Shown here: in pieces, positions 1 through 64,000 of the stretch
Layout: each line of letters begins with the position of its first letter
Numbering within the stretch: position 1 is the stretch's first letter
DNA from: Bartonella vinsonii subsp. arupensis OK-94-513
GTDB taxonomy: Bacteria; Pseudomonadota; Alphaproteobacteria; Rhizobiales; Rhizobiaceae
Direction: 5' to 3'
Assembly (NCBI RefSeq): GCF_000278235.1
Contig: NZ_JH725037.1
Span: 1,038,467-1,102,466, forward strand
Length of the DNA stretch: 64,000 nucleotides
The notes under the pieces: generated by a model
Databases searched by the model: none
Told to the model about the DNA's origin: nothing
Seen by the model: only the letters and a program-made list of their open reading frames with translations
Position numbers and translations under genes: made by a program

Positions 1-673
1 ATTTAAAAATAAGAAAATCAACATCTTAATAAAAGATATGCTCTCATAATATAAATTGTGAATAAGTAGGACGATTCTATATAAATGTTAAATCACTTTC
101 ATAAATGCTAAAGCAACCGTAGCAATTATTGAGCGCTCCCAATAATTAGACATCAATTTTCTAAAATTTTGCAACATTCACACGTGAGTTATTCTGCTCT
201 GAAATAATATGAGAAACTGAACTTAAGATAAGAAAAAGTACGGAAAGAAGATAGAATGACATGCAGAAGTTTCTAAAAATCGTCCTTACTGAATTTGATG
301 AAATTTATAAAGGAGCTTGTTTCATTTATGACTAAGAGAATCAAAATAGTAATTATGTAAATTTATTTCAAATCTCTCTTATGTATTTATTTAATAGCAT
401 TTGAGAGAGCAACAATCAGTCAAAAATTCTCATAGCTTCAATAGGTAAAGGGATGTGGAATTTTTTGGTATTGTATAAACTGTTCATTTATTTCGGAAAT
501 AATTATTCGCTTTAAAACTTTAAAATAAGATTACTGGTTTCAGTACTCTTCTTAAAGGCACCAAATTTAAAAATTATTTGATTGGGATTCAAACAATTTT
601 ATTAAAAACGTTTAGAACCCCATTTAAATGATTGACCTTTTGCAAGAACTTTGTAAAAAGGCATACTTAGTTT
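1..673. other. non-coding leader, no gene recognised
   Basis: This AT-rich stretch precedes tRNA-Ser. All reading frames are broken by stops and no protein-like frame, RNA gene or strong hairpin was seen. It may hold the promoter of the tRNA and the tail of a gene lying outside the window. Confidence 0.5.
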
Positions 674-763
674 GGAGGGGTGGCCGAGCGGTTTAAGGCA
701 CCGGTCTTGAAAACCGGCGTGCAGGAGACTGTACCGTGGGTTCGAATCCCACCCCCTCCGCCA
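674..763 (+). tRNA. tRNA-Ser(UGA)
   Basis: The 90-nt segment folds as a class II tRNA. The 7-bp acceptor stem GGAGGGG pairs with CCCCTCC, followed by G and an encoded CCA. The anticodon loop CTTGAAA gives anticodon UGA, reading UCA and related serine codons. The T arm has the usual GGTTCGAATCC. A long variable arm (GTGCAGGAGACTGTACC region) is typical of serine tRNAs. Confidence 0.97.
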
Positions 764-810
764 CTTAGTTTTTACCAACCAATAACCTATTGATTTCACA
801 TATGTTTTTT

Positions 811-843
811 AAAGGTTCGGGATGTGTGAACAAAGGTTCGGGA
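811..843. repeat. two direct copies of a 12-bp sequence
   Basis: AAAGGTTCGGGA occurs at 811-822 and again at 832-843, so the start-to-start period is 21 bp, about two helical turns. It lies between tRNA-Ser and the antitoxin gene. A spacing of two turns can suit a protein-binding site, but no function is assigned. Confidence 0.6.
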
Positions 844-952
844 ATAGGATTTCGAATCATAACTCTACAAAACGTATCTTGTTCTGCTAACTTCCTCTAT
901 TAATTTTTTAAATTCTGCTAAGCCCTCTTATGAAAAACTACGGTTGTGTCTC

Positions 953-987
953 TTGACATCAACTCGAAGTGTACTACATTGTAGTAC
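953..987 (+). promoter_or_regulatory. promoter and palindromic operator of the antitoxin gene
   Basis: TTGACA at 953-958 is separated by 16 nt from TACATT at 975-980, which is a good sigma-70-type promoter. A perfect inverted repeat, GTACTACA-T-TGTAGTAC at 971-987, covers the -10 element. An AGGAG ribosome site (997-1001) follows and the ATG is at 1010. RelB/DinJ antitoxins are ribbon-helix-helix proteins that repress their own promoters at such palindromes, so this is probably the autoregulatory operator. The role is inferred from position and family. Confidence 0.7.
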
Positions 988-1009
988 AAATTAAATAGGA
1001 GATTTCGTA

Positions 1010-1291
1010 ATGGGAAAAATTCAAGCGCGCATACCTGATGAAGTCCAAGAGATTGCAAGTGCAGTTATTAAGTCCACAGGCTTAACTGTATCGGATGCAG
1101 TGCGCATGTTTATGACGCGCATTGCTAGAGATCGAGCTTTACCGCTTGATCTATTCCAACCCAATCCAGAAACATTACAAGCTATAGAAGATGCCGAAAT
1201 GGGACGCGTCGAACGCACATCATTAGAAGGTTTACGAACCATGATTCGCGAGGATAGAAGCGAAGCGCGTAAATCTGAAAAACGAACCTAA
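1010..1291 (+). CDS. RelB/DinJ-family antitoxin
   Basis: The 93-residue protein has the DinJ/RelB layout. The N-terminal ribbon-helix-helix segment (about residues 3-50) reads ARIPDEV, then a helix, then GLTVSDAVRMFMTRI. The charged C-terminal tail would wrap the partner toxin. In DinJ-YafQ systems this protein neutralises the toxin and represses the operon. The toxin frame begins 7 nt downstream at 1299 but is cut short, so the antitoxin here is probably an orphan. The ribosome site AGGAG lies 8 nt before the ATG, and a palindrome covers the promoter. GC content looks slightly higher than in the neighbours, which would fit acquisition with a mobile element. Confidence 0.88.
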   Translation: MGKIQARIPDEVQEIASAVIKSTGLTVSDAVRMFMTRIARDRALPLDLFQPNPETLQAIEDAEMGRVERTSLEGLRTMIREDRSEARKSEKRT

Positions 1292-1298
1292 CCTTACT

Positions 1299-1457
1299 AT
1301 GCGAGAAATTGTCTATACCCGTTCATTCCGCCGCGACCTTAAGCGCGAAAGCAAAGGGAGATATGCTAATGTACTAGAGGAGGATTTGCTGTTTGTGGTC
1401 AAAGCATTAGCAGAGATAGAGCAAGAGATACAAAAGATCTCAACAAAAGCTGCTTAA
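1299..1457 (+). pseudogene. truncated YafQ/RelE-type toxin
   Basis: The ATG at 1299 opens a 52-codon frame starting MREIVYTRSFRRDLKRE and continuing to VVKALAE. This is the N-terminal half of a YafQ-family mRNA interferase. Intact members have about 90 residues, and their C-terminal half carries the catalytic histidines and the HPLxGxWKGYRD-like segment, which is absent here. The last dozen residues (EIEQEIQKISTKAA) do not look like YafQ and may be joined from unrelated DNA. The toxin is therefore almost certainly inactive. It lies directly downstream of its antitoxin in the normal operon order. Confidence 0.75.
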
Positions 1458-1535
1458 TCCCATATTGGGGTGTATTTCTTAAGTCTCCTTTGCACCCCCA
1501 CCCTTTCATAATTATAATAAGAAGGATCACTTTAA

Positions 1536-1811
1536 ATGAATGAAGAAAAATTAAAAGACTCAATAGAAAAAGTAAGTTTATTTGAACAAGCTTTACTATC
1601 AATGCGCTTGCAAAGGCTCGTCAATATACAAGACCTCTCAATTTATCTTGGAATGTCTATGACCTATATTAGAGAGCTTGTAAAAGCTGGTGCTTTCCCT
1701 AAACCAATACAGGAAGGGCGATATTTAAAATGGGATATCGTTGAAGTTGATCACTATATTGAAAGCAAAAAAGCAGAAAGAGACTCTATAGAATTATCAT
1801 CTCTATCGTAA
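1536..1811 (+). CDS. small AlpA/excisionase-like helix-turn-helix protein
   Basis: This 91-residue protein has an unusual charged N-terminal extension. From about residue 30 to 76 a MerR-type helix-turn-helix follows: NIQDLSIYLGMSMTYIRELV, then a wing ending in GRYLKWDIVEVDHYI. This pattern fits AlpA-like phage regulators and excisionases. It lies 3 nt from the end of the convergent integrase pseudogene, the usual companion of such proteins. The ribosome site is GAAGGA, 9 nt before the ATG. It may have served as recombination directionality factor or regulator of the lost element. The exact function cannot be set from sequence. Confidence 0.6.
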   Translation: MNEEKLKDSIEKVSLFEQALLSMRLQRLVNIQDLSIYLGMSMTYIRELVKAGAFPKPIQEGRYLKWDIVEVDHYIESKKAERDSIELSSLS

Positions 1812-1814
1812 CAA

Positions 1815-2985
1815 TCAACCCCCAGTCACAAAAGACGCCCACTGTTCTAAAAGAACACGGCGCTGTTCTAAAAAATCAGTCCTCATATAGGCTTTTGTGA
1901 CTGAATTCCCCACTGAATGAGACAAAGTAAATTCCGCAATTTCAAATGGTGTTGATGTTGTCTCTGCTATCCAATCACGAAGACTAGATCTGAATCCGTG
2001 TGGTCGATAAGCAATCCCTCTATCTTTCATAAATTTAGAAAGCGTCATATCAGATATAGGCTTTCCAGAATTTCCAACAAACAAAAATCCATTTTTTTCG
2101 ATTCTTTTTGCTTTTTCAATGATAGAAATCGCTTCATCTGTAAGCGGTACACGAAAATCAAAAACCTTTCCAACTATCCCCTTCATGTTTTCTTTTGGAA
2201 TTATCCATATTGATTGATTAATCTCCTCCAACCGTATATGCCTAATTGGCATTGAACGAACCCCCGTTAAAATTAAAAGCTTTAAGGCTAAATTTGATAC
2301 AATATTATCATCTAAGGATTGATAAAAAGCCGGAACTTCTTTCCATGGCATAGCCGGAACATTCTGAACATTTTGAATAAATTTTCCTAATAAAGCTTTT
2401 GCTTTTGGTACCAATTACATATCCACATCTATGCCACGTGCTGCGGCATGTTTTATAGCAATATTCAAACGCGATAAAACCTTGCTTGCTGTTTCGTTTT
2501 TGGTTTTCCAAATAGGGGATAAGCACTCTTTTATATCAATCTGCGTCAATTCGGTAATTGCTACATCTCCAAGCTTAGAAAAAACATGCAATGTAAGAGG
2601 TGTTAACCACCTTGCTGCTGTTCCTTCATTCTTCAATTTACTTTTCTTGGCTTCAAAAGCGCTTAAAACAATTTCTCTTAAAGAAATACTATCAACCGCC
2701 CGCCGTAATTTTTCATTCTTTCTTTTACAAATCGGGTCAATACCTTGGTTTAAAAGATCACGGCAAGCTGTAGCTTAAGCCTTGCATCTTTTAAAGATAC
2801 AACGCTACAAGAGCCTAATCCCATTTCACGACGTTTTTATTGAAATCGAATCGAAAAACCCAACGTCCTTGATTCTGCGTTGTTTTAATAAGCCATAGTC
2901 CAGCTCCATCCGCATATTTACCTTTAGGTAAATTTTTTACAGATAAGGCGGATAATCTATCACGTGTTCTTGTTTTTCTAATCAC
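1815..2985 (-). pseudogene. tyrosine-recombinase (phage-type) integrase, inactivated
   Basis: Pieces of one integrase of about 390 codons can be followed on the minus strand. The N-terminal DUF4102 arm-binding domain starts at a GTG at 2985 (LSALSVKNLPKGKYADGAGL). A frameshift lies in the A-run near 2840, another near 2775 just before RDLLNQGIDP. An in-frame TAA at 2415-2417 separates the core-binding part from the catalytic domain (1815-2414). That domain keeps Arg in TGVRS, HGFR, LSHS and the tyrosine in AYMR. At least three lesions make a working enzyme unlikely. The gene starts 138 nt from the 3' end of tRNA-Leu, the expected arrangement for an element integrated into that tRNA. Confidence 0.85.
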
Positions 2986-3123
2986 TTTTTAAACCACCTT
3001 TTGAATTGCGCTTTTGACAGATTCATCAGATATCAAGGTCGTATATAAAAGACAATTAATTAAGTAAAAACAATAAAACAAGATAAACAACAACATCAAG
3101 TGATATTGTAGAAAATCCATAAC

Positions 3124-3208
3124 TGGTGCGGTCGAGAAGACTCGAACTTCCACGGGTTGCCCCACAGCGACCTCAACGCTGCGCGTCTACCAATTCCGCC
3201 ACGACCGC
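3124..3208 (-). tRNA. tRNA-Leu(GAG)
   Basis: On the minus strand an 85-nt class II tRNA begins GCGGTCGTGGCGGAATTGG. Acceptor arms GCGGTCG and CGACCGC pair, followed by A and encoded CCA. The anticodon loop TTGAGGT gives GAG. The variable arm is extended, as in leucine tRNAs. Its 3' end faces the broken integrase gene, so it is the probable integration site. No second copy of the 3' end was found by eye within the window. Confidence 0.97.
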
Positions 3209-3347
3209 ACGTGGTGAAGCAAAATACATTGATGTCTGGCTTTAACAAATCATAAAGCAAGGTACAAGCCTATTTTCACTTTCTTGCGATTTATTTTACC
3301 TGAAGGACTTATAACCCAATACTAAGCCGCCAGAACTATAAGCTTTA

Positions 3348-3965
3348 CTACGATCTTTGAACCATCATCATAAAGTTAGCCTGTGCACCTTGATCTTTTT
3401 CATAACAACCAAGAAAGTTTGTTGTAATCGTTGTAGCACCCTGCTTTTGTATTCCTCTCATAGCCATGCACATGTGCTCAGCCTCAATCAACACAGCAAC
3501 ACCACGAGGTTTCAGATGCACTCCCAAAGCATTCGCTATTTGAGCTGTCATTGCTTCTTGTGTTTGTAAACGACGAGCAAAAACATCCACAACACGGGCA
3601 ATTTTTGAAAGTCCAACAATTTTTGTATCAGGAAAATACCCTATATGTGCTTTACCAACAATTGGGATCATATGATGCTCACAATGTGAATAAAAAGGAA
3701 TATTTTTTACTATTATCGCTTCATTATATCCTGCAACCTCTTCAAAAACTGTATCTAAGATCTCTTCAACGGATTTGCTATAACCAGTAAAAAGCTCACA
3801 ATACGCTTTAGCCACACGTTTAGGAGTGTCTACAAGCCCTTCCCGATTCGGATTTTCTCCCACCCATAAGAGCAATGTACGAATCGCAGCCTCGACCTCT
3901 TCAATACTAGGACGCTTCCCAGATAAAAATGGATCTATCACCCCCCCTTTAATAACATCCTGCAT
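3348..3965 (-). CDS. folE: GTP cyclohydrolase I
   Basis: FolE converts GTP to 7,8-dihydroneopterin triphosphate, the first step of tetrahydrofolate synthesis, as a cytosolic decamer. The 205-residue product has the usual length. Zinc ligands are visible: Cys95 and His98 in SHCEHHMIP, and Cys166 in [11 protein letters not shown]. The catalytic segment around residues 93-100 and the conserved QEAMTAQIA stretch are intact. It is monocistronic and diverges from the IscU-like gene, with about 125 nt between them for both promoters. Confidence 0.97.
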
Positions 3966-4091
3966 TTAAAAAACTCCAAATTTACCCTCTACAAAGTATT
4001 TGCTACTTATCTATTTCATTTTGTATAATCTCTATATAAGTGAATTAAAAGCTTAAACAATCACGACTCTCTAAATTTCAGGCAAGTGCTC

Positions 4092-4520
4092 ATGATTGGC
4101 GATATCTATAGTGACAAAATACTTGAATATGCTGCACACATAAGTAGAATCGGACGTCTTAATAATCCAGATGCAACATCAAAAAAACGTGCACGTCTTT
4201 GCGGTTCAACAATCACTGTAGATCTAAAAGTAGAAAATAACATCGTTATAGATTTTGCTCATGAAGTGCAAGCATGTGTGCTAGGTCAAGCTTCGGCTTC
4301 GCTTTTAGCATCTCATATTATAGGACAAACAACACACAACCTTGAAATGTTACGTGAAATTATCTATCACATGCTCACAAAAGATGGTCCACCACCTCAA
4401 GCTCCATTTGAAGCGTTTTCTTGTTTACAGCCCATTAAAGACTATAAAACGCGTCATGCATCAACAATGCTTCCCTTTGATGCAACCATAGAGTGTATCA
4501 AACAAATTGAAAAAAAATAA
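4092..4520 (+). CDS. IscU/SufU-like iron-sulfur cluster scaffold protein
   Basis: The 142-residue protein has the IscU/NifU N-terminal fold. It has three conserved cysteines, at about 37 (RLCGS), 62 (QACVLGQAS) and 111 (FSCLQPI). The aspartate normally following the first cysteine region is not obvious. Such proteins hold nascent Fe-S clusters. In alphaproteobacteria this short form sits next to yidD and is not part of the isc operon, so its exact client is unclear. I chose ATG 4092; an in-frame GTG at 4086 is the alternative, since AGG at 4080-4082 suits 4092 better. The stop codon abuts the yidD start codon, so the two are cotranscribed. Confidence 0.85.
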   Translation: MIGDIYSDKILEYAAHISRIGRLNNPDATSKKRARLCGSTITVDLKVENNIVIDFAHEVQACVLGQASASLLASHIIGQTTHNLEMLREIIYHMLTKDGPPPQAPFEAFSCLQPIKDYKTRHASTMLPFDATIECIKQIEKK

Positions 4521-4874
4521 ATGCTCAAATCACAACCCAAACAAAAAAACAGACAATCCCGAAATTATGGGGGGACTTGGCGAAAAACACCTGGACGATT
4601 ACTTGGCATTTTCTTGATACGGTTCTATCAAATAACGCTTTCTAGTTTTATAGGAAATCAGTGTCGTCATGCACCAACCTGTTCAGAATATACTTATGAA
4701 GCAATCGCACGCCATGGACTATGGGCTGGTGCATGGATGGGACTTTTTCGTATCATACGTTGTGGACCATTTGGAACATATGGATTTGATCCAGTCCCTT
4801 CCTCCCTCGAAAAGAGTTGTTGTTTTTATAAACCTTGGCGTTACTGGAAAATTTCTAAGAAACACAACAAATAG
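4521..4874 (+). CDS. yidD: membrane protein insertion efficiency factor YidD
   Basis: YidD is a small membrane-associated protein that helps YidC insert proteins into the inner membrane. The 117-residue sequence shows the family signature in order: RLLGIFLIRFYQ amphipathic helix, then CRHAPTCSEYTYEAI with its cysteines, then the glycine-rich RIIRCGPFGTYGFDPVP. It is longer than the minimal 85-residue forms by a basic N-terminal extension of about 25 residues. It starts immediately after the IscU-like stop codon. In many genomes yidD lies by rnpA and yidC; the placement here is the alphaproteobacterial one. Confidence 0.95.
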   Translation: MLKSQPKQKNRQSRNYGGTWRKTPGRLLGIFLIRFYQITLSSFIGNQCRHAPTCSEYTYEAIARHGLWAGAWMGLFRIIRCGPFGTYGFDPVPSSLEKSCCFYKPWRYWKISKKHNK

Positions 4875-4997
4875 TTCTTTTCTTTTTTTATGCGTATTGA
4901 TAGAAAAATGAGTTTCTAGGCTTTAATTAATTATGACTCAGTTTTTTTACGAAACCCATCCGCAATCGTTAGCGGAATTGGATTAAAGGGGTGTTTT

Positions 4998-6974
4998 ATG
5001 TCTTGCTCTGTTTCTCTTTTGTTTCCTGATGGTTCAAAACGTGATTATCCCACTGAAATGACTGGTTTAGAATTGGCAACATCCATTTCTAAATCACTTG
5101 CAAAAAAAGCTGTAGCCTACAGCCTTAACGGAAACATTAGAGACCTATCAGATCCATTAGAACAATCTGGTCAAATAGAAATTATTACTCGAGAAGATCC
5201 ACGTGCTCTTGAGCTCATACGTCATGATTGTGCACACGTCTTAGCTGAAGCAGTGCAAGAACTCTTTCCTGAAACGCAAGTAACAATTGGCCCTGTGATT
5301 GAAAATGGTTTCTATTATGATTTTGCGCGACAACAGCCTTTTACATTGGATGAACTCACTATTATTGAAAAGAAAATGCGTGAAATTATTCAACGCAATA
5401 AACCTTTCAAAAAAGAGATTTGGTCTCGTGAAAAAGCGAAAGAGATTTTTTCTGAAAAAGGCGAATTTTATAAGGTTGAGCTTATTGAGAGCATTCCCGA
5501 AAATCAAGATTTAAAAATATATTATCAAGGTGATTGGTTTGATCTTTGTCGCGGACCACACATGCAATCTACTGGACAAATTGGGAGTGCTTTTAAACTT
5601 ATGAAAGTCGCAGGAGCTTATTGGCGTGGCGACTCCAATAATCCAATGCTAACGAGAATTTATGGCACAGCATTTGCGAATGAAAATGACTTAAAAACTT
5701 ACCTAAACATGCTAGAAGAAGCTGAAAAACGTGATCATCGCCGCTTGGGACGTGAAATGGATTTATTTCATTTTCAAGAAGAAGGGCCAGGAATGATTTT
5801 TTGGCATAAAAAAGGCTGGAAAATGTTCCAAAATTTGATCAGCTATATGCGTAGACGTCTTGATGATCACCAATATGCCGAAGTGAATGCACCGCAAGTT
5901 CTCGATAGATCACTTTGGGAAATCTCAGGCCATTGGGGATGGTATAAAGAAAATATGTTCAAAGCAATCCCAGCGGCGGAGGATTGGGATCATGAAAATG
6001 TTTATGCTCTCAAACCAATGAATTGCCCTGGTCACGTGCAAATTTTTAAACATGGTTTAAAATCTTACCGCGATTTGCCTATAAGACTTGCTGAATTTGG
6101 TCTTGTCCATCGTTATGAACCTTCAGGCTCTCTACACGGTCTTATGCGTGTACGGAGCTTTACACAAGATGATGCGCATATTTTTTGTACAGATGAGCAG
6201 TTAGCTGATGAATGCCTCAATATTAATGATTTAATCTTATCAACTTATGCTGACTTTGGTTTTAAAGAAATTAGTCTTAAGCTTTCAACACGTCCGGAAA
6301 AACGCGTTGGAACTGATGCATTATGGGACCATGCAGAGAATATCATGGAATCCGTTCTTAAAACTATTGAGAAAAAATTTGCAGGACAAATCAAAACAAG
6401 TATCCTTCCAGGTGAAGGTGCATTTTATGGTCCAAAATTTGAATATACATTGAAAGATGCTATCGGTCGTGAATGGCAATGTGGAACAACACAAATAGAT
6501 TTTAATCTCCCTGAACGTTTTGGTGCATTTTACATCGATAAAGATTCAGAAAAACGTCAACCCGTTATGATACATCGCGCTATTTTTGGATCAATGGAAC
6601 GTTTTCTTGGTATCTTGATCGAAAATTTTGCTGGACATATGCCACTTTGGCTCGCACCTGAACAAATCGTTGTAGCAACAATTACATCTGAAGCAAATGA
6701 ATATGCAAAAAAGATAACGGCAAAACTTAAAGCTGCTGGACTTTCCGCAACATTAGATCTTCGTAATGAAAAAATTAATTACAAAATACGTGAACACTCT
6801 TTACAAAAAGTTCCCGTAATTTTGGTATGCGGTAAACGTGAATCTGAAACAAATAACGTGAGTATGCGTCGCCTAGGGAGCCAAGATCAGATCTTCTTAT
6901 CTATAGAAGAAGCGCTTAAACAACTTACAAATGAAGCAACACCACCAGATTTGCGCCGTTTAATAAATGCTTAA
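4998..6974 (+). CDS. thrS: threonyl-tRNA synthetase
   Basis: ThrRS charges tRNA-Thr in the cytosol. The 658-residue protein has the full bacterial layout. A TGS domain covers residues 1-64. The editing domain has its four metal/catalytic residues (His76, His80, Cys184, His188), so it should clear Ser-tRNA(Thr). The class II catalytic core includes zinc ligand Cys343 in MNCPGH, motif 2 near [13 protein letters not shown] and motif 3 near [13 protein letters not shown]-terminal anticodon-binding domain covers about 555-650. A clear GGGGTG ribosome site precedes ATG 4998. No autoregulatory leader hairpin was identified. Confidence 0.98.
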
Positions 6975-7020
6975 AGAAACACTAAAAGATAAAAGCAACT
7001 ATAAAGTAAAAAAACCGCTA

Positions 7021-7524
7021 TTAGCGTGCTCTATCAAGTACGCGTTTGCATTCAATTAGTTCAAACAGCGTTTCTTGTAATAATGCCTTATCGGTTTTAT
7101 CTTTGTGAATATTAACAGAACCAATAGATGCTTCCTCCTCACTTCTCATGAAACTTAAAAGCCCAAAAGAAGACTTTTTTGGCTTACTGCTGGAAGTTTC
7201 AAAAGTTTGCCCTGCATGTTTCTTTTCTATTACGACATTCATAGCTTCAAGATCACCATTACCAAATGCAGTAACAAAAGCAACGCCATTCTCTTTCAAG
7301 AGGCGCTGCACACCCTTTATCGTATACCCCTGCTCATACAGCAACTGTTTAATGCCATTGAGCAGTTCAATATCCGTTGGGCGATAATAGCGCCTTCCCC
7401 CCCCACGTTTCATTGGCTTAATTTGCCTAAAACGTGTTTCCCAGAATCTTAATACATGCTGCGGAAGCTCCAATAACTCGGCTACTTCGCTAATTGTGCG
7501 AAAAGCATCAGAGCTCTTATCCAT
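7021..7524 (-). CDS. MerR-family transcriptional regulator
   Basis: The 167-residue protein has an N-terminal MerR winged helix-turn-helix (about residues 8-75: [20 protein letters not shown], then [16 protein letters not shown]). There is a short dimerisation helix and a poorly conserved, charged C-terminal part without metal-binding cysteines. It is the regulator found next to ihfA, fabH and plsX in many Rhizobiales. Its targets are unknown to me. It lies downstream of ihfA on the same strand with a gap of about 195 nt, so it may have its own promoter. Heavy-metal sensing is unlikely. Confidence 0.88.
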
Positions 7525-7718
7525 TTTGTAACACCTTATCTAAAACACTCTTGGTTACACAACGACTCATAAAGTTCCAACCTCTCAAAAAGATTGGTCA
7601 AAAATAGGACCATACTTGACTACATTAAACCAAAAAGCCTTTTTCTTGAAACAAAATGCAAAACTTAATCCATAATATTATTTTCTAAATAAACCCCAAA
7701 CATCGTAAGAGTATTTAT

Positions 7719-8042
7719 TTATGTGATATTATTTTTCTGTCTTGCACGATGCGAATCTAAAATTCTTTGTTTAAGAACATTTGCAGCCTTAAATGTCACG
7801 ACACGTCGCGGTGGAATAGGCGCTTCAATGCCGGTTTTTGGATTACGTCCGACGCGTTCATTTTTACTACGGACTTGAAAAGTCGCAAAAGAAGATAATT
7901 TAACTGCTTCACCTCTCACAAGTGAATTGCAAATTTCATCCAAAACCAATTCAACCAAAGCTGCTGATTCAGTGTGTGACAAGCCTACCTTTCTACAAAC
8001 TACGCTCGCTAAATCTGCACGCGTTACTGTTTTACTTGTCAT
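7719..8042 (-). CDS. ihfA: integration host factor subunit alpha
   Basis: IhfA pairs with IhfB to bend DNA at specific sites in the nucleoid. The 107-residue product shows the HU/IHF fold. An N-terminal helix pair ([15 protein letters not shown]) is followed by the beta-arm signature [20 protein letters not shown], whose proline intercalates into the minor groove. I chose ATG 8042 because AGGTGG lies 6 nt upstream; a GTG at 8051 would add three residues. It sits between fabH and the MerR gene on the same strand, the usual alphaproteobacterial order. Confidence 0.95.
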
Positions 8043-8119
8043 TATAACCACCTATTTAAATATTAAAAATTACAAAATGACTTATACGTTTTATTCAAAT
8101 ATGGTCAAGAGACTATAAT

Positions 8120-9094
8120 TTACCAACGAATAAGAATTGCTCCCCATGTAAACCCACCTCCCATAGCTTCTAACATAATGAGATCTCCCTTTTTAATTTT
8201 TCCTTGGTGAACAGCCGTTGTTAAAGCTAATGGCACCGATGCCGCAGACGTATTACCGTGCTGATCAACAGTAATAACAACTTTATCTATGGAAATTCCC
8301 AATTTTTTAGCTGATGCTTCAATAATACGTTTATTGGCCTGATGAGGAACAAACCAATCTAATTGTGAAGAATTCATACCAGCAGCTGCAAAACAATCAT
8401 CGACTACATCCGTTATCATACCAACTGCATATTTAAAAACTTCTCGTCCTTCCATGCGTAAATAGCCCGTTGTTTGTGTTGTCGAAGGGCCACCATCAAC
8501 ATACAGCTTATCCATATATGCACCATTGGAGCGCAATTTCGTAGCCAATATGCCACAATCAAAAGCAAGATTGCTCTCACATTCCTGTGCTTCCAAAACA
8601 GCAGCACCTGCACCATCACCAAATAAAACACATGTGGTGCGATCTTTCCAATCTAAAATTCGAGAAAATGTGTCAGACCCAATAACTAAAATTCTTTTGG
8701 CTGTTCCACAGCGTAAATAGGCGTCTCCTGTTGCTAAAGCAAAAATAAAACCAGAGCAAACAGCCTGAATATCAAAAGCAAATCCATGACTCATTCCCAA
8801 AGCATGTTGAATTTCAACAGCAGAAGCAGGAAAAGTACGATTTGGTGTTGAAGTTGCTAAAACAATACAATCAATATCTTTTATTGTTAAACCGGCATTT
8901 ACAAGTGCTTCTTGTGCAGCTTCAACTCCTAAAGAAACAGTTGTTTCGTTTTTATTAGCAATATAACGCTGGCGTATTCCTGTACGTTGGACAATCCATG
9001 AATCGGATGTTTCAACAAATTTTGCAATTTCATCATTCGACAAGCTTTTTTTTGGCAGGGCACTTCCTACACCACGTATAACGGATCGAATCAT
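8120..9094 (-). CDS. fabH: 3-oxoacyl-ACP synthase III
   Basis: FabH starts fatty acid synthesis by condensing acetyl-CoA with malonyl-ACP. The 324-residue protein has the catalytic triad of KAS III: Cys113 in AVCSGF, His251 in VPHQANKRI and Asn281 in HGNTSAAS. The C-terminal GGGFTWGA segment is also present. It follows plsX by about 50 nt on the same strand and precedes ihfA, so the three are probably cotranscribed. Confidence 0.98.
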
Positions 9095-9143
9095 TAAGCC
9101 CCAACCTTTTCTTCACATTTTTTACTTATATTACAAAAGATTA

Positions 9144-10217
9144 TCATGAGTTCTTCTCATTTATTATTTTCGCTTCATCTTCTTGATTGAAAAATGTTTC
9201 TTTATTCTCATGAAACCGCCGCAAATCAGCAGTTATTTTTTTCAAAAGTCCATTATTAACCATCTCATAAGCAACACGGATAGCAGAAGCAAAGCCCTTA
9301 GCATTAGCACTCCCATGACTTTTTATGACAACACCATTCAAACCTAAAAGTACCCCACCATTCACCCTATCGGGATCCATTTTGTGTTTCAATGTACGAA
9401 AAGCATTCCGCGATAAAAAATAACCAAGAGATGTTAAAAAAGAACTGCGCATAGCGGAGTTTAGAATCTCCGCCATCTGCCGCGCAGTGCCTTCTGCGGT
9501 CTTTAAAGCAATATTACCGGAAAATCCCTCCGTTACAACAACATCTACTGTTCCCTTTCCAATGTCATTACCTTCAACAAATCCCTTATATTCTAATCCT
9601 TCTAATTGCACTTCACGTAATATCATTCCCGCCTTTTTAATTTCATAAAGGCCTTTAACTTCTTCAACACCTACATTTAAAAGCCCAACACTTGGTTTTT
9701 CAGTGTGATATAAAGCGCGAAACATGCCTGCCCCCATAACAGCCAAATCAACCAACTGGTTCGCAGATGCACCAATTGTTGCTCCAATATCTAAAACAAT
9801 GCTTTCACTGCGAAGCGTTGGCCAAATACCTGCAATTCCAGGACGTTCAGCCTCTGCCATCATTTTTAAACAAAAATAAGACATAGCCATAAGCGCACCC
9901 GTATTACCAGCAGAAATGCAAGCATCAGCTTCGCCATTTTTTACTGCTTCAATCGCATACCACATGGATGATTTACCACGCCCATTGCGAAGTGCTTGGC
10001 TTGGCTTTTCATCCATACGCGTATAGCTTTCTGTAGGATAAAAGTGAGATACAGAAGCCAAACAGGGATATTTTTTTAAAACTGGTGTAACAACCTCTTC
10101 TACCCCATAAAATAGAAAATAAATATTTGACAAATATTTTTGTACAATTGCTGCTCCTGCAATAGTTGCTTCTGGACCATAATCACCGCCCATGACATCT
10201 ACAGAAATTCTAATCAC
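9144..10217 (-). CDS. plsX: phosphate acyltransferase PlsX
   Basis: PlsX converts acyl-ACP to acyl-phosphate, which PlsY (gene at 62003 in this window) uses to acylate glycerol-3-phosphate. The 357-residue protein begins [15 protein letters not shown], the conserved family start. I therefore place the start at GTG 10217; a GTG at 10232 in the same frame would add five residues. The GNTGALMA and [11 protein letters not shown] segments are intact. The stop lies about 50 nt before fabH. A gap of about 150 nt separates it from the upstream DUF177 gene. Confidence 0.96.
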
Positions 10218-10367
10218 GCTTGCATATCCCACATCTTTTCATTTACGCTTTTAAACGCATATTACAATTTTTCTCTACTGAACAACCACAAAATACCTTT
10301 TGCGAAAATAGTTCCGCAAAAAATACTGTTTTTATAATGCAACACAATAGATAAATTTTTTATGTTT

Positions 10368-10931
10368 TTACAGTCGCTTCCAACTTTCCAAAACAGAAAA
10401 TGGCGATGATTTTCGCTCGGTTTCTTCTAAATTTTCAATTACACGCGCCTTTACCCCCTCTTTGCGCGGATAATGATTAATGGATAACTCAAAAAATTCC
10501 TCCATAACCGCACCGATATCAATCTTATCGCCATAAAACACTTCTGGCGTATCTAGTCCCTCTGCATCTAAAAATAACTCTCCTGTATCTTCCACTGTTT
10601 TTGGTTTTACTAAATGTGAGTCTTCAGGGACAAAAACAACCTCAATATTTTCACTGAGCATATTTTCCAATGGTTCTAATGTAACAACACATAACTGTAT
10701 TATACGTGCCCACAACAGACCTTTTACACGTACTCCGCGTTTTTTCCACGGGAAAATATGGAATTTTCCTTCACAAGATTTTACTTCAACTAGATCATGA
10801 TTCTCAGCTAAATGAGTACACTCTTCCTGATTTGCACAAATAGAAACCTTTATACCCTTAGCTGGTAGAGAACGTACTGATATGGGATAAGCCAAAGCAA
10901 ATGTCATTTGAGAAACATTTTGAACATTCAT
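10368..10931 (-). CDS. YceD/DUF177 family protein
   Basis: This 187-residue protein matches the DUF177 (YceD) family: an acidic, mixed alpha/beta protein with the conserved C-x-R-CVVTLEPLE-like motif, here ARIIQLCVVTLEPLENML, and an acidic stretch before a C-terminal DPIDIG-like segment (GDKIDIGAVMEEF). YceD homologues are linked to 23S rRNA accumulation and to rpmF-plsX operons. Here rpmF is missing between this gene and plsX, as is usual in Rhizobiales. It diverges from bamE. Confidence 0.88.
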   Translation of the reverse strand: MNVQNVSQMTFALAYPISVRSLPAKGIKVSICANQEECTHLAENHDLVEVKSCEGKFHIFPWKKRGVRVKGLLWARIIQLCVVTLEPLENMLSENIEVVFVPEDSHLVKPKTVEDTGELFLDAEGLDTPEVFYGDKIDIGAVMEEFFELSINHYPRKEGVKARVIENLEETERKSSPFSVLESWKRL

Positions 10932-11144
10932 TAACGACTCCCGAATATAGGGTGGTAATATACTGCACTTTTATTTAGCCAAAGTACATTTCACTCATTT
11001 TTTTCTTTTCTAAAGAAATTCTATATGGCATAACTTACTTTATAACAGGGAAGCTCAATGTAAGCTATGGTAGATTAAGCTAAAATGAGAAAAAACTTGA
11101 GGTTACCTTCTTGTCGTATATTTAAACATAAAAGGGAGATATCA

Positions 11145-11633
11145 TTGTTTCAAATGCCTCACATAGCGGATTTAATCAAACGTAAGTCTTTGATTGGTCT
11201 GTCAATAGCAAGTATGGTAGCAATTTCCGGTTGTAGTATTCTTGATTCTTCAGGTTCAAGCCAAATATATCAAGAGGGCTATGTTCTTGATAAAAATGCT
11301 CTTAGTTCTATTTCTGTTGGATCAAGTCAGGAACAAGTTATTTTAAGTTTAGGAACCCCCTCGCTCAAAACAAAATATGATAATGAGGTTTTCTATTATA
11401 TCTCACAAACGCGCTATCGTGCGATGCAATTTATGAAAACAAAAATTATTGATCGTAAGGTTTTGGCTATTTACTTCAATAAAAACAATCAAGTTACTAA
11501 AATAGCTAATTATGGTCTACAAAATGGTCAAGTGTTTGATTTCATCACACAAACAACTCCAACCGCTACAAAAGAACAGCCTTTCTTAATTCAGATTATT
11601 AAAGGACCTGCAAATTTACCAACACATAACTAG
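11145..11633 (+). CDS. bamE: outer membrane protein assembly factor BamE (SmpA/OmlA lipoprotein)
   Basis: BamE is a lipoprotein of the BAM complex that folds outer membrane proteins. The sequence has a basic start, a hydrophobic stretch (LIGLSIASMVAI) and the lipobox SGC, with the acylated Cys at about residue 30. The SmpA/OmlA domain follows (SSISVGSSQEQVILSLGTP). GGGAG at 11134-11138 is 6 nt before a TTG at 11145, which I take as start, giving 162 residues and a normal signal peptide. ATG 11154 and the upstream ATG 11085 are in frame; the latter would give an unusually long leader. It is divergent from the DUF177 gene. Confidence 0.9.
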   Translation: MFQMPHIADLIKRKSLIGLSIASMVAISGCSILDSSGSSQIYQEGYVLDKNALSSISVGSSQEQVILSLGTPSLKTKYDNEVFYYISQTRYRAMQFMKTKIIDRKVLAIYFNKNNQVTKIANYGLQNGQVFDFITQTTPTATKEQPFLIQIIKGPANLPTHN

Positions 11634-11663
11634 GTTATAACAACCTGTATAAGCTATAATCTC

Positions 11664-11685
11664 GGGACTGATAGTTATCAGTCCC
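11664..11685. terminator. perfect hairpin between convergent bamE and nusB
   Basis: GGGACTGATA at 11664-11673 and TATCAGTCCC at 11676-11685 form a 10-bp perfect stem with a GT centre. It lies between the ends of bamE (+) and nusB (-). No clear U-run follows on either strand, so it may be a transcript-stabilising or Rho-assisted end and not a classic intrinsic terminator. Confidence 0.5.
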
Positions 11686-11712
11686 AACAATATTGAAATT
11701 ATAGAAATATTC

Positions 11713-12183
11713 TTAGGGGCGGATTTTTTTTGCCATATTGTCGAGTACGGCATTAACGAGCTTTGGCTCATCACCTTCAAAAAATGCTTTTGCTATATCC
11801 ACATACTCATTCATAACAACAGCAACAGGCACATCTTGGCGATTGATCAATTCCCATAAACCTGCACGCAAAATTGCCCGTAATATGGAATCAAGACGTG
11901 AGAGTGCCCACTCTGTGGAAAGCTGTTGATGAAGCATAGGATCAAGCTGTTTTTGATTCTTTACAACACCTGTGATAATAGCCAAAAACCATTGAAAATC
12001 AGCATCAAGATACTGATCTCCATCAATATTTTTCCCTAAACGATAAGCCTCATATTCAGCTGCTGTTTCCATTACACCAGAACCAACTATATCCATTTGG
12101 TAAAGTGCTTGAACTGCAGCGAGTCTTGCTGCTCCACGTTTATTGGCTGAACGCAGAGAATGTTTTCCTTTTATATCAGCCAT
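11713..12183 (-). CDS. nusB: transcription antitermination factor NusB
   Basis: NusB, with NusE (S10), binds boxA RNA and supports rRNA transcription antitermination. The 156-residue all-helical protein shows the N-terminal [21 protein letters not shown] motif and the C-terminal [17 protein letters not shown] segment. It starts 2 nt after ribH, so translation is probably coupled. It is the last gene of the glyA-nrdR-ribD-ribE-ribH-nusB operon. Length is normal for alphaproteobacteria. Confidence 0.97.
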
Positions 12184-12185
12184 AT

Positions 12186-12638
12186 TTAATGATTATCTCC
12201 AAATCTCTTTTTTAGAGCGATCATACATAAAGCAGCTTTAGCAGCAAAACCACCTTTATTTTTTTTATCCTGTTTTGCACGCTCCCACGCTTGTTTTTCA
12301 TCTTCAACAGTCAAAATACCATTTCCGATAGCCAAGTTATTATGAACAGTTAAATCCATTAATGCACGACAAGAATCATTCGCAACAATTTCAAAATGAT
12401 ATGTTTCTCCTCGAATAACACAGCCAAGTGCGACATAACCATCGTACTTACTCTTTTTTTCGGCAAAAGCTATTGCAGCTGGTATTTCTAATGCTCCTGG
12501 AACTGTCACAATATCATAGCTTGCTTCAGCTTTCTGCAAAGCATTCACTGCACCTGCAAGAAGAGCATCAGAAATCCCCTCATAAAAACGCGCTTCAACA
12601 ATCAATAGATGCAACTTTTTATGCTTCTCTTTTATCAT
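12186..12638 (-). CDS. ribH: 6,7-dimethyl-8-ribityllumazine synthase
   Basis: RibH joins 5-amino-6-ribitylaminouracil and 3,4-dihydroxy-2-butanone 4-phosphate, the penultimate step of riboflavin synthesis. The 150-residue protein contains the phosphate/substrate segments [11 protein letters not shown] and [16 protein letters not shown] with the catalytic histidine, and [15 protein letters not shown] near the C-terminus. It lies 66 nt after ribE and 2 nt before nusB. It is the type I, nusB-linked paralogue; Brucella relatives carry a second RibH elsewhere. Confidence 0.97.
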
Positions 12639-12704
12639 GACAAAATCCTACAAAAATTAGGTTTATAGAGTACAAAATTTTGAGAATTACAATAAACTTT
12701 CAAC

Positions 12705-13322
12705 TTACGCATCTATCATTTTAAAACCAGAAAGCTTTGCAGCATAACGAGCCAACTGATCGATTTCTAAATTGACCTGGTCTCCAATTTTAGCTTGTCC
12801 CCAAGTTGTCATTTTAAGTGTATGACGAATAACAAGAATATCAAAAATACAGTCCTCAATACAATTAACCGTCAAAGACGTCCCATTAAGTGCAATAGAA
12901 CCCTTGCTTACAATAAAAGGCTTAAATCGCATTGGAACCTTTAAGAAAAAACGAACTGCATCACCTTCATTTTTTTGATCAATGATCTCAGCTAAACCAT
13001 CAATATGACCAGAAACTAAATGTCCCCCCATTTCATCACCTAATCGGAGGGAACGCTCTAAGTTAATACAAGTTCCCTTTGTCCATTTTGCAAGATTAGT
13101 CAAACGTAATGCTTCTTCCCATGCCTCTACAGCAAACCAACTCATATTTTCTTGTTTGGATCCTCGCTCAACGATTGTTAGACAAATTCCTGAACACGCA
13201 ATGGATGAGCCAATTTCTAAACTCGCCATATCATAGCGTGTAGAAATATTTAAACGCACCCCTTTTTTTAAAGATTGAACCTCTTCAACACAACCTATAT
13301 CCGTTATAATCCCTGTGAACAT
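12705..13322 (-). CDS. ribE: riboflavin synthase alpha chain
   Basis: The enzyme dismutates two lumazines to riboflavin. The 205-residue protein has two lumazine-binding repeats. The first begins [15 protein letters not shown]; the second begins around residue 98 with GGHLVSGHIDGLAEI. The SIACSGICLTIV and SIALNGTSLTVN motifs are the paired ligand sites. The start overlaps the end of ribD by 19 nt, so the two are translationally coupled. It is followed by ribH. Confidence 0.97.
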   Translation of the reverse strand: MFTGIITDIGCVEEVQSLKKGVRLNISTRYDMASLEIGSSIACSGICLTIVERGSKQENMSWFAVEAWEEALRLTNLAKWTKGTCINLERSLRLGDEMGGHLVSGHIDGLAEIIDQKNEGDAVRFFLKVPMRFKPFIVSKGSIALNGTSLTVNCIEDCIFDILVIRHTLKMTTWGQAKIGDQVNLEIDQLARYAAKLSGFKMIDA

Positions 13323-14434
13323 AACGTCTTACGCCTCCATTTATAAAAACGGTCATTTTCAAACATTCTTGCTTCAACTTTATAAAATTGTGAGAGATAA
13401 TTTTCAAAATTAGGAGCTTCAATACGGTCTTTTCCTAAAATAATGGGAGCATAAAAGCATATTAAATGATCCACACAACCAGAATTTAAAAACTTTTCTC
13501 CTGTCTTTACCCCCCCTTCAAGTAAAACACTATTGATTCCATGTTGATAAAGCAGCTGTAAAATAGCAAGAGGCTGCATACAACCATCCTTTATTTTTAC
13601 TGAATACACAGATACACCACTCTTTTCCAACGCACTTTTTTTGCTTTTCTTTGAAGGATTCGTATTACAAATAATCCATGTAGGAATTTTTGTTGCTGTC
13701 TGAACAACTTTTGCATCAAGCGGGATGCATAAATCTGCATCCAAAATGACACGTATTGGCGAACGCATTTCCATCCCTGGTAAACGACAACTCAATTGTG
13801 GATCATCCGCTAATATGGTGCCAATACCAACGAGAATAGCATTATTTTGAGCGCGTAAAATATGCGTATAGGTATGAGAAGTCATTCCACTAATTTTTAT
13901 TCCCCCCTGCCCCTTTTTTCCCACACCATTATCAGCAGATATTGCCATTTTTAAAGTAACAGCACAACGTTGTAACTTTCTTATACACCAATGCGTACAC
14001 AGTGCTTCAAAAGCTTCTTCAGCAAGAATGCCCTCAACAACTTCAATACCAGCTGCACGTAAAAGAGAAATACCTCGGCCATCAACCCGCTTATCTAAAT
14101 CAGTAAGAGCAATAACAACACGCGAAACACCAGAATCGATGAGCGCATTTACACATGGTGAAGTTTTGCCATAATGCGAACAAGGCTCCAAAGTCACATA
14201 AGCAGTCGCACCATAGGCTAAAGTTCCAGCCATTTTTAAAGCTTGCACTTCAGCATGAGGTCTCCCATGAATGGCTGTTACACCATACCCCACAATGGAT
14301 GCTCCTACATCCGCATCATTTCGCACAATTAACGCACCAACTGAAGGATTCTCACCAGTAAGACCAATATGACGCTCTGCTAAACGGATAGCTGCAGCCA
14401 TAAACCGCTTATCTTGCATTTGTTTATTCATCAA
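13304..14434 (-). CDS. ribD: bifunctional pyrimidine deaminase/reductase RibD
   Basis: RibD carries out the second and third steps of riboflavin synthesis after GTP cyclohydrolase II. The N-terminal deaminase domain (about 1-150) has the zinc site HAEVQAL and [14 protein letters not shown]. The C-terminal NADPH-dependent reductase (about 155-370) has [19 protein letters not shown] and [13 protein letters not shown]. The product has 376 residues, normal for the family. It overlaps nrdR by 11 nt upstream and ribE by 19 nt downstream. Confidence 0.97.
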
Positions 14435-14906
14435 AATGAGATTCTGTATCCGCTATACCCTTTGACAACTCGTCTATAACATCATGAAAATCGCTTGCAT
14501 TACGAAAATCTCGATAAACAGAAGCAAAACGGATATAGGCAATATCATCAATACTTTTCAATGCTTCCAGCACAAGACACCCAATTTTTTCTGAAGGAAT
14601 CTCTGGTTCCCCTAAACTCTCGAGCTGTCGTACAATGCCAGAAATTGCTCGTTCAATATAGTCTGGATCAATATTGCGTTTACGCACAGCTATATCAACT
14701 GATCGCATTAACTTATCACGATCAAAGAGCTCACTTCGACCACTTTTTTTAGAGACTAGAAGCTCACGCAGCTGAACACGTTCAAAAGTTGTAAAACGAC
14801 CGCCGCAAACGACACAGACACGGCGGCGGCGAATAACCGCCCCCTCCTCTGCAGGACGTGAATCTTTAACCTGTGTATCCTCATACTGGCAGTAAGGACA
14901 ACGCAT
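14424..14906 (-). CDS. nrdR: transcriptional repressor NrdR
   Basis: NrdR represses ribonucleotide reductase genes in response to ATP/dATP. The 160-residue protein has an N-terminal zinc ribbon with CPYC and CVVCGGRF cysteine pairs (residues 3-34). An ATP-cone domain follows from about 50 to 140. It sits between glyA and ribD in the order common to alphaproteobacteria: 13 nt after glyA and overlapping ribD. No NrdR box was searched for in this window because nrd genes are not present. Confidence 0.97.
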
Positions 14907-14919
14907 CTCTTTTACACCT

Positions 14920-16233
14920 TTAACAAGTGCTAAGATAAGAGTAAAGTGGAAACTTATCCGTTATATCTTTTACTTTTTTCTTAACAGCCATTTCAACAGC
15001 ACTATTGTCCTCATCGCTTTTTGCTGCTTTAAGACCATCAAGAACTTCTGAAATCAGTTCACCAATTTGAATAAATTCTTTTTCTGCAAAACCACGCGTT
15101 GTTGCAGCCGGTGATCCCAAACGAATTCCCGATGTTATAGATGGTGTTTCAGGATCAAAAGGAATACCATTTTTATTACAGGTGATATGTGCTCGTCCCA
15201 AAGCCAACTCAGCGCGTTTTCCTGTCACATTTTTGGAACGCAAATCAACCAACAATAGGTGGTTATCTGTACCACCAGAAACAATATCAAAACCATTACT
15301 CTGTAATGTTTTTGCCAAAATTTTTGCATTCGCAACGACATTGGCGCTGTAAGTCTTGAAAGAAGGATGTAGAGCCTCCTCGAACGCAACAGCCTTAGCC
15401 GCAATCACATGCATTAAAGGACCACCTTGCAGACCAGGAAAAATTGCTGAATTAATCTTTCTGGCTAAAACTTCGTCATTTGTCAATATCAAACCACCAC
15501 GAGGTCCTCGTAGCGATTTATGCGTTGTTGTTGTCACAATATGCGCATGTGGGACAGGCGAAGGATGAACACCACCGGCAACTAAACCAGCAATATGAGA
15601 CATATCAACGAGAAAATAAGCACCGATCTCATCTGCAATTTCACGGAACCGTTTCCAGTCCCATAGGCGAGGATAAGATGAGCCACCTGCTATAATAAGC
15701 TTCGGCTTACGTTCTTTGGCAAGCCGTTCAACTTCTTCCATATCAAGAATCTGATCTTCTTGACGCACACCATAGCTAACAACATCAAACCATTTTCCTG
15801 ACATATTGACGGATGAACCATGCGTAAGATGACCACCAGCATTCAAATCCAGTCCCATAAATGTATCACCAGGCTGAAGTAAAGCTAAAAATACAGCTTG
15901 ATTCATTTGGCTACCAGAATGAGACTGAACATTTGCAAAAGCAGCACCAAAAAGCTGTTTTGCTCGTTCAATTGCTAAATCCTCAACGACATCAATAAAC
16001 TGACATCCCCCATAATAGCGCTTTTTGGGATAACCTTCTGCATATTTATTGGTTAAGACTGATCCCTGTGCTTCAAGAACTGCTCTTGAAACAATATTCT
16101 CTGACGCAATCAGCTCAATCTCTTGTTGTTGACGCCCAAACTCTCCCCTAATTGCATTAAAAATTGCACTATCAACGGTTTGTAAATTATCATTAAAAAA
16201 GCGCTTTTGTGTGTCATTTTCTTGCTGAGTCAT
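14920..16233 (-). CDS. glyA: serine hydroxymethyltransferase
   Basis: GlyA interconverts serine and glycine and feeds one-carbon units to tetrahydrofolate. The 437-residue product starts at ATG 16233 ([13 protein letters not shown]); upstream in-frame codons to 16281 look non-coding. The PLP lysine lies in [14 protein letters not shown], and the family motifs [25 protein letters not shown] and [10 protein letters not shown] are intact. It is the first gene of the nrdR-rib-nusB operon, so its promoter should lie in the 16234-16576 gap. Confidence 0.97.
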
Positions 16234-16576
16234 AAAACACATTCCTAACATATAAAAAATAAAGTAATTGAACGATAACACAGCAAACTGTGCAAACCAA
16301 ACATTTTAAACCACTTTCACTCAAAAATGGTACAAACATTTATCTTATTTCTTTGCCATATAAAACAGAAAACTCTTCTCTCATAAAAATGATGAAAAAT
16401 AGGTATGAAGTTTCTCTCCCCGCATTCTTATTTGTCACACTTTCTACAAATAAAAAAATCTATAACCTTAAGAAATTCAATAATTTAATGACTACCATTA
16501 AAATTGGTAATCATTTAAAATAATTTTAATATGACAAACGCAAGATGGTAGAAAAAATTAATTCAAGGCCAAGAGA
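16234..16576. other. intergenic region between divergent glyA and argC
   Basis: The 343-nt gap lies between two divergent genes and must hold both promoters. It is AT-rich. A 77-codon plus-strand frame at 16290-16523 has no recognisable protein features. A small CACAG-CAAA-CTGTG hairpin occurs near 16277. No glycine or SAM riboswitch pattern was recognised. Confidence 0.4.
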
Positions 16577-17512
16577 ATGACAACGAAAGTTTTTATTGAT
16601 GGGGAACACGGAACAACCGGACTACAAATACAAAAACGATTAGCCGAGCGTTCGGATTTTCAATTACTCTCTCTTTCTCATACAGAGAGACATAATATTG
16701 ATATGCGACGAGACTGTCTTAGCCAAACTGATATTGCTATTTTATGTCTTCCTGATGATGCCGCACGCAAAACAGTTAACTGGCTTAAAGATAATAAAAA
16801 AATTAGAATTATTGATAGCTCAACAGCCCACCGTGTGACACCAAACTGGATCTACGGTTTTCCTGAAATGACAACAGGACAAAAAGAACGTATCCAAGCA
16901 GCTCATTACGTATCCAACCCAGGATGTTATCCTACCGGAGCAATTAGCTTGATTCGTCCACTCCGTGAAGCAGGTCTTCTTGACGCTCATTATCCAATAT
17001 CAATCAATGCAATATCCGGCTATACAGGGGGTGGTAAACATTTGATTGCACAAATGGAAAACCAATCTCAAGAAAATGATGTGCGGGAAAATTATTTTAT
17101 CTATGGTCTTAATCTTGAACATAAACATGTGCCAGAAATTAAAATCTATGGACAACTCAACCAAACACCTATTTTTGTCCCAAGTGTTGGACGTTTTCCT
17201 CAAGGAATGATTGTAAATATTCCACTCCATCGCCATTTATTTACAAAATCAGCGAACTGTTCTGATCTACGAGAAATTCTGGAAAACCATTATAAAGGAC
17301 AGAATACTATATCAATTGCATCACAAGACGAAATAGATTCCTTCACTAAAATCAATCCAGAATGCTTCGCACATAAAGATGGAATGAAGCTATTCATCTT
17401 TGGCAACGAGCGCGAAGGAATTTTCAATCTCTGTGCTCTATTAGATAATTTAGGAAAAGGTGCATCCGCAGCAGTTGTCCAAAATCTCAACTTAATGCTT
17501 TCAGGGAATTAA
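16577..17512 (+). CDS. argC: N-acetyl-gamma-glutamyl-phosphate reductase (type 2)
   Basis: ArgC reduces N-acetylglutamyl phosphate to the semialdehyde in arginine synthesis. The 311-residue protein is the short, type 2 form common in alphaproteobacteria. It has a Rossmann start KVFIDGEHGTTGLQIQ, the catalytic cysteine in NPGCYPTGA and the C-terminal KGASAAVVQNLNLML. The gene stands alone here; the rplM-rpsI genes that often precede it in relatives are not adjacent, and no other arg gene is in the window. It is convergent with ctaA, 17 nt apart. Confidence 0.96.
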   Translation: MTTKVFIDGEHGTTGLQIQKRLAERSDFQLLSLSHTERHNIDMRRDCLSQTDIAILCLPDDAARKTVNWLKDNKKIRIIDSSTAHRVTPNWIYGFPEMTTGQKERIQAAHYVSNPGCYPTGAISLIRPLREAGLLDAHYPISINAISGYTGGGKHLIAQMENQSQENDVRENYFIYGLNLEHKHVPEIKIYGQLNQTPIFVPSVGRFPQGMIVNIPLHRHLFTKSANCSDLREILENHYKGQNTISIASQDEIDSFTKINPECFAHKDGMKLFIFGNEREGIFNLCALLDNLGKGASAAVVQNLNLMLSGN

Positions 17513-17529
17513 CTTCTCTGTATAAAATT

Positions 17530-18639
17530 TTATTTAACGACATGATATGCTCCCTTTGTTGCTCGCCAATGTGCAACCGCAAAGCATAATATGACTAATG
17601 CAACAGTTTGGTGAATAAGCCCCAAACTTATAGGAACTTCATGTAACAATGTAAGAATACCTAAGACTGCTTGAAAAATGATCATAATACACATGAAAAA
17701 TGCACGACGAGAATGCGTTGAGTGTGGAACATTGCTCCGTACATATAAAGCGTGAACAACTGCTACAATAAATAAAAAATAAGCAAAAAAACGATGGACA
17801 AATTGAACAGTTAAAGGATTTTCGAATAGATTAAGCCAAACAGGATTATGCTGTAATAATCCATCGGGTATGATCTGACCATCCATAAGCGGCCATGTAT
17901 TATAGACTTTTCCAGCATGAAGGCCTGCAACCAAAGCGCCCAAATAAATTTCAATCAAAATAAAAACGACAAACCACCCTGCAAAATACTGAATCTTTGG
18001 ATTTGCTGGTTTCTCTGAATATTCTGTGAGCCCTCGAGATAAATAAGTAACAAAAATAATAACAAAACATGCTGTAATAAGATGAAAAGCCAAACGATAT
18101 TGGCTCACACTTGTCAAATCACTTTGACCAATGCCAGAAGCCACCATCCACCAACCAATAAATCCTTGAAAGGCTATAAGGATTGGTACAATGGTAAGCT
18201 GAAGCAAAATATTTTTTTCAATACGTTTTGTTACCCAAAACCAAATGAGACCTATTAAGGCAACAAGACCGACAAGACGCCCAAGGATACGGTGTGCCCA
18301 TTCCCACCAGAAAATGACCTTAAACGCGCTTAACGTCATATCACGATTAAGCAGCTTATATTGCGCTATCTGTTGATATTTTAAAAATTCCTCCTGCCAT
18401 TGATCCACACCAATCGGTGGAATAACACCATGAATTGGTTTCCATTCGGTTATCGACAATCCTGATCCCGTCAAGCGGGTAGCTCCCCCCACCAAAACAA
18501 TTGCCAAACAAAGCAATAAAATAGAATAAAGCCACACTTGGATTTGTTTTCGATTTTTCTTTTGCAATGCTGTTAAAACGGTATCGTTCACTCTCTTTAC
18601 TGTCATTTCTAATTGCCCCACGTCATTCTCCAACCACAA
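17530..18639 (-). CDS. ctaA: heme A synthase
   Basis: CtaA oxidises heme O to heme A for aa3-type cytochrome oxidase in the inner membrane. The 369-residue protein has about eight hydrophobic segments. Conserved histidines for two heme sites are visible in SITEWKPIHG, WWEWAHRILGR, RLAFHLITAC, VQFVHRFFAYFL and LGLIHQTVALV. The N-terminal GGATRLTGSGLS motif is the family mark. Presence of ctaA implies that the organism respires with a heme-A oxidase. Confidence 0.97.
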   Translation of the reverse strand: MWLENDVGQLEMTVKRVNDTVLTALQKKNRKQIQVWLYSILLLCLAIVLVGGATRLTGSGLSITEWKPIHGVIPPIGVDQWQEEFLKYQQIAQYKLLNRDMTLSAFKVIFWWEWAHRILGRLVGLVALIGLIWFWVTKRIEKNILLQLTIVPILIAFQGFIGWWMVASGIGQSDLTSVSQYRLAFHLITACFVIIFVTYLSRGLTEYSEKPANPKIQYFAGWFVVFILIEIYLGALVAGLHAGKVYNTWPLMDGQIIPDGLLQHNPVWLNLFENPLTVQFVHRFFAYFLFIVAVVHALYVRSNVPHSTHSRRAFFMCIMIIFQAVLGILTLLHEVPISLGLIHQTVALVILCFAVAHWRATKGAYHVVK

Positions 18640-18748
18640 TTTATTTTTAAATATCTAAAATTCAATCTTAAGTTATTTTTAATATGCTTACAACTTAGAT
18701 ATAAGACAAGCGTAGTACTATAATATGTAATTAGCTTTATGGTATTTA

Positions 18749-20515
18749 TCATGCAACTACACGGAAAATAGTCTTCGGGAACCTATTCACCATTTTCATC
18801 ATCCAGTCTTGTTCATAAAGAACAACACTACAAATATAATAGTCTGTGAGCTCTGCAAATTCATCAAATCCATATTTGGGTTCGCTCGCCATTTCTAAAA
18901 TGATAAAATCATAATCCTTTTTAAATTCTTGTAAGAGATTCGGGATATCATTTGAAAAATCTTGTGCACAAACAGCACTTGTTAATCCTTGAGGAAGAAT
19001 ATCAACTCCCGTATCATAATCACGATAAATAACATCCTGAAACTGTGCATTCCCCGTTAAAATATCGCTCAGCCCTCGATGTGGACCAATGACTTTTTCT
19101 ATTTGTTGACCAGAAATATCCACCAAAAGAATTGTTTTACGCTCTTTGATGAGAAGTAAAGAGAGTTTTGCCGCTGTTCTTGCAGCCTCTGGCCCAATTA
19201 TTGAAACAACCGTTGAAGCACGACATTTCAAAAAATCGGATAATTCCCCTATTGTAATAAAAGACTCAAAACTTTTTATTCCCTTAGAGTCTAAAGCACT
19301 CTCATCATTTTTAAAGTCATCTTCCTTCCGTTGATCTTTTTTTATTTCAGAGCATTGATGAAACAATAACAGTCCTACCAAAAGAGTAATTAAGCCTGCA
19401 AGCACACTGATAATAATATTTTTTCCGTAAAGTGCCATAAAAGAAAGAGGCACTAATGTTGTTGGCACAACCACATGAATTTTTGTATCTTGCAACAGAA
19501 GAGAATCCTTACTCATCTCTTTATTTTGTGTATCCACTACCGTTCTTATTTTATTCTCAAGCTCATTAAACATTTGTTTCAAAGATTGGGACTGCTCTTT
19601 TACAAAAAAGCTAATTCTTTTTTTGAGTTGTTGTTCAAATTCTTTTGCAAGAGCCTCATCCGAATGAACTTGATCAATAATTTGCAAAATTTTCTTCTCT
19701 AATTGATGAGAAATCACCTCTAATTCTGCAGTCATTGCTTTAATTTGAGGATGTGTCCACCCCAATTGTGCAACCATATGCGCTCTTTGTGTCTCTAAAA
19801 GATCACGCTTAGATTCTAGTGCAGAAATCATTGGACTGTTTGCAATAAAAGACAAAGACAATAAAGACTGTCCATTTTCACGTATCACCTTAATCGTTGA
19901 ATTTAAACTCGCTAAATGAATGCGCTTTAAAGTCGCTTGTGTTAATTGCACAGAGAGATCATCAAGCTCTGATTGTTTTACATTTTGATAAACGAAAGAA
20001 TCAACAGATGAACGAAATCCCCGCACTATATTGAGTATCTCAGTTTTATCATATTGTTGACCAACGTGCTGCTCTGTTAACAATAATTTTTTTTTCTGGC
20101 TTATGATTGCTTGTGAAAATGCGGAAAACCAAGTTTCTAATCCACGTCGCGCAACTTCAAAGCTTCTAGCTTCAAAAGTAAGATCAATAAAATCACCATT
20201 ACGAGACAAACGAATATTTTCATGAAAATCTTTTTTCTGAAAAGCATTCGAAGAAAAACTCTGTAAGAGTGGATCATTCAAAAGTAAGGGCTGTGAAAAT
20301 AAAGATGCAAGGATATTATTTTGTTTATGAATTGGTAATGGCTTTCCTGCAGAATCAGACAAGGAAAATGTCAAAGTTGCCCTATATATCCGCGACTGAC
20401 TAAAGTCATATAATAACCAAATCGAAAATGCACACAGAATTGCTAACAGCAAAACAACCAAAATATTTCGCGGAACCGTGCGTACAAACAGGTTTTTGTT
20501 ACATTTAAGACTCAT
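18749..20515 (-). CDS. Wzz/ExoP-like chain-length determinant with degenerate BY-kinase half
   Basis: The 588-residue protein has the layout of a polysaccharide co-polymerase. TM1 is at about 18-37, followed by a periplasmic Wzz-type domain and coiled-coil stretch (45-350), TM2 at about 365-388, and a cytoplasmic P-loop-like domain from about 430. That domain keeps the general BY-kinase pattern (TVVSIIGPEAARTAAKL, TILLVDISG). However, the Walker A lysine and serine/threonine are replaced, and there is no C-terminal tyrosine cluster. It probably does not bind ATP or autophosphorylate. It is a single gene between ctaA and hflX with no glycosyltransferases nearby, so its substrate is unknown. 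Confidence 0.75.
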   Translation of the reverse strand: MSLKCNKNLFVRTVPRNILVVLLLAILCAFSIWLLYDFSQSRIYRATLTFSLSDSAGKPLPIHKQNNILASLFSQPLLLNDPLLQSFSSNAFQKKDFHENIRLSRNGDFIDLTFEARSFEVARRGLETWFSAFSQAIISQKKKLLLTEQHVGQQYDKTEILNIVRGFRSSVDSFVYQNVKQSELDDLSVQLTQATLKRIHLASLNSTIKVIRENGQSLLSLSFIANSPMISALESKRDLLETQRAHMVAQLGWTHPQIKAMTAELEVISHQLEKKILQIIDQVHSDEALAKEFEQQLKKRISFFVKEQSQSLKQMFNELENKIRTVVDTQNKEMSKDSLLLQDTKIHVVVPTTLVPLSFMALYGKNIIISVLAGLITLLVGLLLFHQCSEIKKDQRKEDDFKNDESALDSKGIKSFESFITIGELSDFLKCRASTVVSIIGPEAARTAAKLSLLLIKERKTILLVDISGQQIEKVIGPHRGLSDILTGNAQFQDVIYRDYDTGVDILPQGLTSAVCAQDFSNDIPNLLQEFKKDYDFIILEMASEPKYGFDEFAELTDYYICSVVLYEQDWMMKMVNRFPKTIFRVVA

Positions 20516-20654
20516 CTTTATTTCAACCAGTAAAATACTTCATATTTTTTTATTAAGAGAAAGTAGTAACTATCCTCTTAACTTGAAGTCATATTATTTT
20601 GAGAGAAAAAAATGTGAAAATGAAGAAATAAAGTACAGAAATATCTAAAAAATT

Positions 20655-21998
20655 TTAATTCATACTTTGCTTTATATGATCGAGTTGTTTTTTTGCTTCA
20701 GAGGTAAGTACTGCTTTAATAGTAACAGAACCATCCTCATGCCCTTCCTGCATTATTTCGCCAGAATTTTTATAAAACCAATCAATAAGTGGCATTTCAT
20801 GAGGTCTTAAAAGACATTCAACGTTTTGCATTTCGCCAAAAATTCGCTTTTCAATAGCTGTTAATAATTGATCAAGTCCATCATTCATGAGTGCTGATAC
20901 CATAACTGCAGGATTTAATCGTGTTTTAGCGCTTGTGTGTAAAACATTCAATGCATGCTCATCTAATATATCAATCTTATTCCAAACTTCTATAATATGT
21001 TCTGTATCATCAATATCAATACCAAGACTTGAAAGAACTTCTAAAACATCTTTGGCATGCGCGCGATGATCAAAATCTGACATATCTCTCACATGAAGAA
21101 TGAGATCCGCTTCAACCACTTCTTCAAGAGTTGCTCTAAAAGCTGCAATCAAATGCGTTGGTAAGTTAGAGATAAAACCTACAGTATCAGATAAAAGAAT
21201 AGTTTTCCCATGGGGCAGAATAACTTTGCGCAAAGTCGGATCAAGCGTTGCAAACAACATATCTTTAGCAAGGACATCCGCACCACTTAAACGGTTAAAA
21301 AGGGTTGACTTTCCTGTATTGGTATATCCTACTAAAGCAACAACAGGATGGGATGTTTTTTTTCTTTTAGCTCTATGAAGAGCACGTGTTTTCGTAACCG
21401 TTTCCAATTCGCGTTGAATACGAGTGATTTTCTCTTGCAAAAGACGCCTGTCCGCTTCAATCTGAGTTTCACCAGGCCCACCTAAAAAACCACGTCCACC
21501 ACGTTGCCTTTCCAAGTGTGTCCAACTACGCACAAGTCTGCTTTTTTGATAAGACAAATGCGCTAATTCGACTTGCAAAACTCCTTCTTTCGTACGCGCA
21601 CGATCCCCAAAAATTTCAAGAATCAAAGCCGTTCTGTCGATAACTTTACACTTCCATAATTTCTCTAAATTACGCTGCTGTACTGGTGTTAAAAAATAAT
21701 CTACAATTACAAGCTCAACGTAATATTCACTTATATAATGAGCAAGTGCATCTACTTTTCCCTTCCCAAACAAAGTTGCAGGACGGGGAGTGATTATATT
21801 AATTGCTTCATAATAAACAACATCCAACCTTATTGCGCGCGCTAATCCTAACGCCTCTTGAATTCGAGAAGATACTGAACAACTAACTGAGACATTTTCC
21901 CTTTTGTTTTCTTGACAAATTGGTATCAAAACAACAGTGGGTACCCGTCTTATAACTTGTGAAGGAAATCCCCCAAATCTCTCATTTTCATTTAACAT
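20655..21998 (-). CDS. hflX: ribosome-associated GTPase HflX
   Basis: HflX is a translational GTPase-like factor that rescues or splits stalled ribosomes. The 447-residue protein has the HflX N-terminal domain (about 20-195) and the glycine-rich linker RQRGGRGFLGGPGETQIE. The G domain has G1 GYTNTGKST, G3 DTVGF and G4 NKID. Its place directly downstream of hfq on the same strand is the classic hfq-hflX order. Confidence 0.97.
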   Translation of the reverse strand: MLNENERFGGFPSQVIRRVPTVVLIPICQENKRENVSVSCSVSSRIQEALGLARAIRLDVVYYEAINIITPRPATLFGKGKVDALAHYISEYYVELVIVDYFLTPVQQRNLEKLWKCKVIDRTALILEIFGDRARTKEGVLQVELAHLSYQKSRLVRSWTHLERQRGGRGFLGGPGETQIEADRRLLQEKITRIQRELETVTKTRALHRAKRKKTSHPVVALVGYTNTGKSTLFNRLSGADVLAKDMLFATLDPTLRKVILPHGKTILLSDTVGFISNLPTHLIAAFRATLEEVVEADLILHVRDMSDFDHRAHAKDVLEVLSSLGIDIDDTEHIIEVWNKIDILDEHALNVLHTSAKTRLNPAVMVSALMNDGLDQLLTAIEKRIFGEMQNVECLLRPHEMPLIDWFYKNSGEIMQEGHEDGSVTIKAVLTSEAKKQLDHIKQSMN

Positions 21999-22054
21999 GG
22001 CAATCTAAAGCACTTTATAAAATGGGATAAGAGGCCTACAGTGAAATATCTTGC

Positions 22055-22294
22055 TTATTCAGAACTTTCACCTTCAAACATCTGTACAGGTTGCCCAGGC
22101 ATAATTGTAGAAATAGCATGTTTATAAACCAATTGCGCATGTCCATCGCGACGCAACAGAACACAAAAACTGTCAAACGAGGTTACAATGCCCGTTAGTT
22201 TAACGCCATTTACAAGGAAAATTGTAAGAGAAATTTTTTGCTTGCGCACTGTATTTAAAAATACATCTTGCAGGTGCTGTGATCGTTCTGCCAT
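22055..22294 (-). CDS. hfq: RNA chaperone Hfq
   Basis: Hfq forms a hexamer that pairs small RNAs with mRNAs. The start at ATG 22294 ([14 protein letters not shown]) gives 79 residues, the normal alphaproteobacterial length; the open frame continues upstream to 22489 but reads as non-protein. Sm1 ([18 protein letters not shown]) and Sm2 ([11 protein letters not shown]) are intact, including the YKH residues of the proximal RNA site. It lies 56 nt before hflX. Confidence 0.97.
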
Positions 22295-22858
22295 TATTCT
22301 TACACCTTCATACCAAATTGCATAAAACACTCGTGCACGCATATCGACTGAAAAATATCCAATTGTCAACGTAGGAGCTTTAAAAATTAGCAAAAGACAA
22401 CTTAATATCAAGAAAAAAGGCTCTCTACAATGATGAATATCATAATTTACAAAAACTATCATCAAATGCAAAAAACTCCACACCTTCACTTTTTACGAAC
22501 TGCTATGAAAAATACCATTTTATAATGTAGATACCTTTTAAAATATAATATTTTAGAGGGATATGGCTAATCCCTCTTATTTAGAATCAATAAAAATGAA
22601 TGTAGTAGGCTCATCATTCTCCCTATAAACGAAAATTGTAAACAGTGTTTTCATCTTTATTGCAATCAAATACTATATTGTTTTTATTATATTTTATACC
22701 ATTTATGAACAGGATAAAAAAACCGCGTTAACTTTATCTTGATAAGTTTTCAATTTTTTTTCCAGAACATATTCCTTTCTAAATAATTAACAGCTAGTAT
22801 GTTGCAATATCTGGAGGAGGACGTATCCCTTTTCCGTCTGTAAGAGTACGAGGCGAGT
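22295..22858. other. intergenic region between divergent hfq and the long coiled-coil gene
   Basis: The 564-nt gap contains a perfect 8-bp hairpin at 22555-22577 (AGAGGGAT, 7-nt loop, ATCCCTCT). A purine-rich GGAGGAGG at about 22811 looks like a ribosome site but has no start codon close by. No protein-like frame was seen. Confidence 0.5.
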
Positions 22859-25800
22859 ATGGCACGCAGAACCAAGTTACAAACATTCGAAATTGAAGTT
22901 GAAGAAGCTCTTTCAAAAGCTATGAACTTTGATTTTGATAATGCGGCAATTGAAACGATATCTTCCAGTAATTCTGAAAATGTCATTAATGTAGATGAAT
23001 TGATTCAAAAGATTGCAATGGCAGAGGAAGAAATCTTCGCGGAAAATGATACTTCAACGCTTATCTCAAATATTCATGATAATGCTGTTATTGATGAATC
23101 TGTTGTTGAACAGCTTTTTGCTCCAAAACCTAGTCCTGACCTTTCAGGTGGAACTGTTCATAATACAGTGTTGTCTACACAACTTCTTCCTGCTAATGAT
23201 GATATAACAACCCCTTTAAATTTTGGCTTATTAAAACAGCGCTCTACCTCACGAATCTATTGGTGCACAACAGCGCTTAGTGCTCTATGGGTAACAGGAG
23301 GTGCTTTTATTGCTAATAAGCTAGCTCCTGCTGGTCTCAACTCCTTATCGAATATCACCAACTTTGTTACATCCCCAACGGGATTAGCAGTAGCAGCCGG
23401 AACAGCAATTCCTATCCTTCTCTCTTGGGGATTTGCTCAATTAACAAAACGTTCAAACGAATTGCATAATATTGCTCTTCTTATGACAAATGCTGCACAG
23501 CGCCTCAGTGAACCACAACATATATCTGAAAAACAAGCTATCGCTATAGGGCAAACCATTCGTGAAGAAGTAGCCGCCATGAACGAGGGAATTGAACGCA
23601 CCCTTGGGCGTGCTGTTGAACTTGAAGCAATCATACAGGGGGAAGTCCATAACCTAGAACAAGCCTATGCTGAAAACGAATCACGCATACATACATTAAT
23701 AAAAGAATTAAGTAATGAACGCATAGCCATTTTGAATCACGCTGACCGCGTACAGTCAACAATTAAAGGAACACAGGAACAACTGAGTGATGAATTTGGC
23801 TTGGTTACCTCCAAAATTGTCACTAATGTTGAAAAGCTTGCACAAACTCTTTCCCAAACTTTACAAAAACAGGGGGAAGATCTTGTTGCGAAACTTTCCT
23901 ATGCAGGTGATGGTGTAACAAACCAACTTGTTGAAAAATTTAATGAAACCACAACCCAGATTCAGCAAAAAAATACAGCATTCTTTCACGAATTAGGGAA
24001 AAACTTTGATGGTTTCTCAGAACGTTTTGATAATAGTGAAAAACAAATAGAAAAAGCCTTCAATGAAACAGCAGCTAAAGCTGAAATGCATATCGCTAAA
24101 ATTGCGACGCATATACAAACAGCAACAGACCAGACTTTACAGAATGTTGATGAAAAATTTAAAGCACTGGATGAATCCATCATTGATCGCAATCATCAAT
24201 TTCTACAGAATTTTGATGAAAAAATCATACAACTCGATGAAAAAGCATACAAACTCTCCTCTAAATTTGATAATGTAACTTCAGAAGCAATTGAAGCTTT
24301 TGAGAACCGTTTAGCAACGGTTGATCTTTCTCTTAAAGAGCACAGCAATTCCATAATTGAATCCTTCATTGCTCGCAGTCAAACTCTAGAAGATAATGCT
24401 GAAAAGCTTGGTAATTTCTTAGAAGCCCACGTTTCGCAAATTAATGCAAATCTTCAAGAAAAAACAACTGATATTACCGAAGCATTTACAAATGGACACG
24501 AAACTATCCTTTCCGCAATTGACAAAAGCAAAGAAAAACTAAGAGAAGAAGTTCAGCATATCGATGATGCTATTATTGATATCATACAAGAACGTTCGCA
24601 GGACTTTACATCACAACTTTCTGATCAAAGAGCTCTCATGGCAGAGATGCTCGATAACGAAAAGAATAAAATCGCTGAGACACTAAAAAATCAAATTGAG
24701 GCGTTAGCTCAAAACACCTCAAATCTTGAACAGGCTTTGGTTGATAACGTTCAAATCGTTGATCAGTATGCTGAAAATCACGTTGCAAATATAGTTCAAT
24801 GCACAGAAAAACTACAAGAAGTCATTGTACAAAGTAGTACTACAACAAAAGAGGCTTTAGAAGCACAAGCTAGAAATATTGACATACGTGCTGACGCTCT
24901 GCGTGACTCTTTAGCTATTAATAGTTTTTCTCTTAACGAAGTTCTTGCAGATCAAGCACGTACACTCGAGCAACGGATGGAAACAATCCATAATCTCATC
25001 ACAAAAAGTGATATACATGTTGATGCTGCCTTAAAGCAACAGATAGACTTAGTTGAGAATGCAATTGCCGCCAATAATAAGAACATTACCGAAACTGTTC
25101 AAGGCCATATTCAAAACCTCGAAAGCCATGCCGAGGTTTTAAAGAATACCCTCTCTCAATCTAGTGGTACATTCTTTGAAACCCTTGAAACAAGTATAGA
25201 ATCATTTGATACAAATTTAGAAAACCGCGCACATAAAATTTTTGAACGTGCATCCTCATTAGAAGAGACATTATCCAAAAAACTTGGCCAAGTATGTGAA
25301 ACTATCGAGATGCAAACATCTGCTTTTGAAGAACACTCTGACAGATTAAAAACATCTATCATACTCAATAATGAACAAAGTCAGATCATTCAACAAGCGC
25401 TGGAAACAAACATTGGTAATATGCGCATCACATTAGAAGATTCGGTGAATACGGTCACAGACAACTTGCATAACAAAATTATGAAAGCCTCTGATATTCT
25501 TTCTTCTACGGGTGAACAGATACTTTCCTCTGTTACAAATGTTACTGCACAAGCAGAAAACATTCTCTCAGAATCTGGAAATTGCATTGTATCAAACGTT
25601 AAACAAACAGTTTATGATACCAGCGAAAAAGTTTTGTCTGTTTTTTCTGAGCAAACAGCCCATACTATTGAAGCCTTCGCAACAGCTAGTCATAATGCAC
25701 AAGCATTACTGAATGAGACAATTCACACTTCAACAATAACAATTGAACAAGTCCTTAATGAACGCTGCAATGTTCTTCATCACTCCATGCAGAATCTTAA

Positions 25801-27433
25801 AAATAATTTAGGATATCAACTCTCTGATGTAAGTAGCCGCTTGGAAGAAGCAAAAAATCAAACAGCTATTCAAATTTCAGAACATGTTGGAAAAATCACA
25901 GAGTTGACAAACCATTTAAACCAAGCTGCACAAAGTACAACGGAGTCAATTGGTTCTTTAACACAGCATATTGGTGAACAACTCTCCCTCTCAACACAAG
26001 ATGCCGAACAAAGGATTTATGCACACAGTGAATCTCTAGTAAATAGCTTGGCACAAACAAACTCTGAAACACTTCAAACAGTAACTGCTATGAAGGAAGA
26101 TCTTGTAAATAATGTCTCCTCTATCATTGCACAATTGAATCAGTCAATTTACAGCTTTCATGAAAATAGTAATGTCTTATTATCAGCGGTTCAAAATATT
26201 GACGGTCAATTTAGCGAGACAGCAAACAACTTTTTCCACAACACTAACCAAGTAGCAGAGCATTTATCAGCTTCAAATCAAGCGCTCAATAGCAATATTG
26301 AGATTTTGCAAGGGCTTTCACAAAACACATTTGAACAAATTAGTCACATAACAAGTAGTTTCAGTAAACATGCTGAAACACTTTCTGAAGCTATTCAAAT
26401 TTTAGAACAGTCCGAAAATTCACTTAATGCAACACTTGAAGAAAAACACAACACGCTCTCTGGTTTAAGCAATGCTCTTGTTTCAAAATCTAATGAAATC
26501 AATCAACTGATTGAACATTATGAAAATGTTCTCAGCTCAGCGCTTGAACGCACTGATAAAAATGCACGTAATTCCACACATTCACTCCAACAATCACTTA
26601 ATCAGCTCATTAATGAAGCTTCAACCCGTTTTTCAGGAGCAACAGAAGATATACGTCGCTCAGCGAATGAAGTTCGTTTAGAACTTTCAAAAATTAATCA
26701 CGATATTAATGAGAGTGTTCAGAAACTACCTGCAACGACAAAAGAAACAACGCGAACAATCCGCACTGCTCTCAATGAACAAATTACAGCCTTAAAGGAC
26801 TTAGCGAATGTTATACAAAAAACGGATCAAAATAACGCACAAAACAATGCAAATGAGCAGCTAATATCGATAATTCCTACATCATCAACACTTCAGAAAA
26901 GGGATAAGAGTTCTCCTGAATTTATTAAAAAGATAGTACCTCCTAAGCCTATTTTACAACAAGACCAAAGCAAAAAAAGGCAAAATAAATGGGTATCAAA
27001 TCTCTTAGAACGCGCTTCGCGTGAAGAAACGTGGTATGATGAAAGTCCTGATGATGCGGTATTTGCACCAGTACAAACAAAATCGCATCCTGTAAATGAG
27101 TCTCTTAACACATTAGCAGCAGGTATAGTGCGAGCTATTAATCACAATGCTGTTGTTGAACTATGGAATCATTATCGGCGTGGACAAAAAAACATCGTGA
27201 CGGAACGCCTGTATACTTTGAATGGAAAAACCATATTTGAAATGATTAAGAAAAAATATATGAGCGATATTGATTTTAAACATTCAGTTAATCAATATGT
27301 TGCTGATTTTGAAAAACTCTTACGTGATGTATCTCACGGTTCTGGTTCTTCTAACTCAGTTCGCAAATATCTAATATCAGATACTGGAAAAGTTTACACT
27401 ATGCTTGCTCATGCAAGTGGTCGCATCCAATAG
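22859..27433 (+). CDS. very long membrane-anchored coiled-coil protein, growth-pole (GPR/RgsE-like) candidate
   Basis: The 1524-residue protein has an acidic N-terminal part (1-130) and two close hydrophobic segments at about 134-152 and 175-193. About 1,100 residues of heptad-like helix follow, rich in Gln, Glu, Asn, Ala, Ser and Leu, with no proline breaks until about 1,350. The C-terminal domain of about 110 residues (TLAAGIVRAINHNAVVELW onward) looks globular. This fits apolipoprotein-like proteins of Rhizobiales such as Agrobacterium GPR and Sinorhizobium RgsE, which organise the growing pole. Assignment rests on architecture, not on alignment. A terminator follows at 27444. GAGGCGAG before ATG is the ribosome site. 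Confidence 0.7.
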   Translation: MARRTKLQTFEIEVEEALSKAMNFDFDNAAIETISSSNSENVINVDELIQKIAMAEEEIFAENDTSTLISNIHDNAVIDESVVEQLFAPKPSPDLSGGTVHNTVLSTQLLPANDDITTPLNFGLLKQRSTSRIYWCTTALSALWVTGGAFIANKLAPAGLNSLSNITNFVTSPTGLAVAAGTAIPILLSWGFAQLTKRSNELHNIALLMTNAAQRLSEPQHISEKQAIAIGQTIREEVAAMNEGIERTLGRAVELEAIIQGEVHNLEQAYAENESRIHTLIKELSNERIAILNHADRVQSTIKGTQEQLSDEFGLVTSKIVTNVEKLAQTLSQTLQKQGEDLVAKLSYAGDGVTNQLVEKFNETTTQIQQKNTAFFHELGKNFDGFSERFDNSEKQIEKAFNETAAKAEMHIAKIATHIQTATDQTLQNVDEKFKALDESIIDRNHQFLQNFDEKIIQLDEKAYKLSSKFDNVTSEAIEAFENRLATVDLSLKEHSNSIIESFIARSQTLEDNAEKLGNFLEAHVSQINANLQEKTTDITEAFTNGHETILSAIDKSKEKLREEVQHIDDAIIDIIQERSQDFTSQLSDQRALMAEMLDNEKNKIAETLKNQIEALAQNTSNLEQALVDNVQIVDQYAENHVANIVQCTEKLQEVIVQSSTTTKEALEAQARNIDIRADALRDSLAINSFSLNEVLADQARTLEQRMETIHNLITKSDIHVDAALKQQIDLVENAIAANNKNITETVQGHIQNLESHAEVLKNTLSQSSGTFFETLETSIESFDTNLENRAHKIFERASSLEETLSKKLGQVCETIEMQTSAFEEHSDRLKTSIILNNEQSQIIQQALETNIGNMRITLEDSVNTVTDNLHNKIMKASDILSSTGEQILSSVTNVTAQAENILSESGNCIVSNVKQTVYDTSEKVLSVFSEQTAHTIEAFATASHNAQALLNETIHTSTITIEQVLNERCNVLHHSMQNLKNNLGYQLSDVSSRLEEAKNQTAIQISEHVGKITELTNHLNQAAQSTTESIGSLTQHIGEQLSLSTQDAEQRIYAHSESLVNSLAQTNSETLQTVTAMKEDLVNNVSSIIAQLNQSIYSFHENSNVLLSAVQNIDGQFSETANNFFHNTNQVAEHLSASNQALNSNIEILQGLSQNTFEQISHITSSFSKHAETLSEAIQILEQSENSLNATLEEKHNTLSGLSNALVSKSNEINQLIEHYENVLSSALERTDKNARNSTHSLQQSLNQLINEASTRFSGATEDIRRSANEVRLELSKINHDINESVQKLPATTKETTRTIRTALNEQITALKDLANVIQKTDQNNAQNNANEQLISIIPTSSTLQKRDKSSPEFIKKIVPPKPILQQDQSKKRQNKWVSNLLERASREETWYDESPDDAVFAPVQTKSHPVNESLNTLAAGIVRAINHNAVVELWNHYRRGQKNIVTERLYTLNGKTIFEMIKKKYMSDIDFKHSVNQYVADFEKLLRDVSHGSGSSNSVRKYLISDTGKVYTMLAHASGRIQ

Positions 27434-27443
27434 ACAACAATAG

Positions 27444-27472
27444 AAGTGGAAAAATATTTTTTTCCACTTTTT
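27444..27472 (+). terminator. Rho-independent terminator
   Basis: AAGTGGAAAAA at 27444-27454 pairs with TTTTTCCACTT at 27459-27469, with a 4-nt loop. A TTT run follows. It starts 10 nt after the stop codon of the long coiled-coil gene and should end its transcript. Confidence 0.85.
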
Positions 27473-28215
27473 GTGTTTATGGATTTATCATCATATAATT
27501 GTAACGCACTACTGACAAATGTAGCATTATGTAGAGATTAGATAGATGATTGACATTCAGTTCTCTTTGATATTCTAAACAATATTAATTACAAATAACG
27601 TACCAAAAAATAAGGATAAGTATCCTCCTGCTTCACACCTCTTGTACAGATCTTAGACCTATTGTAGAAACAAACTCTATATAAAACGCTCAATTCATGG
27701 ATTTTCCAACCAAAGCTTTATTCATTAAAATACACACTATTTTCCTACCTACGTGCATAGACTCATTCCATCAGTGCTCATTAAAATGATATAAGAAGTT
27801 TAGAATTTTAAAATAATGATTTATGAATCATACACTCACTTATAAATAAGTTATAAATAAGTATGAATAAAGTTGGAGTTTATAAAAAATAGGTTACATT
27901 AATAAATTCCCTTCTGTTTTTTTTGCCAGCATTGCAAAAAAAACAACTGCTTGGTAATGTAAGCATCAATAATATTTTACTTGTCTTTTTAAATAATTCA
28001 CTTCCGCAAATTTTTGTTAAGGAAAAAAGATTAATCGTAATGATATCAATGAAATTATTAAGGGGCGCAAATAAAAAAATATCAAACTGATTTAATGCTC
28101 CAGAAGAGTTTTCTCGTGCATTTTTTACTCAGAGAAATGAGATCTACCAGTGGATAAAATTTTATCATAGATGAAACATCTCACATAAACATATACTAAC
28201 TTGGATATCATAAAA
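27473..28215. other. 743-nt non-coding gap before the malic enzyme gene
   Basis: No protein-like frame was found. The gap has a tandem TTATAAATAAG repeat near 27840-27862. A perfect 12-bp inverted repeat at 27915-27945 (T, G, eight T, GC, then the complement) would form a strong hairpin readable as a terminator on either strand. The promoter of the malic enzyme gene probably lies in the last 200 nt. Confidence 0.5.
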
Positions 28216-30534
28216 ATGTCTATAGAACGAAAGAGTAATTTCAGTTCACAAAAAGTTGAACTTGATAGTGCCGCACTTTTTTATCACCAGCATCCAAAAC
28301 CCGGAAAGTTGGAAATACAAGCAACAACACCTCTTGATAATCAGCGTGACCTAGCTCTTGCTTATTCTCCAGGTGTCGCTGCGCCATGTCTTGCAATTCA
28401 TAAAGATCCAAATCTTGCTGCGCAATATACCTCTCGTTCTAATTTAGTTGCTGTTATATCAAATGGAACTGCTGTTCTTGGACTAGGGAATATTGGTCCC
28501 CTCGCCTCAAAACCAGTTATGGAAGGAAAAGCTGTTTTATTTAAAAAATTTGCGAATATTGATGTTTTTGATATTGAAATTGATGCACCCAATATTGAGC
28601 AAATGGTAGGAACTGTATCTGCCTTAGAACCTACATTTGGTGGTATTAATCTTGAAGATATTAAGGCGCCTGAATGTTTTGAAATCGAAGAAAGACTTCG
28701 CTCTCGAATGAATATTCCAGTTTTCCATGATGACCAACATGGAACTGCTATTATTGTTTCTGCAGCCGTATTAAATGCCTTAAATCTTTCTGGAAAAAAA
28801 ATTGAAAACGCCAAAATAGTTACCTCAGGTGCGGGTGCCGCCGCTCTAGCTTGTATTAACCTTTTGGTGCGCCTTGGAGCAAAAGTTGAAAATATTTGGC
28901 TTAGCGACTTAGAGGGGGTTGTTTATAAAGGCCGTAAAACCCTTATGGATCGCTGGAAAATCAATTATGCACAAGAAACTGACGCACGGACTTTATCCGA
29001 AATTATTGATAATGCAGATGTTTTTCTAGGCGTTTCAGCAGGGGGTGTTTTAAAACCTGAATATCTGAAAAAAATGGCTTCAAATCCATTAATTTTAGCA
29101 CTCGCTAACCCAACACCAGAAATTATGCCAGAAGAAGCACATTCCGTGCGGCCAGATGCAATGATTTGCACAGGACGCTCTGATTATCCCAATCAGGTCA
29201 ATAATGTTCTTTGTTTTCCCTATATTTTCCGTGGTGCATTAGATGTTGGTGCTACTGCAATTAATGAAGAAATGAAAATGGCCGCAGTTCATGCGATTGC
29301 AGCTCTTGCACGCGAAGAAACTTCCGATATTGCAGCACGTGCATATTCCAAAAAACCGCCCAGTTTTGGTCCAGACTATCTAATCCCCTCTCCCTTTGAT
29401 CCACGTTTAATACTACGCATTGCTCCTGCTGTTGCTAAAGCAGCAATGAAAACTGGCGTTGCCATTCGTCCCATCGAAGATATGGAAGCCTATCATGATA
29501 TTCTTAACCGATTTGTATTCCGTTCTGGTTTAATGATGAAGCCTGTTTTTGCAGCTGCAAAAACAGCAAAGCGCAAGCGTGTCATTTATGCGAATGGTGA
29601 AGATGAACGCGTACTTCGTGCAGCACAAATTGTTCTTGAAGAACAAACTGCAATACCTATCCTTATTGGCCGTCCCCATGTCGTAGAAGCAAGACTAAAG
29701 CGCTTTGGTTTAAGAATTCGTCCCAGCATAGATTTTGAACTTATAAATCCAGAAGATGATCCACGTTTTCGTGATTATGTTAATTTATTTCTTCGTTACA
29801 CAGGAAGACGTGGAGTTTCACCCGATGTAGCAAAAACAATTGTAAGAACATCAACAACGGCCATTGCAACCCTCGCCGTAATGCGTGAAGAAGCTGATGC
29901 AATGATTTGCGGTTTAGAAGGGCGTTTTGAACGTCATCTTGAATTAATTGAACAAGTCATTGGACTTGATTCAAATGTTCGTCATTTTTCTGCTGTGAGT
30001 TTGCTTATTTCTCCACGTCGTACTCTTTTTCTAACAGATACTTACGTCAATGAAGATCCTTCTGCAGAAGAAATAGCAGAAATGACAGTACTGGCAGCAC
30101 AAGAAATTGAAGCGTTTGGTATAACTCCAAAAGCAGCATTATTATCACACTCAAACTTTGGCTCAAAAAATACAGAAAGTGCGCGTAAAATGCGTCGTGC
30201 AACCGAAATTCTTGCTAAACTGTATCCAAATTTAGAAGCTGATGGAGAAATGCATGGTGATGCAGCACTTTCTAAAGTTTTTCGTGATCGTGTTTTTCCT
30301 GATTCACGCCTCAAAGGCGAAGCTAATTTGCTCGTCTTTCCAACACTTGATGCAGCAAATATAACACTCAATCTCGTAAAAAATCTTACCAATGCACTTC
30401 ATGTCGGGCCTATTTTAATCGGAGCCTCACGTCCTGTACATATCCTGACACCTTCAGTTACTTCACGAGGAGTAGTTAATATGACAGCTCTTGCAGTCCT
30501 CGCAGCCAATAGGAAAAAATCCATAATAAGATAA
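28216..30534 (+). CDS. maeB: NADP-type malic enzyme with phosphotransacetylase-like C-terminal domain
   Basis: The enzyme decarboxylates malate to pyruvate. The 772-residue product has an N-terminal malic enzyme part (about 20-430). It contains LALAYSPGVAAPC, the VFHDDQHGTAI metal-binding motif and the Rossmann segment TSGAGAAALACI. A C-terminal domain resembles phosphate acetyltransferase (about 440-770) and acts as a regulatory, acetyl-CoA-responsive part in relatives. I start at ATG 28216 (MSIERKSNF); a TTG at 28201 is possible. It precedes the lipid A operon on the same strand but has its own intergenic region downstream (about 185 nt). Confidence 0.95.
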   Translation: MSIERKSNFSSQKVELDSAALFYHQHPKPGKLEIQATTPLDNQRDLALAYSPGVAAPCLAIHKDPNLAAQYTSRSNLVAVISNGTAVLGLGNIGPLASKPVMEGKAVLFKKFANIDVFDIEIDAPNIEQMVGTVSALEPTFGGINLEDIKAPECFEIEERLRSRMNIPVFHDDQHGTAIIVSAAVLNALNLSGKKIENAKIVTSGAGAAALACINLLVRLGAKVENIWLSDLEGVVYKGRKTLMDRWKINYAQETDARTLSEIIDNADVFLGVSAGGVLKPEYLKKMASNPLILALANPTPEIMPEEAHSVRPDAMICTGRSDYPNQVNNVLCFPYIFRGALDVGATAINEEMKMAAVHAIAALAREETSDIAARAYSKKPPSFGPDYLIPSPFDPRLILRIAPAVAKAAMKTGVAIRPIEDMEAYHDILNRFVFRSGLMMKPVFAAAKTAKRKRVIYANGEDERVLRAAQIVLEEQTAIPILIGRPHVVEARLKRFGLRIRPSIDFELINPEDDPRFRDYVNLFLRYTGRRGVSPDVAKTIVRTSTTAIATLAVMREEADAMICGLEGRFERHLELIEQVIGLDSNVRHFSAVSLLISPRRTLFLTDTYVNEDPSAEEIAEMTVLAAQEIEAFGITPKAALLSHSNFGSKNTESARKMRRATEILAKLYPNLEADGEMHGDAALSKVFRDRVFPDSRLKGEANLLVFPTLDAANITLNLVKNLTNALHVGPILIGASRPVHILTPSVTSRGVVNMTALAVLAANRKKSIIR

Positions 30535-30719
30535 ATAAAAATAAGTAAACTCAAAATAAATTTTTACAGCCGTTAAGTATATCACTTCATGCACTGCAAA
30601 TTTATTTGCTCTATAGAAAGATAATTATATTCTAAGTCTTTTTTTTAAAGGAAAAAAAGGCTAAAAGAAGAGCACTAGACATATTTAAATTTATCAACTC
30701 TATAATAAGGAATGGTACA

Positions 30720-31004
30720 TTGTCCTCTACGTTTGATAAAGTTGCTGACATTATCGCAGAAATCAGTGAAATTGATCGCAACACAATCACACCTGAAAGC
30801 CATACAATTGATGATTTGGGAATCGATAGCCTTGATTTTCTTGATATTGTTTTCGCTATTGATAAAGCTTTTGGCATTAAAGTTCCACTAGAGCAGTGGA
30901 CACAGGAAGTCAACGAAGGTGCAATTGCTACTGAAGAATATTTTGTTCTAAAAAATCTTTGTGCAAAAATTGATGAGCTTGTCGCCATAAAACAGGCGGA
31001 ATAA
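30720..31004 (+). CDS. acpXL: acyl carrier protein AcpXL for very-long-chain fatty acids
   Basis: AcpXL carries the 26- to 28-carbon hydroxylated acyl chain that LpxXL attaches to lipid A. The 94-residue protein has the phosphopantetheine site [12 protein letters not shown] with Ser37. It also has the long C-terminal extension that separates AcpXL from the roughly 78-residue AcpP. The start is TTG 30720: no ATG or GTG is in frame upstream nearby, and AAGG lies about 10 nt before it. It leads a tight operon with the two ketosynthases, the dehydrogenase and lpxXL. Confidence 0.95.
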
Positions 31005-31014
31005 TTTTTTTACC

Positions 31015-32190
31015 ATGCATGATCACGCTGTTTTCATTACTGGTATAGGACTCATAAGCTCTCTTGGTGAAGGCGTTAGTCATCATTGGGATCTCTTGAA
31101 TAATCCCACAGTTACACCAAATCTTGATTGTACAACTTTTCTACCCTACACTGTCCATAAATTGCCCGAAATTGATTGGAGTTTACAAATTCCCAAAAAA
31201 AGTGATCAACGGCAAATGGGCACGTGGCAACGCCTTGGTACCTATGCAGCAGGCCTTGCTCTTGATGATGCAGGCATGAAAAACAATGAACAGTTAACAT
31301 CAACAATGGATATGATTGTCGCAGCAAGTGGAGGAGAACGCGATATTCTCGTTGATACACAAATTCTTTCTAAAGCACGTACAGCAGCTGATCCCGCTTC
31401 CATGTTAAATTCGGTCCTTTCGACTGAACTTCGTCCCACTTTATTTTTGGCACAACTGTCAAATCTTTTGGCTGGCAATATTTCAATTGTTCATAAAGTT
31501 ACCGGCTCTTCTCGCACCTTTATGGGAGAAGAAGGGTGTGGACTTTCTGCACTTCAAATTGCTGCAGCCCGTATACGATCAGGACAAAGCACACATGCAC
31601 TGGTGGGAGGCTCCTATAATGCGCAGGGTTATGATATGTTGTTGGCCCATGAACTTGGAAATCTCTTAACGCGAGGTGGATGGACACCAGTGTGGGAACG
31701 TAAAAATTATCCTGGTGGCGGTGTTATAACTGGTTCTGGTGGTGTCTTTCTAGTTCTTGAAAGTGAAGAACATGCAAAAAAACGTAATGCACGTGCCTAT
31801 GCTGAAATTAAACAGATCATCACAGATCAAACAGATAGAACAAAAATCTCACTTCAAGAAACAATTGTATCAATGTTGAAAACAATCAAAGCAAAATCTG
31901 CTTTAGCTATTTCTGCTGCTTCAGGGTTTCATGAGGTAACAGAAGCAGAACAAAATGCTCTTGAAGCTTCTGATATTTTTTACCGCGGAATTACAACATT
32001 ATTTGGTTATATGCGGGAAGCGCAATTTCCTTTAGCACTTGCACTTGCTGCACTTGCTATTGAAAAAAAACACAGTTTTTCAGCATTAAGTGCTCATGAA
32101 AAGCCTTTTCTAAAAGAAGTACGTGAAGCATTTGTTACGACCATTGGTATAAAAAGAGCTGAAGGTGTAGTCCGCCTAACTGCTGTCTGA
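31015..32190 (+). CDS. ketosynthase-like protein FabF2XL, active-site cysteine absent
   Basis: The 391-residue protein has the beta-ketoacyl-ACP synthase fold and the place of FabF2XL in the acpXL operon. Aligning its LQIAAARIRSG helix with the partner at 32205 puts Glu173 (GEEGCG) where the nucleophilic cysteine should be. The NAHGT histidine motif and the NSFGFGGxN motif are also missing. This is the pattern of a chain-length factor, which pairs with an active ketosynthase and shapes the pocket. It starts 10 nt after acpXL; no dehydratase gene lies between. Non-catalytic function is inferred. Confidence 0.88.
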   Translation: MHDHAVFITGIGLISSLGEGVSHHWDLLNNPTVTPNLDCTTFLPYTVHKLPEIDWSLQIPKKSDQRQMGTWQRLGTYAAGLALDDAGMKNNEQLTSTMDMIVAASGGERDILVDTQILSKARTAADPASMLNSVLSTELRPTLFLAQLSNLLAGNISIVHKVTGSSRTFMGEEGCGLSALQIAAARIRSGQSTHALVGGSYNAQGYDMLLAHELGNLLTRGGWTPVWERKNYPGGGVITGSGGVFLVLESEEHAKKRNARAYAEIKQIITDQTDRTKISLQETIVSMLKTIKAKSALAISAASGFHEVTEAEQNALEASDIFYRGITTLFGYMREAQFPLALALAALAIEKKHSFSALSAHEKPFLKEVREAFVTTIGIKRAEGVVRLTAV

Positions 32191-32204
32191 GGGAGATTTC
32201 CGTA

Positions 32205-33479
32205 GTGAAATATAATGATCATTTTGGGCGTCCACTTGTCGCAATTACTGGAGCAGGAGTTGTGACATCACTGGGAAAAGGGAAAAATGAAAATTGGCAG
32301 AAATTAATAAACGGTGTTAGCGGCATTCATAAAATCACACGCTTTCCTGTGGAAGAATTAAATACACGTATCGCTGGAACAGTTGATTTTCTCAAAGAAA
32401 GCTCGCTTGGTGCTTCGGCTCTTTCTGAAAAACTTGCAGATCTTGCAGCAGAAGAAGCTTTAGCACAAGCAGCTCTTGATAAAACGAATTTTAATGGACC
32501 TCTCTTTTTAGCAGCTCCTCCTGTTGAGCTGGAATGGACAGCACGTTTTACTCTTGATCAAAAGGAGATATGTATTGGTGAGCCCTCCTATGCACGTCTT
32601 CTTGAAATCTGCTGCCATAATCTTCACGAAACATTCTTTGAAAGCACACAATTTGGAGCAATTGCAGCAAATCTTCAAAAAAAATTTGGGACAAAAGGAC
32701 TTCCAATTACACTTTCAACCGCTTGCGCATCTGGTGCAACAGCAATTCAATTAGGTGTTGAAGCTATTCGACGAGGAGAAACAAATCGTGCACTCACAAT
32801 TGCTACAGATGGTTCCGTTTCGGCAGAATCTCTAATTCGCTTTTCGTTATTATCTGCTCTTTCAACCCATAATGATCCTGCAGAAAAAGCGGCAAAACCC
32901 TTTAGCCGTGATAGAGATGGTTTTGTTATGGCAGAAGGATCAGGTGCTCTTGTTCTCGAATCTCTCAAGAGCGCATTAGATCGTAATGCTATAGTTTTAG
33001 GAATTTTGGCTGGCTGTGGTGAAACAGCCGATGATTTTCACCGCACACGTTCAAAGCCCGATGCATCCCCAGCAATTGAATCCGTTCGCAAAGCCTTAAA
33101 TGATGCAAAAATAACCATCAATGAAATTGACTACATTAATGCACATGGAACCTCAACACCTGAAAATGAAAAAATGGAATATCTCGCATTATCAACCGTC
33201 TTCGGTAATGTTTTAAAAAATATTCCCGTTTCTTCTAATAAATCAATGATTGGACACACATTAACTGCTGCTGGCGCAATCGAAGCTGTTTTTTCGCTTT
33301 TAACTATTCAATCGGGGATACTTCCACCTACAATCAATTATGATGATCCTGATCCTGCTATCCCTTTAGACGTTGTTCCTAACTATAGCCGTAAAGCACA
33401 TGTCAATGCGGTTTTATCAAACTCATTTGGATTTGGAGGTCAAAATACAAGTCTTGTTATCACTTCATATAAAAGATAA
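32205..33479 (+). CDS. active beta-ketoacyl-ACP synthase FabF1XL
   Basis: The 424-residue KAS II-type enzyme has every catalytic residue: Cys174 (STACASG), His314 (NAHGTSTPE), Lys346 and His351 (NKSMIGHTLTAAG), and the closing NSFGFGGQN loop. It should extend the acyl chain on AcpXL, probably as a heterodimer with the preceding cysteine-less homologue. The start is GTG 32205 with GGGAG 11 nt upstream. It lies 14 nt downstream of the first ketosynthase gene. Confidence 0.93.
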   Translation: MKYNDHFGRPLVAITGAGVVTSLGKGKNENWQKLINGVSGIHKITRFPVEELNTRIAGTVDFLKESSLGASALSEKLADLAAEEALAQAALDKTNFNGPLFLAAPPVELEWTARFTLDQKEICIGEPSYARLLEICCHNLHETFFESTQFGAIAANLQKKFGTKGLPITLSTACASGATAIQLGVEAIRRGETNRALTIATDGSVSAESLIRFSLLSALSTHNDPAEKAAKPFSRDRDGFVMAEGSGALVLESLKSALDRNAIVLGILAGCGETADDFHRTRSKPDASPAIESVRKALNDAKITINEIDYINAHGTSTPENEKMEYLALSTVFGNVLKNIPVSSNKSMIGHTLTAAGAIEAVFSLLTIQSGILPPTINYDDPDPAIPLDVVPNYSRKAHVNAVLSNSFGFGGQNTSLVITSYKR

Positions 33480-33546
33480 TCCTTTTAATATTGATCAAAC
33501 TTTGTAACCTTTAACTTAACGGCCATATACATTAAGGGGGATGATA

Positions 33547-34575
33547 ATGCGTGCTCTGCAACTATTAAATGACCGCCAACTTAAAATCACGGATATTGCC
33601 ACACCACCACCACCTAATCCTGATGAAGTAACGGTACGTATAAAAGCCGTCGCTCTCAATCATATTGATGTATGGGGCTGGCGTGGTATGGCCTTTGCTA
33701 AAAGAAAAATGCCACTCATCATTGGCGCAGAAGCTTCCGGTGAAGTGGCACAATTAGGGAGTCATGTTAAAAATTTACATCTCGGACAAATTGTTTCCAT
33801 TTACGGTGCGCAAACCTGCGGAATATGCCAAGCTTGTCGTGAAGGTCGTGATAATCTCTGCAGTCAAGTAAAAGGCGTCTACGGTTTTCACCTTGATGGA
33901 TTTGCCTGTGAACTTGTCAATTTACCAGCACGCCTCTTGGTCCCTGCTCCACCAGAATGTGATGAACTGCAAGCAGCTGTTGCTCCCATTACTTTCGGCA
34001 CTGTAGAACATATGCTTTTTGATAATGCAAAACTACAAGCAGGAGAAACAATACTGATACAGGCAGGTGGTTCTGGTATAGGTTCAGCAGCCATTCAACT
34101 CGCAAAACATGTGGGATGCACAGTTATCACAACTGTAGGTTCAGATGAAAAAATTGAAAGAGCACAATCTCTTGGAGCAGATCATGTTATTAATTACCGA
34201 AAAGACCGGTTTGAAGGCGTTGTCCGCAAATTAACGCAAAAAAAAGGTGTTGATGTTGTCTTTGAGCACGTAGGAGCCGACACATGGAGTGGTTCTCTGT
34301 TGTGTATGAAACGAGGAGCACGCTTAGTAACTTGTGGTTCAACTTCTGGAGTGACAGCCCCCTTAAATCTTATGCAGTTATTCCAACAACAACTTAAGAT
34401 ATTCGGTTCATTTGGCTGTCGTATAGAAAATATGCAAAACGCCATGTGGAAAATGGCAAAAGGTTTTGTTCATCCTGTCATTGATACAATTGTTGGATTT
34501 GATGAAATTGATACAGCTTTAAAACGCATGGAAAGCCGTGACATTTTCGGTAAAATTATTCTTAAAATCGATTAA
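33547..34575 (+). CDS. zinc-binding alcohol dehydrogenase/enoyl reductase-like protein of the acpXL operon
   Basis: The 342-residue MDR-family protein has a GroES-like N-terminal half and a structural zinc lobe with CGICQACREGRDNLC. The NADP-binding Rossmann part carries GGSGIGSAAIQLAKHVG. In rhizobial acpXL operons this gene (adh2XL) stands before lpxXL and is thought to act in very-long-chain acyl synthesis, perhaps as the enoyl reductase. I start at ATG 33547, because GGGGG ends at 33540 directly before an in-frame ATG at 33541, leaving that one no spacing. The next gene begins 3 nt after the stop. Confidence 0.88.
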   Translation: MRALQLLNDRQLKITDIATPPPPNPDEVTVRIKAVALNHIDVWGWRGMAFAKRKMPLIIGAEASGEVAQLGSHVKNLHLGQIVSIYGAQTCGICQACREGRDNLCSQVKGVYGFHLDGFACELVNLPARLLVPAPPECDELQAAVAPITFGTVEHMLFDNAKLQAGETILIQAGGSGIGSAAIQLAKHVGCTVITTVGSDEKIERAQSLGADHVINYRKDRFEGVVRKLTQKKGVDVVFEHVGADTWSGSLLCMKRGARLVTCGSTSGVTAPLNLMQLFQQQLKIFGSFGCRIENMQNAMWKMAKGFVHPVIDTIVGFDEIDTALKRMESRDIFGKIILKID

Positions 34576-34578
34576 TTT

Positions 34579-35511
34579 ATGATGAAGTTTTATATTAAAA
34601 TTTTTATGTATCGTATTAAAATTATATCAAAAAAAATGTTTTATTTTTTATGGGGATATTTTCTCATTGGTTCTTTATTTATTTTAAAATATTTTCCTAC
34701 CAATATTGGATTTTTTTTCTTTTCTTGGTTAGCAAAGACATTTGGTCCTCTTGTCCATCGTCATCAAATCGCGCTGGAAAACCTTAAAGCTGCGTACCCA
34801 GAAAAAACAAAAGAAGAACTGCATGCTATTGCAATAGAAATGTGGGAGAATATAGGGTTGTTCCTGGCCGAATATATTTTTCTTGATAAAATTTTTGATT
34901 TTGATCCTCATGCGGACCAACCAGGTCTTATTGAAGTTAAAGGTGCTGAGATATTTCAGCGATTAAAAAATGAAAAAAAACCGCATATTTTTTTCACAGC
35001 GCATACCGGAAATTTTGAACTTCTTCCTATATGCGCCCAAAGTTTTGGTCTTAATGTTACAGTGCTTTTTCGTCCTCCCAATAATCCCTATATAGCAAAA
35101 CGAGTCCTTAAAGCCAGACAAACTTCTATGGGGCATCTCGTACCATCTAAAGCTGGGGCAGCTTGGGCTCTGGCAGCCAAGTTAGCAGAAGGTGAAAATG
35201 TTGGCATGCTCGTTGATCAAAAGTTTCGTCGAGGTGTTTTAGGAACATTTTTCAATAGGCCACTTAAAACAAATCCCTTAATTATAAAACTCGCGCGACA
35301 ATATGATTGTGATATCTATCCAGCACGCTGTATCCGGCTAGCTGGAGGGCGTCATCGTTTAGAGTTGTATGAATCTATAAAACTTCCACTTGATGAAAAA
35401 AATGAGATTGATATAGCTGCTTCCACACAAAAATTAAATGATATTGTCGAAAGTTGGGTACGTGAATATCCCGGACAATGGACGTGGTTACACAGACGTT
35501 GGGATAATTGA
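34579..35511 (+). CDS. lpxXL: lipid A very-long-chain acyltransferase LpxXL
   Basis: LpxXL transfers the 27-hydroxyoctacosanoate-type chain from AcpXL to lipid A at the inner membrane. The 310-residue protein has an N-terminal hydrophobic anchor (about residues 18-55), the catalytic HX4E motif HTGNFE and the acceptor-site segment MLVDQKFRRG. It closes the acpXL operon, 3 nt after the dehydrogenase gene. Family LpxL/HtrB is certain; the XL role comes from its operon. Confidence 0.93.
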   Translation: MMKFYIKIFMYRIKIISKKMFYFLWGYFLIGSLFILKYFPTNIGFFFFSWLAKTFGPLVHRHQIALENLKAAYPEKTKEELHAIAIEMWENIGLFLAEYIFLDKIFDFDPHADQPGLIEVKGAEIFQRLKNEKKPHIFFTAHTGNFELLPICAQSFGLNVTVLFRPPNNPYIAKRVLKARQTSMGHLVPSKAGAAWALAAKLAEGENVGMLVDQKFRRGVLGTFFNRPLKTNPLIIKLARQYDCDIYPARCIRLAGGRHRLELYESIKLPLDEKNEIDIAASTQKLNDIVESWVREYPGQWTWLHRRWDN

Positions 35512-35542
35512 CATATTCATAGCATTTATAGGAAAGGCATAA

Positions 35543-36364
35543 ATGAACGCGTCAAAAGAGATCAATGATCTTATCGCAATCGTTTCAGCATTACGAAACC
35601 GTGAGAGCGGATGTATTTGGAATATAAAACAAACATTTGAATCCCTCATCCCCTATATGCTTGAAGAAGTTTACGAAGTTATCGATGCCATTGAACAAAA
35701 AAACTGGACAAATCTTTGTGATGAACTCGGTGATCTTCTTTTACAAATTGTCTATCATGCTACAATTGCGCAAGAGGAAGGTAGTTTTTCTTTTGAGGAT
35801 GTTGTTTATGCAATTACCGCAAAAATGATTCGCCGCCATCCTCATGTTTTTGGAAATATAGAACAAAAAAAACGTGGTTTTGTACCGGAAGAATGGGAAA
35901 ATATAAAAAAAAGAGAACAGGCTGAGCAGAGAAAATGGTGCAAAGAAGCAAGCTTAAAAAACAATCCCACAACCAGTATTCTTGTAAAAGTAAAAAAAAT
36001 CCAGCCAGCAGACCAAGAAGCACTCGCTTTACAAAAAGCAGCTGCTAAAGTTGGTTTTGATTGGCATGAAAATCATGATTTTTTTGCAAAAATTGAAGAA
36101 GAATTTAACGAACTCAAAGAAGCCATTAAAGATCATAAAACATCAGATATAGAAGCAGAGTTCGGAGACCTTTATTTTACCTTGCTTAATCTTGCGCGCC
36201 ACTTGAATATTGATTCACAAAAAGCATTAAAAAAAACAAACACAAAATTTCGAAATCGTTTTACCTATATTGAAGAAAATCTCTCCACTCAATCAAAAAC
36301 ACTAGCGGATGTATCCTTAGAGGAAATGGAAGATCTTTGGAATAAAGCAAAAAGTGAGAAATAG
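35543..36364 (+). CDS. mazG: nucleoside triphosphate pyrophosphohydrolase MazG
   Basis: MazG hydrolyses NTPs and dNTPs to monophosphates and pyrophosphate, cleaning the pool and affecting (p)ppGpp. The 273-residue product has two MazG domains. Both carry the EExxE-12-ExxD helix pattern: LEEVYEVIDAIE with DELGDLLLQ, then EEFNELKEAIK with EFGDLYFTLL. It starts 31 nt after lpxXL and is probably cotranscribed. In other Rhizobiales mazG often follows hflX; here it has moved. Confidence 0.95.
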   Translation: MNASKEINDLIAIVSALRNRESGCIWNIKQTFESLIPYMLEEVYEVIDAIEQKNWTNLCDELGDLLLQIVYHATIAQEEGSFSFEDVVYAITAKMIRRHPHVFGNIEQKKRGFVPEEWENIKKREQAEQRKWCKEASLKNNPTTSILVKVKKIQPADQEALALQKAAAKVGFDWHENHDFFAKIEEEFNELKEAIKDHKTSDIEAEFGDLYFTLLNLARHLNIDSQKALKKTNTKFRNRFTYIEENLSTQSKTLADVSLEEMEDLWNKAKSEK

Positions 36365-36425
36365 GCAAAACATCAGATTTCACCACCCCCCGAAATCAAA
36401 AAATCACAAATTATTCAATAGAATC

Positions 36426-36797
36426 TTAATCTGTTTTGCTTGACTGATTTTGTGAGGCAGGACGAAGTTCTACTGATTCACCACATCCACATGCTGAAAC
36501 TTGATTAGGATTTTTAAAGACAAAACCGGAACGAAGTGTCGTTTCTTCGTAATCCACTTGTGTCCCTAATAAAAATAATACTGCATCATGTGCTATAAAA
36601 ACACGTGCGCCATTAACTTCAACAACATCTGCATCCACCCCCTCTTCCTTTACAAGAGTAATTGTATATTCCATCCCCGCACATCCGCCTTTCTTAATAC
36701 CAATAAGAATGCCCCGTGCATCTTTCGCATCCATAATCGCCTTAACACGATTTACTGCAGATTCCGTCAAATTTATTACCGAAAAACGGCTCATCAC
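36426..36797 (-). CDS. A-type iron-sulfur carrier (SufA/IscA-like)
   Basis: The 123-residue protein belongs to the HesB/IscA/ErpA family that carries Fe-S clusters to apoproteins. Its three cluster cysteines are visible in KKGGCAGMEY and SACGCGES. It is not next to a suf or isc operon in this window. The second codon is also ATG, so either may start the protein. It is convergent with mazG, 61 nt apart. Confidence 0.93.
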   Translation of the reverse strand: MMSRFSVINLTESAVNRVKAIMDAKDARGILIGIKKGGCAGMEYTITLVKEEGVDADVVEVNGARVFIAHDAVLFLLGTQVDYEETTLRSGFVFKNPNQVSACGCGESVELRPASQNQSSKTD

Positions 36798-37482
36798 TTA
36801 CTCTTTTCTTGCTTAACGAACATTTCGAAATGTGTTTTATTCATGATATTTTATTTGGTAGTTTAAAAATAAAACAACAAGATATATATTGAAATGTTTT
36901 GATCTTTTTTTAGCGAAATAAAATCTTCATATTCAATAACTTTAATTTGTGACTGTGCAATCCTAAAATTTCTCTTTCATTGTGCTTATGACATTATGCA
37001 AAAAAAGCCTTTTTACAAAAATCATAAACAAAGCAACTACAAATGCAAAAAATGCACTTAGCATTCTTATTCTGTTAAAAAAGAAAATATTTTCTAATGT
37101 CATGTATCTTTTCATATACTATAAAAATTTTCGCCTTTTTAGATAATTTCCGATAGACAAATAGAAACCTTTAAAAGGCACCATTTTTCATCACCATTTT
37201 TCCAGAAAAAATGAACAGACTTAGTAACACAAAGATCTTACCTTCTACTTTACAATCTGTATAAAATAATTAAATAAATATATGCGTAGGATTAACTCTA
37301 AAATCAACGAAACCAAAAGCTAAACAATCTTAATTATCGCTCTCAATGAATAAAGAAACATTGGAGCGAAAAGTTTTTATTCCCATAAGTTTTCTTTAAA
37401 AGTGCAAAAGCATTGTAGATTTTATTCTCTTTATTTTTCTCTTGCCTTTAAAGAAACAGTCGTTTAGTCGTTTTACACAGTT
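36798..37482. other. 685-nt non-coding region
   Basis: Very AT-rich and without a protein-like frame. The clearest structure is a near-perfect inverted repeat at 37338-37368 (CGCTCTCAATG with CATTGGAGCG, one bulge). GTTTTTAT follows, so it may be a terminator for an unannotated plus-strand transcript. The end of the region should hold the tRNA-Pro promoter. Confidence 0.45.
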
Positions 37483-37559
<77 letters not shown>

Positions 37560-37685
37560 TTTTTTTAGTTTGTCAGCTGTAGCTTCAGGTTTTATGTAGC
37601 TGTAGCTTGTCGGCGGGTTTTGTATAATTTGACAGCAAATTTTGTACCAATTTATTTTTTTTAAAGTTTTTTTAAGAGGGACCTC

Positions 37686-37715
37686 GAATGGTCTTCAAAG
37701 ACCTTTCAAAGGTCA
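37686..37715. repeat. overlapping inverted repeats downstream of tRNA-Pro
   Basis: GGTCTT-CA-AAGACC runs directly into GACCTTT-C-AAAGGTC, two alternative hairpins sharing the central GACC. The position between a tRNA and a methylase remnant may mark a recombination joint, or a terminator of the tRNA transcript. Confidence 0.55.
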
Positions 37716-37753
37716 TTTAAAACCCCTTTCATGAATCCTTTTCTCTTCTTCTT

Positions 37754-38017
37754 CTAAAAATCGCAAGTGGTAATGATCAGCTCTTTACCGGGAATCGCAT
37801 TATTTGAGGCGTTACAAGAATAAAGTATTTTTACCTCTTTTATCTTAAACTGACTAAAAGTTTTTCGGACTTTAAGTACATTATTGAGAGATAGGACAAA
37901 CTTTCCCTTTAATTGTGCAAGCAGTGTGGACATCGTCTGGTAATCCTCTAGCTTAAACAAATCTTTTCCGTAGTAATCCTCAATACCCCAAATACTAGAA
38001 AATCTGATTCCAGATAT
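37754..38017 (-). pseudogene. C-terminal remnant of a Dam-type (D12 class) DNA adenine methylase
   Basis: The minus-strand frame reads GIEDYYGKDLFKLEDYQ, then LAQLKGKFVLSLNN, VLKVRKTFSQFKIKEV and ends with GKELIITTCDF. This matches the C-terminal third of D12-class N6-adenine methylases (YYGKxLF...LKGKFxLSxND.PEVRExF). The catalytic DPPY region should come just before; it is disturbed by a frameshift near 38010 and the SAM-binding N-terminal part is absent. Stand-alone enzymes of this class are common in prophages, so this is probably phage debris beside tRNA-Pro. Confidence 0.7.
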
Positions 38018-38146
38018 AGGAAAAATGAATGGAAATAAATGATTTTAAAAATCCGCAAAAAGGCTAGAGATCAGTAAAAATAAGTTTGCTTAAGCAAAGA
38101 ATGCAGATCCTGCACTTTAATACAATTCATTGATTTCATTTAAAAG

Positions 38147-38222
38147 TGGTGAGCGCGCAGGGATTCGAACCCTGGACCTACTGATTAAAAGTCAGTTGCT
38201 CTACCAGCTGAGCTACGCGCTC
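38147..38222 (-). tRNA. tRNA-Lys(UUU)
   Basis: On the minus strand a 76-nt tRNA begins GAGCGCGTAGCTCAGCTGG. Acceptor GAGCGCG pairs with CGCGCTC, then A and encoded CCA. The anticodon stem ACTGA/TCAGT holds CTTTTAA, giving UUU. Confidence 0.98.
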
Positions 38223-38831
38223 CCACACAAGTTATTTTACTTGCAGAAAGTGAGTGGAACATACGGTTGACTTTTCATTTGGTCAACACCTTTCGGAAAA
38301 AAATATGATTATTTCGTTCAGTTATCAATACTTTTCTGTTTTTTTCCCTTTCATCAACACTGTAATATATAATTTTTCTCTTTTTTGAATTTGAATAAAA
38401 GGAATATTAAAACATATTAACTGATTCATAATTTCTAAAATACAAAAAAGTGAATATTTCAAAATTATGAGAAATCTAGGGAATATATGTAAATCAGAAA
38501 AATCTCTTTAACTGAGCTCTTTATAACAGAGATTACAAAATACACCGTTATTTCCTAGAAGAGGTAGATAACTCTTCTCCAAAACAGATTCATAACTTTA
38601 ACTTAAGTAAATTTATTTTATTTAAGAGCATAAATCATGATTAAAAATATATTACATTTTACAATGTTAATATTTATAAATTTAAAATAAAATAATAACA
38701 ACAACTTTAATATATTTATATTATAAAAATTAATATAATTAAAATAAATTATTTTAATTTATCTCAAAAAAACTTGTAGAGTTTTTGCAGATAAAATATG
38801 TTTTATCTGATGTTTTTAATTGGAATATTGA
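38223..38831. other. 609-nt extremely AT-rich region upstream of lexA
   Basis: From about 38620 to 38770 the sequence is almost pure A and T. No protein-like frame is visible. A perfect inverted repeat lies close to the lexA start (separate entry). GAAC-N7-TGAC near 38253 resembles the alphaproteobacterial LexA box GAAC-N7-GAAC in one half only and is too far from lexA to call. Confidence 0.45.
38788..38809. promoter_or_regulatory. perfect inverted repeat just upstream of lexA
   Basis: CAGATAAAA-TATG-TTTTATCTG is a 9-bp perfect palindrome with a 4-nt centre. It ends 22 nt before the lexA ATG. It may be an operator or a 5' untranslated hairpin. It does not match the GTTC-N7-GTTC LexA box known in alphaproteobacteria. 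Confidence 0.5.
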
Positions 38832-39545
38832 ATGCTGACATGTAAACAATATGAGCTCCTCTTATTCATTCATAATCACATGAAAGAAACAGGTATTCCA
38901 CCCTCTTTTGAGGAAATGAAAATTGCATTAGAGCTTTCTTCAAAGTCTGGAATTCATAAACTCATTATAGCGTTAGAACAAAGAGGTTTTATACGCCGTT
39001 TGCCAAATCGTGCCCGTGCAGTAGAAGTGATTCGACTCCCTGAGAAAATAACCTTTAATCTTTCTTTAGCGCGTAAAATTTCTCCTAGTATGATAGAAAA
39101 AAATAAAAGAAAAACATCGAAAAACTTTAATGATCTTGATAATTTTGAAGTAGAAGAGAAAAAAAATGTCATTATCCCTATTATGGGGCGCATTGCTGCA
39201 AGTGTGCCTGTCTCCGCTATATTACAACAAATAAATACACTTTCTTTACCAAAAAATATGATTAATTCGGGTGAGCACTATGCTTTAGAAGTCAAAGATG
39301 ATTCTATGATTGAAGCTGGTATTCTTGAGAAAGATATTATAATTGTTAAACGTCAAAGTACAGCAATGTCAGGTGAAATTATTGTCGCATTTATTGATAA
39401 AGAAGAAGCAACCTTAAAACGTTATCGACGAAAAGGAGCCTCTATTGCATTAGAGGCTGCAAATCCTCATTATGAAACACGGATATATGGATCAGAGCAT
39501 GTACAGATACAAGGTAAGCTTATCGGACTTATTCGCAAATATTAA
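38832..39545 (+). CDS. lexA: LexA repressor (SOS response)
   Basis: LexA represses DNA-damage genes until RecA filaments trigger its self-cleavage. The 237-residue protein has the winged-helix DNA-binding domain (about 1-65) with [22 protein letters not shown] split across the helix-turn-helix. A linker is followed by the S24 peptidase domain with nucleophile Ser158 ([10 protein letters not shown]) and Lys196 (EATLKRY). The scissile site normally reads Ala-Gly; here it is Ala123-Ser124 in [10 protein letters not shown], from a single G to A change at 39201. The catalytic serine motif is also VKDDSM where VKGDSM is common. Cleavage may be slower. Confidence 0.96.
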
Positions 39546-39779
39546 ATAATAAAAATATTTTCCTAACTATACTCTACACATTCACTAAGAAATTGTTTGG
39601 TATTTTTTTCATATTATGCCACATATCATTGATACATATATCTCGCATAAAATATTATAAAAACAAATAACCTTGTACCAAATTCTGTTGCATATCTATC
39701 GAAGATAAAGCACATTTTTGTTCTTAATGAAGTGAAAATAACAAACAAAAATTAATGTTATAAAGTTGCAGGATTTATC

Positions 39780-41093
39780 ATGGCAGCACCTCGTATTAGT
39801 TTTGTCTCTCTTGGATGTCCAAAAGCACTGGTGGATTCTGAGCGAATTATTACCAGACTCCGGTCTGAAGGTTATGAAATTTCACGTAAACATCAAAGTG
39901 CTGATCTTGTTATAGTAAATACGTGTGCTTTTCTTGATTCTGCTCGAAATGAATCATTAGCCAATATTGATGAAGCCCTTAAAGAAAATGGAAAAGTGAT
40001 TGTAACTGGGTGTCTTGGTGCTGATCCTGATGTTATTCGTCAAGCACACCCTAATGTGTTAGCCATTACGGGACCACAGGCCTATGAAAGTGTTATACAA
40101 GCTGTTCATACAGCAATTCCTCCAGTTCATGATCCCTTTATTGATTTAGTTCCTCCGCAAGGTATTCGCTTAACACCTCGCCATTATGCTTACTTAAAAA
40201 TTTCTGAAGGATGTTCTAATAGCTGTAGTTTTTGTATTATCCCTGCTCTACGTGGTAACCTTACTTCACGCCCCATCAATGAGGTTCTTCACGAAGCTGA
40301 AAAACTTGTACAGGCTGGTGTAAAAGAACTTTTGGTTATCTCACAAGATACAAGTGCTTACGGCATTGATATTAAATATCAAGAAAGTTCTTGGAAAGAT
40401 CACACAGTAAAAACCAAATTTTTTGATCTTTGTCGCGAACTAGGCAATATGGGCATTTGGATACGCATGCATTATGTCTATCCTTATCCTCATGTTGATG
40501 AAGTTATTGAACTTATGGCTGCAAAGAAAATTCTTCCTTATCTGGATATCCCTTTTCAGCATGCATCACCAGCTATTTTACGTAATATGAAACGTCCTGC
40601 TCTTATGGAAAAAACAAATCGTAGAATTGAAAAGTGGAGAAAAATTTGTCCAGATCTCACTCTACGATCAACGTTTATTGTTGGTTTTCCAGGTGAAACG
40701 AATGAAGATTTTAATATACTCCTCGAATGGCTAGAGGAAGCAAAAATTGAACGTGCTGGCTGCTTTAAATATGAACCAGTAAAGGGTGCTGTCGCAAATG
40801 ATTTAGGATTAGAAAACATTTCTGAAGAAGTGAAAGAAAATCGCTGGCATCGCTTTATGGCAAAACAACAACAAATTTCTACTCATCTTTTAAAGAAAAA
40901 AATCGGAAAAAGACTCCAAGTTCTCATTGATGAAAGTCAAGGAAAAATTGCTAAAGGTCGTAGTCAATATGATGCTCCAGAAGTAGATGGTGTTGTACAT
41001 ATATCATCACGACGACCATTACGTGTTGGTGAATTTGTTACCGTAAAAATCGAAAAGTCAGATGCTTATGATCTTTATGGTGTCGCAGTTTGA
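39780..41093 (+). CDS. rimO: ribosomal protein S12 methylthiotransferase RimO
   Basis: RimO adds a methylthio group to the conserved aspartate of S12 using two Fe-S clusters and SAM. The 437-residue protein has the UPF0004 domain with Cys in [17 protein letters not shown] and TGCLGADP. The radical SAM domain has [11 protein letters not shown], and a C-terminal TRAM domain covers about 370-435. Length and motifs distinguish it from MiaB. It is a single gene. Confidence 0.97.
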
Positions 41094-41128
41094 GAGTAAG
41101 TTAACTTATTATGGTTAGCAATTAAACT

Positions 41129-42007
41129 TTATAATAAGCTCTTAAAATCAAAAAAATTCTTATCAAGCAAATGACTTGGACGAATATTTGTCAAAGCACG
41201 GATCATGGTATCTTTACGTCCTGGCATTCTTTTTTCAATATCTTTTAGCATTTCCTTCATTGCATTACGTTGTAAACCATCTTGGCTCCCACAAAGATTG
41301 CAAGGGATGATAGGAAATTGCATAGCTTGAGAAAATTTTTCCATATCTTCCTCAGCAGCATAAACAAGAGGGCGCAAAACGAAAAGGTCTCCTTCGTCGT
41401 TTATAAGCTTTCCAGGCATGGCAGCTAATCGGCCACCATGAAATAAATTCATAAAAAATGTTTCTAAAACATCATCGCGATGATGTCCGAGAACCAATGC
41501 AGAACATCCCTCTTCACGTGCAATACGGTATAAATTACCACGTCGCAATCGAGAACAAAGTGAACAATATGTTTGCGTATCTGCTAATTTATCTGTGACA
41601 ATGGAATAAGTATCCTGATACTCAATGCGATATGGAATTTTATAAGAGTTTAAAAAGTCTGGAAGAATATGCTTTGGGAAGCCCGGTTGTCCTTGATCAA
41701 GATTACAAGCTAGAATTTCAATAGGTAAAAGGCCACGCCATTTTAAATCAAGAAGAAGTGCTAAAAGTCCGTAAGAATCTTTTCCACCTGATAAGGCAAT
41801 AAGCCATTTTTTCCCCGCAGAAAGCATAGAAAAATCATCCAATGCTTGCCGCATATGACGTAAAAGCCGTTTGCGCAATTTATTAAACTCTACAGTTGAA
41901 GGAGCAACCCGAAATATTGGATGACAATCATCAGCTTCCCTCGCCAAAGAATTAGTCCTTTCTACATTCTTTTCCATTGCTTGATATTCAACTGAAATAT
42001 TACCCAT
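41129..42007 (-). CDS. ttcA: tRNA 2-thiocytidine synthetase TtcA
   Basis: TtcA thiolates cytidine 32 of certain tRNAs in an ATP- and Fe-S-dependent reaction. The 292-residue protein has the PP-loop ATP site [11 protein letters not shown] and the two CxxC pairs, [10 protein letters not shown] and CNLCGSQDG, that bind the cluster. [15 protein letters not shown] is a further family segment. It is convergent with rimO, 35 nt apart. Confidence 0.96.
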
Positions 42008-42275
42008 AATATTATATTCTGCATGTAAATATCTTGTTCTACAAGAATAACAGCAATAACAGATGGAATAGTTGTTTAAACGAATGCTCTGTTAAGCTTT
42101 AAGAGAAGATCTGTAAAAAGAAATGGAGCTACATCAAATCACGCTGTCATAAAATATAACAACAAACTTGATATAGCACCATTCAAAAAAACGACTCGCT
42201 AGCTTTAAAGACTATAAAGCAACACTAATATTTTTGAGTGTATAACAAAATGAAAGAAAGTACCTTATAGAGAAT

Positions 42276-42893
42276 TTAACGAGAATAAAATTCAACAACC
42301 AAATTCGGTTCCATCTGCACAGCATAGGGAACATCCGCAAAAGCAGGAATACGGGTAAACGTCGCTTTCATTTGATTATGATCTGCTTCAATATATTCGG
42401 GCACATCACGTTCTGCTAACTGCACAGATTCCAAGACCAAAACAAGCTGTTTTGATTTTTCACGAACCTCAATAACATCACCTGGTTTACAACGATATGA
42501 TTGAATATTCGTGCGCCGGCCATTTACGTTAACATGACCGTGATTGATAAACTGGCGAGAAGCGAAAATCGTAGGCACAAATTTCGCACGGTAGACGACA
42601 GCATCCAAACGCGATTCTAAAAGACCAATAAGATTTTCGCCAGTATCACCACGCCGCCGAGCAGCTTCCTCATACGTTTTACGGAATTGCTTCTCTGAAA
42701 TATCACCGTAAAATCCTTTTAACTTCTGCTTAGCACGTAACTGCACACCATAATCAGAGAGTTTTCCTTTACGGCGTTGTCCATGTTGACCTGGCCCATA
42801 ATCACGACGATTCACAGGAGACTTCGGACGCCCCCAAATGTTTTCTCCCATACGTCGGTCAATTTTATATTTTGTTGTTTCGCGTTTACTCAT
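42276..42893 (-). CDS. rpsD: 30S ribosomal protein S4
   Basis: S4 nucleates 30S assembly on 16S rRNA. The start at ATG 42893 ([20 protein letters not shown]) gives 205 residues, the usual length; the frame stays open to 43007 but upstream codons are not conserved. The S4 domain includes [16 protein letters not shown]. As usual in alphaproteobacteria the gene stands outside the alpha operon, next to murI. Confidence 0.98.
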
Positions 42894-43076
42894 CGCATTT
42901 CCTTTAAAAACAGAACATAAGATCTCATAATAAGATCTCAAGGAAACGCGCCCTCCTCTGCCTTCAAATCGAAAGACTGACAGGATACCTTGACATATAA
43001 TAGGCAAAGCTACCCACGGGACACGTCAATTAACGCTATTTTCTCGAAAGAAAAAGCTGGAGTAGCTTTATTGATC

Positions 43077-43889
43077 TTAGATCCCAAAGTCAACTCCTTT
43101 GATCATATTTAGGTTAAATCTTTTTAACAAATGCTCTGTTGAAGAAGTTATATTTTGAGCTGTAAATAACGCAAAATCTTTATATTTCTTGATGATTTTT
43201 GGATGCACTCTTTCCGGTAATAATGATCTTGTATGTTTGGCTACAGCTTTTGCCGGATCAATCCATTGTACTGGCCATAAAGCTTGTTCACGAAAAAATT
43301 TGATCAAAAAAGGATAATGTGTACAAGCTAAAACAATAATATCAGTGTATTTGCCATCTTTCTTAACAAAACATGGAAGGATTTCATTACGCAATTCCTG
43401 CAAATCGATAGGCTTTCCACGCAAATAATCTTCAGCAAATCCAGCAAGTTTTTCACTTCCAACAAGCTGAACATGACACTGAGTAGCAAAAGAATTGATT
43501 AATTCATGTGTATAGGCACGCTTAACTGTTGCAGGAGTGGCTAATACTGAAATAAAACCAGATTTTGTTTGTTCTGCTGCTGACTTAATTGCGGGAACCG
43601 TTCCTACAAAAAGAATATGGGGAAATCTCTTTCGTAAATCTGCCATTATCAGTGTAGAAGCAGTATTGCAAGCGATCACACATAAAACAGGGTTATAGAG
43701 TGTTAAAAGATTTGTAAAAATCTTTAAAATACGTCTTTTTAAAACATGTTCTTCCCAATTTCCATAAGGAAAGCCTGCATCATCAGCAACATAAATAAAT
43801 TGTCTTTCAGGAATAAGAAGGCGCACTTCCCTGAACACTGTTAAACCACCAATACCACTATCAAAAAAAAGGAGAGGCCGTTCATCCAT
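43077..43889 (-). CDS. murI: glutamate racemase
   Basis: MurI supplies D-glutamate for peptidoglycan. The 270-residue protein shows FFDSGIGGLTV at the N-terminus and the two catalytic cysteines in VIACNTAST and VLACTHYPFL. It overlaps the upstream TrmJ-like gene by 8 nt and is followed by rpsD on the same strand, an order kept across Rhizobiales. Confidence 0.97.
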   Translation of the reverse strand: MDERPLLFFDSGIGGLTVFREVRLLIPERQFIYVADDAGFPYGNWEEHVLKRRILKIFTNLLTLYNPVLCVIACNTASTLIMADLRKRFPHILFVGTVPAIKSAAEQTKSGFISVLATPATVKRAYTHELINSFATQCHVQLVGSEKLAGFAEDYLRGKPIDLQELRNEILPCFVKKDGKYTDIIVLACTHYPFLIKFFREQALWPVQWIDPAKAVAKHTRSLLPERVHPKIIKKYKDFALFTAQNITSSTEHLLKRFNLNMIKGVDFGI

Positions 43890-44718
43890 CAGTTTTCACA
43901 CTTGTTTTTATTTTTTTACGTTCACGATCTGCAGGCGCACCGCTTCCCCGCGGGAGCTTAGGTGAAAAATGATCTAATGAAGATATAATCCCCCGTAGCA
44001 AACGAACCTCAGATTCACTAAAATGAGCGCGTGTAAAAACAGAGCGCAGATTTGCAAGCATCACCTCTTTACGTTCCCGAGGTCTAAAATATCCACGGAT
44101 ATCCAAAGCATCTTCTAACTGAGATAAAAAACCATGAAATGTTGCTTTATTCGCTGGCTCCATCTCTACTGCACGAAAAGCCGTATCACTCATATCTTCC
44201 AAACCTGATTTCATCCATTCATAAGACATAAGCAAAACCGCTTGCGCGATATTGAGCGAGGCAAAAGCAGGATTAACTGGAAAAGTAATGATTTCATCAA
44301 CAAGACTGATTTCATCGTTTTCTAATCCCCACCTTTCTCTTCCAAATAAAATGCCGGTTCTATGTCCAATGTTTTCACGATGACGTAATATACTCGCTGC
44401 TTCAACAGCACTTTTTACAGTTTTAAAACCACATCTTTCACGTGCTGTTGTAGCAAAAACATAATGCAAATCTGCAATTGCATCACGCAATGTATCAAAA
44501 ATTACAGCGTCATTAATGACATGATCTGCTTTACTCGCAGCAGCTATGGCTTTTTCATTTGGAAACACTTCTCGAGGTTTGACTAATCGAAGCTTAGAGA
44601 GCCCAAAATTTGCCATCGCTCTTGCTACCATACCAATATTTTCAGGCAACTGCGGCTCGACTAAAATAATAATTGGACCATTTGTTAGATTTTTACGATT
44701 CTTATTGGTTCCAGCCAT
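43882..44718 (-). CDS. SPOUT-family tRNA/rRNA 2'-O-methyltransferase (TrmJ-like)
   Basis: The 278-residue protein is a TrmH/SpoU-family methyltransferase with trefoil-knot motifs. Motif 1 is IILVEPQLPENIGMVARAM, motif 2 GILFGRERWGLENDEI and motif 3 FPVNPAFASLNIAQAVLLM. The TrmJ-type C-terminal tail fits methylation of nucleotide 32 in tRNA. TrmJ is the best subfamily guess; TrmH-type substrates cannot be excluded. It overlaps murI by 8 nt. Confidence 0.9.
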   Translation of the reverse strand: MAGTNKNRKNLTNGPIIILVEPQLPENIGMVARAMANFGLSKLRLVKPREVFPNEKAIAAASKADHVINDAVIFDTLRDAIADLHYVFATTARERCGFKTVKSAVEAASILRHRENIGHRTGILFGRERWGLENDEISLVDEIITFPVNPAFASLNIAQAVLLMSYEWMKSGLEDMSDTAFRAVEMEPANKATFHGFLSQLEDALDIRGYFRPRERKEVMLANLRSVFTRAHFSESEVRLLRGIISSLDHFSPKLPRGSGAPADRERKKIKTSVKTDG

Positions 44719-45037
44719 AAACTCTCCCTAATTTCATATATTAAGCTTCTATCGCTGTCTTTTTTGTAGCAGCATTCTTAAAAGAACACTCTCCAAATAA
44801 TCTTGTTAATAACAAATTACGGACAATATTATCTTGTCATTCAAAGCTTATTGTAAAAGCATAACTTCAAAATTAACAATGCTATTATGAAAGAAAAATA
44901 AACTCTGGTGCGCAGAATGTTTATAGGAATTGCTTTAACATTTTTGTGCATCAAGAGTGCCTTATTGAAATATGTTTTAAAACTTACAGATAACAATCTT
45001 GGTTGAATTATAAAAATATAAATTCTAAGAAAGGAGT
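44719..45037. other. intergenic region between divergent TrmJ-like gene and sfsA
   Basis: The 319-nt gap is AT-rich and holds no protein-like frame or strong hairpin. Promoters for both flanking units are expected here. An AAGGAG ribosome site lies just before sfsA. Confidence 0.5.
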
Positions 45038-45754
45038 ATGCTCTTTATTTCCGAACTTTTTCCTGCAAAACTTATCCGTCGTTATAAACGTTTTCTTGCT
45101 GATGTTAAAGGAGCAAATCAAGATATCTTTACCGTATCAGTTCCTAATACAGGATCGATGCTTGGCTTGACAACTCCCAATTCTAATATTTGGCTCTCAT
45201 ATAACAATAATTCCAAGAGAAAATACGCATATCAATTAGAAATTGTCGAAGTAAATAACAATTTGATTGGTATCAATACGACTTTACCCAACAAGCTTGC
45301 TTTAGAAGCAATTCAAAATGGTTTATTACCAGAATTGAGTGGATACAAAACAATTTTGAAGGAACAATGCTATGGTACGCGATCTCGCATTGACTTTCTT
45401 CTGTGTGATGGTATCACCCCTGATTGTTATCTAGAAGTCAAAAATGTTCATTTTATTCGCCAAAAAGAATTAGCAGAATTTCCTGATACCGTAACAAAAC
45501 GTGGCACACGTCATCTTGAAGAACTTATAAAAGTTGTGCAACAGGGGAAACGAGCCGCTATGCTTTATGTCATTCAACGGGAGGATTGCTCAGCTTTTAC
45601 CATCTGTCATGACCTTGATCCAACCTATGGACGTACATTTGATTTAGCGCTAAAATCTGGAGTAGAATTTTATGCTGTAAAATGTCACGTAAGTACAAAA
45701 GGTATTTTTCCGATTTATCGAGTAGAAATAGAAAATAGAAAAAGTGATGACTGA
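45038..45754 (+). CDS. sfsA: SfsA family DNA-binding/nuclease-like protein
   Basis: The 238-residue protein matches SfsA, named for sugar-fermentation stimulation; it has an OB-like N-terminal part and a PD-(D/E)xK-like domain. Family motifs seen are KRFLADV, VPNTGSMLGL, GTRSRIDFLL, CYLEVKNVHF and FPDTVTKRGTRHLEEL. The cellular role remains unclear. The start has a strong AAGGAG 5 nt upstream. Its end overlaps map by 8 nt. Confidence 0.95.
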   Translation: MLFISELFPAKLIRRYKRFLADVKGANQDIFTVSVPNTGSMLGLTTPNSNIWLSYNNNSKRKYAYQLEIVEVNNNLIGINTTLPNKLALEAIQNGLLPELSGYKTILKEQCYGTRSRIDFLLCDGITPDCYLEVKNVHFIRQKELAEFPDTVTKRGTRHLEELIKVVQQGKRAAMLYVIQREDCSAFTICHDLDPTYGRTFDLALKSGVEFYAVKCHVSTKGIFPIYRVEIENRKSDD

Positions 45755-46577
45755 CTATATTGAATATAATAAAATACCCTTAAAATTTAACGGACAAATT
45801 CGCATTTTTGATGATTACGCTTTTACTAAAATGCGTGAAGTTGGCCACATTGCTGCAGAATGCCTTGATGCACTTATAGATATCATTAAACCTGGTATCA
45901 CAACACAAGAAATTGATGATTTTGTCTTTACTTTTGGGGCAGAGCGAGGAGCTCTTCCTGCTGACTTGAATTATCATGGATACGGTCATTCATGCTGTAC
46001 ATCCATCAATCATGTTGTTTGCCATGGTATTCCTAATAAAAGACCCTTGCAAGAAGGCGATATTGTCAATGTTGATGTGACCTTTATTCTCGACGGGTGG
46101 CATGGAGACTCAAGCCGTATGTATCCTGTTGGAAAAATCAGACGAGCTGCAGAACGTCTCCTAAAAATAACCCATGAAAGTTTGATGAGGGGAATTGCCG
46201 TAGTCAAACCCGGAGCAACCACTGGTGATATTGGTGCTGCCATTCAAAATTATGCAGAATCTGAACGGTGCTCAATTGTAAGAGATTTTTGCGGACATGG
46301 AATCGGTCAGCTCTTTCATGACGCGCCCAATATTCTCCATTATGGAAATCCTGGAGAAGGAGTAGAACTAAAACAAGGCATGATATTTACAATTGAGCCG
46401 ATGATCAACCTTGGTAAACCACAGGTTAAGATTTTATCTGATGGTTGGACAGCTGTGACACGTGATCGATCTCTTACTGCACAATATGAGCATACAATTG
46501 GTGTAACAAATGAAGGATGTGAAATTTTTACGCAATCTCCTAAAAATATTTTTTATATTCCAAATTCATATGCCTAA
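45747..46577 (+). CDS. map: type I methionine aminopeptidase
   Basis: Map removes the initiator methionine from nascent proteins. The 276-residue protein keeps the five metal ligands: two Asp in [17 protein letters not shown], His in [10 protein letters not shown], and Glu in FTIEPM and near AQYEHT. A short N-terminal extension precedes the catalytic domain. ATG 45747 is preferred over the in-frame GTG at 45744. It overlaps sfsA by 8 nt and precedes radC by 17 nt, the conserved sfsA-map-radC order. Confidence 0.97.
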
Positions 46578-46594
46578 ATAAATGTAGAAATATC

Positions 46595-47389
46595 ATGGCT
46601 AAAAAAATAAATACAAAGGAAGACATCCAGAGCAATCATTTTGCATTAACACCAAGTTCTTCACTCAATCCAATACCAGAAATAAAAAGTAAAAAGGTTC
46701 AAAAAAAAATACAGATACATAAACATTATCAAGGACATCGTGAACGCCTCCGTCAACGCTATTTAAAATCAAAAGGAAATTCGATTGAAGATTATGAATA
46801 CCTTGAATTATTGCTTTTTCGCACGATTCCCCGCGCAAATACAAAACCAATAGCCAAGAGTTTGATCGCACGTTTTGGCTCATTAGCTGACGTATTGGGT
46901 GCTGATATTCATCGACTTCAAGAAGTTGAAGGGTGCGGTCCAGCGACTGCAACCGATTTAAAAATTATTTCAGATGTTGCTGGACGTCTTGCTCGTGCAG
47001 AATTATTCAAACGTGATATTTTCTCATCATGGGATAAAGTATTAGCCTACTGCAAAGCTGTTATGGCTCATGAAACACGTGAACAATTTCGTGTCTTATT
47101 TCTTGATAAAAAAAATGGTTTACTTGCTGATGAAGTGCAACAAACTGGAACCATTGATCATACTCCTGTTTATCCACGTGAAGTAATCTGCCGAGCTTTG
47201 GAATTATCCGCATCAGGACTTATTTTAGTGCACAACCACCCTTCTGGTGATGCCACACCTTCTCAAGCAGATATAACTATGACACATAGATTAAAAGACG
47301 CAGCAAATGCGTTAGGCATTATTGTTCACGACCACCTTATCATCGCACGCAACAAACATACGAGCTTTAAAGCATTAAGACTCATATGA
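46595..47389 (+). CDS. radC: RadC family JAB/MPN-domain protein
   Basis: The 264-residue protein has an HhH-like N-terminal region ([13 protein letters not shown]) and the JAMM metal site [14 protein letters not shown] with its upstream Glu. Despite the name, a direct role in DNA repair is doubtful for this family, and the substrate is unknown. It has a long charged N-terminal extension of about 45 residues. It is the last gene of the sfsA-map-radC group. Confidence 0.95.
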
Positions 47390-47435
47390 ATCTCGTTGAA
47401 ATAAAAAAAGACTTCACTCACTTATTTGCAACGAA

Positions 47436-47648
47436 TCAATTTTCTAAATCAATATCTAATATAGCCATTGAAAAATTGTATGATAGTTCATCCTCATCTT
47501 CATCTCGATAGATAACACCTAAAAACTCATCCCCAATATAAACCTCACAAGAATCATCTTTTTTAGGCCGTGCCCTCACTTGTAATGCTGAATTTTGGAA
47601 TGTATTTTTTAAATAACTATCAAGTTTTTTTATTTCATCAGCATTCAC
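47436..47648 (-). CDS. DUF3126 family small protein
   Basis: The 70-residue protein matches a small alphaproteobacterial family of unknown function. It has the conserved sequence RARPKKDDSCEVYIGDEF, then LGVIYRDEDEDELSYNF and an acidic end. It has no membrane segment or signal. It is convergent with radC. A short ribosome site GGAGAG precedes the ATG. Confidence 0.88.
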   Translation of the reverse strand: MNADEIKKLDSYLKNTFQNSALQVRARPKKDDSCEVYIGDEFLGVIYRDEDEDELSYNFSMAILDIDLEN

Positions 47649-48185
47649 AATGCTCTCCTGTCTTTTGAGACTTTTAAATTAACGCCTAAACAGCAAATAA
47701 GGCACTCCTAAGATTCTAAAAATATTAGTTGTAATCTTTACTTATATTACCTATAATTGAAACAATATTATCTTGATGTGTTTACTGAGGGACCTTTATT
47801 AAAAAACCTTACCATTATTAAATATATTCGTATAGTTTCAAAAATAAAAAATACAGTTAGAAAACCACGATTTTTAAATAATTTTTATTTTATCCCCAAT
47901 TTTAGCATTTGCACTTACAAGCATATTTTGATCAAATATTGGAAATATAACTTTTACAATTTCTTTGTTTTTCTAAAGTTTTTATTGCGCAATAAAAATA
48001 CTTTTCTTTAACTACTTCCATAACATACTTGTTAAAACTATAAGAAGAACTTTTATTCTTACACGAATACATATTATTTTTTTATAAAATTTTATACTAT
48101 AAAAAGCAAAATTTTGAATAAGAATTATTTTACCTAAGATAAAATATTGATTAGCTTTGCGAACTCTAAAAAATGCAAATAATTC
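47649..48185. other. 537-nt AT-rich gap, no gene recognised
   Basis: The gap lies between two minus-strand genes. An 84-codon plus-strand frame at 47757-48011 is rich in Lys, Phe, Tyr and Asn, as expected from random AT-rich sequence, and lacks a ribosome site. No clear hairpin was found. Confidence 0.5.
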
Positions 48186-48959
48186 TCATATGATAGGATA
48201 ACGAGAAAGAAAATCGATAACGCCCTTTTTATAGACCTTGTCTCCCACAGCAAGCATATGATCTCGATCAGGTATTGGCAATGCTTCACCACAGGGTAAT
48301 AAAGCTGCTAATGGCTCCGCTTCACCGCCAATTTCATCTAATGAACCAACAGCAACAAGCGCTGGTTGTTTAATTTTGTAAATTTCAGACGCTGTTAACT
48401 CCTGTTTTGATGTGATAATACAAGCAGCCAAAGCACGTCTATCGCTTTTAGTTTGGTCTGCAAATTTACGGAACATCAAACCACGCGGATTAGTAATAGT
48501 AGAAATATCTTCTGCTAAAAGAGCCTCAGCAACAGGTTTCCAGTCCCCTGCTCCTGTTACCATACCAATACCTAAACCACCAAAAATAACGCTGTGTACA
48601 TATGTTGGATATAAAAGAGCCATAAATGCGCTAATTCGAGCACCCATCGAATATCCCATAACATGCACTTTGGATAATTCTAAATGCTGCAATAATTTTA
48701 CCGCATCGCCAGCCATAGCTTGAGGTATGTAAAAAGAAGAATCGTAACTTTTAGCCGAATCTCCGTGTCCGCGATTATCAAGAGCAATAACACGATATCC
48801 TGCTTCAGTAAGGATACGAAACCAACCCGTTGCATACCAATTCACCCGTGCAGAAGATCCAAAACCATGAATTAACAAAATAGGCATTCCTTGCCCTTCT
48901 TCTCGATAGGCAAATCGCAAGCCATCATATTCAAAAAAATGAATATCTTCCGCTGTCAT
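48186..48959 (-). CDS. alpha/beta hydrolase
   Basis: The 257-residue protein has the alpha/beta-hydrolase fold. The oxyanion segment is ILLIHGFGSSARVNW, the nucleophile elbow MGYSMGARISA (Ser in GYSMG), a likely acid residue follows ALVAVGSLDEI, and the catalytic His is in DRDHMLAVGD. The substrate is unknown. Its start overlaps the stop of the upstream DUF192 gene by 4 nt, so the two are translationally coupled. Confidence 0.93.
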   Translation of the reverse strand: MTAEDIHFFEYDGLRFAYREEGQGMPILLIHGFGSSARVNWYATGWFRILTEAGYRVIALDNRGHGDSAKSYDSSFYIPQAMAGDAVKLLQHLELSKVHVMGYSMGARISAFMALLYPTYVHSVIFGGLGIGMVTGAGDWKPVAEALLAEDISTITNPRGLMFRKFADQTKSDRRALAACIITSKQELTASEIYKIKQPALVAVGSLDEIGGEAEPLAALLPCGEALPIPDRDHMLAVGDKVYKKGVIDFLSRYPII

Positions 48960-49489
48960 TTCTTATCGCCTTCGCACTTCCCGCAAATAGCAGGATGAAT
49001 AACACGTTGTCCTTGCTGTATTTGTTTTTCAGAAACTTCGCCAGCATTCAGTTCAAGTGCAAAAGTTGCAGCTACTCCTGATGAAATAATATCTTTTGAA
49101 AATGGTGTCGTTTTTTCGACAATCGATACAATAACTCCTTTAGCGTTTAAAAAAATCATATCTAAGGGCAAAGATGTATTTGCCATCCACATAAAAAATT
49201 CTTTCTTATCCTTTAACTGCTTATTTCCTTGCTGTTTAAAGAGCATCGCACGATCACGTGGAAAATGCGTGCGATACATTAAACCAGCTTCTGCCTGGGA
49301 CTGCGTAAAAGCAATTTCTACTCTATAAGTGACCTTACCTTGCTTTGTTTGTATTTCTAAAGGAACTGAATCGATAGGAATTTCTATGGGCTGTTTTGCT
49401 AGACCTACACTCACTTCTAACAGTATCAAAAATAGTGCCAAAATGACAATATGCCCTCTTTTAAAAGGCTTTAACATTTTTATCTCCAC
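48956..49489 (-). CDS. exported DUF192 family protein
   Basis: The 177-residue protein has a signal peptide (basic start, hydrophobic HIVILALFLILLEVSVGLA). A DUF192 domain follows with GLMYRTHFPRDRAMLF, FFMWMANTSLPLDMIFL and ALELNAGEVSEKQI. Two cysteines near the C-terminus (CGKCEG) may bind metal or form a disulfide. The function of the family is unknown. It is located between the double cold-shock protein and the hydrolase, an order found in other alphaproteobacteria. Confidence 0.9.
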   Translation of the reverse strand: MEIKMLKPFKRGHIVILALFLILLEVSVGLAKQPIEIPIDSVPLEIQTKQGKVTYRVEIAFTQSQAEAGLMYRTHFPRDRAMLFKQQGNKQLKDKKEFFMWMANTSLPLDMIFLNAKGVIVSIVEKTTPFSKDIISSGVAATFALELNAGEVSEKQIQQGQRVIHPAICGKCEGDKK

Positions 49490-49651
49490 TTATAGATAAC
49501 TCATAACTTCATTTCATAAAACTGAAAAAGGAAAATTCAAAAAGTAAAAGAATACTCTTTATTGCTCTCCATGTAATATTGGCAGCCCACTTTATTTGTT
49601 TACAGCTTCACAAATATGTTTTCTTTGCACACACTTGCTTCGTAGATATTT

Positions 49652-49669
49652 CTGTCGCTCAAGCGACAG
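49652..49669 (-). terminator. hairpin downstream of the double cold-shock gene
   Basis: CTGTCGCT-CA-AGCGACAG is a perfect 8-bp inverted repeat about 50 nt beyond the stop of the cold-shock gene on the minus strand. The U-run is weak, so termination here is only probable. Confidence 0.4.
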
Positions 49670-49718
49670 CATTCTTCTCTTAAAAAATAAAGAGATAATG
49701 TGATTTAAATAGTGCCAT

Positions 49719-50294
49719 TTAATGCGTAGCAAATGGAATTCCTATATCTGGATAAATTTCTGCTGTCATTAAGCCTTTTTCCCCTTTACCAAAACGCACA
49801 AGAACAACTTGACCAGAACGCAGTTCTGCTAAACCAAAACGGCGCAATGTTTCCATATGAATAAAAATATCTTCTGTTCCCTGCCCACGGCTAAGGAAAC
49901 CAAACCCTTTATCGCGATTAAACCATTTAACAATTGCGCGCTCTAAACCACTTTCTGGAGTGACAACAACATGCGTACGAACTGGAATTTCTAACGGATG
50001 AACCGCTGAAGAGCAATCTATGGATTTCACCTGAACACATTTTAACCCTCGTTCAGTTCTTTCCACTGCACAAATAACTTTAGCGCCCTCCAAAGCTGTT
50101 TGAAAACCATCTCTTCGCATCACAGTAACATGCAATAATATGTCTGGAAAATTAGGCAAATCAGGTACAATAAACCCATACCCCTTACTACCATCAAACC
50201 ACTTAATGACACCACTGATTTCAATAATCTCACCACAAGCACCTATACTGTCCTCAGATAGGGAATAATCTTTTAATGTATCCTTGCTCGTCAT
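49719..50294 (-). CDS. protein with two cold-shock domains
   Basis: The 191-residue protein has two CSDs in tandem. The first is near 27-92 (GVIKWFDGSKGYGFIVPD, DILLHVTVMRRDG). The second is near 113-185 (AIVKWFNRDKGFGFLSRG, DIFIHMETLRRFG). Both keep the aromatic RNP1/RNP2 surface for single-stranded nucleic acid. Double-CSD proteins are common in alphaproteobacteria and may act as RNA chaperones or antiterminators. It leads a minus-strand set with DUF192 and hydrolase genes, with a 229-nt gap. Confidence 0.93.
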   Translation of the reverse strand: MTSKDTLKDYSLSEDSIGACGEIIEISGVIKWFDGSKGYGFIVPDLPNFPDILLHVTVMRRDGFQTALEGAKVICAVERTERGLKCVQVKSIDCSSAVHPLEIPVRTHVVVTPESGLERAIVKWFNRDKGFGFLSRGQGTEDIFIHMETLRRFGLAELRSGQVVLVRFGKGEKGLMTAEIYPDIGIPFATH

Positions 50295-50590
50295 AATAAA
50301 ACGTGATCCTGTAGCTTTAAATTGTACGACATTGATTCTCTATTTTTAAGTAAACATTGCTCTTGCCTCAACACGCAAGCCCCAAGATAAGATTTCCCCA
50401 TATTGTCGTATCTCCACTGTTAATATCGATATAAATATTCATAAAAGTGTTTGATCGTACGCCCCACATATTTTACATAAAGACGATATATAAAAGATTT
50501 TTCATCAATGATATTTTCATGTGTAACTTGCATGATGAAGAACTTCAAGATAAGGTGCGAAAACTACAACTCAATTCAGGAAAGTGCGCA

Positions 50591-51724
50591 ATGCTATTTA
50601 AAAAAATCCTTACTACAGTCGCAGCTGTCATAGCGCTTGTAGCAAATGTCTATGCGAATGAACCTATTAAAATTGGTGTTTACCTTCCGTTAAGTGGTCA
50701 AAATGCATTTGGAGGCCAGCTCGAAATTAGAGGTATAGAATTGGCACATAAAAAAGTCCCCGAAATATTGGGACGTAAAGTGGAACTTGTTATCATTGAT
50801 AATAAATCTGATAAGGTAGAGGCTGCTAATGCTGTTATGCGTTTAACCGCAAGTGAAAAAGTTAATGGAATCATTGGCACTTATGGATCTTCACTCTCGT
50901 TAGCTGGTGGAGAAATATCTGAAAAAGCAAAGACTCCGACCATTGCAACTTCCTCAACAAATCCACTAGTTACACAGGGTAAAAAATATTACTTTCGCGC
51001 GTGCTTTATTGATTCCTACCAAGGTATTGGAATTGCAACTTATGTACGTCAAACTTTACATGCAAAAAAGGCTGCTATTCTCAAAGATATATCAAGCGAT
51101 TATGCGATTGGACTTGCAAGTTATTTTACGCGTGCTTTCAAAAAATTAGGTGGTGAAGTTATTTCAAATTTAAATTATAATTCTGGAGACCAAGATTTTT
51201 CAGCTGTTCTTACACAAATTATAGCACAAAAACCTGATATCTTATTTATTCCATCCTATTTTTCTGAAGGTGCTATCATTATGAAGCAAGCACGTGAATT
51301 AGGTGCAAAGTTTCGGATTATGGGTGGTGATGCTATGGATAATCCGGAAACCATTACGATTGCAGGAGACGCTGCAGAAGGCTTCTTACATACTACACTT
51401 CCCTATAGTGAAAACATGCCGAATATGTCAAAAGCTGCTCAAGAATTCACAACTGAATGGAGAAAGGCTTATCCTGATAAAGAACCCAATATCAATTCTG
51501 TTTTGGGATATACGAGTTATATGATGTTCATGAAAGCTATTGAAAATGCTGACAGTGCTGATCGTGAAAAGATCACTATAGAACTTAGCAAATTAAAAGA
51601 TTTTCAAACACCCTTTGGTGATATGACGATGGATGAAAACCATAATCCTAAAATTCCTATTGGTATAATTGAAATAAAAGGTGGAAAACGTGTCTATTTA
51701 GATGAAGTCAAACCTGCTTTTTAA
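50591..51724 (+). CDS. livK: branched-chain amino acid ABC transporter, periplasmic binding protein
   Basis: The 377-residue protein has a cleavable signal peptide (MLFKKILTTVAAVIALVANVYA) and the Leu/Ile/Val-binding fold (IKIGVYLPLSGQNAFGG). I start at ATG 50591, with AGGAAA 6 nt upstream; the open frame continues to 50447 but has no secretion features. It would deliver branched-chain or related amino acids to the LivHMGF membrane complex. A gap of 112 nt separates it from livH, where a processing hairpin could reduce downstream expression. Confidence 0.93.
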   Translation: MLFKKILTTVAAVIALVANVYANEPIKIGVYLPLSGQNAFGGQLEIRGIELAHKKVPEILGRKVELVIIDNKSDKVEAANAVMRLTASEKVNGIIGTYGSSLSLAGGEISEKAKTPTIATSSTNPLVTQGKKYYFRACFIDSYQGIGIATYVRQTLHAKKAAILKDISSDYAIGLASYFTRAFKKLGGEVISNLNYNSGDQDFSAVLTQIIAQKPDILFIPSYFSEGAIIMKQARELGAKFRIMGGDAMDNPETITIAGDAAEGFLHTTLPYSENMPNMSKAAQEFTTEWRKAYPDKEPNINSVLGYTSYMMFMKAIENADSADREKITIELSKLKDFQTPFGDMTMDENHNPKIPIGIIEIKGGKRVYLDEVKPAF

Positions 51725-51836
51725 AAAAGTGAGAGATTTCTTCTAATAAAAATGCACAAATTGGTTGAGAATTCTTTTCTCAACCTAAAATCTAAGGATT
51801 TCTTGTTTTATCATAATAAATGTGGAAGGATGAGAG

Positions 51837-52913
51837 ATGAGCACTGAAATGTTCATCCAGTATTTTTTTAATGCACTGGCATTGGGATCTCTTTATGGGC
51901 TTATCGCTATTGGTTATACCATGGTCTATGGTATATTGAGACTCATTAATTTTGCTCACGGTGATATCTTTATGCTGGGGGCATATTTTGTTTTCTTTTC
52001 CACAATTAGCTTTATGCCTGCTTGGGCAGCACTTCTTCTTTTATTATTAGCTGTTCTCATTTATTATTCGGTGTTTATAGGATTCAAAAAACGTCCTTCA
52101 ATTTATTGGATCGCCGTTTTTTTAATGCTTACTTTTGGGTTCATTTATTATTTAAAAATTGCTCCACAAGATTTTACCCCAATTTGGGCACTCGCCCTCT
52201 GTTTTTCAATTTTTATCACAAGTGCAGTGGGTATTACTGTTGATCAGTTTGCCTATAAACCTTTGCGCCATGCTCCGCGTATCTCGGCACTTATCGGTGC
52301 AATAGGGGTTTCCTTTTTTATTGAAAATCTTGCTACTGTACTCTTTAGTGGTGTCCCAAAAGGTGTAAAACAACCAGATTTTCTTGTAAGACCATTTTTA
52401 TGGCATTTAGAATCGGGAACAGAGAAGATCATTAGAATTGCTCCCATGTCTCTAATCGTTCCCATTGTCTCATTTATTCTGATCCTTTTACTTCTATGGA
52501 TTATTCATAAAACAAAACCTGGTCTTGCTATGCGTGCAATCTCACATGATATTGAAACAACACGTCTGATGGGTGTTTCTGTCAATAAAGTCATTGCATT
52601 TACATTTGGAATAGGCTCAGCACTTGCAGCTATCGCAGGCATTATGTGGTCACTACGTTATCCTCAAATTCAGCCTTATATGGGCGTTCTTCCTGGGCTT
52701 AAAGCGTTTATTGCTGCTGTTATAGGAGGTATTGGCTCTATTCCAGGAGCAATGTTAGGGGGATTATTACTAGGGTTTATTGAAATTATGATTATCGCAT
52801 TTTTTCCCGCGTTATCTGGATATCGAGATGCTTTCGCTTTTATTTTATTGATTCTGATTTTATTGGTAATGCCAACTGGATTAATGGGCAAAAAAAGTCA
52901 GGAGAAAATCTAA
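51837..52913 (+). CDS. livH: branched-chain amino acid ABC transporter permease LivH
   Basis: The 358-residue inner membrane permease has about nine hydrophobic segments. It has the family start LYGLIAIGYTMVYGILRLINFAHGDIFMLG and the EAA-like cytoplasmic loop around MRAISHDIETTRLMGV. It is longer than the 300-residue E. coli protein because of an extra hydrophobic insert at about 65-125, as in many alphaproteobacterial homologues. The stop codon overlaps the livM start by 1 nt. Confidence 0.95.
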   Translation: MSTEMFIQYFFNALALGSLYGLIAIGYTMVYGILRLINFAHGDIFMLGAYFVFFSTISFMPAWAALLLLLLAVLIYYSVFIGFKKRPSIYWIAVFLMLTFGFIYYLKIAPQDFTPIWALALCFSIFITSAVGITVDQFAYKPLRHAPRISALIGAIGVSFFIENLATVLFSGVPKGVKQPDFLVRPFLWHLESGTEKIIRIAPMSLIVPIVSFILILLLLWIIHKTKPGLAMRAISHDIETTRLMGVSVNKVIAFTFGIGSALAAIAGIMWSLRYPQIQPYMGVLPGLKAFIAAVIGGIGSIPGAMLGGLLLGFIEIMIIAFFPALSGYRDAFAFILLILILLVMPTGLMGKKSQEKI

Positions 52914-53971
52914 TGGGAAAAGCAGCTACAACTTTTCTATCATGTATCAGTATTTTCGTTCTTATTGGTTTTTTATTTTATGCTGATAACCATTTTAATG
53001 ATTACACACTTCGTGTCATCAATTTGATTGCTATTAATGCAATATTGGCGATTTCACTCAATTTGATTTACGGTTTCACAGGCATGTTTTCTCTTGGACA
53101 TGCTGGGTTCATGGCAATTGGTGCTTATGTATGTGCAATTTTACTTCTTTCTCCTGAACAAAAAGAAATGATGTGGATTCTTGAACCTATAGCTGAGCCG
53201 TTGTATCATCTGCAGTTACCTTTTTTCATTGCCGTTGTTATAAGTGGTTTGTCTGCTGCAGTTGTAGGTTTACTGATTGCTCTCCCCATATTACGTCTTG
53301 GTGGTGATTATCTTGGAATTGCAACATTGGGTTTTGCGGAAATTATTCGTATTGTTATTACGAACGCAGCGCCCTTAACAAATGGCTCCTTGGGAATCAA
53401 AGGAATACCGCAAGATGCAACATTATGGTGGAACTATGGTTGGTTAGCATTTACAATTCTCTTTATTGTTCTCTTACTGCGTAGCAATACTGGTAATGTA
53501 TTACGTGCTATTCGTGATGATGAAATCGCTGCAAAAACAATGGGCGTTAACGCTTTTTTCTATCGTAGTTTTTCTTTTACTGTTGGTGCGTTTTTTGCAG
53601 GTATAGGAGGAGCATTGATGGCTGCTCTTATTTCAACTATCGATCCAAAAATGTTCAATTTTCTCCTTACCTTTAATATTTTGATGATTGTTGTTGCTGG
53701 TGGTCTTGGTTCAATTACAGGAAGCATTATTGGGAGCATTATTATTACAGTCATGCTTGAATGGCTTCGCATTATTGAAAGTCCATTTGACTTAGGTTTT
53801 ATACATATTCCAGAAACACCAGGACTCCGCATGGTTGTTTTTTCTCTTTTATTGCTCGTTATTATCTTGTTTTGGAGAAAAGGATTGTTGGGACAAAATG
53901 AGTTCTCATGGAATGGGATTTATAATTTTTTAACACGCAAAAAACTTTCTAATACTGAGGGAAAGTTATGA
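52913..53971 (+). CDS. livM: branched-chain amino acid ABC transporter permease LivM
   Basis: The 352-residue permease pairs with LivH. It has the signature INLIYGFTGMFSLGHAGFMAIGAY and the coupling loop LRAIRDDEIAAKTMGVN, with eight or more membrane segments. It overlaps livH by 1 nt and livG by 4 nt, so the complex is translated in a coupled way. Confidence 0.96.
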   Translation: MGKAATTFLSCISIFVLIGFLFYADNHFNDYTLRVINLIAINAILAISLNLIYGFTGMFSLGHAGFMAIGAYVCAILLLSPEQKEMMWILEPIAEPLYHLQLPFFIAVVISGLSAAVVGLLIALPILRLGGDYLGIATLGFAEIIRIVITNAAPLTNGSLGIKGIPQDATLWWNYGWLAFTILFIVLLLRSNTGNVLRAIRDDEIAAKTMGVNAFFYRSFSFTVGAFFAGIGGALMAALISTIDPKMFNFLLTFNILMIVVAGGLGSITGSIIGSIIITVMLEWLRIIESPFDLGFIHIPETPGLRMVVFSLLLLVIILFWRKGLLGQNEFSWNGIYNFLTRKKLSNTEGKL

Positions 53972-54750
53972 ACGACACTATCCTTTCACTCAATGATATC
54001 GTGATGCGTTTTGGTGGCTTGGTCGCTGTAAATAATATTAATATGGCAATTAAACGAGGAACAATTACTGGATTAATTGGTCCAAATGGAGCTGGAAAAA
54101 CGACTGTTTTTAATATGATTTCAGGATTTTATACCCCCACTAGTGGAACAATTCTTTTTGATGGCCAAAAAGTTTCTGGATCTCCTCCTTATATTATCTG
54201 TAAGCGCCATATTGCACGAACATTTCAAAATATTCGCCTTTTTTCAGGATTGACAGTCTTACAGAATGTAATGGTGGGGGCTCATGTCCGACAAAAATAT
54301 CCATGGTTTTCCTCAGCATTGTTTTTTTCAAAAGCAATAAAAGAAAAGAAAGAAGTCCACAAAAATTCAATGGAACTCCTTGAACGGCTACAGCTTGATC
54401 ATCTTGCTCATCAATCTGCAACGACCCTTCCCTATGGTGTGCAACGCCGTTTAGAAATTGCGCGCGCTCTAGCAACGAAGCCAAAATTACTGCTTCTGGA
54501 TGAACCTGCTGCTGGTATGAATCCACAGGAAAGTGAAGACCTTAGAAAATTCATAGAAAAAGTGCGGAAAGATTTTGATCTTACAATTCTGCTTATTGAA
54601 CACGATATGAAAGTTGTGATGGAGCTTTGCCAACATATTTGGGTGATGGAATACGGATGTTGTATCGCGAATGGCACACCAAATGAAATTCGTAGCAACC
54701 CTAAAGTTATTGAAGCTTATCTTGGCGGAGATGTTTATGGATATTCTTAA
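53968..54750 (+). CDS. livG: branched-chain amino acid ABC transporter ATPase LivG
   Basis: The 260-residue ATPase has Walker A GPNGAGKTT and Walker B LLLLDEPAAGM. The signature motif is LPYGVQRRLEIARAL; it lacks the usual LSGG, as LivG proteins often do. The switch His is in LIEHDM. It overlaps livM by 4 nt and livF by 14 nt. Confidence 0.96.
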   Translation: MNDTILSLNDIVMRFGGLVAVNNINMAIKRGTITGLIGPNGAGKTTVFNMISGFYTPTSGTILFDGQKVSGSPPYIICKRHIARTFQNIRLFSGLTVLQNVMVGAHVRQKYPWFSSALFFSKAIKEKKEVHKNSMELLERLQLDHLAHQSATTLPYGVQRRLEIARALATKPKLLLLDEPAAGMNPQESEDLRKFIEKVRKDFDLTILLIEHDMKVVMELCQHIWVMEYGCCIANGTPNEIRSNPKVIEAYLGGDVYGYS

Positions 54751-55447
54751 AATCAAAAATCTTCACGTTCATTATGGTGCCATTAAAGCCATTCAAAACC
54801 TTTCTATGTCCATTAAAAAAGGAAGTATAGTAACTTTAATCGGTGCTAATGGAGCAGGAAAAAGCAGCATTGTACGCTCTATTACAGGGTTAAACCGATC
54901 TGTTTATGGAGAGATTACGTATAAAGGTGAATCAATTATTAAAAAATCACCAGAAACAATTCTGCGTTTGGGTATTGCTTTAAGTCCAGAAGGACGGCGT
55001 ATTATGCCCCATCTTACTGTTTTAGAGAATTTACATCTAGGCGCTTATATCCGTCATGATAAACTAGGAATTGCCCGTGATATAGAATGGATATTTGATC
55101 TCTTTCCGCGCCTGCGTGAAAGAGCAAAACAGTTAGGAGGAACAATGTCTGGTGGTGAGCAGCAAATGCTTGCTGTTGGCCGTGCGCTCATGAGTAATCC
55201 TGACATGGTCATATTAGATGAACCCTCTCTGGGGTTAGCACCCCTGCTTGTAAAAGAGCTTTTTTCAATTATCAAAAAAATTAATGATATGGGAAAAACT
55301 GTTCTTCTTATTGAGCAAAATGCATTTGCAGCACTTTCTATTGCTGACTATGCTTATATTCTAGAAGTAGGACATGTTTTATTTCACGGTGAAGGAAAAT
55401 CTATGCTTTTTGATCCACGTGTTAAAGAAGCATATCTTGGTGGATAA
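54737..55447 (+). CDS. livF: branched-chain amino acid ABC transporter ATPase LivF
   Basis: The 236-residue ATPase has Walker A GANGAGKSS, signature MSGGEQQMLAVGRALM, Walker B MVILDEPSLGLAP and the IEQNA switch region. ATG 54737 (MDILKIKNLHVHYG) has GGAG 8 nt upstream inside livG; ATG 54731 would add two residues. It completes a five-gene LivKHMGF uptake system. Confidence 0.96.
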   Translation: MDILKIKNLHVHYGAIKAIQNLSMSIKKGSIVTLIGANGAGKSSIVRSITGLNRSVYGEITYKGESIIKKSPETILRLGIALSPEGRRIMPHLTVLENLHLGAYIRHDKLGIARDIEWIFDLFPRLRERAKQLGGTMSGGEQQMLAVGRALMSNPDMVILDEPSLGLAPLLVKELFSIIKKINDMGKTVLLIEQNAFAALSIADYAYILEVGHVLFHGEGKSMLFDPRVKEAYLGG

Positions 55448-55561
55448 AAATCAAACAATGTTAAAAAACTAACACCTTCCTCTTCCTCAAAAAAAACCTC
55501 TAGCTTAAGAGTCACGCTTCTTTATAAAAAAACTCTTCATGAAACAAATGCTAATCTTTTG

Positions 55562-57046
55562 TCATGTCCACCATTTTTCTGCACTGAACACTCCGGCTGC
55601 TTGTTCTATAATGTGCGCTATCTGAAAAATAACTTCTTCAGCAAAAGGCTTACCAATCAATTGCAACCCTAGTGGTAAACCATTAGATGAAAGACCAGCA
55701 GGAACAGAAATGCCTGGTAAACCAGCCATATTTACTGGAACAGTAAAAATATCATTGAGGTACATTGCTACAGTATCATTTTTTATTTTTTTATCAGCAA
55801 TGCCAAAAGCCGGTGTTGGTGTTGCAGGTGTGAGGATAGCATCAATACCTGAAGCAAAACATTGATCAAAATCACGCTTTACTAATGTTCGTACTTTTTG
55901 GGCTCTTAAATAATAAGCATCATAATAACCGGATGAGAGAACGTAAGTACCAATCAAAATACGCCGTTTGACTTCATCACCAAAACCAGCTGAACGGGTA
56001 TTTTCATACATTTCAATGACGTCTTTTCCCGGTACGCGGAGACCAAAACGGACACCATCATAACGTGCTAAATTAGAAGACGCTTCTGCAGGAGCCACAA
56101 TGTAGTAAGCGGGCAAAGCATATTTTGTATGAGGTAATGAAATATCGATTATTTCAACACCTGCGTCTTTTAACCAATCCATTCCTTTTTGCCAAAGCTC
56201 AACAATTTCAGGAGACATTCCTTCCATATGATATTCTTTCGGAATACCAATTTTCATTTCTTTAATTGATTGACCAAGATAACTTTCATAATCAGGAACT
56301 GGTAAATTAACAGAAGTGGAATCTTTTTCATCAAAAGAAGCCATTGATTTAAGCAAAATAGCACAATCGCGAACATCTCGTCCAATAGGACCAGCTTGAT
56401 CAAGTGATGAGGCAAACGCAATAGTTCCCCACCGTGAACAACGCCCATAAGTTGGTTTAATTCCTACCGTTCCAGTGAATGCCGCTGGCTGACGTATTGA
56501 ACCGCCTGTATCTGTAGCCGTTGCACCAGCACAAATCCGTGCTGCAACAGCAGCTGCAGAACCACCTGAAGAACCTCCCGGAACAAGCTTTTCATTGGAG
56601 TCCTTCTTTCTCCATGGATTAATAACTGGACCATAATATGATGTTTCATTGGAAGATCCCATAGCAAACTCATCCATATTAAGCTTACCTAACATAACGG
56701 CTCCATCTTGCCATAAATTAGCGGTCACAGTTGATTCATAGTGCGGTTTAAAACCATCAAGAATATGTGAACAAGCTTGCGTGTGAACACCATGTGTTGC
56801 AAAAAGATCCTTAATTCCCAGTGGAATTCCTTCTAAAATTCCCCCCTGCCCTCTATTTAATCGGCTCTCTGATTCAGCAGCCATTTTCCTTGCTTGTTCT
56901 GCTGTTACTGCTACATAAGCATTAAAAATTGGATTAGCCAATTCAATTGCTTTTAAATAAGCTTCCGTTAATTCAGTTGCTTTAAACTCTTTCTTTATGA
57001 GAGCATCTCGGGCTTGTGCAATTGTGAGAGTTGTTAAATCGGTCAT
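55562..57046 (-). CDS. gatA: aspartyl/glutamyl-tRNA amidotransferase subunit A
   Basis: GatA releases ammonia from glutamine for GatB to convert Glu-tRNA(Gln) to Gln-tRNA(Gln). The start at ATG 57046 ([16 protein letters not shown]) gives 494 residues. The amidase triad is visible: Lys79 (PLGIKDL), Ser159 in PGGSSGGS and nucleophile Ser183 in [11 protein letters not shown]. gatC lies 30 nt upstream; gatB is not in the window. Confidence 0.97.
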
Positions 57047-57076
57047 ATTGATTCTCAAGTTTTTAAAAGACAAAAA

Positions 57077-57373
57077 TTACTCGACGACTTTTGAGACAAG
57101 AAAGAAATTTTCTTCCGTAACAGGTGCATTTGCTACAATGTCTGCTGCTATATCCCCATCTGTGACATTATCCTCACGCATTCGTAAAGCCATCGGCATC
57201 ACAGATGTTAATGGTTCAATACCACTGACATCGACTTCACTCAATTGTTCTACAAAACCTAAAATGACATTGAGTTCTTTTGTCATACGTTCTGCTTCAT
57301 CATCGTGGACAGCAATACGTGCTAAATGTGCTACTCGCTTGACTGTTTTCTTATCAACCTTATCCACAGACAT
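57077..57373 (-). CDS. gatC: aspartyl/glutamyl-tRNA amidotransferase subunit C
   Basis: GatC is the small subunit that stabilises GatA in the GatCAB complex. The 98-residue protein has the family pattern [20 protein letters not shown], then [22 protein letters not shown] and the C-terminal [14 protein letters not shown]. It precedes gatA on the same strand. Its promoter should lie in the gap of about 145 nt to the divergent ruvX. Confidence 0.96.
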
Positions 57374-57519
57374 ACTCGCCTTTCTGCTTTTTTATTTTTA
57401 TATTCATTTACTGGCTATACAAGGCTGCGGTTGCAAGCGCAAGAATATTGATAACACAAATAAAGAATATAAGTTAAGTATGGATCTGAAAAACTAAAAG
57501 GCTTAAATTATAAATCAAT

Positions 57520-57999
57520 ATGGCTATTATTAATATAAATGAAGTTATTACACATCTTTTACCTGGACAAACAATAGCAGGTTTAGATTTAGGCAAAAAA
57601 ACTATCGGAATTGCAATTTCTGATAGGGGATTAACTTTTTCAAATCCGCGTCCTGTACTGCAACGAAAAAAATTTATGGAAGACGCTCACACACTTATAA
57701 AAATTTTTGATCGTGAAAACGTGGGGGCTATTATCATTGGTTTGCCTCTTAATATGAATGGAAGCAGCGGCCCTCGCGCTCAAGCAACAAGAACTTTTGT
57801 AAGCAATATGAAAGCATATACGGACATTCCATTTGTTTTTTGGGATGAACGCTTATCAACAATTGCTGCAGAACGCTCTCTTTTAGAAATGGACGTATCA
57901 CGTGCTAAAAGAGCAACCCGAATTGATTCGGCCGCTGCCGCTTTCATATTGCAAGGTGCTCTCAATAGGATTAAAAACTTTCATCATATGGAAGGATAG
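57520..57999 (+). CDS. ruvX: RuvX/YqgF-type Holliday junction resolvase-like protein
   Basis: The 159-residue protein has the RNase H-like YqgF fold: [16 protein letters not shown] with the first catalytic Asp, [16 protein letters not shown], and [12 protein letters not shown] with the Glu/Arg. A third Asp is in [14 protein letters not shown]. The family is tied to 16S rRNA 5' maturation and to Holliday junction work. Its 3' end overlaps the convergent AidB-like gene by 16 nt. Confidence 0.95.
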
Positions 58000-59612
58000 A
58001 GAACATTTAACAAATGTCCTGCATTATATCGTGCAATGAGCATTCCATAGGATGCTCTCCATTGTCCACCAAGGCGGCTTTCCATATAGGCATTTGCCAC
58101 ATGCTCTATATCTGTAGAATGTAACGATGCAGCAGCTGCTGCATACGCTACTTGTTCCACAAAAAATCTTCCTGCTCCCTCATTTGCCGATGCCATCTCT
58201 ACAGCAGACTTAATAATTTCAATTGTCCGTGGACCCGCTGGTCCAATATCAACAGCAATTTTTTCTAACAATTTCTGAAATAATCCCGGTGCTTTTTTAG
58301 CAATGAGAATTGCATCCTTTACCAATTGATTAGCAGAATTATTTCTCACAATCCGTGCAGGGGCATTACACAACATTTGTGATAATGGATTGCCCTCTAT
58401 AAAGCTTTCGATACCAAGTTGTGCAATAATTTCGCCAATAATAGGTATAACTAATTGGCTTACGTGATAAGAAATAATAGGAGTCATAATCCGTGCAAAA
58501 GCTGCTTCAGAGCGATCATTTGCAGCATTGTCAAATGCGCGTGCTAAACGTAGAACTAATGCTTGTGCCGCTGCAATATCCAGTGCAATATCTGCAAAAA
58601 TACGTTCTGTCAGTGGGGGCAAAGGCTGATCTGGCATTTTTTGCCGAAAAAAATCTATACCAAATTGAAGTGCAGCCCGCAAAACACCTGCCGACACGAC
58701 AGATTGATCAAAACGCATCATCGTTTCGATATCCTTAATGACTTTAAGCCCTTCTCCAACATTTCCCAAAAGCCAACCATAACAGCCCTGAAAATCAACA
58801 ACACCTTCTGGCGTTAGAGATTCTCCAGAACGCTGCAGCAAATGACGAATGGATATAACACCATTTAATGTACCATTTTCTTGCATACGTGGAACTAAAA
58901 AGCAGCTTAAATGGCCATCTAATTCTGCACTAACAAGATATCCATCAACTATAGGATTAATAACATTGGTTTTTGAAATATTTAAACGATACAGATCACG
59001 TCCAACTTTTTCATCAAAAGAAATTTTTTTAACAGTTGGGAAATTAAAAGAATATTTTTCACGTTGTTCAACATCATCAAAAGCATAGGTAAGTGAAGCC
59101 GCTTTTTTACTACTAATAGGCTTGGACGATAGATCATATTGGCGTGATAAGAGAACATTTTGCCATTTTCCGAAGAGCTCAACATCACTAATTAAAACTG
59201 CTATAGCCGCACTTGTTATAATAACTTCATTCAAATGCCCTGTTTCTAAACTAGCTGATAAAGCCAAACGAATAGCACGCGCTTGATAGCGTACCCCATT
59301 TTCTGAGGTGGTATTTTCCCAAAGTGAAGTAACCAAACCAGCTTGTCTAGAGTATTGTTGAAGAGCTTGATAAGAAGAATGTATCTCTAACTTTTCTGTT
59401 GGCTGCCCCCACTCATCATTATAGTGCAATACTGGTCGATAACGATTCGCTAAAGAAGAAAGCTCCCATGCTTCACGACTTGCTACAAAATCTCCTATTT
59501 CTTCAAAACTTGCTAATAAAAACTTAGGTAAAGTAGAAGCAACACGAAACATAAGCGTATCACTGAGAAACGCATTTTTTTTGCGGACATTTTGCGCAGA
59601 CACAGTACTCAT
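57984..59612 (-). CDS. AidB-like acyl-CoA dehydrogenase
   Basis: The 542-residue protein matches the AidB branch of the acyl-CoA dehydrogenase family, longer than metabolic members (about 385). It has an N-terminal AidB-specific segment ([20 protein letters not shown]), the FAD-binding middle part and helical C-terminal domain, including [23 protein letters not shown]. In E. coli, AidB is an adaptive-response flavoprotein that binds DNA. No ada gene or Ada box was seen nearby, so an alkylation role is only suggested by family. It overlaps ruvX tail to tail by 16 nt. Confidence 0.9.
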
Positions 59613-59739
59613 AGGTATATTCCTATATTCAAATCATTCACATCATAGACTATTTGTCGTTTTGCAGTTAAAAAACATTTACTATATTCAAACAAAAATG
59701 CTTGTTTAATTTGTTTAGAGAGAGATAGAAAAGAATGCT

Positions 59740-60705
59740 ATGACTCAAAATACTTTTTTTCCCCTTTTCCCCCACCAACATCTTTTAGGCATTAAAGGTT
59801 TGCGTGCGCAAGACCTTACTACATTGCTTGATCGTGCAAATGCAAATGTTAACCTCTCTCAAAAAATTGATAAAACAAAATCTATATTATATGGGCGTAC
59901 TCAAATTAATCTTTTCTTTGAAGCCTCCACGCGCACACAATCCTCTTTCGAATTAGCTGGCAAACGGCTAGGAGCAAACGTGATGAGTATGGCTATTGGC
60001 AACTCATCTGTAAAAAAAGGGGAAACATTGATTGATACAGCCACAACCCTCAATGCGATGAAACCAGATATACTCGTCATTCGCCATAGTTGTGCTGGAG
60101 CAACTGCTTTGTTAGCACAAAAAGTGGATTGTTGTGTCATTAATGCTGGTGATGGAGCCCACGAACATCCTACACAAGCTTTATTAGATGCTCTTACTAT
60201 TAAAAGAACAAAAGGCCGCATTGAAGGATTAACTGTTGCAATTTGCGGAGATATTTTGCATTCACGTGTTGCGCGTTCTAATATCCTCAGTCTCAATGCT
60301 TTGGGAGCTCGGGTTCGTGTCGTCGCACCTTCAACGCTCTTGCCTATAGGAATTGCCGATATGAGTGTTGAAGTTTTTAACACGATGAAAGAAGGTCTTA
60401 AAGGTGCTGATGTCATCATGATGTTACGCTTACAACATGAACGCATGACAGGTTCTTTTATTCCTTCTATTCGTGAATATTTTCATTATTTCGGCTTACA
60501 TAAAGAAAATTTGGCTTACGCCAAAAGTGATTGCATTGTTCTGCATCCTGGCCCAATAAATCGTGGTGTAGAAATTGCATCTGACATAGCAGATGGACCA
60601 CAAAGTATGATTCATACACAAGTAGAAATGGGAATCGCTGTGCGTATGGCTGTCATGGAGGCTTTATTGGATTCACGCCTTAAAGCAAATGGAGAAAAAA
60701 AATGA
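59740..60705 (+). CDS. pyrB: aspartate carbamoyltransferase catalytic subunit
   Basis: PyrB joins carbamoyl phosphate and aspartate, the committing step of pyrimidine synthesis. The 321-residue protein has the carbamoyl phosphate loop [16 protein letters not shown], the [11 protein letters not shown] segment and the aspartate-site motif MLRLQHERM. The C-terminal [12 protein letters not shown] is also intact. No pyrI is present. Its end overlaps the downstream dihydroorotase homologue by 4 nt, which fits a PyrB-PyrC' complex. Confidence 0.97.
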
Positions 60706-62006
60706 CAAAGCCAATTGTTTTTCAAAATGCCCGTATTATTGACCCTTCACGTACAATCGATGAAATTGGCACTGTTATTGTTGAAAACGGACTGATTACA
60801 GCTGCTGGAAAAGAAGCTTTGAATCAAGGAGTTCCCGAGGGAGCAGAAATTATTAATGCTCAAAACAAAACAATTCTACCCGGACTTGTTGATGCGCGTG
60901 TTTTTGTCGGAGAACCAGGAAATGAACGTCGTGAAACAATTGCGTCGGCAAGCCAATCAGCAGCGGCAGGTGGTATTACGTCTTTCCTTATGATGCCAGA
61001 TACACATCCAATTATCGATAATGTAGCGCTGGTTAAATTCATTAAACATACAGCACAAGAAATGTCATCGGTTAATATTCATCCCGTTGCAGCGATCACT
61101 CAAGGTTTTCAGGGACAAGAAATAACCGAATTTGGCCTGCTAAAAGATGCAGGGGCAGTTGCCTTTTGTGAAGGAAAAAAAACACTCCAAAATTCATCTG
61201 TTATGCGGCGTGCAATGACGTATGCACGTGACTTCGATGTTATATTGATGCACGAAACACAAGATAAGGATCTCTCAGAACAAGGCGTTATCAATGAAGG
61301 ACTTCTAGCAAGCTGGCTCGGTCTTTCTGGAATCCCTCGTGAAGCAGAAGTCATCCCACTTGAAAGAGATTTATACTTAGCCGCATTAACACAAACACGC
61401 TATCATGCAGCGCAAATATCGACAGCTCTCTCTGTTGATGCTCTTCGCTTAGGAAAACAACGAAGTGAGAAAATTTCAGCCGGTGTATCCATTCATCACT
61501 TGTCTCTTAATGAAAATGATATTGGTGAATATCATACCTCTTTCCGTTTTATGCCTCCATTGCGTACAGAAGAAGATCGTAGAGCAATGATTGAAGCAAT
61601 AAAAGATGGGACAGTGGATATTATTGTCTCTTCCCATGATCCTCAGAGTCCTGACACAAAACATTTACCATTTAATGAGGCAGCTGCTGGCGCCATTGGT
61701 ATGGAAATCTTATTGAGTGCTGCTTTACGCCTTTATCATGATGAAAGTATCTCTCTTTTACGACTCACTGAACTTTTGTCAACGGCACCAGCAAAACTCT
61801 TTGGCCTCAATGCAGGAACACTCAAAAAAGGTGCTTATGCAGATCTCATTTTGCTTGATCTGCATGAACCATGGGTAGTTTCTACAGAAAAGTTGTATTC
61901 ACGTTCAAAAAATACACCTTTTGAAAATGCACATTTCCAAGGACGTGTTCTTGAAACATTTGTTAAAGGGCAATCAATTTTTAAAGTCGATCAACAAAAG
62001 AAATGA
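60702..62006 (+). CDS. pyrC: dihydroorotase homologue, probably non-catalytic (PyrX/PyrC' type)
   Basis: The 434-residue protein has the amidohydrolase fold of type I dihydroorotase. The metal motif normally DxHxHxR is here D64-A-R-V-F-V-G70, so both histidines and the arginine are lost. The catalytic TDHAPH loop reads SSHDPQ at about 310-315, losing the aspartate. Similar non-catalytic homologues beside pyrB (PyrX in Pseudomonas) support assembly of aspartate carbamoyltransferase. An active PyrC elsewhere would be needed. It overlaps pyrB and plsY by 4 nt each. Confidence 0.9.
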
Positions 62007-62650
62007 GATTTTTCATGAATGAAGGTGAAATATTTTTTCAATTTTGTACATGGTTTGTTTTTCTGTTGTCTTATCTGATTGGTTCTATCCCGTTTGGTCT
62101 ACTTTTTACGCGTTTGGCTAAACTTGGCGATATAAGAACTATTGGTTCTGGAAATATTGGAGCTACAAATGTTTTACGCACAGGGAATAAAAAAGTTGCA
62201 GCCTTCACACTTACTTGCGATATATTGAAGGGAACTATTGTTGTTCTTGTAATAAAATTTTTAAGTAATCCAATAGAAAAGAGTGTTGTTGTTTCACTGG
62301 TTGGTTTTTTTGCCTTCTTGGGACATCTTTTTCCCATATGGCTTAAGTTTAAAGGTGGCAAAGGTGTTGCTACCTATCTGGGTATATGCTTAGGTATCTA
62401 CTGGCCAGCAGCTATTGTTTTCATTGTTGTATGGATGGCGATTTTTCTACTCACACGCTACTCTTCATTATCCGCACTCATTGCTGTAGTTATCACTCCA
62501 ATCTTTTTCTATTTTTTCTATCCTTATTCCTATGAGCATTGTATGCTGCTGTCTATGAGCATATTGGTGATTATAAAACATCACGCAAATGTCGGTAGAT
62601 TATTAATTGGGAAAGAAAGCAAGATTGGCACACAAAACGGGGATAAATAA
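62003..62650 (+). CDS. plsY: glycerol-3-phosphate acyltransferase PlsY
   Basis: PlsY moves the acyl group from acyl-phosphate (made by PlsX) to glycerol-3-phosphate in the inner membrane. The 215-residue protein has about six hydrophobic segments and the catalytic loops [15 protein letters not shown] and [17 protein letters not shown] 62003 overlaps the upstream stop by 4 nt; ATG 62015 is an alternative. It sits in the pyrB-pyrC-plsY-dprA order found in Rhizobiales. Confidence 0.96.
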
Positions 62651-62657
62651 AGGAATC

Positions 62658-63842
62658 TTGCTCACGGATCGTCAACGACTAAATTGGTTACGGTTGTTGC
62701 GGAGTGAAAATATTGGAGCAGTGAGTTTTCGCAATCTCATTGATCATTATAAAACAGCAGAAAATGCTTTAGCTGCACTTCCTGAACTTAGTAGAAAAGG
62801 TGGACTTTCTGCATCTTCTCTTCGGATAACAACAATAGAAGATGCAGAAAAAGAAATGCAAGAAGCCGAAAGGTTAGGTATTCGCTTTATCGGTGTAGGA
62901 GAACCAGATTATCCAGTCTTTCTTAAAGTAATAGAAGCATCACCACCGCTTATTGCCATAAAAGGCAATGTATCAGCTTTTCAGACGCCTTCTGTTGGAA
63001 TTGTGGGATCTCGAAATGCCTCAGCGGCCGGTAAAAAACTTGCCTCTCAATTTGCTCATTTTCTTGGTGATGCTGGCTTTACAACAATTTCTGGACTCGC
63101 TCGTGGAATTGATAGCATCGTACATCAAGCAAGCTTATTAACAGGCACAATAGCGGTAATGGCTGGTGGAATTGATCACATCTATCCTCCGGAAAACAAA
63201 AAATTGTACGAGGATATTATTGCTAACGGTGGAGCTATCATCAGTGAAATGCCTATTGCTTGGAAACCGCGTGCTATCGATTTTCCAAGAAGAAACCGTA
63301 TTATTGCTGCTTTATCACTTGGACTTTTGGTTGTAGAAGCTGCCACACGATCAGGCTCCTTAATTACCGCACGTCAAGCGGCTGAAATGGGACGATTGAT
63401 CTTTGCCATTCCAGGCTCTCCACTTGATCCAAGATCTATTGGTACAAACAATCTTATCAAAGATGGCGCGTTACTCACCACACATCCTTCTGACATCATA
63501 GAAGCACTTACACCATTAACCCCAACTCCCACACATTCTCAACTCAATTTTTTTGAGGAATCAGCTTCTCTGCAATTCGAAAAGGAAAGTTTTCATTCAC
63601 CTGATGAAAAAGCCTACAGTCCCTCTCCACTTGGAGATGATGAAGAACGCACAGCTGTTCTCTCCGCCCTTTCAACAACTCCAATCGATTTAGACACACT
63701 CAGCACCCATTCAGGTGTTTCACTCCCAAATCTTTATCTCTTGCTGGTGGAGCTCGAGCTTGCTGGAAAGCTTATTCGACACTCTGGTGGTTATGTGTCA
63801 TTGGCGCATTCGGATCTTCTCCAAGAGCCTCAGCACTATTAA
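62658..63842 (+). CDS. dprA: DNA-processing protein DprA
   Basis: DprA protects incoming single-stranded DNA and loads RecA in natural transformation, and is widely kept in non-competent bacteria. The protein has an N-terminal SAM/HhH-like part and a Rossmann-like core with VGIVGSRNASAAG, ISGLARGIDSIVHQ, MAGGIDHIYPPEN and AIPGSP. A C-terminal winged-helix follows (about 340-394). I chose TTG 62658 since AAAGGA sits 5 nt upstream and the codon lies 7 nt after plsY; a TTG at 62607 would add 17 residues. The product has 394 residues. Confidence 0.93.
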   Translation: MLTDRQRLNWLRLLRSENIGAVSFRNLIDHYKTAENALAALPELSRKGGLSASSLRITTIEDAEKEMQEAERLGIRFIGVGEPDYPVFLKVIEASPPLIAIKGNVSAFQTPSVGIVGSRNASAAGKKLASQFAHFLGDAGFTTISGLARGIDSIVHQASLLTGTIAVMAGGIDHIYPPENKKLYEDIIANGGAIISEMPIAWKPRAIDFPRRNRIIAALSLGLLVVEAATRSGSLITARQAAEMGRLIFAIPGSPLDPRSIGTNNLIKDGALLTTHPSDIIEALTPLTPTPTHSQLNFFEESASLQFEKESFHSPDEKAYSPSPLGDDEERTAVLSALSTTPIDLDTLSTHSGVSLPNLYLLLVELELAGKLIRHSGGYVSLAHSDLLQEPQHY

Positions 63843-63978
63843 TAATGCTTTGACCTTCTTTGGCAACCATATCCAAAAGCAATGCTAAAAGTGGGCTATG
63901 CGCTTGACGCGCCATCTGATTCATTTGCTGTGACATATCTGTAATATATTGGATAACTTTTAAATGATTTATAAACAT
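63772..63978 (-). CDS. small conserved hypothetical protein
   Basis: The 68-residue frame begins MFINHLKVIQYITDMSQQMNQMARQ. The pattern (a helix with YITDMS, then MARxA, then LLALLLDMVAKEG) resembles a small rhizobial protein of unknown function. AAGGA lies about 10 nt before the ATG. The last 20 or so residues overlap the 3' end of dprA by 71 nt on the other strand. The C-terminal tail is unlike the rest, so the original stop may have been lost. Confidence 0.55.
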   Translation of the reverse strand: MFINHLKVIQYITDMSQQMNQMARQAHSPLLALLLDMVAKEGQSIINSAEALGEDPNAPMTHNHQSVE

Positions 63979-64000
63979 AATCTTCTATCCTTGAGTATTT

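Follow-up and report, generated by a model that had tools for sequence, protein, structure and literature searches.

The window, the whole 64,000-nucleotide stretch of Bartonella vinsonii subsp. arupensis DNA analysed here, carries a lexA coding sequence of 237 aa (38832..39545, + strand) in a genome of 1,786,506 bases. The product belongs to LexA by profile, scoring 163 bits against the TIGR00498 equivalog (cut-off 110.95), with PF01726 and PF00717 both above their cut-offs. Its N-terminal DNA-binding domain, taken as residues 1-70 (38832..39041, +; PF01726 covers residues 2-63), is still constrained. The Ser-Lys catalytic dyad is present, with Ser158 (39303..39305, +) and Lys196 (39417..39419, +) aligning with E. 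coli Ser119 and Lys156. The scissile pair is Ala123-Ser124 (P1-P1', 39198..39203, +), preceded by Ala122 at P2 (39195..39197, +). PDB alignments place it at residues 84-85 of E. coli LexA, and its codons are GCA for Ala123 (39198-39200) and AGT for Ser124 (39201-39203), as a sequence-only reading of the window had given them, correctly to the base. Two residues before the catalytic Ser, Asp156 (39297..39299, +) replaces an invariant Gly (E. coli Gly117). The lexA promoter retains an SOS box in eroded form, GAGTTTTTGCAGATA (38779..38793, +), which aligns as a remnant with the GAACN7GAAC box of a sister clade described below.

All 25 relatives found with a name are Bartonella; B. vinsonii subsp. 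vinsonii is the nearest, with a LexA 95% identical. An AlphaFold2 model has a mean pLDDT of 46, with most of the C-terminal domain below 50, too low to be informative. Elsewhere in the window lie a 199-aa phage integrase family protein (1815-2414, -; PF00589) near a tRNA-Leu (3124-3208), and a 1524-aa protein (22859-27433, +) with four apolipoprotein A1/A4/E-like stretches (PF01442), which is probably a long coiled coil.

An altered self-cleavage site in one clade of Bartonella

A genus search covered 71 genomes, comprising 60 with an intact lexA, three with a frameshifted lexA (excluded from the site counts) and 8 without a match. A recA+rimO tree of 69 genomes divides into a sister clade of 13, probably the insect-gut Bartonella, and a large clade of 56 containing the window species, labelled eu-Bartonella here; support is 100/100 on both sides. 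G085 was left out of the tree and brings eu-Bartonella to 57; G089 is absent from it and was assigned to the sister clade from its LexA and lexA box, giving a total of 14. For comparison we assembled 117 LexA proteins from non-Bartonella Pseudomonadota, 90 of them the best-scoring full-length proteins among the 126 genomes matched in a class search and 27 new ones from 75 in a phylum search.

The Ala-Gly pair at P1-P1', the Gly two before the nucleophile, the catalytic Ser and the catalytic Lys are each found in 117/117 of these outside proteins. The P2-P1-P1' residues of the 60 intact Bartonella LexA are AAG in 23, SAS in 20, AAS in 8, ATG in 4, AAA in 2, and ASG, GAS and AAN in 1 each. All 14 sister-clade proteins read AAG, so that P1' is Gly in 14/14 there. 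Ser occupies P1' in 29 of the 46 eu-Bartonella LexA and Gly in 14; two have Ala there (B. koehlerae, L050, and G087) and one has Asn. Five of the 46 keep the P1' Gly and have Thr or Ser in place of Ala at P1, and P2 is Ser in 20/46 and Gly in 1/46. Because 37/46 eu-Bartonella LexA depart from Ala-Gly at P1 or P1' and 0/117 outside proteins do so, the Ala-Ser pair reflects more than chance. The alignment of relatives that the sequence-only reading had proposed as a check bears out the observation itself: Ala-Ser is real and unusual.

The same reading had traced Ser124 to a lone G to A change at 39201 and had named a read error at that base as grounds for rejecting it. AGT is one base away from a glycine codon, but the codons GCTGCAAGT recur in B. 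vinsonii subsp. vinsonii, B. vinsonii subsp. berkhoffii, B. sp. 220B, B. taylorii and B. phoceensis. Since these separate assemblies of related species share the codon, a sequencing error is excluded and a private point mutation has practically no probability left. What had looked like one substitution in one genome is a clade trait in which several positions around self-cleavage are altered. The pre-nucleophile Gly is Asp in 40/46 eu-Bartonella LexA and Gly in 14/14 sister-clade and 117/117 outside proteins, and all 29 LexA with Ser at P1' also bear the equivalent of Asp156.

The catalytic Ser is kept in 46/46 eu-Bartonella LexA and the catalytic Lys in 45/46. The exception, L116 (G075), has Arg for the Lys (LRRY) and otherwise an Ala-Gly site. 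The protein with Asn at P1', L104 (G061), also departs two residues ahead of the catalytic Lys, where Ala replaces an invariant Thr.

PMC8565304 and PMC10020695 describe an Ala-Gly bond, with Cys-Gly instead in UmuD, as the general rule of the family. The window LexA has neither of these bonds, which characterize self-cleaving S24 repressors, and it retains Ser158, whereas an inactive LexA of the Synechocystis type has lost the catalytic Ser. We class it as a LexA orthologue and not as a self-cleaving LexA, because its Ala-Ser stands against Ala-Gly throughout the outside set.

SOS operators and Y-family polymerases

A GAACN7GAAC box precedes lexA in 14/14 sister-clade genomes and in 1/46 eu-Bartonella with an intact lexA (G029), two of the 46 offering just 230 and 143 bases of upstream sequence. 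Basal eu-Bartonella species show graded remnants of the box. At recA, which was seen in 61/71 genomes, the box is present in 11/13 sister-clade genomes, with the other two (G017 and G011) at contig ends, and in 0/48 eu-Bartonella examined. For ssb, seen in 21 genomes with G006 unread, the box lies upstream in 4/4 readable sister-clade genomes, all with a divergent uvrA, and in 0/16 eu-Bartonella, of which 14 have the divergent uvrA (not G074 and G004). The window genome has no GAACN7GAAC within 400 bases upstream of lexA and none within 600 bases of recA, and so lacks the pair of operators that marks an alphaproteobacterial SOS LexA. The 5' end of eu-Bartonella recA is rewritten, without the sister-clade ATG start (loci L069-L085), and a leader near AATAGTCTGTGAAAATCT stands at recA in all five eu-Bartonella inspected there, two of them lexA-less.

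Across whole genomes, a stricter form of the ancestral motif was counted against its reversed control. The sister clade gave 254 to 109 and eu-Bartonella 408 to 367. For the 49 eu-Bartonella with lexA, intact or frameshifted, the count was 373 against 319 (Wilcoxon p 0.027, from genomes that are related and not independent), and for the 8 without lexA it was 35 against 48. In view of the slight excess in the 49 lexA-bearing genomes, a few true LexA sites may remain. The window genome is at control level, with six GAACAWNNNNDGAAC sites against 7; judged by eye, none of the six neighbours lexA, recA, uvrA or ssb. A residual LexA regulon using the ancestral motif was rejected for this genome on the site count. 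The sequence-only reading's suggestion of slowed cleavage is reasonable to expect, but that it could dampen the SOS response is probably too mild, as with the ancestral motif there is no sign of a LexA-controlled SOS regulon to be dampened.

One site, GAACAAATAGAGAAC (L140, position 1501), adjoins a phage-type HTH repressor, and the same 15-mer occurs in at least several other eu-Bartonella among the matches listed. With that repressor alongside, we do not credit the site to LexA; it is possibly a prophage operator.

A Y-family polymerase (PF00817) was found in 14/71 Bartonella genomes, which are exactly the sister clade (14/14), and in 0/57 eu-Bartonella. When 12 genomes were rechecked with PF11799, only the two sister-clade members scored above the cut-off. 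The window genome has no PF00817 match and a PF11799 match of just E 0.35, below the cut-off, and thus no translesion polymerase of this family for an SOS LexA to control. The absence outside the sister clade is in conflict with Table 2 of a 2022 review (PMC9343593), in which B. henselae is credited with LexA, Pol IV and Pol V.

Loss of lexA and the other S24 repressors

In eu-Bartonella, lexA is absent from 8 genomes and frameshifted in 3 (11/57). Flanking sequence was compared for two of the 8 lexA-less genomes, G015 and G005. G015 has no lexA though its flanks match, and its sister genome G014 has the gene. In the G014 locus lexA begins at 1501, and the stretches 1-1020 and 2205-3711 of that locus map next to each other in L132, the G015 locus. 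In G005 the flanks match on both sides and lexA is missing. By parsimony, the state of lexA changed 7 times on the recA+rimO tree and 6 times on the tree of recA alone. An assembly error could lie behind some of the three frameshifts, since the gene is frameshifted in G078 and intact in the conspecific G031 (B. queenslandensis).

The only S24 match in the window genome is LexA itself. Replacement of LexA by another S24 repressor was considered and set aside, as two lexA-less genomes (G015 and G074) have no S24 match at all; G005 yields two matches and G032 yields three. Further S24 repressors, of phage-like appearance, occur in 7/14 eu-Bartonella genomes searched, and 14 of their 16 matches were read by eye. 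Eleven of the 14, including two identical copies, combine Ala-Gly with a Ser nucleophile. The proteins L363, L364 and L365 (G004, G067 and G077) combine Ala-Ser (GRVAAS or GKVAAS) with Cys for the catalytic Ser (GNCL). Four sister-clade S24 proteins comprise two with Ala-Gly and Ser, one with Gly-Gly and Ser and one with Ala-Gly and Thr; the last two (L360 and L362) indicate that scissile site and nucleophile are not always coupled. On these readings Ala-Gly is still largely kept among phage-like S24 repressors, and Ala-Ser there goes with a missing Ser, in contrast to the window LexA, which is Ala-Ser yet retains its catalytic Ser.

Selection and change within LexA

Outside the genus, 23 LexA positions are ≥98% conserved, 5 in the DNA-binding domain and 18 in the C-terminal domain. 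The 5 DNA-binding positions are invariant across the 46 eu-Bartonella LexA, and 9/18 of the C-terminal ones vary, the most altered being P1', the pre-nucleophile Gly, P2 and P1. On the recA+rimO tree, P1 and P1' account for 12/22 parsimony changes at the 18 conserved C-terminal positions. Adding P2 and the pre-nucleophile Gly, both chosen after viewing the alignment, brings this to 17/22. Only 1/3060 four-position sets matches the changes at 122, 123, 124 and 156, a figure to which we give no weight because the set simply gathers the four positions that changed most, two of which were picked post hoc.

P1' alone changed 7 times on the recA+rimO tree, where the mean for C-terminal positions is 2.9 (357 changes over 124 positions). 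It also changed 7 times on the recA tree and 4 times on a lexA tree built without the site codons; given 4 rather than 7 changes on the latter, its states may partly have spread by recombination.

Pooled pairwise dN/dS (NG86) was compared between the sister clade and derived eu-Bartonella, the sister-clade values being only approximate because synonymous differences there are near saturation (pS ~0.6 to 0.7). For the C-terminal domain dN/dS rises from 0.024 in the sister clade to 0.184 in derived eu-Bartonella, and for the DNA-binding domain from 0.019 to 0.073. The corresponding values are 0.022 and 0.038 for recA and 0.051 and 0.087 for rimO. As constraint on recA and rimO is also weaker in eu-Bartonella, part of the LexA rise is not specific to LexA. 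The pattern points to a C-terminal domain that is relaxed but not free (dN/dS 0.18), and to a selection that has released the LexA switch more than the rest of the protein.

Discussion

We consider it probable that the SOS circuit has been dismantled in eu-Bartonella and that LexA self-cleavage has been freed from selection there, the Ala-Ser pair being one sign of this. The operators and the mutation-making enzymes are missing alongside the altered site; hence the emergency circuit appears dismantled, with LexA lingering. RecA-stimulated cleavage would have ceased to matter for fitness, and Ser at P1', in a turn suited to Gly, and Asp near the active site would then have been tolerated. LexA would probably cut itself slowly or never and would be made without SOS feedback. 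Where it is kept, it may act as a constitutive DNA-binding protein on other targets.

For the window LexA itself, we rate slow or absent cleavage as the likely state, given the turn geometry, an Asp so close to the nucleophile and the missing operators. In 1JHF, an E. coli LexA structure, residue 85 has phi +79 and psi -24 at position i+2 of a type II turn, a class with ~68% Gly according to the relevant table of PMC10020695, in which the residue names are shifted. Since 1JHF is the G85D mutant and reads AAD, this geometry comes from a non-glycine residue. Glycine adopts such turn angles more readily than serine.

A point against dismantling is that the catalytic residues are kept, Ser in 46/46 and Lys in 45/46, whereas Synechocystis LexA has lost its Ser (PMC3091678). 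The same residues, together with the constrained DNA-binding domain, would fit a LexA in which Ala-Ser is still cut well, with the small Ser accommodated by an adapted active site to which Asp156 may contribute, and which still answers DNA damage through a different operator and regulon. Type I signal peptidases, which share the fold, accept varied P1' residues, and the presence of Asp156 in all 29 Ser124 proteins is expected if the Asp came first and was permissive. Asp156 is also found, however, with a P1' of Gly, Ala or Asn and with a P1 of Thr, so its pairing with Ser124 is not specific, and P1' varies even within the clade. A scan of P. aeruginosa LexA by Mo et al. in 2014 reportedly found that P1' prefers Gly. 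Since lexA, recA and ssb lack the ancestral SOS box and no Y-family polymerase was found, we judge this account unlikely, and we doubt to the same degree that the window LexA is cleaved efficiently.

Loss of cleavage might instead have been favoured by selection, so that LexA became a stable repressor with a new regulon outside SOS, as has been proposed for Synechocystis. The DNA-binding domain, whose dN/dS (0.073) is near that of rimO (0.087) and whose five outside-conserved positions are invariant, is in keeping with such a role. The repeated absence or frameshift of lexA, with its 7 state changes, indicates that any new regulon is dispensable, and the ancestral motif, the only one counted, is at or near control level. 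We regard this as slightly less likely again than efficient cleavage. A conjecture we hold as possible, while leaning against it, is that the eu-Bartonella LexA is naturally locked, having lost cleavage stepwise as the operators eroded, and holds a different, damage-independent gene set. If so, the genus would grade from an entire SOS circuit, by way of a locked LexA, to outright loss.

On the favoured reading, dismantling with LexA lingering, a clade that dropped the invariant P1' and pre-nucleophile Gly together with operators and translesion polymerases would be a natural experiment in SOS disassembly. Eu-Bartonella are predicted to be without LexA-controlled, Y-family-dependent mutagenesis, and the graded natural LexA alleles make the P1' glycine requirement directly testable. 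Among the titles listed by literature searches on lexA and SOS in Bartonella, which cover few subscription papers, none concerned the cleavage site of LexA in this genus or its loss of SOS.

The window LexA resembles canonical LexA, that of E. coli and the alphaproteobacterial form with GAACN7GAAC, in its two domains, orthology, catalytic Ser and Lys and DNA-binding domain; it differs in the Ala-Ser pair and the Asp two before the nucleophile, and in that lexA, recA and ssb are without the ancestral operator. It shares replacement of the P1' Gly with the uncleavable E. coli lexA3 (G85D), a laboratory-selected allele that carries Asp and acts with operators intact, whereas the window LexA carries Ser. 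In Synechocystis sp. PCC 6803, LexA has Gly-Gly at the scissile pair and Asp for the catalytic Ser and is described in PMC3091678 as not an SOS regulator. The scissile pair of that LexA is likewise naturally altered, and this source suggests that the host is without LexA-controlled SOS; Bartonella differs in retaining the catalytic Ser and in showing graded states and repeated gene loss across the genus. LexA is lacking in intracellular bacteria including Rickettsia, Coxiella and others, and Francisella has FddR, according to PMC13148647. Bartonella resembles these bacteria in its lost LexA control and reduced genomes, and differs in retaining the intermediates: most eu-Bartonella have a LexA that is intact though altered, and in others the gene is absent or frameshifted.
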